A stretch of DNA of 35,362 nt, from assembly GCA_014730005.1 (NCBI GenBank), contig WJIY01000039.1:1-35362 (forward strand), read 5' to 3'. Source of the stretch: Candidatus Babelota bacterium. Lineage in GTDB: Bacteria > Babelota > Babeliae > Babelales > UASB340. The notes beneath the pieces are model-generated. The model had not been told where the DNA came from. It made no database searches and saw nothing but the letters and a program-made list of their open reading frames with translations. Positions 1-35,362 of this stretch are shown piece by piece. The first letter of the stretch is position 1; each line of letters opens with the position of its first letter. A program made the position numbers and the translations under genes.

Positions 1-1
1 A

Positions 2-175
2 ATAGAGTCTGTTGGTAATTTGTTAAAAAATAAGTGCCAAATTGAACATACTAGACACCAAAGCTTTTCTGAATTATTTACAAATTTAATTGCTGGAATT
101 GCTGCATATAATTTTAGAAAATCTAAACCCTCTATTTTTACAGTTAAAAACAATATGAAATTGCTATTTGATTAA
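2..175 (+). mobile_element. 3' end of an IS982-family-like transposase gene (truncated by window edge)
   Basis: Frame 2 reads IESVGNLLKNKCQIEHTRHQSFSELFTNLIAGIAAYNFRKSKPSIFTVKNNMKLLFD*. The IE(S/T)xxxxLKNxxQIEHTRHxSxxxFxxNLxAGxxAY pattern is typical of IS982-family DDE transposase C-termini. The following cccgagctcgcgtta (177-191) may be the right terminal inverted repeat. Confidence 0.7.
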
Positions 176-238
176 CCCGAGCTCGCGTTATTTATGATTA
201 ATAAAATTATTAAAATAAACATAGTACTAGTTTTTAAG

Positions 239-754
239 TTACTTTTTAATTTTTTTTCTCTTTATACCCAAAAATCTAGATGGTCCAAAATCTAAAAAAA
301 TGTGCGAAAAAGCACCTGCGACAAAAAATATATAGAACAAAAACAACTCTTTTTGATGTATTTTATTTAATTTAGCTATAAAAATAAATGGAAGTAAAGG
401 GATAAAAATTAAAAACCACACTTTATGTGTTAATTTTCGATGATTAGCAAGAATAGGAATAAAAGCCAAAATGCTCACCAGAGATAACAAAAGCCAATTT
501 TTAATTAAAATAGCAATAATTATTACAATAAAAAGAGGATAATAAATATATTTTTGAACCTTACTTTTGGTATCTATATCAGGGAATAATGAACCAAAAA
601 GACAAAAAAGTAAAAAAATTATGCCTCTTGAAAATGTAATCTCGATAATGTCTTTTTGCTTTAAAATATAAATAAAAATAAACGCAATCAATATAAAAGT
701 TACAAAACCTCCAATTAAATGAGTTTTATACTTTGGCATATTGTAATCTAGCAA
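239..754 (-). CDS. YdjM/DUF457-like membrane-bound metal-dependent hydrolase
   Basis: Multi-TM protein with MPKYKTHLIGG, LFGSLFPDIDTKSKVQK, HRKLTHKVWF and FSHIFLDFGP, the H/D motif pattern of the YdjM-like inner-membrane hydrolase family. Confidence 0.75.
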   Translation of the reverse strand: MLDYNMPKYKTHLIGGFVTFILIAFIFIYILKQKDIIEITFSRGIIFLLFCLFGSLFPDIDTKSKVQKYIYYPLFIVIIIAILIKNWLLLSLVSILAFIPILANHRKLTHKVWFLIFIPLLPFIFIAKLNKIHQKELFLFYIFFVAGAFSHIFLDFGPSRFLGIKRKKIKK

Positions 755-1964
755 ATTGAGTTTTTGGATAATAAAATTTCAAAATTCTTTTAAAATCATA
801 ACCTCTCTTAACCATTTCTCGTGCTCCTCTTTGACATAATCCAATTTGATGACCAAATCCTTTTCCACTAAAAATTATTTGTTTTTTATGTTTTTTAACA
901 TTAAAGCTTAAACTCTTTATTTTATCTCTAAAGTTTTTCCAAAGATCCATACCTGAAATTTGACTTTTCATTTTTGAGAACCATATTTTGACATTATGCA
1001 CAATACCTGCTGCATCTTTTTTATCAACAAAAATACTTCTTAAATTGCCACAATTATTAAATTGGCTTTTAACTCTCGTACAACATTTTAATCGATGTAA
1101 AAATTCTTGCTCAGAAATAACACGCTTCCACTGATACAAATTATAATTATTACAAAAATTACAACGATGTCTTCTTGCAAGATAAGGAGCTTTTTTAAAA
1201 TCTAAAACTTTCATTTTTGCTGGTATAATCCCACCACAACAAGCATCAAACATTGCTAAAATAACTTTTCCATCAAATGTTAAAATTAAATTTTTAGTTT
1301 CATCAATTGCTCTTCTCAAATGAATATACTTATGAAAACCATTATACGTTTGATGGAAATTTGTTCTTTTTAAATCATAAGATTTTTGGTGTTTTGAATT
1401 TCTAGCTTTTAAAATACAATTAACTGCATATGAACGAAATGCAACAACTTGAGCTTTTTGAACCTCCATAGGCCAATTTTGATAACTTTCAGATATTAAT
1501 ACGGAATATAAATAATCATCCAAATTTACAGTATTTATAATAAAAAGCTTATTGCAGCTTGAATCAATTTTAAATATTAATGTACCTTGATATGGTTTCC
1601 CATTAAGTTTTATCTGATTATCTGAAGATGTAATTTGTATCTCTTTGGACTTTGTCCTTTTAATCTCAACCAAATTATTTTTTTTTTCATTCGCCACAGG
1701 AATAAAAATACTATTATCTTTTACAATAATATTTAAATCTTTTTCTGAAATGGTAACTTTTTGTTTGATATTCGGACTTTGTAATGTTATTACAGAATCT
1801 TTTGAATTTATAGTAAAAACATTTTTTTCAATTGAATTTTTCTCATTTAATAAAACTCGAATATTTAGAGGAAAATTTATTTTAAAATTTGAATAATCGT
1901 GTGAGCTAGAAAAAAGACCTATATAAACAAAAAATAAAAGAATAAAAATATTAAAAAATTTCAC
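726..1964 (-). CDS. SpoIID/LytB domain protein (putative lytic/amidase-enhancer), secreted
   Basis: N-terminal signal/TM; LDDYLYSVLISESYQNWPMEVQKAQVVAFRSYAV and GKGFGHQIGLCQRGAREMVKRGYDFKRILKFYYP match the SpoIID consensus. Confidence 0.85.
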   Translation of the reverse strand: MKFFNIFILLFFVYIGLFSSSHDYSNFKINFPLNIRVLLNEKNSIEKNVFTINSKDSVITLQSPNIKQKVTISEKDLNIIVKDNSIFIPVANEKKNNLVEIKRTKSKEIQITSSDNQIKLNGKPYQGTLIFKIDSSCNKLFIINTVNLDDYLYSVLISESYQNWPMEVQKAQVVAFRSYAVNCILKARNSKHQKSYDLKRTNFHQTYNGFHKYIHLRRAIDETKNLILTFDGKVILAMFDACCGGIIPAKMKVLDFKKAPYLARRHRCNFCNNYNLYQWKRVISEQEFLHRLKCCTRVKSQFNNCGNLRSIFVDKKDAAGIVHNVKIWFSKMKSQISGMDLWKNFRDKIKSLSFNVKKHKKQIIFSGKGFGHQIGLCQRGAREMVKRGYDFKRILKFYYPKTQFARLQYAKV

Positions 1965-2062
1965 TTTATCTAAAACTCTCCAATGTCATTTCATATAGAA
2001 TTATTTTCTATCCAAAAATATTTTTTTCTTCGTAATTATTTAACACAATTCTATCATATAAA

Positions 2063-2554
2063 TTAAACAAAATTTATATTATTTTTTTCTAAAAATCGTA
2101 GGAAAGCAACTGGTATTTTTTCTTTCTTATCAATACCTATATTTGCAAGTTCATCAGCCACCTTGTTTCCTTTTCGCAAAACATGGGAAAACCTACAATC
2201 CAAACCTATCATTAACTTTTCCACTAATATTTTCAACTTTTGAAGTATTGGATTTTTTACCTTATATTCCCCCTTCATTTGTTTTACTAAAAGCTCGGAA
2301 TCAGAAATAACTAAAACTTTAGGATTATTTTTTTTGTTTAAAAAATCGATATCTCTTTTTTTCAGTTCAACTCTAAAAAAAAACAATCCTAATAATAATG
2401 CAAAATATTCTGCCTGATTATTAGTTTTTTCCTTTAAATAAAAACTTTTTCTTAATACTTCTTCACCTTCAATGGTTATATAAATTCCCGCTCCAGCAGG
2501 CCCGGGATTACCACGTGAAGCACCATCAACAAAAATTTGCCATTTTTCTTTCAT
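2063..2554 (-). CDS. Ribonuclease H-like protein (RNase HI type)
   Basis: IFVDGASRGNPGPAGAGIYI, TNNQAEYFALLLGL, VISDSELLVKQMKGEYKVKN and KGNKVADELAN are RNase H motifs with catalytic D/E/D/D. Confidence 0.9.
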   Translation of the reverse strand: MKEKWQIFVDGASRGNPGPAGAGIYITIEGEEVLRKSFYLKEKTNNQAEYFALLLGLFFFRVELKKRDIDFLNKKNNPKVLVISDSELLVKQMKGEYKVKNPILQKLKILVEKLMIGLDCRFSHVLRKGNKVADELANIGIDKKEKIPVAFLRFLEKNNINFV

Positions 2555-2565
2555 TATTTTATCAA

Positions 2566-3303
2566 TTAATAATTATTTTTATTATTGTCTTTTTCTTCCT
2601 GCTCATCGTAATATAAAAAACGATAACAATTTCTACAAGGTAATACTCCAGATTTTTTTAATTTATATAAATCCTTGGTAAGAACAGGATAATAACAAGC
2701 GCTACAACTAGAATTAATTATAGAAACAATTGGATCCGACACCTTATCTTTCATACGATCATATTTTGTTAACCATTCAATCGGTATATCTTTTACGGCT
2801 TCATGACGTTTTTTAACTAATTCATTTTTTTGTTCAAACAAATCTTTTAAATTCGATTCTTGAATCTGCATCCCTTCTTGTAATTGAATAATCTTATTTT
2901 TAATATTATCTTTTTGTTTTTTTAGTTTCTTTTCAAATTCTTCTAATTCGTGCCAAGCCTGAACAAGCATATCATCCGCATGCATTCTTTGATGTGTTAA
3001 ATTCTTCAATTCTTTTTCAATAGCTTTATATTCTTTTTGATTGGATACTGAATCTAAGATCTCTTTTTTATGACTTTCCTTTTCTCTTAAGTCTTTTGCT
3101 GTAATTTCTTGTTCATTAACCTTTTTCTTCTTCTGTAATAGCTGTTCTTCAAGAAAAATTTTCTCTTGATTGAATTTTGGAATTTTATCTTGATCACGGG
3201 TCACAATTTTTTCTGTTTTAATAATCTCTGTATCTAATTTTTTTATTTTAAGATCAACATCAACTAATCTTTTAAGATTTTTCCATAAAGATTTTCCGAC
3301 CAT
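2566..3303 (-). CDS. Coiled-coil protein with C-terminal C4-type zinc ribbon (DUF164/CT398-like)
   Basis: Long coiled coil then CSACYYPVLTKDLYKLKKSGVLPCRNCYRFLYY (CxxC...CxxC), typical of the DUF164/CT398 family. Confidence 0.8.
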   Translation of the reverse strand: MVGKSLWKNLKRLVDVDLKIKKLDTEIIKTEKIVTRDQDKIPKFNQEKIFLEEQLLQKKKKVNEQEITAKDLREKESHKKEILDSVSNQKEYKAIEKELKNLTHQRMHADDMLVQAWHELEEFEKKLKKQKDNIKNKIIQLQEGMQIQESNLKDLFEQKNELVKKRHEAVKDIPIEWLTKYDRMKDKVSDPIVSIINSSCSACYYPVLTKDLYKLKKSGVLPCRNCYRFLYYDEQEEKDNNKNNY

Positions 3304-3430
3304 AAATTCTTTCGTTTTTTTCTTACTAATAAAATGAAGGTGGCTTTAACCACGGTCATTCTTTTTTTAATGTGAACTACGTAAAAAAATACCTATATTA
3401 AATTGTATTTCTGAAAATAATTTTGATTAT

Positions 3431-3506
3431 TGGTGGGCCCACTAGGATTTGAACCTAGGACCTTTCGGTTATGAGCCGACTGCTCTGACCGCTGAGCTAT
3501 GGGCCC
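3431..3506 (-). tRNA. tRNA with CAT anticodon (Ile2 or elongator Met), CCA encoded
   Basis: Reverse complement TGGGCCCATAGCTCAGCGGTCAGAGCAGTCGGCTCATAACCGAAAGGTCCTAGGTTCAAATCCTAGTGGGCCCACCA folds as a cloverleaf with a CAT anticodon. Confidence 0.93.
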
Positions 3507-3559
3507 GCCAAAGTTTTGAAATTTTTTTCAATAACATTATTATTGTAGACTAACTTTTT

Positions 3560-4561
3560 TTAGTTGTGAAGCAAAAAATCCTTTAATCTACAACTATATC
3601 CAAATTCATTATCATACCAACCAAAAATTTTATGCATTTTTCCATTACTTTTAGTTAATAAACTATCAATAATACAAGAGTGTGAATTTTGCTCAAAATC
3701 TGACGAAACCAACGGTTCTTCACAATATTGTAAAATACCTTTTAATTGATTTTGCGAATATCTTTTAAATACATCATTTATTAATTCTACGGTTAAATAA
3801 TCTTTTGTATCAAATGTAAAATCTATCAAAGACACAATCGGAATCGGCGCTCTTACAGCTAACGCCTGAAGCTTATCTCTATATTGGGGATAAAGTTTTG
3901 TTATAACTTTATCCGCTCCAGTACTTGTAGGAATTAAATTAATTGCTGCAGCTCTTGCTCTTCTTGGATCACTATCTTGTACATCTAATAATACTTGTGT
4001 ATTTGTATAAGCATGAATAGTTGTCATTAAACCTGATATCAAATCAAAATTTTCATCAATAACTTTAATCATTGGCGCAAAACAATTTGTAGTACAACTT
4101 CCTAAAGAAACAATCAAATTTTCTGATTTATATTCAGAATCATTAATTCCAGGAATAATGGTTACATCTTCTCCTTTAGCAGGCGCAGTTATTAAAATTT
4201 TTTTTGCCCCAGCTTTTAAATGTAATTGTGCCTTTGAACGTTGAGTAAACTTTCCTGTTGCTTCAACAACCCAATCAATATTAAAACTAGACCAAGGTAA
4301 TTTTTCAGGATCTAACTCAGATAATATTTTTATTTCTTTATTCCCAATAATTAATGAATTATTTAAATACTTAACTTTATTTTTAAATTGTCCCATAACA
4401 GAATCATATTGAAAAAGAAGAGCTGTTTGCTCCATTTTTCCAGGACCTATATTTATTGCAACAACATTCAAATCTTTGCTCGCTTTTTCATCTAATAGTA
4501 ACGCTCTTAAAAAACTTCTTCCTATTCTTCCAAAACCATTTATTGCGATTTTTTTTGCCAT
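3560..4561 (-). CDS. gap: Glyceraldehyde-3-phosphate dehydrogenase
   Basis: MAKKIAINGFGRIGRSFLRALL and SLGSCTTNCFAPMIKVI (catalytic Cys). The MAKK start at 4561 is preferred over the track start at 4576, which would overlap the upstream gene. Confidence 0.96.
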   Translation of the reverse strand: MAKKIAINGFGRIGRSFLRALLLDEKASKDLNVVAINIGPGKMEQTALLFQYDSVMGQFKNKVKYLNNSLIIGNKEIKILSELDPEKLPWSSFNIDWVVEATGKFTQRSKAQLHLKAGAKKILITAPAKGEDVTIIPGINDSEYKSENLIVSLGSCTTNCFAPMIKVIDENFDLISGLMTTIHAYTNTQVLLDVQDSDPRRARAAAINLIPTSTGADKVITKLYPQYRDKLQALAVRAPIPIVSLIDFTFDTKDYLTVELINDVFKRYSQNQLKGILQYCEEPLVSSDFEQNSHSCIIDSLLTKSNGKMHKIFGWYDNEFGYSCRLKDFLLHN

Positions 4562-4572
4562 TCTATTACCTA

Positions 4573-5688
4573 TCATTTGAATTTATATTTTTTAAAAAAA
4601 GAAATTAAATCCTCAATACCATCTTTTGATTTTGTATGTATTTTTACATGTGGTTTATAACTATCAAATTCCTCTTCAAGGTTTTTTATTTCTTTTCTAG
4701 ATAATTTATCTATTTTGTTAAAAACTAATAAAGTTTTTTGTTTAACCCCTATCTCTTTTAAAGTTTCATTTACAATCTTGATTTGATCTTGCCATGTTGG
4801 ATTACTCACATCTACAACATGTAATAACAAATCTGCATATTTTAATTCATCCAAAGTTGATTTAAATGCCTCAATCAAATCATGTGGAAGCTGACTTATA
4901 AAACCAACAGTATCTGAAATTAATCCAATTTTTTCACCTTGAATAAATAATTCTCTTGTTGTTGTATCAAGTGTTGCAAAAAGCTTATCTTCAACAAGAA
5001 TATGACTTTTCGTCAAAAGATTTAATAAACTTGATTTACCTGCATTGGTATAACCAATTAAACAAATCAATGGAATTTGATTTTTTAATCTTCTTTTACG
5101 TTGCACCTCACGAGATTTCTTTAATATTTCAAGCTTTTTTTTAGCTTGTCTAAATTTTTTAGCCAAATGTCTACGAATCACCTCTTTGGATGTCTCTCCT
5201 GGCCCTCTCCCCCCAACAAAACCTGCTTGCTGTGCAAGTTCCACTCCCTTACCGGCTAAGCGTGTTTTTAAATATTCAATTTCTGCCATTTCTACTTGTA
5301 TTTTTCCCTCTGCAGTATGCGCAGATTCGCGAAAAATTTCCAAAATTAATTTTTCTCTGTCCCAAACATCACAATTTAAAAATTCCTCTAAATTTCTTTC
5401 TTGTAATGGAATTAAACTTTCCGAAAAAATAACTTCTTCAAATTTTTCTTTATCACAAAGCTCAATGAGTTCTTTCAATTTGCCTCTAGTCAAAAAATTC
5501 GCTTTATCAACATGCCTTAATTTTAAAAAAATAGTTTGGTCATATTTAAGTCCTAAAGTATTAACCAAACTTAAAAACTCATTAAAATAAGCTTTCATAT
5601 TTTTTATTTTGTTATAAGGGGTATAAACGCCAACAAGTAAAGTTTTTGGATGATACTCTTTTAAATCAATTGGATTTTTAGCTGACAT
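4573..5688 (-). CDS. hflX: GTPase HflX
   Basis: GGRGPGETSKEVIRRHLAKK, LIGYTNAGKSSLLNLLTKS, FATLDTTTRELF, ISDTVGFISQLPHDLIEAFKSTLDE and VFNKID are HflX motifs. Confidence 0.96.
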   Translation of the reverse strand: MSAKNPIDLKEYHPKTLLVGVYTPYNKIKNMKAYFNEFLSLVNTLGLKYDQTIFLKLRHVDKANFLTRGKLKELIELCDKEKFEEVIFSESLIPLQERNLEEFLNCDVWDREKLILEIFRESAHTAEGKIQVEMAEIEYLKTRLAGKGVELAQQAGFVGGRGPGETSKEVIRRHLAKKFRQAKKKLEILKKSREVQRKRRLKNQIPLICLIGYTNAGKSSLLNLLTKSHILVEDKLFATLDTTTRELFIQGEKIGLISDTVGFISQLPHDLIEAFKSTLDELKYADLLLHVVDVSNPTWQDQIKIVNETLKEIGVKQKTLLVFNKIDKLSRKEIKNLEEEFDSYKPHVKIHTKSKDGIEDLISFFKKYKFK

Positions 5689-6235
5689 ACGGAGAAGTTC
5701 CTTCTTTTTCTAACATTTCTATTATTGCATCACTAAACTCATTTGCAAATTTAGGACCCTGTGCTGTTATTATTTTTTCATCATTTAAAACAACACAGCC
5801 CTGTGAAATATATTTAACATCATTTTCTTTCAATATTTCTAATGCATCTTCACTTGGATATATAGTAGCACTTTTACCAACTAATATTCTGCTCTGAGCT
5901 AAGGCTCCCACCGCATGACAAATGGCAGCTATAATTTTTTTAGAGCTATAAAAATATCGAATTATATCTTGTAACCTTGCATTATTCCAAAGATACTTTT
6001 CACTATCTGGTCCACCTGGAATTACCAAAGCATCATATTTTTGTAAAATTTCCTCATCCAAATCATCAAAATGAACATTTGGCATATGCTTATAGCCACC
6101 CACTCCTATAGCCGTTCCCGGTTTTAATCCCGCTACATCGACTTCAAACCCTCTATCAATTAGCATTCCATATGGTACCGAAAACTCAACATCTTGATAA
6201 TTCTCAGGCATTAAAATAAATAAAACTTTTTGCAT
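5678..6235 (-). CDS. DJ-1/PfpI family protein
   Basis: DALVIPGGPDSEKY and KIIAAICHAVGALAQS (Cys nucleophile elbow) plus PfpI-like N-terminus. Confidence 0.88.
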   Translation of the reverse strand: MQKVLFILMPENYQDVEFSVPYGMLIDRGFEVDVAGLKPGTAIGVGGYKHMPNVHFDDLDEEILQKYDALVIPGGPDSEKYLWNNARLQDIIRYFYSSKKIIAAICHAVGALAQSRILVGKSATIYPSEDALEILKENDVKYISQGCVVLNDEKIITAQGPKFANEFSDAIIEMLEKEGTSPYVS

Positions 6236-6290
6236 ATTACTCCTTTTAATTTAATTTTTTAACTTTTAAAGTTAACAAAATAAAACTATT

Positions 6291-6977
6291 TTATTGTATA
6301 TTTTCTTTTGAAACAAAAGAGCTTTTATCCTTATATTTAGGATTATTAAACTTTAAAATATACCGCGTCGGATTTCCATTTTCATAATAAAAATCAAATA
6401 AAGTAAATCCTGCACTTTTTAATGCATAAAAACTTCTAAGATTCCAAATTTCAACATGAGCAATAAAACTTGGCTTATTTTTTATTTTAAAATATTGTTC
6501 AGTAATAAGCTTTACTGCTTCTTTGAATCTTCCTTTTCCCCAATAATTTTCATGTATACCAACCCCAAATTGTCCATTTTTATCTCTTTCACGAATATCA
6601 ATAAAACCAATTAATTTATTATCCTTATTATCAAAAATTAAATAAAAAAATAATTCTCCAGCAATTTCTTTTCTTAGTGTTTTTTCTAAAAAATTTTTGG
6701 TCCATTCAAAAGAAGGCTTTGCCGGAAAATAAAGAGGTCCCGTCACAGCGGGCGAAAGTATTTTTCGAAAATCTTCAAAATATTCTGGTTTTATTCTTTT
6801 AAGAGTAACAATTTTTCCTTTTATTTCTGCTGGTCTTTGGTTAGATTCAGAAACTTCTTTTTTTTGAACCCGTGATTTTGACTTAAAATTATATCTAAAA
6901 ATATAACTAAATATAATAATCCCAACCACACCAAGTATAATAAAAAAAAATTTAACTCTATTAGTTTTTATATACAT
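6291..6977 (-). CDS. GNAT (RimJ/RimL-like) acetyltransferase with N-terminal transmembrane anchor
   Basis: VKFFFIILGVVGIIIFSYIF N-terminal TM, then VTLKRIKPEYFEDF, VGIHENYWGKGRFKEAVKLI, and VEIWNLRSFYALKSAGF, the GNAT pattern. Confidence 0.78.
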   Translation of the reverse strand: MYIKTNRVKFFFIILGVVGIIIFSYIFRYNFKSKSRVQKKEVSESNQRPAEIKGKIVTLKRIKPEYFEDFRKILSPAVTGPLYFPAKPSFEWTKNFLEKTLRKEIAGELFFYLIFDNKDNKLIGFIDIRERDKNGQFGVGIHENYWGKGRFKEAVKLITEQYFKIKNKPSFIAHVEIWNLRSFYALKSAGFTLFDFYYENGNPTRYILKFNNPKYKDKSSFVSKENIQ

Positions 6978-7107
6978 ATTTAAATTTCCAAAAGCTTTAA
7001 ATATTAAAAATCAATATGTTATAAGTTACAAAAATGTATATCACTTTATATATACTATGTACATAAATTATAAAAAACTAATTATCTTAAAGTTAAGGAA
7101 TTAAAAG

Positions 7108-8448
7108 ATGTTAAAAAAAATAATCATTTTTTTAATTTTTACTTCTAATTTAGCAAATGCATCAAAAATAACTGTTTATAATCAATCTAAAAAACCAGTC
7201 CTAATAAAACTTGATATTAAAAACAAAAAGGATAAAAAAAAAATAATTCCCAGCTTAGGAAAAATGGAAGCAACTGGATTTGTTAAAAAAATAATAGCAT
7301 TAGAAATTGATCCTGGTAATAAAAAACACCCAAAACTAATTTCTTTAACATTAAAAAATCCCAAAAAAGAAAATAATTCTGTTGTATTTGATTATAATGA
7401 AAAAAACAATCCTATCCTCTATGAAGGTATGTATGGATTATCTAAACCGATAAGTTTTCTTACAATATCAGATCAACATCCCATAACAACAATTCCCTCC
7501 AATTTAAGAAACATAAACCAAGATTTATATAATTGGAAGAAAAGTAACCTCGAACAAAAAATAAAAGATCATAAAGAAATGTTTAAATTAAAAAATCAAA
7601 TGATGCAATATATAGCAAATAAAAATAATAATATTTGGGCCGTTATTATGGCAGGTGACATGGCTGGGGGATTTGGAAAAAAATCTGAAACCAAAGCATT
7701 TAAACAAATTTGGTATGACCCCTTAATGAATGCATTTAAAAAAGTTGGAGGCAATGTTTATGTAGGTATTGGAAATCATGATACTTATTGGTCAAGCCCT
7801 TCCGAGCCTAAACCGCCCGCAATATTGCGATTTATTAAAGAAACTTACGGTAGTTATCTTTATTCTTTTAATATAGGTCCTATTCATTTCATTCATTTAG
7901 GACTTCATCCTTCTATAAATAGACAAGATTTCAAATATAATCCTAATAAATTAGATAATTCCTTACTTTTTTTAAAAGCAAATCTTGCCGGTATATCTAA
8001 AACAACACCCATTGTTATTTTCTTTCATTATCCAATACATGGAGAAATGAGTGATTGGTGGACAAAAGCAGAAAAAGCCGACTTTTATAATACAATAAAA
8101 GATTATAATGTAATTCTAATAATTGTTGGACATCATCACAAATCAGCTAGATTTAGGTTTGGTAAAACATTCGGAGATAAGGTAATTCCTGTAGTACAAG
8201 CCGCTGGCGATGAATTCGCCATGATTAAATGGTCTCCATTAAAACCAACTGCTGTTGAAATTCAATTTATTAATAAAAAAGGAGAAAAAATACCCTATCC
8301 TATACAAAAAGCACAAATGGGAGATAAAATTGAATCAATTTTCAGAAAAGAAATTGAAAAACAAAAAAAATTAAAAAAATTAAATAATCTCAAAAATGAA
8401 CATCACAGATTTATAATGCAATTATGGGAAAAAGAAAACAAAAAATAA
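7108..8448 (+). CDS. Secreted calcineurin-like metallophosphoesterase with extra N-terminal domain
   Basis: Signal peptide MLKKIIIFLIFTSNLANA; phosphoesterase motifs SDQHP, AGDMAG, GNHD, FFHYP, GHHHK. Confidence 0.85.
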   Translation: MLKKIIIFLIFTSNLANASKITVYNQSKKPVLIKLDIKNKKDKKKIIPSLGKMEATGFVKKIIALEIDPGNKKHPKLISLTLKNPKKENNSVVFDYNEKNNPILYEGMYGLSKPISFLTISDQHPITTIPSNLRNINQDLYNWKKSNLEQKIKDHKEMFKLKNQMMQYIANKNNNIWAVIMAGDMAGGFGKKSETKAFKQIWYDPLMNAFKKVGGNVYVGIGNHDTYWSSPSEPKPPAILRFIKETYGSYLYSFNIGPIHFIHLGLHPSINRQDFKYNPNKLDNSLLFLKANLAGISKTTPIVIFFHYPIHGEMSDWWTKAEKADFYNTIKDYNVILIIVGHHHKSARFRFGKTFGDKVIPVVQAAGDEFAMIKWSPLKPTAVEIQFINKKGEKIPYPIQKAQMGDKIESIFRKEIEKQKKLKKLNNLKNEHHRFIMQLWEKENKK

Positions 8449-8538
8449 GTATAATATTACAAACAATAAATCTCAACCAGACTAAAAACCGATGTATTTT
8501 AAAAGATATTTTATTGATCATCAACATACCTTCTTATA

Positions 8539-8560
8539 CAGGACTTTGGGCAAAGTCCTG
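8539..8560. repeat. Perfect hairpin CAGGACTTTG-GG-CAAAGTCCTG
   Basis: 10-bp perfect arms with a 2-nt loop, read directly from sequence. Confidence 0.85.
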
Positions 8561-8853
8561 GTTATAGCACCTTCAGCTACACGATCAACTATTTCAACAA
8601 AATATCCTAATGATACATTAATTTATATTTCGTATGTGAATCCATCCAATAATAGCCCTTATCATATTAAACATTCATTCGCTTAACAAAAACTTCTTTT
8701 TTATTCCACTCATGATTGGATAGTATTCACCCCCAGGCTTAAAAGCAACCTGAATATTCTGCTAGGTAAATAAAAAATCCTTACATACATATACAAATAG
8801 AATTTTTTTTTAAAAAGCCATACCCATTTGATAAATAAAATCCAACTTAATAC

Positions 8854-8873
8854 AATAATAATAATAATAATAA
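8854..8873. repeat. Trinucleotide microsatellite (AAT)6AA upstream of a membrane-protein ORF
   Basis: aataataataataataataa read directly; ~46 nt upstream of the likely ATG at 8920. Confidence 0.9.
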
Positions 8874-8919
8874 AGGTTTTATAAACAAAATATCAATTAA
8901 TTAATGGGTGGGTAAAAAA

Positions 8920-9552
8920 ATGATCATCTTAAACAAAAATTTTAAAATATTATTCTTACTATTCACATTAACTTTAACTAACAATCTAAAATCTATTCGC
9001 ATCGAAAATGTTGATAATCAGCAAATTAATAATCAATTGGATAACTCAAATCAAATTGAAAAAAGTCAAGCAAAAAAATTTAATCTTAATCAATATACTA
9101 TCAATGATAAAGTCATTCATGAAAAAAAAATAATTGAAAATCTATTTCCAGTATTCTTAACTTTAATTGTAACATCTATAATACCTATAGTTAAAACTAT
9201 CGATGACATTAGAAAAACCTCATATTTACCTTATCCAAAAATTTTATCAAAAATTTTAGGTTTTACAACGGTTTGTTTTTTTGGTGCACTAATAACGGGT
9301 TATTCATCAATTAGGAAAACTTCTCAATTCGATGAACAAATTAAAAATTATGAATCTAAAGATAATATAAAACTTTTATTATATGACGATAAAATAATAA
9401 AAAAATACCAAAAGCCTTCAAAGCTCGCCCAATTAAAACGATTCATTTCTTATCAAGCCTCGTCAATTATCAATGACACCGAATTGTTAACATTTGCATG
9501 GTGCACTGGATACTTTTTAACATTTACATTGTACTGGATGCTAACTGTTTAA
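8920..9552 (+). CDS. Hypothetical membrane protein with signal-like N-terminus
   Basis: Likely start MIILNKNFKILFLLFTLTLTNN; two or more further hydrophobic segments. The track start at 8908 is a GTG. Confidence 0.6.
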   Translation: MIILNKNFKILFLLFTLTLTNNLKSIRIENVDNQQINNQLDNSNQIEKSQAKKFNLNQYTINDKVIHEKKIIENLFPVFLTLIVTSIIPIVKTIDDIRKTSYLPYPKILSKILGFTTVCFFGALITGYSSIRKTSQFDEQIKNYESKDNIKLLLYDDKIIKKYQKPSKLAQLKRFISYQASSIINDTELLTFAWCTGYFLTFTLYWMLTV

Positions 9553-9583
9553 ATTATTCTTTTTTGTTTCAAGGAGATAAACT

Positions 9584-9919
9584 ATGATAAAAAATAAATT
9601 TAAGATAACTTCTTTATTAATACTTTTTTTAGCAAATAATATTGCATTGAAATGTAATCAAAATAATAATTTTAAATCGAATCTAAATAAAAAAAATATC
9701 CATTTACATGTAAGTTCAAATTTATCTAATAATACCGCAATAAATAAAGAAAGAAACAGTTGGACAACTTATGCTGTTATTTTAGGATGTTGTATCCTTG
9801 TATCAATTTGTGAAATAATTAAAACATTAGAAATAGCAGACGTACAAAATACAGTACATGAAATAAGAACTATGTTAAAAAATGTCGAATTTAACATCAA
9901 ATTTTGTAAATGCAAATAA
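9584..9919 (+). CDS. Hypothetical small membrane/secreted protein
   Basis: AAGGAG upstream of ATG; MIKNKFKITSLLILFLANNIALK signal-like N-terminus, second TM TYAVILGCCILVSICEIIK. Confidence 0.6.
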   Translation: MIKNKFKITSLLILFLANNIALKCNQNNNFKSNLNKKNIHLHVSSNLSNNTAINKERNSWTTYAVILGCCILVSICEIIKTLEIADVQNTVHEIRTMLKNVEFNIKFCKCK

Positions 9920-9940
9920 AAATAATACAAAATCAAATTT

Positions 9941-9982
9941 AACAAAGCAAAACGTATTTTTAAAAATACGTTTTGCTTTGTT
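9941..9982. terminator. 42-nt perfect palindrome, putative bidirectional terminator
   Basis: AACAAAGCAAAACGTATTTTT/AAAAATACGTTTTGCTTTGTT, 21-nt self-complementary arms, between convergent ORFs. Confidence 0.8.
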
Positions 9983-9996
9983 ATCTAATTTAAAAT

Positions 9997-10815
9997 TCAA
10001 AATTGAGCTTCTTTATCTTTTAGATAATCTTTCTGACCAATTGTCAAACCGGTTGCATTACTAAAATTTGCATTAACAACAATCGCATTTTCGAAATTTG
10101 TTCCTTCCAAATTTGCATCTTCAAAATTTGCCCCTACCAAAAAACAATTTTCAAAATTTGCATTCTTCAAATCCGCATTTTTAAAACTTGTACCATTTAA
10201 AAAAGTATATGAAAAATTTGCTTCCTCAGCTTTTGCATTGTCAAAATTTGCAAACATTCTATTTCCATTATCTATACGCAAACTAATAGGATCCAAAATT
10301 TTACATGCAGTACCCCAAACAGACTCCTGCCAAAATTTAATTATCAAAATAAAATCATCTTTCAATGCTGTTAAAAATCGCAAATCTTCCGTTTTAGCAA
10401 ATTTTTTTTTAAAAACATCCCTGCCGGAACGAAAAGTGGTAAACAAACCTTTAATTAAATCTTCAATTGAATATGCAATGTCATGAAATAAAATTTGAAA
10501 ATCAGCTTGATTGGATGAAAGATCCGCCTTTTTTAAATTAGCCTCCTCAAAATTAGCTTTATATAAATTTGCACACTTTAAATTTGCTTGACATAAACAA
10601 CATCTTTTAAAACAAACATTAGAAAGATTACACTTAGCTAGATTAGTTTTTTTAAGATTTTTACCTTCAAAATTTCGTTCCTTTAAATCTTCATAACTTA
10701 AATTGCATTCCGATAATTCTTTAGTATTCAAATCATCTAAAGGCTCCGATATTAAACAATTAAAATTTGAAAAAAATATGAAAAATAAAAATGAAAACGA
10801 AACAATTTTTTTCAT
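9997..10815 (-). CDS. Secreted pentapeptide-repeat protein
   Basis: Signal peptide, then A(D/N)LxX repeats: NLKKTNLAKCNLSN..ANLKCANLYKANFEEANLKKADL and FKNADLKNANFENCFLVGANFEDANLEGTNFENA. Confidence 0.88.
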   Translation of the reverse strand: MKKIVSFSFLFFIFFSNFNCLISEPLDDLNTKELSECNLSYEDLKERNFEGKNLKKTNLAKCNLSNVCFKRCCLCQANLKCANLYKANFEEANLKKADLSSNQADFQILFHDIAYSIEDLIKGLFTTFRSGRDVFKKKFAKTEDLRFLTALKDDFILIIKFWQESVWGTACKILDPISLRIDNGNRMFANFDNAKAEEANFSYTFLNGTSFKNADLKNANFENCFLVGANFEDANLEGTNFENAIVVNANFSNATGLTIGQKDYLKDKEAQF

Positions 10816-10911
10816 GTAATTCCTTTGAAATATAAAAACACCCCAATAACAAAGATCAATAAATCAAATGAGAATTTTATTTTAATAAATAAAAAAATCA
10901 AGTTTTATTTT

Positions 10912-12432
10912 TTACAAAGGAATATTGCCGTGTTTTCTTGATGGTAATTTTTCGACTTTATCTTGAATAATATTAAGAGATCGTTGAAGTTCTTTTCTTA
11001 TTTGATTTGGTTCAAGTATTGCATCAATATAACCATATTCTGCCGCTTCAAATGGATTCAAAAATTCTTCTTTATATTCTTGTTCAAATTTTTTACGCAA
11101 TTGTTCTCTTTCTTGATTGTCATCTATCTTTTCTAAATTTTTTCTATGCAAAATTGAAACTGCACCTTTTGCACCCAAAACTGCAATTTGAGCAAAAGGA
11201 AGAGCAAAATTAAAATCTGCTCCCAATTGCTTACTACCCATTACAATATATGCACCTCCATAAGCCTTACGTAAAATTACGGTTATTTTGGGAATTGTTG
11301 CTCGAGAATATGCATACAGTAATTTTGCACCATGTCTTATTATTCCGTTATGCTCTTGGTCAATTCCGGGCAAAAAACCCGGAATATCAACTAATGATAT
11401 GATTGGAATTGAAAAATTATCACAAAAATTTATAAATCTTGCAGCCTTACAAGATGCATCAATATCCAAGGTTCCTGCTTTTATCAAAGGTTGATTCGCA
11501 ATAATTCCGACATTTTTTCCTTCTAAACGTGCAAATCCAATTACAATATTTTGCGCAAAAGATTCTTGAATTTCAAAAAAACTATCCAAATCAAAAACAA
11601 AATTAATTACCTCTTTTACATCATAAGTAGAATTCATATCTTGAGGAATTAAATTACTTAAATTTGAATTTAAAGGTTCCTCAAATTCACGCCTATCATT
11701 TTGAGCATCATCCAAATAATTACAAGGTAAATATGAAAGCAATCGTTTAACCTTTTCAAAGGTTTCTTCTTCTGTCAAAGAATTTACATGCGCAACGCCA
11801 GAAAGTTGAGAATGAACTATTGAACCCCCTAATTCTTCTTTAGAAATTGTCTGATGCAGTACTTGTAAAATAACGTTAGGTCCTGTAATAAAGAGATTGC
11901 TTATTTTTTCAGTAGTAAATATAAAATCCGTTAAAGCTGGAGAATAAACAGCACCACCAGCACAAGGACCTGCAATGATTGAAATTTGTGGAATAATACC
12001 AGAATAACGAGTATTGCGTAAAAAAATATCTCCATAACCACAAAGTCCATGTATTCCTTCATTGATTCGTGCACCCCCAGAATCAATAATTCCAATAATA
12101 GGACACCCTATCTTGGCAGCCATATCCATAATTTTACATATTTTTTTCGCATGATGTTTTCCTACCGAACCACCATTTATAGTAAAATCTTGAGCATAAA
12201 TAGCAACTTTGTTGTCATTTATTTTGCCAAAACCAGTAATAACTCCATCAGTATAATTTTTATTTTTTAAAAATGGTGAAGTAACTAATTGATCCAATTC
12301 AAAAAAAGTATTTTCATCCAAAAGAATTTCTAAACGTTCTCGAGCCGTATGCTTACCTTGTTGTTTTTGTTTTTCAATTCTTTCTTTATTACCACCATAA
12401 ATGGCTTTTTTCAATATTTTTTCGGTAGTCAT
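10912..12432 (-). CDS. Acyl-CoA (propionyl-CoA-type) carboxylase carboxyltransferase (beta) subunit
   Basis: GKHTARERLEILLDENTFFELD, GGARINEGIHGLCGYGDIF, IAGPCAGGAVYSPALTDF, VDIPGFLPGIDQEHNGIIRHGAKLLYAYSRATIPKITVILRKAYGGAYIVMGSK. Confidence 0.93.
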   Translation of the reverse strand: MTTEKILKKAIYGGNKERIEKQKQQGKHTARERLEILLDENTFFELDQLVTSPFLKNKNYTDGVITGFGKINDNKVAIYAQDFTINGGSVGKHHAKKICKIMDMAAKIGCPIIGIIDSGGARINEGIHGLCGYGDIFLRNTRYSGIIPQISIIAGPCAGGAVYSPALTDFIFTTEKISNLFITGPNVILQVLHQTISKEELGGSIVHSQLSGVAHVNSLTEEETFEKVKRLLSYLPCNYLDDAQNDRREFEEPLNSNLSNLIPQDMNSTYDVKEVINFVFDLDSFFEIQESFAQNIVIGFARLEGKNVGIIANQPLIKAGTLDIDASCKAARFINFCDNFSIPIISLVDIPGFLPGIDQEHNGIIRHGAKLLYAYSRATIPKITVILRKAYGGAYIVMGSKQLGADFNFALPFAQIAVLGAKGAVSILHRKNLEKIDDNQEREQLRKKFEQEYKEEFLNPFEAAEYGYIDAILEPNQIRKELQRSLNIIQDKVEKLPSRKHGNIPL

Positions 12433-13498
12433 AAGCTTCTTTCAAAAATTCTTGAATACGTGGTTTTAAGAAAATTTGTAATATTTTTCCTAGAGCTTTT
12501 TTACGATGTTTTGGATTAAAGTTTTTACCTAAATCTATTATTTCTGCATGTACTCTAATTTGATCTAATATAACTTGCTCAATTCCATGCCAAGGATCGA
12601 TACACTTATATGAAAAATATCTTTCCAAATAACTTTTACCTTCTTTATTTTCTTTATGAAATGCAGAACCGATAGCTAAAATATCTGCCAATTGATATTC
12701 TGGAGTTCCTGGTTTTTGTAAAAATCTAACCATAAACAATTTTCGCATCAACTTACAAAATAACTTTCCTCCTAAATCAATACATAAAAAGATAGATTTT
12801 TTTAATTTATCCTTTGATTTAGTAAAATCTTTATTTTTTATAAAAGTTTTTATAGCTCCTTCTAAAATTAAAAAAGAAATTGTTACAGGAACTAAAAGTT
12901 CAATTAATTTTTGATAAATTTCTATTCTTGCATTAGGAACAATTTCATCAATAAAAAAATTAGATAAAACCTTGCCTAATTCAAAATATTCAAAATCTTC
13001 AACTTTATATTCTTTTATTTTTGGCTTTTCCTTATTTAATGCCGTCCAAAAAGTTTCTACAATTGTTTTTAAAACTACCCGCTCAAATGTTGTTTTAAAA
13101 CTTGTTTTTGTATCTTTTTGTTCTCCATTTGGTAACTCATTTTCCACATCTTGAGCAAGAACACACTTTTCATTGGAATCTTGTTGATCTATATCATGTT
13201 GATCTATATTATCATGCACAGAACTATCATTTGATATATTTTCTGATTCTATATCAATCAAATCATCTTCAAAATTTTGACTATCATTGTTTTTTTCGTC
13301 TTGACTATCACTATCTTCCTTTGAGGAATATTGCGAATTTAAATCATCAATAATTATAGAATCATTGTCATTTTCACTTAAAACTTGCTGTCCTTTTAAG
13401 CTTGATACTAAACCACCTGAAAACAAAAAAGAATTTAAAATAAAAAAATAAATACATTGCCTAAACATAAAACATAAACCCTTAAAGTTATACATCAA
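12389..13498 (-). CDS. Hypothetical secreted protein with acidic low-complexity region
   Basis: Hydrophobic N-terminus YFFILNSFLFSGGLVSS, then an ~80-aa D/S/N/E/Q-rich stretch and a helical C-terminal domain. No family recognised. Confidence 0.6.
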   Translation of the reverse strand: MMYNFKGLCFMFRQCIYFFILNSFLFSGGLVSSLKGQQVLSENDNDSIIIDDLNSQYSSKEDSDSQDEKNNDSQNFEDDLIDIESENISNDSSVHDNIDQHDIDQQDSNEKCVLAQDVENELPNGEQKDTKTSFKTTFERVVLKTIVETFWTALNKEKPKIKEYKVEDFEYFELGKVLSNFFIDEIVPNARIEIYQKLIELLVPVTISFLILEGAIKTFIKNKDFTKSKDKLKKSIFLCIDLGGKLFCKLMRKLFMVRFLQKPGTPEYQLADILAIGSAFHKENKEGKSYLERYFSYKCIDPWHGIEQVILDQIRVHAEIIDLGKNFNPKHRKKALGKILQIFLKPRIQEFLKEAYDYRKNIEKSHLWW

Positions 13499-13662
13499 TA
13501 TCTGTATTTTTGATTTATTGCACCAAATAAGTATAACATAGTAAAATTACCACATCAAAGTTACTATGCACAAAACAAGCTAAAAAAAGCAATCGAGTAA
13601 TTTTTTATAAAAATAAAATCAGGAATCAACTACAAACATTTTAAATTGAAAAAGGAGAATTA

Positions 13663-14310
13663 ATGAAAATGTATAATAAAAAAATTGCAAAATCCTCAGA
13701 ATTACAATCATCCTGTATTGCCTGGTTTAAATTGGCAGAACTTATCAGTAGAAAAGAAAAAGAAAAAGCATTGAGCTTATATAGATTATTATCTCATTCA
13801 TTTGATAAAGCATATGCTCTTCAAGTTGAAGGAGATATTTTATGGGCACTCGAAGATAAACAAGCAACTGAAAAATACAAGCAAGCCGCATATCTATATA
13901 AAAAGGAAGAAAGACTAGTAGCAGCCACCGCTATCTACGAACACCTCTTAACTCTTCAACCTAAAAATTATAATTTTTTAACAAAACTTGTAGCTTTGTA
14001 TATTCTTTTGCAATGGCCTGAAAAATTCGAAAAAATATATGAAAAAATCCTTAAACATTTTGATGAGGGCTTAATTTCCCAAAATGATATAATTATCATT
14101 TCAAAAAAAATCACTAATTTTGCAAACAATCAAATAAACTTACAAAATGATGAAGAAGATAATATCTATTTTCATAAAAATGATGATCCTACAAATTTTA
14201 TATGGATCTTAAAATCTTTATCTTCTATATTAAAAAAACATAAAGCTGATTGGTTGTTAGAGATATTAAAAAAATATTGCTTAGAGCATAATTTGAATTT
14301 GGATACCTAA
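13663..14310 (+). CDS. Hypothetical TPR-like protein
   Basis: AAAGGAG upstream of ATG; helical-repeat-like AYALQVEGDILWALEDKQATEKYKQAAYLYKKEERLVAATAIYEHLLTLQPKNYNFLTKLVALYI. Confidence 0.65.
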   Translation: MKMYNKKIAKSSELQSSCIAWFKLAELISRKEKEKALSLYRLLSHSFDKAYALQVEGDILWALEDKQATEKYKQAAYLYKKEERLVAATAIYEHLLTLQPKNYNFLTKLVALYILLQWPEKFEKIYEKILKHFDEGLISQNDIIIISKKITNFANNQINLQNDEEDNIYFHKNDDPTNFIWILKSLSSILKKHKADWLLEILKKYCLEHNLNLDT

Positions 14311-17300
14311 TTTTTCTATATTATGTAAAATTTGCTTTTCAAAACTGATTTTGTTTTTACCATCTAATTCCAAATTTTGCTTATTTTCATTAAAAACAAA
14401 TTTATAAGGCACTTTAAATTTATTATTACTATTACTCTGAATATAATTTTTTAATTTTTTTAAAAAATTATCATCAAAATCCCTTGGTAACTTGAAATCA
14501 ATATTTAATGGTTTCTCTTCCTCAAAAAATATGTCGATCGGAATTAATTTATTTACTTTTATTTTACATTTTTCAGTTGAAGCTGTATCAATAAATCCTT
14601 TTATTACAAAAACATTGTATTCATCAAGAACAGTATCTATTTTTTTGTAAACTGCAGGAAAAATTATAATTTCACAATTTCCACTTAAATCTTCAAATTG
14701 AGCAAACGCCATTTTATCACCCTTTTTTGTCGTAATAACTTTGTAATTTTGCATCAACCCAACACAAACAACATTTGGTTCTTTTACAGAATTGATACTG
14801 CCTATTTTTTCTAAAGCTTGAGCAAAAGAAATAGAATCAATCCAATTTTTAATAGGATAATTTTCTAAAGGATGTGAACTTAAATAAAAACCAATTACCT
14901 CTTTTTCTTTATCAAGTTTTTCCTTATCAGACCATTCACTAAGAGATTCAAAAGAATATATTTCTGATTCTTGAGTTTTTTCTATTTTTAATGCCGAAAA
15001 CATACTCATTTGACCTGTTTTTATATCTTCTTTTGCATCTAAAGCCATCTTAATAATTTTATCTAATTCCGCCATTTTTTGAGCTCTATTTCCAGATAAA
15101 CAATCCATTGCGCCAGCACAAACCAAACTTTCAATGACTCTTTTGTTAACACAACGCAAATCAACTCTTTTACAAAAATCTAATAAATCTACAAATAGAC
15201 CTTTTTCTCGTTGTTCCATAATATTTTCAAGCGCAGCACCACCAACATTTTTTATACCTTTTAAACCAAATAAAATTTCATTATTTTGAACACAAAACTC
15301 AATTTTAGATTTATTAATATCGGGGAGAAGTATATTAAGCTGCATATCTTTTATTTCTTGCAAATAAAAAGCAAACTGATCAGGGTTATTAGTTTCAAAA
15401 GAAATCAAAGATGCCATAAATTCAGCAGGATAATTAGCTTTTAAATATGCCGTTTGATATGCAATCATTGCATATGCGGTAGAATGTGATTTATTAAAAC
15501 CATATCCCGCAAAATACGCCATCAAATCAAAAAGTTCCGCCGCCTTTTTGCCATCAAAATTGCGCTCCTTTGCTCCTTTAATAAAAAGTTCTTTTTGTTC
15601 TTCCATAACATCAATTTTTTTCTTACCCATTGCACGGCGTAAAATATCTGCACCACCCAATGTATAACCAGCAATTGTTGATGCTATTTTCATTACTTGT
15701 TCTTGATAAACAATAACTCCATAAGTTTCAGCTAAAATTGGTTCTAATTCTGCAAACATATAAGTTGTTTTTCTTTTTCCATGTCTACGATCAATAAAAT
15801 CGTCAACCATTCCAGATCCAAGTGGACCTGGACGATAAAGAGCATTAACGGCTATTAAATCTTCAAATTTTTCAGGTTGCAATTTACGCAAAACTTCTTT
15901 AATTCCTTCAGACTCAAACTGAAAAATTCCTGATGTTTCACCTTTACAAAGCAATTCAAAACTTTTTAAATCATCAAAAGGAATTTTATCCAAATCTATC
16001 TTAATTCCATAGTTTTTTTTTATAGTTTCTAGAGCTCGTTGAATAACTGTTAAGTTTTTTAATCCCAAAAAATCCATCTTTAAGAAACCAACACTTTCTA
16101 ATTCTGTCATTGCATATTGGGTAACAAGTTCATTTGTTTTAGGTGGAACATAAAGAGGCAAAACTTCACGTAATGGTTTTGGTGAAATTACAACTCCCGC
16201 TGCATGCTTAGATGCATGTCGAGTTAATCCTTCAAGTTTAAAGCTTATATCAAAAAGATTTTTAACTTGCGAATTATTTTGAATTATCTCCTTTAATTTT
16301 GGTTCTTGTTCTACCGCCTGATTTAAAGTGATTTTTAATTGATTTGGAATCAATTCTGTTATTGCATTTGCATCTTGAAATGGAAATCCCAAAGTACGAG
16401 CAACATCTTTGATTACTCCTTTAGCCATCATTGTTCCAAATGTAATAATTTGGCAAACACAATCATGACCATATTTTTCTTTTACATAGTTAATAACTTT
16501 TTCTCTTTGTTCGACACAAAAATCAATATCTATATCCGGCATAGAAACACGTTCTGGATTTAAAAATCTTTCAAATAAAAGATTATATTTTATAGGATCC
16601 ACATTTGTAATTTCCATTGTCCATGCAACCAAAGAACCGGCGGCAGAACCTCTACCTGGCCCTACAGGAATATCTTGTTTTTTTGCCCAACGAATAAAAT
16701 CACTAACAACCAGAAAATATCCCACATACCCCATTTTTATTATTAAATCAATCTCTAATCGTAGACGTTTTTCATAGTTTTCATATTGGTCTTCTATAAT
16801 CAAACGATTTTTCTTCAATCCTGTAAGTCCATCGAAACACAATTTTTTAAAATAATCCTCTTGTGTATACGAGTCTGGAGTTTCACAAATAGGAAAAAAT
16901 AATTTGCCAAATTCAAATTGAAATTCACATTGATCTACAATCTTACCAGTATTCCAAACAACTTGTTCATCTTCTTTGAAATAATCTAAAACTTCTCGCG
17001 TTGTTTTAAGATGTCCATCAAACTCCCCAAATGTCATTCTATCTGTATCTGACATTAATTTTCGAGTTTGAATAGCAAGTAATACTTCATGGGCATATCG
17101 ATCATGCTTATTTATATAATGCGCATCACAAGTTGCTATGCAATTTACGTCGAATTTTTTACCTAGTTCCAAAAGCTTTTTATTAACAAAAATTTGATCT
17201 TTTTCATTATGAGGCTGAACTTCAAAATAAAATCTTTCTGCCCCAAATACATCTAAAAACCAATTAATTCTTTTTTCTGTTTCTTCAAAATTTTGATTTA

Positions 17301-17736
17301 AAATCAAATTTGGTATATGCCCCCCAAGACAAGCCGTTCCTATAATTAAACCCTCGGAATATTTTTTCAAAATTTTATAATCTATTCTTGGTTTAAAATA
17401 AAAACCATCTTTATAAGCAAAAGCAAGAAGTTGACAAAGATTTTTATAACCAATCTTATCTTTAACTATAAGCAAAATATGAAAATATTTTTGATTAACA
17501 TCTTTGATTGCAATATCTGGAATAAAATACATTTCAACTCCAAGAATAGGTTTTATTCCAAATTTTTTTGCCTGCTGAAAAAATTTAACAGCACCAAAAA
17601 TATTTCCATGGTCCGAAATTCCAATAGATTTCCAATTTTGCATCTTAGCAAAATCAAGTAATTGAGGAATCTTAATAGCACCATCAAGTAACGAAAATTC
17701 AGTATGCAAATGTAGATGTGTAAACTCTTTACTCAT
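14281..17736 (-). CDS. dnaE: DNA polymerase III subunit alpha
   Basis: FTHLHLHTEFSLLDGAIKI (PHP), GPGRGSAAGSLVAWTMEITNVDPI, LNPERVSMPDIDIDFC, GFNKSHSTAYAMIAYQTAYLKANYPAEFMA. Confidence 0.98.
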   Translation of the reverse strand: MSKEFTHLHLHTEFSLLDGAIKIPQLLDFAKMQNWKSIGISDHGNIFGAVKFFQQAKKFGIKPILGVEMYFIPDIAIKDVNQKYFHILLIVKDKIGYKNLCQLLAFAYKDGFYFKPRIDYKILKKYSEGLIIGTACLGGHIPNLILNQNFEETEKRINWFLDVFGAERFYFEVQPHNEKDQIFVNKKLLELGKKFDVNCIATCDAHYINKHDRYAHEVLLAIQTRKLMSDTDRMTFGEFDGHLKTTREVLDYFKEDEQVVWNTGKIVDQCEFQFEFGKLFFPICETPDSYTQEDYFKKLCFDGLTGLKKNRLIIEDQYENYEKRLRLEIDLIIKMGYVGYFLVVSDFIRWAKKQDIPVGPGRGSAAGSLVAWTMEITNVDPIKYNLLFERFLNPERVSMPDIDIDFCVEQREKVINYVKEKYGHDCVCQIITFGTMMAKGVIKDVARTLGFPFQDANAITELIPNQLKITLNQAVEQEPKLKEIIQNNSQVKNLFDISFKLEGLTRHASKHAAGVVISPKPLREVLPLYVPPKTNELVTQYAMTELESVGFLKMDFLGLKNLTVIQRALETIKKNYGIKIDLDKIPFDDLKSFELLCKGETSGIFQFESEGIKEVLRKLQPEKFEDLIAVNALYRPGPLGSGMVDDFIDRRHGKRKTTYMFAELEPILAETYGVIVYQEQVMKIASTIAGYTLGGADILRRAMGKKKIDVMEEQKELFIKGAKERNFDGKKAAELFDLMAYFAGYGFNKSHSTAYAMIAYQTAYLKANYPAEFMASLISFETNNPDQFAFYLQEIKDMQLNILLPDINKSKIEFCVQNNEILFGLKGIKNVGGAALENIMEQREKGLFVDLLDFCKRVDLRCVNKRVIESLVCAGAMDCLSGNRAQKMAELDKIIKMALDAKEDIKTGQMSMFSALKIEKTQESEIYSFESLSEWSDKEKLDKEKEVIGFYLSSHPLENYPIKNWIDSISFAQALEKIGSINSVKEPNVVCVGLMQNYKVITTKKGDKMAFAQFEDLSGNCEIIIFPAVYKKIDTVLDEYNVFVIKGFIDTASTEKCKIKVNKLIPIDIFFEEEKPLNIDFKLPRDFDDNFLKKLKNYIQSNSNNKFKVPYKFVFNENKQNLELDGKNKISFEKQILHNIEKLGIQIQIML

Positions 17737-17828
17737 TTTCTTTATAGCCCATTAAAAATTTAAAATTTCATTAAATTATTAAGCAAAGAGTTTATATTAA
17801 AGAATAAAAAATGTTTAGAAGAAATTAT

Positions 17829-18572
17829 TTAAAACAAACCCCCATTTATATCAATTATTGATCCTGTAATATAATCTGCATTTCCGCTCGAAAGAAAACA
17901 GATCAAATTTGCAACATCTTCAACTGTTCCAAATCGCTGTAAAGAGATTCTTTTCAATATTTCCTTTTTAATATTTTCAGATAATTTTTTAGTCATATCA
18001 GTTTCAATAAAACCTGGTGCTATAGCATTTATTAAAATATTTCTGGAACCATACTCTTTAGCCAAACTTTTAGTTAAAGCAATAACCCCTGCTTTACTTG
18101 CTGAATAATTTGCTTGACCAATATTACCTGTATGAGCAATAATGGAACTTATATTTATAATATAGCCTTTTTTTTGACGCATCATTTTTTTTATAGCTTG
18201 TTGACAACAAAAAAAAGTTCCTTTTAAATTAACCTGCAAAACAGAATCCCAATCTCTCTCTGTCATTCTAATTGCAAGAGAATCTTTTGTAATACCAGCA
18301 TTATTAATTAAAAGATCTAGTGTTAATTTTTTCTTTTCTAAAATTTGATAAATTTTATTAAAACCTTCTTTAATAGAATCAACACACGAAACATCAACTT
18401 GAAAATATTTAATTCCTAAATCTTGAATTTTTTGAACACGCTCATCTTGTATTGACACAAGATCAAAAATAAAAAGATTATCCCCCCTTTTTTTTAATTT
18501 TTCTACAATTCCTTTTCCAATTCCCTGCAAGCCTCCAGTTACAATAGATGTAAACTTATTTTTATAATACAT
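17829..18572 (-). CDS. fabG: 3-oxoacyl-ACP reductase (SDR)
   Basis: TGGLQGIGKGIVEKL, INNAGITKDSLAIRMTERDWDSVLQVNLKGTF, YSASKAGVIALTKSLAKEYGSRNILINAIAPGFIETDMT. Confidence 0.95.
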   Translation of the reverse strand: MYYKNKFTSIVTGGLQGIGKGIVEKLKKRGDNLFIFDLVSIQDERVQKIQDLGIKYFQVDVSCVDSIKEGFNKIYQILEKKKLTLDLLINNAGITKDSLAIRMTERDWDSVLQVNLKGTFFCCQQAIKKMMRQKKGYIINISSIIAHTGNIGQANYSASKAGVIALTKSLAKEYGSRNILINAIAPGFIETDMTKKLSENIKKEILKRISLQRFGTVEDVANLICFLSSGNADYITGSIIDINGGLF

Positions 18573-18593
18573 AATAAAATTTAATTAATTAAT

Positions 18594-19616
18594 TCAACTA
18601 TCCTTTTCAATAAAATCTTCTTCATCTTGCAAATCTCCATCAATATTTTCTGGATCCTCATGTTCTGACAATTCTAATTTTTTATCTAATGAACTTAAAA
18701 CATCAGCCAAATTATTCAAAGTATTTATAGAAACAATATTTTTATCTGGCCATTCTTTTTTCAATATTTTTGATAATTTATCGCCAGGCCCAACTTCAAT
18801 TATTAAGTCACAATCCTTTAAATGTTGCATAGATTGCCACCACAAAATAGGACTACTTAATTGTTTTATCAGAGAATCTTTAACTTCCTGCTGTTTTTGA
18901 ATAATTTTTGCATCTAAATTATTAATTAAAGGAATATCTAAATTATTAAAATCAACTTTTAACATATACTGCGCAAAATCTTTTTCAGAATCTTTCATCA
19001 ACCTTGAATGAAAGGCACCCGAAACATTGAGCATTATTGATTTAATTTTATCTTTTTTAAGATCCTGTTGGATTTTTTCCAATTCAGATGTTGTCCCAGA
19101 AATAACTAATTGTTGAGGGCTATTGTAATTAACAATTTCAGCAACATGACTGGAGTTATAAGAATTATCGTATCTATCACAAATATATTTAAGTTCTTCT
19201 TCAGCCATTCCAAAAACTGCGAGCATTCCACCCTTTGTATTTTTAGTTGCCTCTTCCATAAATAAAGAACGCTTTTTTAAAAGATACAAAGTATCAGGAA
19301 AACTTAAACCTTTAGCTGCAAAAATAGCTGAATATTCTCCAAGACTGTGTCCCGCTACAATATCTGGAACAATTTCATATTTTTTATTCAAAAGCACATA
19401 AATTGCCGCACTAACCAAAAAAATAGAAGTTTGAGCATTAATTGTTTGACAAAGTTCTTTTTCTGATGAAGCAAAACAAAGACGTACAAAATTCTGATCC
19501 AAGCATTGAGAAGCTTCCTCAAATAATTCTTGAACTAGCCTTTCTTTATCGTAAAACTCTTTGCCCATTCCTAAATATTGAGCACCTTGTCCTGGAAATA
19601 TCATTCCTATTTTCAT
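18594..19616 (-). CDS. fabD: Malonyl-CoA-ACP transacylase
   Basis: MIFPGQGAQYLGMGKEFYD, VAGHSLGEYSAIFAAKG, VSGAFHSRLM. Confidence 0.95.
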   Translation of the reverse strand: MKIGMIFPGQGAQYLGMGKEFYDKERLVQELFEEASQCLDQNFVRLCFASSEKELCQTINAQTSIFLVSAAIYVLLNKKYEIVPDIVAGHSLGEYSAIFAAKGLSFPDTLYLLKKRSLFMEEATKNTKGGMLAVFGMAEEELKYICDRYDNSYNSSHVAEIVNYNSPQQLVISGTTSELEKIQQDLKKDKIKSIMLNVSGAFHSRLMKDSEKDFAQYMLKVDFNNLDIPLINNLDAKIIQKQQEVKDSLIKQLSSPILWWQSMQHLKDCDLIIEVGPGDKLSKILKKEWPDKNIVSINTLNNLADVLSSLDKKLELSEHEDPENIDGDLQDEEDFIEKDS

Positions 19617-19631
19617 AAATAACGCTCCATT

Positions 19632-21056
19632 TTATATAGATTTTAATTTTTCAATTAATAATCGAATGCGCTCTATAGCATCTTTTTTATTTAAAATACA
19701 AATCAATTCAAAAATTCCTGGACTTACAATTTTTCCTGTTATAGCCAACCTTAGGGGTTGCGCTATTGCCACTAATTTTTGATCATATTTTTTACAAATA
19801 CTTTTTGCTACCTCTATTAATTTTTCATGATTTATTTTCTCTAATTTTTCTATATTTATAACAAAATCTTGTAACAATTTAAAAGTTTTTTCACTTAACC
19901 ATTTACTTATCAAATCTAAATCCAACACTTTAGGCTTTTGTGCAAGAGAAATAATATCCTGCACCATATCTAATAATTTAGTTGCTCGCTGTTTATATTG
20001 TTCAAATAATTTTTGCAATTGAGCTATATTCCAATCTTCAGTTAGTTTTTGTTTATAATCTTCATTTAAATCATTTACTGCTGCAAAAAGCTCTTCAAAA
20101 CTGCTTTGTCTTATATAAACGCCATTTAGCCATTCCAATTTTTTAATATCAAAAATAGAACCTTTTTTGCCAACATCATCTAAATTGAAATATTTTATCA
20201 TCTCCTTTTTTGTAAAAATTTCTTGATCGCCATGAGACCAACCTAAACGAACCAAATAATTAAAAAATGCATCCGCTAAAAACCCTTGTTTTCTATATTC
20301 ATCCACATTTACAGCTGCATCTCTTTTACTTAATCTAGTTCCATTTGGTCCTAAAATCAAAGGCAAATGAGCAAAAACAGGGCTTTGAACATTCAATGCA
20401 TTATAAATTAAAATTTGTTTTGGAGTATTTGAAATATGATCTTCACCTCTAATAACATTTGTAATACGCATAAAAATATCATCTACCACAACAACAAAAT
20501 TATATGTTGGAATTCCATCTCGTCTCATAATTACAAAATCATCTAATTGATTTCGTTCAATTTTTATTTCTCCCCGAATTGCATCATCAAATTTCACCTC
20601 TTTTACACTGTCAGGAATTTTAAATCTGATAGCATGAGGTTTTTGCAAATCTAAAGTTTTATAATCTTTATCTCTACATTGACAAATAAAAACTTCTTTT
20701 TTTGAATTCAATTGCAACAATTCTGCTCTTTTAGTTTCAAAATCAATAGGATCACAAAAACAAGGATAAGCTAACTTTTCCCCTATTAATTTTTGAATAA
20801 TTTTTTTATGTTCGGCAAGGCGTGATGATTGATAAATAATCGGTTCATCAGATAACAAGTCTAGCCATTTCAAAGAATTTAATTGGGATTCCAAAAACTC
20901 TTTCGTAGATCGCTGCAAATCCGTATCTTCTATTCTAACTAAATACTTACCTTTATTATGTCTTGCAAATAACCAATTAAAAATCGCAACTCTTACATTC
21001 CCCATGTGTAAATTTCCTGTTGGGGATGGGGCAAATCTTACTCTTGTTTCATTCAT
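19632..21056 (-). CDS. gltX: Glutamyl-tRNA synthetase
   Basis: VRFAPSPTGNLHMGNVRVAIFNWLFAR (HIGH region), LSKRD (KMSKS-like), RRDGIPTYNFVVVVDD. Confidence 0.96.
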   Translation of the reverse strand: MNETRVRFAPSPTGNLHMGNVRVAIFNWLFARHNKGKYLVRIEDTDLQRSTKEFLESQLNSLKWLDLLSDEPIIYQSSRLAEHKKIIQKLIGEKLAYPCFCDPIDFETKRAELLQLNSKKEVFICQCRDKDYKTLDLQKPHAIRFKIPDSVKEVKFDDAIRGEIKIERNQLDDFVIMRRDGIPTYNFVVVVDDIFMRITNVIRGEDHISNTPKQILIYNALNVQSPVFAHLPLILGPNGTRLSKRDAAVNVDEYRKQGFLADAFFNYLVRLGWSHGDQEIFTKKEMIKYFNLDDVGKKGSIFDIKKLEWLNGVYIRQSSFEELFAAVNDLNEDYKQKLTEDWNIAQLQKLFEQYKQRATKLLDMVQDIISLAQKPKVLDLDLISKWLSEKTFKLLQDFVINIEKLEKINHEKLIEVAKSICKKYDQKLVAIAQPLRLAITGKIVSPGIFELICILNKKDAIERIRLLIEKLKSI

Positions 21057-21155
21057 AAAAAATATTCTTTTAAAAATTAATAAATTATAATCAAATTATA
21101 ATTTAACACTAACTGAACAATAATTTTCAATCTCATATAGAAGAATAAAACAAAT

Positions 21156-21209
21156 AGAAAAAAACTCAATTTTCATACAGTTTACATCTATTTATGCAAA
21201 AAATTGAGT
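21156..21209 (-). terminator. Putative Rho-independent terminator downstream of TPR-like gene
   Basis: Arms ACTCAATTTT (21164-21173) and AAAATTGAGT (21200-21209), plus inner CATA/TATG. The minus strand continues into a T-run. Confidence 0.55.
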
Positions 21210-21255
21210 ATAAATAGCCAAATTTTAAATATTTTTTAAAAATTTACTTTTTATT

Positions 21256-21990
21256 TTATTTGCTAGTTATAAGTTTTAATTTAGGCTTAGCTTGCTCAGC
21301 CCACCATGATGGTTTTTCTGAAGATTTGCCATAAATCAAAATTAATTGATTCCAATAATTTTTTGCTTCATCAAAATTTTTAGTATTCCAATAATATTCA
21401 CCTAAACGATATAAAACCATATCATGAACAGAACTTTTTTGATCTAAAGCAAATTTTTTTAATATAGACAATCCTTCCTGTTGTGCCCCATTATTTTCTA
21501 AATCAATCATTATCAATGCATTTTTTACTTGATAAAAAGATTTAAATTCAGAATCAGGCATAAGTTTTATTGCTTCCTTTAAAACTTTTATAGCCTTAGA
21601 AAGATCACTTAAACGAATTAATGCTTCAGCTTGATATGCCAAAAACATCGGCGCTATAGTTGCACTTTTATTTTGCAAATATGCATCTTCAAAAACCTTA
21701 GCAACACTAACCCACTTATCTTTTTCTGTTTTAAAAACCTTTTCATTAAAATCTAAAACTTCTTCTTTTGAATCTGCAGGAATCACTCGCGCATTGAAAT
21801 ATTCTGAAGCTTCAACAAAGGCAAGCTGCGCTCTTTGCTGAATTTTTACTCTATAAAAGCTATACCCAATAGCACAAAAAATTATCCCTACAACAACCAA
21901 TGCTGCTAAAGCAACTTCTTTTTTATGGGACAAGCCATATTTATATATCTTTTGTAATCGTTCTATCAATGGATTTTTCGCAAACTCCAT
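21256..21990 (-). CDS. TPR-like membrane-anchored protein (YfgM-like)
   Basis: MEFAKNPLIERLQKIYKYGLSHKKEVALAALVVVGIIFCAIGYSFY, then TPR-like helices. MEFAKN at 21990 is preferred over the track start at 22038. Confidence 0.65.
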   Translation of the reverse strand: MEFAKNPLIERLQKIYKYGLSHKKEVALAALVVVGIIFCAIGYSFYRVKIQQRAQLAFVEASEYFNARVIPADSKEEVLDFNEKVFKTEKDKWVSVAKVFEDAYLQNKSATIAPMFLAYQAEALIRLSDLSKAIKVLKEAIKLMPDSEFKSFYQVKNALIMIDLENNGAQQEGLSILKKFALDQKSSVHDMVLYRLGEYYWNTKNFDEAKNYWNQLILIYGKSSEKPSWWAEQAKPKLKLITSK

Positions 21991-22870
21991 AAAAATTCTC
22001 CTCGTAAACAACTGTATTTCTTGCCAAAATAATTGCATTTTTTATTGCTTGAGCATTAGCATTGCCATGAACTGCTACAACAATACCTTTAACTCCAAGT
22101 AATAACGCACCATCTTTTCCTATTTCATAATTCTGCGTAATAAAATTTTGAGCGCACGCTTCAATGGTTTTTAAAAAAATATTACCCGAAAAACCATCAC
22201 TTACAATTATATCGGCATAATAATTAAAAATAGAATACGGCTCTATATTGCCAACAAAATTTAAATCCGATTTTTTCAGTAACTCATATGCCTTTTTAAC
22301 AAGCATATTACCTTTACCTTCTTCATGCCCATTAGACAAAAGAGCAATTCTAGGATTATCCAAATTTAAAACATTTCTTGCATGTTCTTTTGCCAAATAA
22401 GCAAATTGAACTAAGTACTCTGGTTTGCAATCCACATTTGCACCTATATCTAAACACAAAACTTTTTTTTTATCTTTTATAGGCAAAACCCCAATAATAG
22501 GTACTCTATTGATTTCAGGTTTTTTGCCTAAAATCAAAGATGCAGCTGCCATAAAAGCACCCGTGTTCCCTGCACTTACAACCGCCTTGCACTTTTTTTG
22601 TTTTACACTTTGTATAGCTTTGACAATAGATGAATTAATTTTTTTACGAACAGCATTAACAGGTTCTTCTGCCATTCCAATTATTTGATCAGCATCAAGA
22701 ATTGAAATATCATATTTTTTCCATTTAAAATCATTTTTATCTAAGATAGAAATAATTGTTTCTTTGCAACCAAATAATTTAATAGAGATTCCTAATCTGG
22801 ATGCCAATAAACTGCCTAAAACTATTTGTTCAGGAGCATTATCACCTCCCATTGCATCCACTGCAATCAT
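21941..22870 (-). CDS. plsX: Phosphate acyltransferase PlsX
   Basis: MIAVDAMGGDNAPEQIVLGSLLA, VSAGNTGAFMAAASLILG, IVSDGFSGNIFLKTIE. Confidence 0.95.
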   Translation of the reverse strand: MIAVDAMGGDNAPEQIVLGSLLASRLGISIKLFGCKETIISILDKNDFKWKKYDISILDADQIIGMAEEPVNAVRKKINSSIVKAIQSVKQKKCKAVVSAGNTGAFMAAASLILGKKPEINRVPIIGVLPIKDKKKVLCLDIGANVDCKPEYLVQFAYLAKEHARNVLNLDNPRIALLSNGHEEGKGNMLVKKAYELLKKSDLNFVGNIEPYSIFNYYADIIVSDGFSGNIFLKTIEACAQNFITQNYEIGKDGALLLGVKGIVVAVHGNANAQAIKNAIILARNTVVYEENFYGVCEKSIDRTITKDI

Positions 22871-22878
22871 TATTCAAC

Positions 22879-23145
22879 CTATTCTTGAGTTTCAGAAGGA
22901 GTATTTGGTTTTTGACGTTCAGTTGACTGTTGAGTTTGTCTTGCTTGTGAACGTTCATACATTCGATCAGCCTTAGTTCTAATTATCTTTATACCTTTGT
23001 AATGACCACATTCTTTACAAACTTGATGTGGTAAAATAGCAGCCTGACAAGTTTGACAAGTTACTACATTTCCAAGGCAAACACCTTTATTAGCAGATCT
23101 TTTATTTCTTCTGGCTCTAGAAATTTTTCTTTTTGGTACTGGCAT
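22879..23145 (-). CDS. rpmF: 50S ribosomal protein L32 (zinc-binding form)
   Basis: MPVPKRKISRARRNKRSANKG with CQTC...CKEC; start MPVPK at 23145 rather than the track's 23196. Confidence 0.95.
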   Translation of the reverse strand: MPVPKRKISRARRNKRSANKGVCLGNVVTCQTCQAAILPHQVCKECGHYKGIKIIRTKADRMYERSQARQTQQSTERQKPNTPSETQE

Positions 23146-23318
23146 GACATTAAACTCCCGAACTAAACCGACTGTGCTAAAAAAATAGCATGTCATTGAT
23201 ATAACAAATAAACTATTTTGTTGCTCACCTTCCTCTAAATCTACTTTTCAGGCTACTAAAATCACTTATTATATTAATTTTTTAGTCGAACTTTGTCAAA
23301 AAGAGCTTATTATCTTGT

Positions 23319-23334
23319 AAAATCAATTGATTTT
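23319..23334. promoter_or_regulatory. 16-bp perfect palindrome AAAATCAATTGATTTT in the divergent rpmF/tsf intergenic region
   Basis: Direct reading; position between divergent genes is compatible with an operator, but AT-richness makes chance plausible. Confidence 0.35.
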
Positions 23335-23418
23335 GGCACACTATAAATATATAAATTTCAAATTTATTTATATAATAAAATTTGGTATAAACCAAAAATA
23401 TTTACAGGAGAATTTTCA

Positions 23419-24309
23419 ATGGCAAAAATTACAATGGAATTAATAAAAGAACTGAGAGAAAAAACTCAAGTAGGAATGATGGATTGTAAAAAAGCTTTAA
23501 TCCAAGCAGATGGAAACCTTGAAAAAGCTATAGAAATCTTACGCAAAAAAGGCGCTGCCGTTGCAGCAAAAAGAGCAGATAGTGCAACAAATAATGGACA
23601 TGTAGAAAGTTGTCTTTCAAATAATCTAAAAGTGGGAGCTCTTGTAAAAATAGGATGTGAAACAGATTTTTCTGCAAAAACAGATGATATGAAAAAATTC
23701 TCAGAATCCATTTGTCAAACAATATTACAAAAAAATCCAGACTGTGTTTCTGATGATGTTTGTTGTTTATTAAAACAAAAATTATATGACAATAAAATAA
23801 CAATTAATGATAGTCTTAATGAACTAATTGCAAAAATCGGTGAAAAAACCAAAATAGAAAAATTTGTTCGTTACGAAGTTGAAAATAATGGACTTGTTAA
23901 TGCTTATATACATCCAGGTGCAAATTTAGGGGTAATTGTAGAGCTTACAACTGATAAATCAATACAAGAACATTTTGAACAATTAAAACAACTTTCTCAT
24001 GATATTTGCATGCAAATTGCAGTTACAAATCCATTAAGTGTTGATCCTGATGGATTAGATCCTGAAATATTAGAAAAAGAACTAGAAGTGATAAAGGCTC
24101 AATTAGCAGCAAGTAATAAACCTGAAAGTATGATTGACAAAATAGCTGCAGGTAAAATGAATAAATATTATGAAGAAGTTTGTTTATTAAACCAAAAATT
24201 TATCAAAGACGATAAAATAACTATTAAAGATCAAATTAAAAAAACTGAAGTTAAAACAGACTTAAAAATCAATATTAAACAATATAAAAGATTTGCAATA
24301 GGTAAATAA
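23419..24309 (+). CDS. tsf: Elongation factor Ts
   Basis: ITMELIKELREKTQVGMMDCKKALIQADGNLEKAIEILRKKG, GCETDFSAK. Confidence 0.97.
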   Translation: MAKITMELIKELREKTQVGMMDCKKALIQADGNLEKAIEILRKKGAAVAAKRADSATNNGHVESCLSNNLKVGALVKIGCETDFSAKTDDMKKFSESICQTILQKNPDCVSDDVCCLLKQKLYDNKITINDSLNELIAKIGEKTKIEKFVRYEVENNGLVNAYIHPGANLGVIVELTTDKSIQEHFEQLKQLSHDICMQIAVTNPLSVDPDGLDPEILEKELEVIKAQLAASNKPESMIDKIAAGKMNKYYEEVCLLNQKFIKDDKITIKDQIKKTEVKTDLKINIKQYKRFAIGK

Positions 24310-24310
24310 A

Positions 24311-24994
24311 ATGAACACTATTGTTATAAAATTAAGTGGAGAATTATTTAAAAATAATTCTCCAGATCTTATTTCTAATATCGTAAAACAAATAAAAAAA
24401 TTAAAAAAAGATTATAATATTGCAATTGTTTTAGGTGCTGGAAATATTCTGCGTGGAAATGAACATCAAAAAAAAATAGGGATAAAAGCAACCACCGCTC
24501 ATACTGCCGGAATGATTGCAACAATCATAAATGGTCTTATTATTCAAGATTTTTTAGAAAAAGAAAAAGTAGATGCCCAACTTTTCAGTGCAATAAATTG
24601 TCCAGAAGTTGCATGTGTAATTAAACAAACAACAATTGATAATGCTTTATCACAAAATAAATGTCTTATTTTTGTTGGTGGCACAGGGAATCCGTTTTTC
24701 ACAACTGATACCAATGCAGTTTTAAGGACTTTACAAATTGGTGCAACTGAAATGTGGAAAGGAACTAAAGTTGAAGGTATCTATTCAACTGACCCATTAA
24801 AAAACAAAAAGGCAAAATTATACAAACAAATATCTTATGATGAAGTTATAAATCAAAATTTGAAAATAATGGACCTGACTGCTATAAAATTAGCACAAGA
24901 AAATAAAATCAAAATTAAAGTATTCAACATTTTTGAAAAAGATGCATTAATAAAAGCAAGTAAAAATAAAACTTTTGGAAGTTATATTAGTTAA
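24311..24994 (+). CDS. pyrH: UMP kinase
   Basis: IVIKLSGELF, VLGAGNILRG, FVGGTGNPFFTTDTNAVLRTLQIGATEMWKGTKVEGIYSTDP. Confidence 0.96.
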   Translation: MNTIVIKLSGELFKNNSPDLISNIVKQIKKLKKDYNIAIVLGAGNILRGNEHQKKIGIKATTAHTAGMIATIINGLIIQDFLEKEKVDAQLFSAINCPEVACVIKQTTIDNALSQNKCLIFVGGTGNPFFTTDTNAVLRTLQIGATEMWKGTKVEGIYSTDPLKNKKAKLYKQISYDEVINQNLKIMDLTAIKLAQENKIKIKVFNIFEKDALIKASKNKTFGSYIS

Positions 24995-25006
24995 AAAGGA
25001 TTTTAT

Positions 25007-25630
25007 ATGGAGCCAGTTATATTTACGGAAGATAAAACTTCTAATTTTGAAGAAGTAGTTAACAAAGCCATGGAAAAACCTATTAAACATTACGAAAAAG
25101 AATTGGCATCAATAAGAACAGGTCGTGCATCATCAAGTCTTGTTGAAGATTTAAAAATAGAGTGTTATGGCAATCAAGTTATGCGACTTAAAGAATTAGC
25201 ATCTATAGCAACTCCAGAAGCACGCCTTATAACAATTCAACCATGGGACAATGCAGTTGTCGCAAATATTGAAAAAGCAATTTTAGCCTCCGATCTGGGT
25301 TTAACTCCCGCAAGCGACGGAAAAATGATCAGGTTACAATTACCAGAAATGACTGCACATCGACGCGAAGATTTAATAAAAATTCTAAATAAAAGAACTG
25401 AAGAAGCAAAAATTGCAATCCGAAATGTTAGAAAAGAATACCATAATCAAATACGTAATGCCGAGAAAAATCACGGAATTTCTGAAGACTTTGCAATCAG
25501 ATTAACAGAACTTTTACAAAAAATAACCGATGAATATATAAAACAAATTGAAGAGCTCAATCAGGCAAAAGCTGAAGAAATTAAATTTGACAAAATGACG
25601 TTTGAATTCCTTTTAAAAAAAAGAAGATAA
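25007..25630 (+). CDS. frr: Ribosome recycling factor
   Basis: ELASIRTGRASSSLVEDLKIECYGNQVMRLKELASIATPEARLITIQPWD, IRNVRKEYHNQIR. Confidence 0.96.
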   Translation: MEPVIFTEDKTSNFEEVVNKAMEKPIKHYEKELASIRTGRASSSLVEDLKIECYGNQVMRLKELASIATPEARLITIQPWDNAVVANIEKAILASDLGLTPASDGKMIRLQLPEMTAHRREDLIKILNKRTEEAKIAIRNVRKEYHNQIRNAEKNHGISEDFAIRLTELLQKITDEYIKQIEELNQAKAEEIKFDKMTFEFLLKKRR

Positions 25631-25697
25631 GGTTAAGATTTAATATCATAAAAGGCCAATGTGACATTGGCCTTTTATGATATTAAATCTTAACCTT
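25629..25697. terminator. 69-nt palindrome (34-bp perfect arms, 1-nt centre), putative bidirectional terminator
   Basis: AAGGTTAAGATTTAATATCATAAAAGGCCAATGT-G-ACATTGGCCTTTTATGATATTAAATCTTAACCTT. It overlaps the frr stop codon and lies between convergent genes. Confidence 0.85.
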
Positions 25698-25749
25698 ATT
25701 AAATTAAAAATTATTAAAAAACATAAACTCGAAATAACAAAAATCTAAA

Positions 25750-26730
25750 TTATCGAATCCAAAATATTTGAAAAAGCATAAATATAATAAAAATTGTAAA
25801 CATCAAAAGCGCTTCGATCTTTGCTATTTTTTTTCGTTTTATAATACCAAATGCAATAATTGCAAAAGGAATAAACATAAAAGGAATTAAACTCCGCAAT
25901 GGTTTTATATCAACAGCTTTATGATATCCAATTGCAAGTAAACCTAATAATAAAGTTCCTTGTTCTAAAACAGAGCCTAAAGCATTTCCTAGTGCTAAAG
26001 AATATTCTTTCTTTTTTACAGCATTCAAACTTACCGATATTTCAGGCAACGATGTACCAATAGCAAAAACAGTTGCACCCACCGTTTCAATTGAAAGCTT
26101 TAATAAATTCGTAAGCTTTATGGCAAAACGAACGGCAAATTCTGTAAAAACTAAAATCAAAAATATACTTCCCAATAATTTTAATAATATTCCCCACTTA
26201 GTCTTAAAAAATGAATCATGATCTTTAACTGCTTTTTTTTGCCCTGTTTTTTCTTCCTGAATCTCTTTTTTAGTACTATTTTTCCATAACCACCAAATAG
26301 AACCAAAGTAAACACAAATTAAAATTAAACCTTCTATCCAACTTAAAGTTCCAAGGATAAAAACAATTGCCATTGACACAGCTGTTACCAAAAGTGTTAA
26401 CAATGAATCTTTTGCTTCTTTTTTTTTAATTATAATATTTCCACCCAGTAAAACAGCTAAACCCAAAACTAAAGAAATATCACAAACATTTGAGCCCAAA
26501 ATTGTTCCGGTTGAAATACCATGTGTTTTTTCAAAAATAGAAATTATTACTATAGCCAATTCTGGTAACCCTGTAGATATAGCAATTAAAGCAAAACCTA
26601 CAAAAAGAGAAGTTAATTTAAAATTTGCAGCAGTTTTTATAGAATATTTTACCGATTTATCTCCGGCAAACCACAAAAAATAAAGACTTAAAAATAATAA
26701 AATACAATAAATAATAATTTCTACATACAT
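25750..26730 (-). CDS. Calcium/sodium antiporter (CaCA family)
   Basis: Duplicated alpha-repeat motifs ISTGLPELAIVIISIFEKTHGISTGTILGSNVCDISLVLGLAVLLGG and FAIGTSLPEISVSLNAVKKKEYSLALGNALGSVLEQGTLLLGLLA. Confidence 0.9.
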   Translation of the reverse strand: MYVEIIIYCILLFLSLYFLWFAGDKSVKYSIKTAANFKLTSLFVGFALIAISTGLPELAIVIISIFEKTHGISTGTILGSNVCDISLVLGLAVLLGGNIIIKKKEAKDSLLTLLVTAVSMAIVFILGTLSWIEGLILICVYFGSIWWLWKNSTKKEIQEEKTGQKKAVKDHDSFFKTKWGILLKLLGSIFLILVFTEFAVRFAIKLTNLLKLSIETVGATVFAIGTSLPEISVSLNAVKKKEYSLALGNALGSVLEQGTLLLGLLAIGYHKAVDIKPLRSLIPFMFIPFAIIAFGIIKRKKIAKIEALLMFTIFIIFMLFQIFWIR

Positions 26731-26994
26731 AAAAATTTCCTTTTTTTATTTTTCTTTTTTGTTATAAATATCTTTTTGAAAATTTAACAATAAATTATTA
26801 AGATCTAACTTTATGCTAAAAATAGAGGGTATTTTTTTAAATCATAAATAGATGTAATCATCTTGCTTTAATTTAAGGAGAAACTATGCTATAAACATCT
26901 TTTTAAAATCTAAGAAAAATTGATAATAAAAATCAATTATATTACGAATAATTTTATTACCAGATTACGAATCATAAATAAAAAAAGGTAAAAC

Positions 26995-27858
26995 ATGAAC
27001 TATTTAAAAAATATTTTTTTCGCTTGCATAATAAGTTTGACATTTATAAATCAGCTAAAACCAATGGCTTATCAAGAAAACAAAATTACATCTTTTGCAG
27101 GTATAGGAAATCGTAGTAATATGGAAGATCAGTATCAAATCATTGAAAATTGGAATGGGGAGAAGATAACATACTTGGGAGTTTTTGATGGTCATGGAGG
27201 TAGACATATAGCTAAATATTTAAAAAAGTACTTACATGAAACTATTCTTAATATATACAAACAAAACAATGATTTGATAAAAGCAATAAAAGTTGGTTTT
27301 AATAAAATTAATCAAGCCATACAAAAACTCCCTCGTTATAAAATAGGTTCAGGTTCTTGCGCGATAGTAGCATTTATTTTGAATGATAAAATAATTATTG
27401 CAAATTGTGGGGATTCAAGGGCCGTTCTTTATAAAAACGACCCAATAGTTCAACTCTCCAATGATCATAAACCAGATTCACCAACAGAACGAGAAAGAAT
27501 AAACAAAGCTGGTGGTAAAATTTCTGAACGTTTTTTTTACGAGTCTTGTAATGTATGGGTTCCCGCAAGATTAGAAAACTTCTCGGTTTCTAGGGCCTTT
27601 GAATATTTTAATCGCGATAATATTGTACAAGGCCTAATATATGAACCCGAAATAACAACTTATGACTTGCAGGGTGATGAAGAGTTTTTAATTTTAGCAT
27701 CTGATGGTATATGGGATGTCTTATCAAACGAAGAAACTGTTAATTTTGTAAACGAAAATAAAAATTTAAAAACCAATATAAGTGAACTTTTATATCAAAA
27801 TGCTATGGACAAAAAAACCAGAGATAACTGTACAAATATAATCTTTAGATTTAAATAA
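26995..27858 (+). CDS. Secreted PP2C-like protein phosphatase (copy A)
   Basis: Signal peptide; NRSNMEDQY, GVFDGHGGRH, GSGSCAIVAFI, ANCGDSRAVL, LSNDHKPD, LASDGIWDVL, RDNCTN. Confidence 0.92.
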   Translation: MNYLKNIFFACIISLTFINQLKPMAYQENKITSFAGIGNRSNMEDQYQIIENWNGEKITYLGVFDGHGGRHIAKYLKKYLHETILNIYKQNNDLIKAIKVGFNKINQAIQKLPRYKIGSGSCAIVAFILNDKIIIANCGDSRAVLYKNDPIVQLSNDHKPDSPTERERINKAGGKISERFFYESCNVWVPARLENFSVSRAFEYFNRDNIVQGLIYEPEITTYDLQGDEEFLILASDGIWDVLSNEETVNFVNENKNLKTNISELLYQNAMDKKTRDNCTNIIFRFK

Positions 27859-28091
27859 TCTGAATTAGATGACTGATAATCTCAAACGTAACTATTCTAT
27901 TACCCCATGTATTTCATTGCAAAGCAATTATCTAGTTCGTGTTATTAACAAGAAGCATTGTATTGATAATTTTGTACAAAAAATAAAACTACCAAATTGG
28001 TGATTTGTTTAATATAAAAACTATTGTTGGTTTGTATATTTTTATAAAATAATTATCAAAATAATATAAAAATAAAAAAGGAAGCAAAAAT

Positions 28092-29018
28092 ATGAAAATT
28101 AATAGTTGTCTAAAAAATATCATTTTCATAATAATTTTACTATTAACAAACAAAATAAAGCCAATGGAATGCGAAATTACAAAACATGTCTTACAAAATA
28201 ATAAACCAATTCGATGTCCCGAATTTCCAAATAATAAATTCACCCGCGAAAATGAAGATAGAGATATAATAAATCGCGAATGGGATAAAGATATAATATA
28301 TTTAGGAATTTATGATGGACATGGTACTTCAGATACTGCTGAATACTTAAGAAATAATTTACATTCAAATATTCTTAAAATATATCAACAAACAAATAAC
28401 TTAATTAGAGCAATCAATCAAGGTTTTAGTCAAACAAACAAAGAAATTCTTCAAGATGAAACAATTAAGAATTCAGGATCTTGCGCAATAGTGGCATTTA
28501 TTTTGAAAGATAAAATAATTATTGCAAACTGTGGAGATTCGCGAGCAGTTCTTGGTAAAAATAATCAAATAATTCAACTCTCCAATGATCATAAAATCAA
28601 CAATGTCAATGAACAACAACGAATAATTCAAAACAACGGCTTGTTAAATATTGTACCAGCAACAACTATAAATCCATACACAATGAATAGTCACTCCGAT
28701 ACTACTTATAAAAATCAAAATTGGAATACTCTTGCAATCGCTAGGACATTTGGCGATGCAATGTTTGTTGAACCACCAATGCCTGCAGGTTGTATAATTG
28801 CAGAACCCGAAATAACAACTTATGACTTGCAAGGTGATGAAGAGTTTTTAATTTTAGCATCTGATGGGCTTTGGGATAAAATTAAAAATCAAAAAATTTA
28901 TAATATTATAAACCTCAACCAATCAAAGAATACAAGTGAAATTTTAGCAACAAAAGCTCGTCAAAAAGGTTCCGCAGATGACATTACTGTTATAACGTTA
29001 TATTTCAAAAGGCAATAA
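28092..29018 (+). CDS. Secreted PP2C-like protein phosphatase (copy B)
   Basis: Signal-like N-terminus; NEDRD, GIYDGHGTS, NSGSCAIVAFI, ANCGDSRAVL, LSNDHK, IARTFGDAM, LASDGLWDKI, SADDITV. Confidence 0.9.
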   Translation: MKINSCLKNIIFIIILLLTNKIKPMECEITKHVLQNNKPIRCPEFPNNKFTRENEDRDIINREWDKDIIYLGIYDGHGTSDTAEYLRNNLHSNILKIYQQTNNLIRAINQGFSQTNKEILQDETIKNSGSCAIVAFILKDKIIIANCGDSRAVLGKNNQIIQLSNDHKINNVNEQQRIIQNNGLLNIVPATTINPYTMNSHSDTTYKNQNWNTLAIARTFGDAMFVEPPMPAGCIIAEPEITTYDLQGDEEFLILASDGLWDKIKNQKIYNIINLNQSKNTSEILATKARQKGSADDITVITLYFKRQ

Positions 29019-29042
29019 TAATCCAGCTAAAACCATTAATTA

Positions 29043-29106
29043 AATGTAAGTTTGGAATATGAATATGAAATATTTATTTATAACTTTATTATTCCAAACT
29101 TACATT
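29043..29106. terminator. Putative bidirectional terminator hairpin
   Basis: Perfect 17-bp arms AATGTAAGTTTGGAATA / TATTCCAAACTTACATT with a 30-nt loop, between convergent genes. Confidence 0.65.
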
Positions 29107-29228
29107 ATTTAATGCGAATTCGATAATTATTTTACAATAAAGCAAGCTGCATATATATATCCACTCACATTGAGTAATTTTGCAAATATCTTAGATCTAA
29201 ATAAATATCACCGCCACTTTTAATGAGA

Positions 29229-29507
29229 TTACTTAAAAATAAAAACATGTTCATTTGCATAACACATCTGTAATTCTTCCCGAGCAAGTCTTTCTAATTC
29301 AAAATTATTTTCATTCCATTTGGCTATTTTTTCTTCAAAATCTAAAATTTTTTTCTTCGTTTTTAAGATTTTATTTTTTTCAAAATTAATTTCATTTTTT
29401 AATTCTAAATATTTTTTAAAACCTCTTTGTCCAAATAAAATTGCTTGTAAAAAATAACCAATTAGCCCTAATAAAATAATCAGTCGTAAAACAGTTTTTA
29501 ACTTCAT
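29229..29507 (-). CDS. FtsB/DivIC-like septum formation initiator protein
   Basis: Short N-terminal TM (IILLGLIGYFLQAILF), FGQRGFKKYLELKNEI coiled coil, ELERLAREELQMCYANEHVF. Confidence 0.8.
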   Translation of the reverse strand: MKLKTVLRLIILLGLIGYFLQAILFGQRGFKKYLELKNEINFEKNKILKTKKKILDFEEKIAKWNENNFELERLAREELQMCYANEHVFIFK

Positions 29508-29528
29508 TACTCTCCTAAATAGAGAAAT

Positions 29529-30461
29529 CTATTCCCTACCTAAATCACGATGGTGAACTAAGAACTTAACATTTTTCCATTTTTGCAATCCTAATTTAGT
29601 TGCAAAAGCAACAGACCTATGTTTTCCTCCAGTGCATCCAATTGCAACGTTTGCAAAAAATCGACCTTCTTTATAAAAATTTTGAACCGAATACATTAAA
29701 AAATCTATTAGCTTCTTCCAATATTGAAGAACTACACTTTGATTAAATAAAAAATGTTGAATATGTTCATTTCTTCCATCTAAAGATCGCAAATTTGGTT
29801 CAAAATAAGGATTAGGCAAAAATCTCAAGTCAAAAATCAAGCTGCTTTCAATTGGAATGCCAAATTTAAAACCAAAAGAAACAACTTTAACTAGTATTTC
29901 TTGAATAGAATCCTTTAAAAATGTCTTCCTTGCCCAATTGCGTAGTCCATGAACATTTAACGCATCGGTATCAATTACAATATCTGATATAAATTTAACA
30001 GGATCTAATATTTTTTTTTCTTCTTTTATAATATCAGAAAGTCCCATACCTAAAACAGATAAAGGATGGTTCCTTCTTGTTTCTTGAAATCTTTTGATTA
30101 ATGTTGAATAATCAGAGTTTAAAAAAATAATTTTAAAATCAAAATTGCTACTTTTAAATCTTTTTATTTTTTCAATTTCACATAAAAAATCATTTAAAAA
30201 TTTATGACCTCTAGAATCTATTCCAAGTGCAACTTTTTCTAAATTTGTTTTTGTATGGAAAACCAAATTTAAAAATTTGGTAAATAAAGGAATTGGTAAA
30301 TTATCTACGCAATAATATTCAAAATCTTCTAAAGCCCTCATTAAAGTTGTTTTTCCCGCTCCAGAAAGACCTGTAATTATCACAACTTCTTTTTTTGAAT
30401 CTAAATTAATTTTAATATCTTTTTCTTTAACTTGAGAAATAACCATAAATATTCCATACAA
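29529..30461 (-). CDS. rapZ: RNase adapter protein RapZ
   Basis: VVIITGLSGAGKTTLMRALEDFEYYCVDNLPIPL, GIDSRG, RRNHPL, FDLRFLPNPYF, VAIGCTGGKHRSV. Confidence 0.94.
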   Translation of the reverse strand: MYGIFMVISQVKEKDIKINLDSKKEVVIITGLSGAGKTTLMRALEDFEYYCVDNLPIPLFTKFLNLVFHTKTNLEKVALGIDSRGHKFLNDFLCEIEKIKRFKSSNFDFKIIFLNSDYSTLIKRFQETRRNHPLSVLGMGLSDIIKEEKKILDPVKFISDIVIDTDALNVHGLRNWARKTFLKDSIQEILVKVVSFGFKFGIPIESSLIFDLRFLPNPYFEPNLRSLDGRNEHIQHFLFNQSVVLQYWKKLIDFLMYSVQNFYKEGRFFANVAIGCTGGKHRSVAFATKLGLQKWKNVKFLVHHRDLGRE

Positions 30462-30592
30462 TCAAAATAGTTTTTATAAAAATTTAGCAAGCTTTCTAAA
30501 CAATCAAAGTTTATGTACACTTGTTTTAAACATATTAAGTATATATTTTGATATAAAAAGTCGCCAGAATTTATAAATAAAAGGAGTAAAAG

Positions 30593-32188
30593 GTGAAACA
30601 ATTAATAAAAAAAATATTATCACTATTTTTTTTTATAACTTTATTAATTTTTTCAAGCAAATTAATAAAACCTTCAATACAAAAACAAAAAATCCCTTTA
30701 GTTTCAACAGAATCATTTAAAAAAAAAGAAAATAATTCACTTCAAAAGATTTCCAATCCTAAAAAAGATATCTATCAATGGCTCAGAACAGTATCAGAAG
30801 TTGTCAGCATTGTTGAAGAAAAAGCATTTAGGCACATCGATTTTTCAAAATTTATTCAAGAAGCATTAAAATCCGCAGTTCCACATGTTGACGCACATTC
30901 AGCATTTTTTCCAAAAGAAAGTTATAAAAGCGCAATAGAATCAACTTCTGGGGAATTTTCAGGAATTGGCGTTAGTATAATCAGCAAAGCACCTGAAGAT
31001 GACACTTTAACCATCATTGAAGTTATAGAAGGTGGACCAGCTCATAAAGCTGGCTTAAAAAGTGGCGATAAAATTGTAGAGGTTAATGGTGAAAAATTAA
31101 GAGGCCTTTCAACCGATGAAGTCATCAATAAAATGAAGGGTAAGGTCAAAACCGAAGTTAAAATTAAAATAATTCGTGAAAAAAAACCATTAGAATTTAA
31201 AATAACGCGAGACATAATAAAAGACCAAACCTCACAGTGTTATTTTTTCAAAAAACAAAATATTTATTACATATCGCTTAAAATATTTGCAGAAAATTCA
31301 GCAAAACAGGTTGCTGAACTGTTAAAAAAAGCAAATGAAGGTAAATGCAAAGGAATAATAATTGATTTAAGAAGAAATCCGGGAGGAATTTTAGATTCTG
31401 CTGTTGAAATGGCAAGTTTATTTTTACCCAAAAAATCGTTAATTGTCAAAACAAAAGATCGCAACAAAAAAGCAATTTCCTCATATCACACAAAAAAGGA
31501 TTCTGTTTTAAAAACAGATGTTCCCATATTTGTTTTAATAGACAATTTTACAGCTTCTGCATCAGAAATCTTAGCTGGTTGTTTAAAACATTATTCGGAA
31601 CAAAATAATATAAAAAAGAAAAATTCTAAAAAATTAATGGTCTTTCTACTTGGAACACCAACTTTTGGAAAAGGATCTGTACAAGAAGTTATCCCAATTA
31701 GTAATGGTTGTGCATTAAAACTTACAACAATGCTTTATTATTTACCAAATGATAATTCAATACAAGCCGTTGGAATCAAACCTGATTTCTTAATTAAACC
31801 TAAAATTATACCTTCAGACGAAATCAAATGGATAAACGAACTTTATGGCAAAGAAACATCCTTAAAACATTATATCACCGTTGAAGAAGTCGAAGAAAAT
31901 AATGGGAAAAAAGAAAGTAAAAATAACAACTCAAAAGACAATGAAAAGAAAAACAAAAATAAAACCGATAAAGAATCGGATGAAAATGAAGAAAAAAATT
32001 GGGAAGAAAAACACAGAGAAGCAATTAATCAAGATCCTGCAATTCAAACAAGCATAAATATGATAAGTATGCTAAATTTAGCAAAAAAATGTGAGCCACA
32101 AAAAATCGATACCCGTCAAAAAGCTGTTGAATTTTTAAAACAAAATTGTTTAACCGATGAACAAACAAATATCGAAAAAGTGAAGTGA
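30593..32188 (+). CDS. S41 family carboxy-terminal processing peptidase
   Basis: GTG start with AAGGAG upstream; PDZ (GGPAHKAGLKSGDKIVEVNGEKLRGLSTDEVINKMKG), DLRRNPGG, TASASEILAG and FGKGSVQEV catalytic motifs. Confidence 0.93.
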   Translation: MKQLIKKILSLFFFITLLIFSSKLIKPSIQKQKIPLVSTESFKKKENNSLQKISNPKKDIYQWLRTVSEVVSIVEEKAFRHIDFSKFIQEALKSAVPHVDAHSAFFPKESYKSAIESTSGEFSGIGVSIISKAPEDDTLTIIEVIEGGPAHKAGLKSGDKIVEVNGEKLRGLSTDEVINKMKGKVKTEVKIKIIREKKPLEFKITRDIIKDQTSQCYFFKKQNIYYISLKIFAENSAKQVAELLKKANEGKCKGIIIDLRRNPGGILDSAVEMASLFLPKKSLIVKTKDRNKKAISSYHTKKDSVLKTDVPIFVLIDNFTASASEILAGCLKHYSEQNNIKKKNSKKLMVFLLGTPTFGKGSVQEVIPISNGCALKLTTMLYYLPNDNSIQAVGIKPDFLIKPKIIPSDEIKWINELYGKETSLKHYITVEEVEENNGKKESKNNNSKDNEKKNKNKTDKESDENEEKNWEEKHREAINQDPAIQTSINMISMLNLAKKCEPQKIDTRQKAVEFLKQNCLTDEQTNIEKVK

Positions 32189-32209
32189 GTTGTAATATAA
32201 CTCACTTCA
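32181..32209. terminator. Hairpin overlapping the ctp stop codon, putative terminator
   Basis: TGAAGTGAGTT-gtaatat-AACTCACTTCA, perfect 11-bp arms, between convergent genes. Confidence 0.7.
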
Positions 32210-32226
32210 TCATTTATAAATATTAC

Positions 32227-32712
32227 TTATTGTCCAGGCAATCCAGGTGTATTTTCGTCAGGTCCGGCAAAAGTTGTAACAGTTTGCATATGCATTTTTG
32301 GTGCAGGAATCATTGTTTTACTCATAATAGGCTTATTATTTCCTACCATTATAAATGGATAAAAACCCTCAATTTGACCTGTAGATCCAGTAGCTATCTT
32401 AGGATAAACTCCAAAAACAACATGTTTACCATCCCAACCTAATCCAGCACCACCATGTTTTGCCTCTAATGTAATTTTATTACCCCCAACGTAAAATGAT
32501 GCTTCAACTTTACGTATTAAATATCCTAAAACACCTTTGCTTATAGACTGTCCACTGCCAAGATCATTTTGTGCATCTCTTCCAGAAACAATATCTAGTT
32601 TGTAATGCACTACATATGGAGAATAATTATAAAAATGCCATGTGTATGCAGCTAAATGATTTACAAACAAAAATGTAAAAATTGCTACTACAAAAAATGT
32701 TTTTTTCTTCAC
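32227..32712 (-). CDS. Small secreted protein, array member P1 (chimeric: shared leader, different mature domain)
   Basis: GTG start; leader MKKKTFFVVAIFTFLFV identical to P2/P3, followed by AYTWHFYNYSPYVVHYKLDI and an unrelated body. Confidence 0.8.
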   Translation of the reverse strand: MKKKTFFVVAIFTFLFVNHLAAYTWHFYNYSPYVVHYKLDIVSGRDAQNDLGSGQSISKGVLGYLIRKVEASFYVGGNKITLEAKHGGAGLGWDGKHVVFGVYPKIATGSTGQIEGFYPFIMVGNNKPIMSKTMIPAPKMHMQTVTTFAGPDENTPGLPGQ

Positions 32713-32764
32713 GTCTCTTCCCCAAAAAATAATATTAATAACACATTTTTTTACTTACTACTTT
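32660..32764 (-). repeat. Leader+spacer cassette copy at the P2/P1 junction
   Basis: Near-identical to ~33150-33256 and ~33640-33745, differing at a few positions and one C-run length. Confidence 0.9.
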
Positions 32765-33203
32765 ACTTTTTCTTTTTACTTACTTTTTTATCTCCAACCT
32801 GCGCAGTAAAACGTTTCGTTCCAATAGAGCTAAAAATAATCTTTAAAGGAAACTCTTTTGAAATAAAAGGTCTCATACTAATATTAAGATTTTTTAATTC
32901 TAGCCGTGCTATAACTTTATAAATAATGTCATAACGGGGACCAACAACCCTTCGTTCTTTAACTTTAAATATTACTAACATTTTATTAATTTTAGTGTCA
33001 AAGTCGAACCTTTCAAAGCGATAAGCATTAGGAATTATTTCATATTCTTTCATATTATTTATTCCACTTTTATTTTGCACATAAATTTTACATACAACAA
33101 AAAAATTTGTCTTATTAATAAGCTTTGCATATGTATCTACCGCATAACTTTTTACAAACAAAAATGTAAAAATTGCTACTACAAAAAATGTTTTTTTCTT
33201 CAC
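32763..33203 (-). CDS. Small secreted protein, array member P2
   Basis: GTG start at 33203 by homology to P1/P3 (the track start 33236 adds 11 residues upstream); near-identical to P3. Confidence 0.8.
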   Translation of the reverse strand: MKKKTFFVVAIFTFLFVKSYAVDTYAKLINKTNFFVVCKIYVQNKSGINNMKEYEIIPNAYRFERFDFDTKINKMLVIFKVKERRVVGPRYDIIYKVIARLELKNLNISMRPFISKEFPLKIIFSSIGTKRFTAQVGDKKVSKKKK

Positions 33204-33254
33204 GCCTCTTCCCCCAAAAAATAATATTAATAACACATTTTTTTACTTACTACT

Positions 33255-33692
33255 TTACTCTTTCTTTTTACTTACTTTTTTATCTCCAACCTGCGCAGTA
33301 AAACGTGTCGTTCCAATAGAGCTAAAAATAATCTTTAAAGGAAACTCTTTTGAAATAAAAGGTCTCATACTAATATTAAGATTTTTTAATTCTAGCCGTG
33401 CTATAACTTTATACCCATATATCAATTCCCCTGCGAATGCTTGCACCGCTTTTTTAAATATCACTAACATTTTATTAATTTTAGTGTCAAAGTCGAACCT
33501 TTCAAAGCGATAAACATTAGGATTTATTTCATATTCTTTCATATTATTTATTCCACTTTTATTTTGCACATAAATTTTACATACAACAACAAAAGATGTC
33601 TTATTAATAAGATTTGCATATGTATCTACCGCATAACTTTTTACAAACAAAAATGTAAAAATTGCTACTACAAAAAATGTTTTTTTCTTCAC
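33255..33692 (-). CDS. Small secreted protein, array member P3
   Basis: GTG start; signal peptide MKKKTFFVVAIFTFLFVKSYAVD, LINKTSFVVVCKIY, C-terminal QVGDKKVSKKKE. Confidence 0.8.
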   Translation of the reverse strand: MKKKTFFVVAIFTFLFVKSYAVDTYANLINKTSFVVVCKIYVQNKSGINNMKEYEINPNVYRFERFDFDTKINKMLVIFKKAVQAFAGELIYGYKVIARLELKNLNISMRPFISKEFPLKIIFSSIGTTRFTAQVGDKKVSKKKE

Positions 33693-33715
33693 GTCTCTTT
33701 CCCCAAAAAATAATA

Positions 33716-34216
33716 TTAATAACGCATTTTTTTACTTACTACTTTATTACCAATTTGACACAAAAATTCTGATGGATTATTAAGTCCATGCCCACGACAG
33801 CTAACAACGATCCTCAAAGGTGTTTTTGCTGATGCAAAAGATGCCATCTTGGTATTTAAATTTTTTTCAAATTTTATTCCCCTCATTAAAGTTCTTTGTC
33901 CATTTTTTGAAATATAAACGGCATTTGGAATTTCTATTACAACCTTTTTGGCTGTATCTAAAAAATCACCTTTAATTACTTTTTTAGCAGGATGAACAAC
34001 TAATGCTTGAGGAAAGCCAATACTATCATAGCTAAGTCGAGCTAAACCCACTTCTCCTTTGACGCTTTCGATATTTTTATTTTTATCTTGCTTGTAAATT
34101 TTATATTTGACTGGAAACTGAGTTTTATTAACTATGTTTATATATGCATCTTTTGCATAATTATTAACAAACAAAAAAATAAGTATTGATAATATAAAAA
34201 CTATTTTTTTATTCAT
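33716..34216 (-). CDS. Small secreted protein, array member P4
   Basis: Signal peptide; DAYINIVNKTQFPVKYKIYKQDK and C-terminal QIGNKVVSKKMRY match the family pattern. Confidence 0.78.
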   Translation of the reverse strand: MNKKIVFILSILIFLFVNNYAKDAYINIVNKTQFPVKYKIYKQDKNKNIESVKGEVGLARLSYDSIGFPQALVVHPAKKVIKGDFLDTAKKVVIEIPNAVYISKNGQRTLMRGIKFEKNLNTKMASFASAKTPLRIVVSCRGHGLNNPSEFLCQIGNKVVSKKMRY

Positions 34217-34233
34217 CCCTGCCCCCTAAATTA

Positions 34234-34731
34234 TTAATTACTCATCTTCTTTACTATTTTTTTATTACCTACTTGCAAAATAAATTCAAATGGAATTTGT
34301 CCCCAAGCACGAGTAATTATTTTTTCTTTTTCATTTTTTAGCTTCATTTTTTGATCCAAAAATACTTTTACAGACTTTATAGAAGGAGTTATTTTTTTAT
34401 TCAAATTTTTAGATTCAAGTGATGTTATAATATTTCCTGAACTATCAATAATATTAATAAAAACCCTTGTAACGATATCACCAGTATCAAGCTTGATTGT
34501 TTTTTGTGCCGGGAGAACAAATAATGTTGTAAGTTCCTGGCTTGTATAATTACGTTGAGCTGCTACAACGTCTCCTTTTAATGAACTCTTGTTTTGATAT
34601 TGATCAAGTTTATCTATTTTATATCTAATTTTGAAAGGAACTTTATTAATAATCTCTAGATATGAATCAACAGGATAACTATTGATAAAAAATAATGCAA
34701 AATAAGAAAAAACAAAAAAAATTTTATTCAT
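34234..34731 (-). CDS. Small secreted protein, array member P5
   Basis: Signal peptide; DSYLEIINKVPFKIRYKIDKLDQ and C-terminal QVGNKKIVKKMSN match the family pattern. Confidence 0.78.
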   Translation of the reverse strand: MNKIFFVFSYFALFFINSYPVDSYLEIINKVPFKIRYKIDKLDQYQNKSSLKGDVVAAQRNYTSQELTTLFVLPAQKTIKLDTGDIVTRVFINIIDSSGNIITSLESKNLNKKITPSIKSVKVFLDQKMKLKNEKEKIITRAWGQIPFEFILQVGNKKIVKKMSN

Positions 34732-34887
34732 CCCTACCCCAAAATTTATATTATAGTACCAATTAATTAAATTATAATTAATTTAGAAAGTAAAAATCAA
34801 TTTTATAAATAAATATAATTAGTCTTTTTCTTAAAAAAAATCATATTAAAAATTAAATTCTTCCTTTTATTTTTATTCAAAAGTGCT

Positions 34888-34893
34888 TATAAT
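34888..34893 (+). promoter_or_regulatory. TATAAT -10 element upstream of the tRNA cluster
   Basis: Perfect TATAAT 18 nt upstream of tRNA-His; no convincing -35. Confidence 0.45.
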
Positions 34894-34911
34894 ATGAACA
34901 TTAAGCTTTAT

Positions 34912-34988
34912 GGTGAGCGTAGCTCAGTTGGTAGAGCATCAGACTGTGGCTCTGAATGTCGCGGGTTCGAGTCCCGTCGCTCACCCCA
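34912..34988 (+). tRNA. tRNA-His (GTG), with G-1 and encoded CCA
   Basis: GGTGAGCGTAGCTCAGTTGGTAGAGCATCAGACTGTGGCTCTGAATGTCGCGGGTTCGAGTCCCGTCGCTCACCCCA. Confidence 0.97.
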
Positions 34989-35030
34989 AAAACTTTGATT
35001 TTTAAGTTTTTTAATGTATTTTATAACCAT

Positions 35031-35106
35031 CGGGGCGTGGCGCAGCTGGTAGCGCACTCGCTTTGGGAGCGAGGGGTCGTCAGTTCGAGTCTGACCGCCC
35101 CGACCA
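35031..35106 (+). tRNA. tRNA-Pro (TGG), CCA encoded
   Basis: CGGGGCGTGGCGCAGCTGGTAGCGCACTCGCTTTGGGAGCGAGGGGTCGTCAGTTCGAGTCTGACCGCCCCGACCA. Confidence 0.97.
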
Positions 35107-35145
35107 TTAAGTAATATATTTTAAAACAATATTCTCTAAGTATTT

Positions 35146-35222
<77 letters not shown>

Positions 35223-35302
35223 GCTTTCGCCAAGGCTACAGCTGGCAAGCCAAAAATTTAGGACTTTATTAAAATTTTATTAGAACAGTTGAAGCGAAAG
35301 CT

Positions 35303-35340
35303 GTCCGCCGAAGCTCTTTTGAGCGTAGGAGGACTTTTTT
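35303..35340 (+). terminator. Imperfect hairpin plus T-run downstream of the tRNA cluster
   Basis: GTCCGCCGAAGCTC-tttt-GAGCGTAGGAGGAC followed by TTTTTT. Confidence 0.6.
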
Positions 35341-35362
35341 ATAACAAATCTAAATTAATTTA

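Follow-up and report, generated by a model that had tools for sequence, protein, structure and literature searches.

The closest described systems to the protein considered here are the class III metallophosphoesterases (PF00149), among them purple acid phosphatase, GpdQ and Rv0805/Icc, and the PPD1-type phosphatases. Plant PPD1 is a purple acid phosphatase with an N-terminal Ig/FnIII-like domain, for which a role in substrate (DNA) selectivity and binding has been proposed (PMC4062093). PPD1 is a precedent for a beta-sandwich that precedes a metallophosphoesterase and has a proposed substrate-binding role.

A secreted calcineurin-like metallophosphoesterase of 446 amino acids is encoded at positions 7108 to 8448 (+) of the window, which is the whole stretch of 35,362 nucleotides that was analysed and one entire contig of the genome (1.15 Mb, 58 contigs, 27% GC) of a tiny parasitic bacterium, which relatives found in searches place in the Dependentiae (TM6/Babelota). 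The enzyme shares its core fold (as judged by profile and Foldseek comparison) and its metal motifs with purple acid phosphatase, GpdQ and Rv0805/Icc, and differs from them in its low identity, its secretion, its orphan N-terminal extension and a predicted long C-terminal helix. As in the PPD1-type phosphatases, a beta N-terminal domain stands before the metallophosphoesterase core, the beta fold in the enzyme being predicted only; unlike in those, no relation by sequence was detected between the extension and the N-terminal phosphatase domains in Pfam.

The open reading frame, the signal peptide and the strings quoted in a preliminary description from the enzyme and from two proteins of an array in the same window (P1 and P4) are all present on reading. 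The signal peptide of the enzyme (residues 1-18, MLKKIIIFLIFTSNLANA; 7108-7161, +) has a K-rich start, a hydrophobic core and an ANA-S cleavage site that places the cut between MLKKIIIFLIFTSNLANA and the following S, and it passes a crude signal filter. The metallophosphoesterase core occupies about residues 117-395 (7456-8292, +) and matches PF00149 over residues 162-345 with an E-value of 1.1e-10 and a score of 42.8 bits (gathering cut-off 21.5). The metal-binding motifs (DxH, GD, GNH(D/E), H, GHxH) are found as D122-Q-H124, G183-D184, G222-NHD225, H307 and G341-HHH344; the metal-site residues D122, H124, D184, N223, H224, H307, H342 and H344 are all there, and most of these residues are invariant or near-invariant across relatives. 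Among solved sequences, profile comparison puts Rv0805/Icc, purple acid phosphatase and SbcD nearest, and the best Foldseek matches of the AlphaFold model of the core, which is mostly at pLDDT 50-86, are mammalian purple acid phosphatase and GpdQ. Judged from its sequence, the enzyme is an exported two-metal calcineurin-like phosphoesterase that looks active. No relatives of the enzyme or of the array were found in the viral contigs searched, and the phage records searched gave a single weak phosphoesterase match.

Between the signal peptide and the core, whose motifs run from D122-x-H124 onwards, lies the orphan extension (residues 19-112, about 94 residues; 7162-7443, +), which is probably all-beta. 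Searches of Pfam, NCBIfam, PHROGs and the PDB sequences gave no family match for it, and none of 101 genomes of the phylum yielded a credible homolog. The AlphaFold run on the enzyme used an alignment of its relatives, and the extension was still modelled at low confidence (pLDDT 30-53); from residue 18 to residue 131 the model has some seven short strands and is free of helix. The strongest near-miss in Pfam is the Ig-like PapD_N, which falls on the 20-residue stretch discussed below and is insignificant (E=0.11); none of the purple acid phosphatase N-terminal (FnIII/Ig-like) Pfam families was matched at E-values up to 10, a search in which HMMER filters may drop weak matches. The fold is probably a small beta-sandwich. 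Apparent matches of the extension to EF-G (best E 2.5e-4) in the phylum-wide search were set aside as chance since they fall on a single conserved stretch of EF-G that recurs from genome to genome, with neither the signal peptide nor the domain context.

Because the N-terminal modules on the enzyme's relatives are of quite different kinds, the best reading of the extension is as an accessory module specific to its lineage. Other Dependentiae metallophosphoesterases resemble the enzyme in having a related core and a module before it, whereas the modules themselves are unlike the extension: two Methyltransf_FA domains and a tectonin domain in L004, pentapeptide repeats (with a C-terminal DUF4214) in L007, and an unrelated, unassigned stretch of 80 residues in L003/L053. 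Two further relatives (L005 and L002) are without an N-terminal module. Since the N-terminal modules differ in every relative, the core is a chassis on which N-terminal parts can be exchanged.

The array with which the extension had been compared lies on the reverse strand and consists of P1 (32227-32712), P2 (32763-33203, with a GTG start at 33203 assigned by comparison with P3), P3 (33255-33692), P4 (33716-34216) and P5 (34234-34731). It had been described as one family, and this holds for P2-P5, which are a real family; P1, in which the array leader is joined to a mature domain unlike that of P2-P4, belongs to it mainly through the leader plus the same 20-residue block, and not at the level of the mature protein. 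The first 51 nt of the P1, P2 and P3 genes are 100% identical, and the junction DNA of these genes (32653-32782, 33151-33274 and 33640-33746, -), which spans the end of the preceding gene, the spacer, the ribosome site and the signal peptide, is 97-98% identical over 107-124 nt. The DNA for the mature part of P1 is unrelated to that of P2 and P3 (0.41-0.43 ungapped identity), and hhalign gives P1 a probability of 0.72% against P2-P5, the aligned part being only the same 15 residues of the block. Between P1 and P2/P3 the leader is conserved and the mature domain exchanged. The P4 model (mean pLDDT 61) is mostly beta and has no structural match in the PDB. A PDB match of P1 to HisF (E 7e-4) was rejected, as this barrel protein has an unrelated fold, and a match of the array HMM to thymidine kinase (E 0.0015) is a chance one that warns about E-values from tiny low-complexity profiles.

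Outside one variable stretch with sharp bounds, the DNA of P2 differs from that of P3 at 8 of about 398 aligned sites (about 98% identity). Within that stretch, which covers some 43 aligned bases at about 32922-32963 and 33414-33452 (-) and holds 30 of the 38 mismatches, the two are wholly different (VKERRVVGPRYDII versus KAVQAFAGELIYG). The two versions are not inversions of each other and no donor copy was found in the genome; the stretch looks like a cassette swap or a hypervariable segment. An independent array is present in another Dependentiae family (L023 301-2840, genome G036), where six of seven small genes form a secreted-protein family. Most of its leaders have 76-90% DNA identity, the gapped identity of the next 150 nt is near the background level at about 0.5-0.6, and this array is also species-restricted.

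The likeness between the enzyme and the array is concentrated in a block of 20 residues after the signal peptide. In the enzyme this is KITVYNQSKKPVLIKLDIKN (residues 20-39; 7165-7224, +), which pairs with TWHFYNYSPYVVHYKLDIVS in P1 (32584-32643) and with equivalents in P2 (33072-33131), P3 (33561-33620), P4 (34085-34144) and P5 (34603-34662). The block aligns without gaps and in the same register across the enzyme and P1 to P5, starting 1-3 residues after the signal peptide, and the enzyme has the x-phi-x-N-x-[ST]...K-[IL] arrangement of P2-P5. N and K stand at fixed spacing in the enzyme, P1, P3, P4 and P5, and N-x-[ST] occurs in the enzyme, P1, P3 and P4, with V instead in P5. Each protein was cut at the end of the block, and block and remainder were compared separately. 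Shuffles of the block alone gave p-values for the enzyme of 0.0001 (P1), 0.003 (P4), 0.003 (P3) and 0.03 (P5). Because plain shuffling destroys strand alternation, odd and even columns were also permuted separately, which gave 0.00015 for P1 alone, 0.0013 for P1 plus P3-P5 and 0.0145 for P3-P5 only; the first pattern pointed out in the preliminary description therefore exceeds chance, all p-values given here being somewhat optimistic because the pair was picked by eye from the same data.

Profile ranks give a similar picture. With a block profile built from P1-P5, only two other windows in the whole proteome (316,904 windows, 1058 ORFs) score as high as the enzyme or higher, which ranks first among 221 non-member mature N-termini with 11.7, the next scoring 7.2. 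When the profile is built from P2-P5, P1 is first among non-members and the enzyme third (p about 0.014). A weak match of the extension (E 0.0097) is to a member of the L023 array, which starts with the same phi-x-phi-x-N-x-[S/T] strand type, and a motif made from this unrelated array alone places the enzyme 5th and P4 2nd among 226 mature N-termini and P1, P2, P3 and P5 at ranks 34-157, as expected of a generic pattern. A regular expression for the motif found no new block members in the secretome of the genome; its matches are proteins that we take to be TolB and a Hint-domain-like protein. The mature start of a 1501-amino-acid exported protein with repeated segments in the same genome (L119 5888-10393, +) is LLRITNDTEYQILFEESVIVPP, again of the N-x-T strand type.

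Beyond the block, the region that follows in the enzyme aligns with P1, P3, P4 and P5 at chance level (p 0.11-0.97; 0.11-0.84 for the tail against P1). The whole-domain alignment of the extension with P1 reaches p 0.002-0.014, with the signal coming from the block, and the comparison with the other array proteins is not significant. A second shared pattern had been proposed at residues 52-67 (KMEATGFVKKIIALEI; 7261-7308, +). Its spacing was misread: the enzyme has K52xxxxG57xxKKxxA and P1 has KxxxGxxxRKxxA, so that the glycines fall at different positions, and the pattern is unsupported because the spacing differs and everything past the block aligns at chance. Profile-profile comparison had been set beforehand as the check on a common domain, to be refuted if no significant alignment appeared, and that is how it came out, at 0.14% for the extension against P2-P5 (hhalign). 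The profiles were only 1-4 sequences deep (effective depth 1-2) and may miss a remote relation because both sides are species-restricted; among the genomes compared, neither the extension nor P1 nor P2-P5 occurs outside this species. A phmmer search of the 1058 genome ORFs with the extension lists P1 far down, at E=14, and the array HMM does not find the enzyme in its own genome even at an E-value of 20. P2-P5 resemble the enzyme in the Sec signal peptide and the first 20 or so mature residues and differ over the remaining 100-125 or so residues, their mature proteins having 124-145 amino acids and the extension 94. Of the single beta-rich domain that had been suggested, it is the resemblance of the first 20 or so residues that stands.

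The reading we prefer, with a probability of roughly 0.55, is that this Sec-exported phosphoesterase carries an accessory module particular to its lineage, probably a beta-sandwich, and that its block came to resemble those of P1-P5 by convergence. The enzyme would leave the cytoplasm by the Sec route, and the extension would serve to place it, in the periplasm or in the protist host, at a substrate, a surface or a partner; the other, unrelated modules on its relatives would serve comparably. The block would be the first beta-hairpin after the signal peptide, and its pattern, phi-x-phi-x-N-x-[S/T]-x-x-[P/V]-phi-x-phi, is one at which exported beta-sandwich domains, Ig-like or other, could arrive independently. 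We infer convergence rather than descent, as well as a putative binding role. The PF00149 match, the intact motifs, the likeness of the core to Rv0805/Icc, purple acid phosphatase and GpdQ, the swapping of modules in relatives, the end of the similarity after the block, the ranks given by the L023 motif and the near-miss with PapD_N count for this reading. The low confidence of the modelled extension counts against it, and the enzyme-P1 p-value of 0.00015, stronger than a generic pattern needs, and the margin of 11.7 to 7.2 count against a convergent block. It is doubtful, if conceivable, that a single family of beta-rich domains occurs both by itself in the array, above all as P1, and fused to the phosphoesterase, having diverged past detection except in the first hairpin. 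Such descent would agree with the block significance (0.00015 for enzyme and P1, 0.0013 for enzyme and array), the alignment of the first 100 residues with P1 (p 0.002-0.01), the same position relative to the signal peptide, the shared genome and contig, and the best rank of the enzyme among the 221 mature N-termini. It is opposed by the lack of any likeness past the block, the hhalign value, the many chance matches that phmmer ranks above P1 and the drop to third place without P1, and its p-values are optimistic since the pair was chosen after viewing the sequences.

Low-complexity composition favors chance, in that K/N/I/V-rich amphipathic beta strands are alike at 27% GC and the enzyme and P1 could be the best-looking pair among about ten secreted proteins; unrelated proteins do score comparably or better, as with thymidine kinase and EF-G. 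Chance is nevertheless an unlikely explanation, given that the block is ungapped and identically placed and that permutation with alternation preserved still gives 0.00015-0.0145. Finally, the start of the block 1-3 residues after the signal peptide in six of six proteins and its length of about 20 residues would suit an early-mature export or sorting signal common to the enzyme and the array with no domain relationship. This is very improbable: among the remaining secreted proteins of the genome only L100:7191-10280 comes near in score, and weakly, so such a signal would serve very few proteins, and the block also resembles an ordinary beta-hairpin. With regard to the preferred accessory module, the best reading is that its first hairpin is like that of the array proteins either by coincidence or through remote derivation from it.

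Other exported proteins are encoded in the window. Two neighbouring genes (26995-27858 and 28092-29018, +) encode PP2C-type protein phosphatases (E 1e-55 and 4e-49) that have signal peptides, are eukaryote-like and are likely exported, and a secreted pentapeptide-repeat protein (9997-10815, -) has four secreted paralogs elsewhere in the genome. One speculative and rather improbable idea is that Dependentiae keep fast-diverging small secreted beta-domains as tandem arrays in which the leader and junction DNA is conserved and the mature parts can be exchanged, and that one of these domains was captured as an N-terminal targeting module of a secreted phosphoesterase. If the domain were shared, a secreted enzyme would be linked to a species-specific array of exported orphans, and this would be a first handle on what these orphans bind in the protist host. 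For now, the locus encodes a secreted phosphoesterase bearing yet another front module specific to its lineage, and exported orphans are very common in this phylum; in Chromulinavorax destructans, 44% of coding sequences have a signal peptide (PMC6561590).
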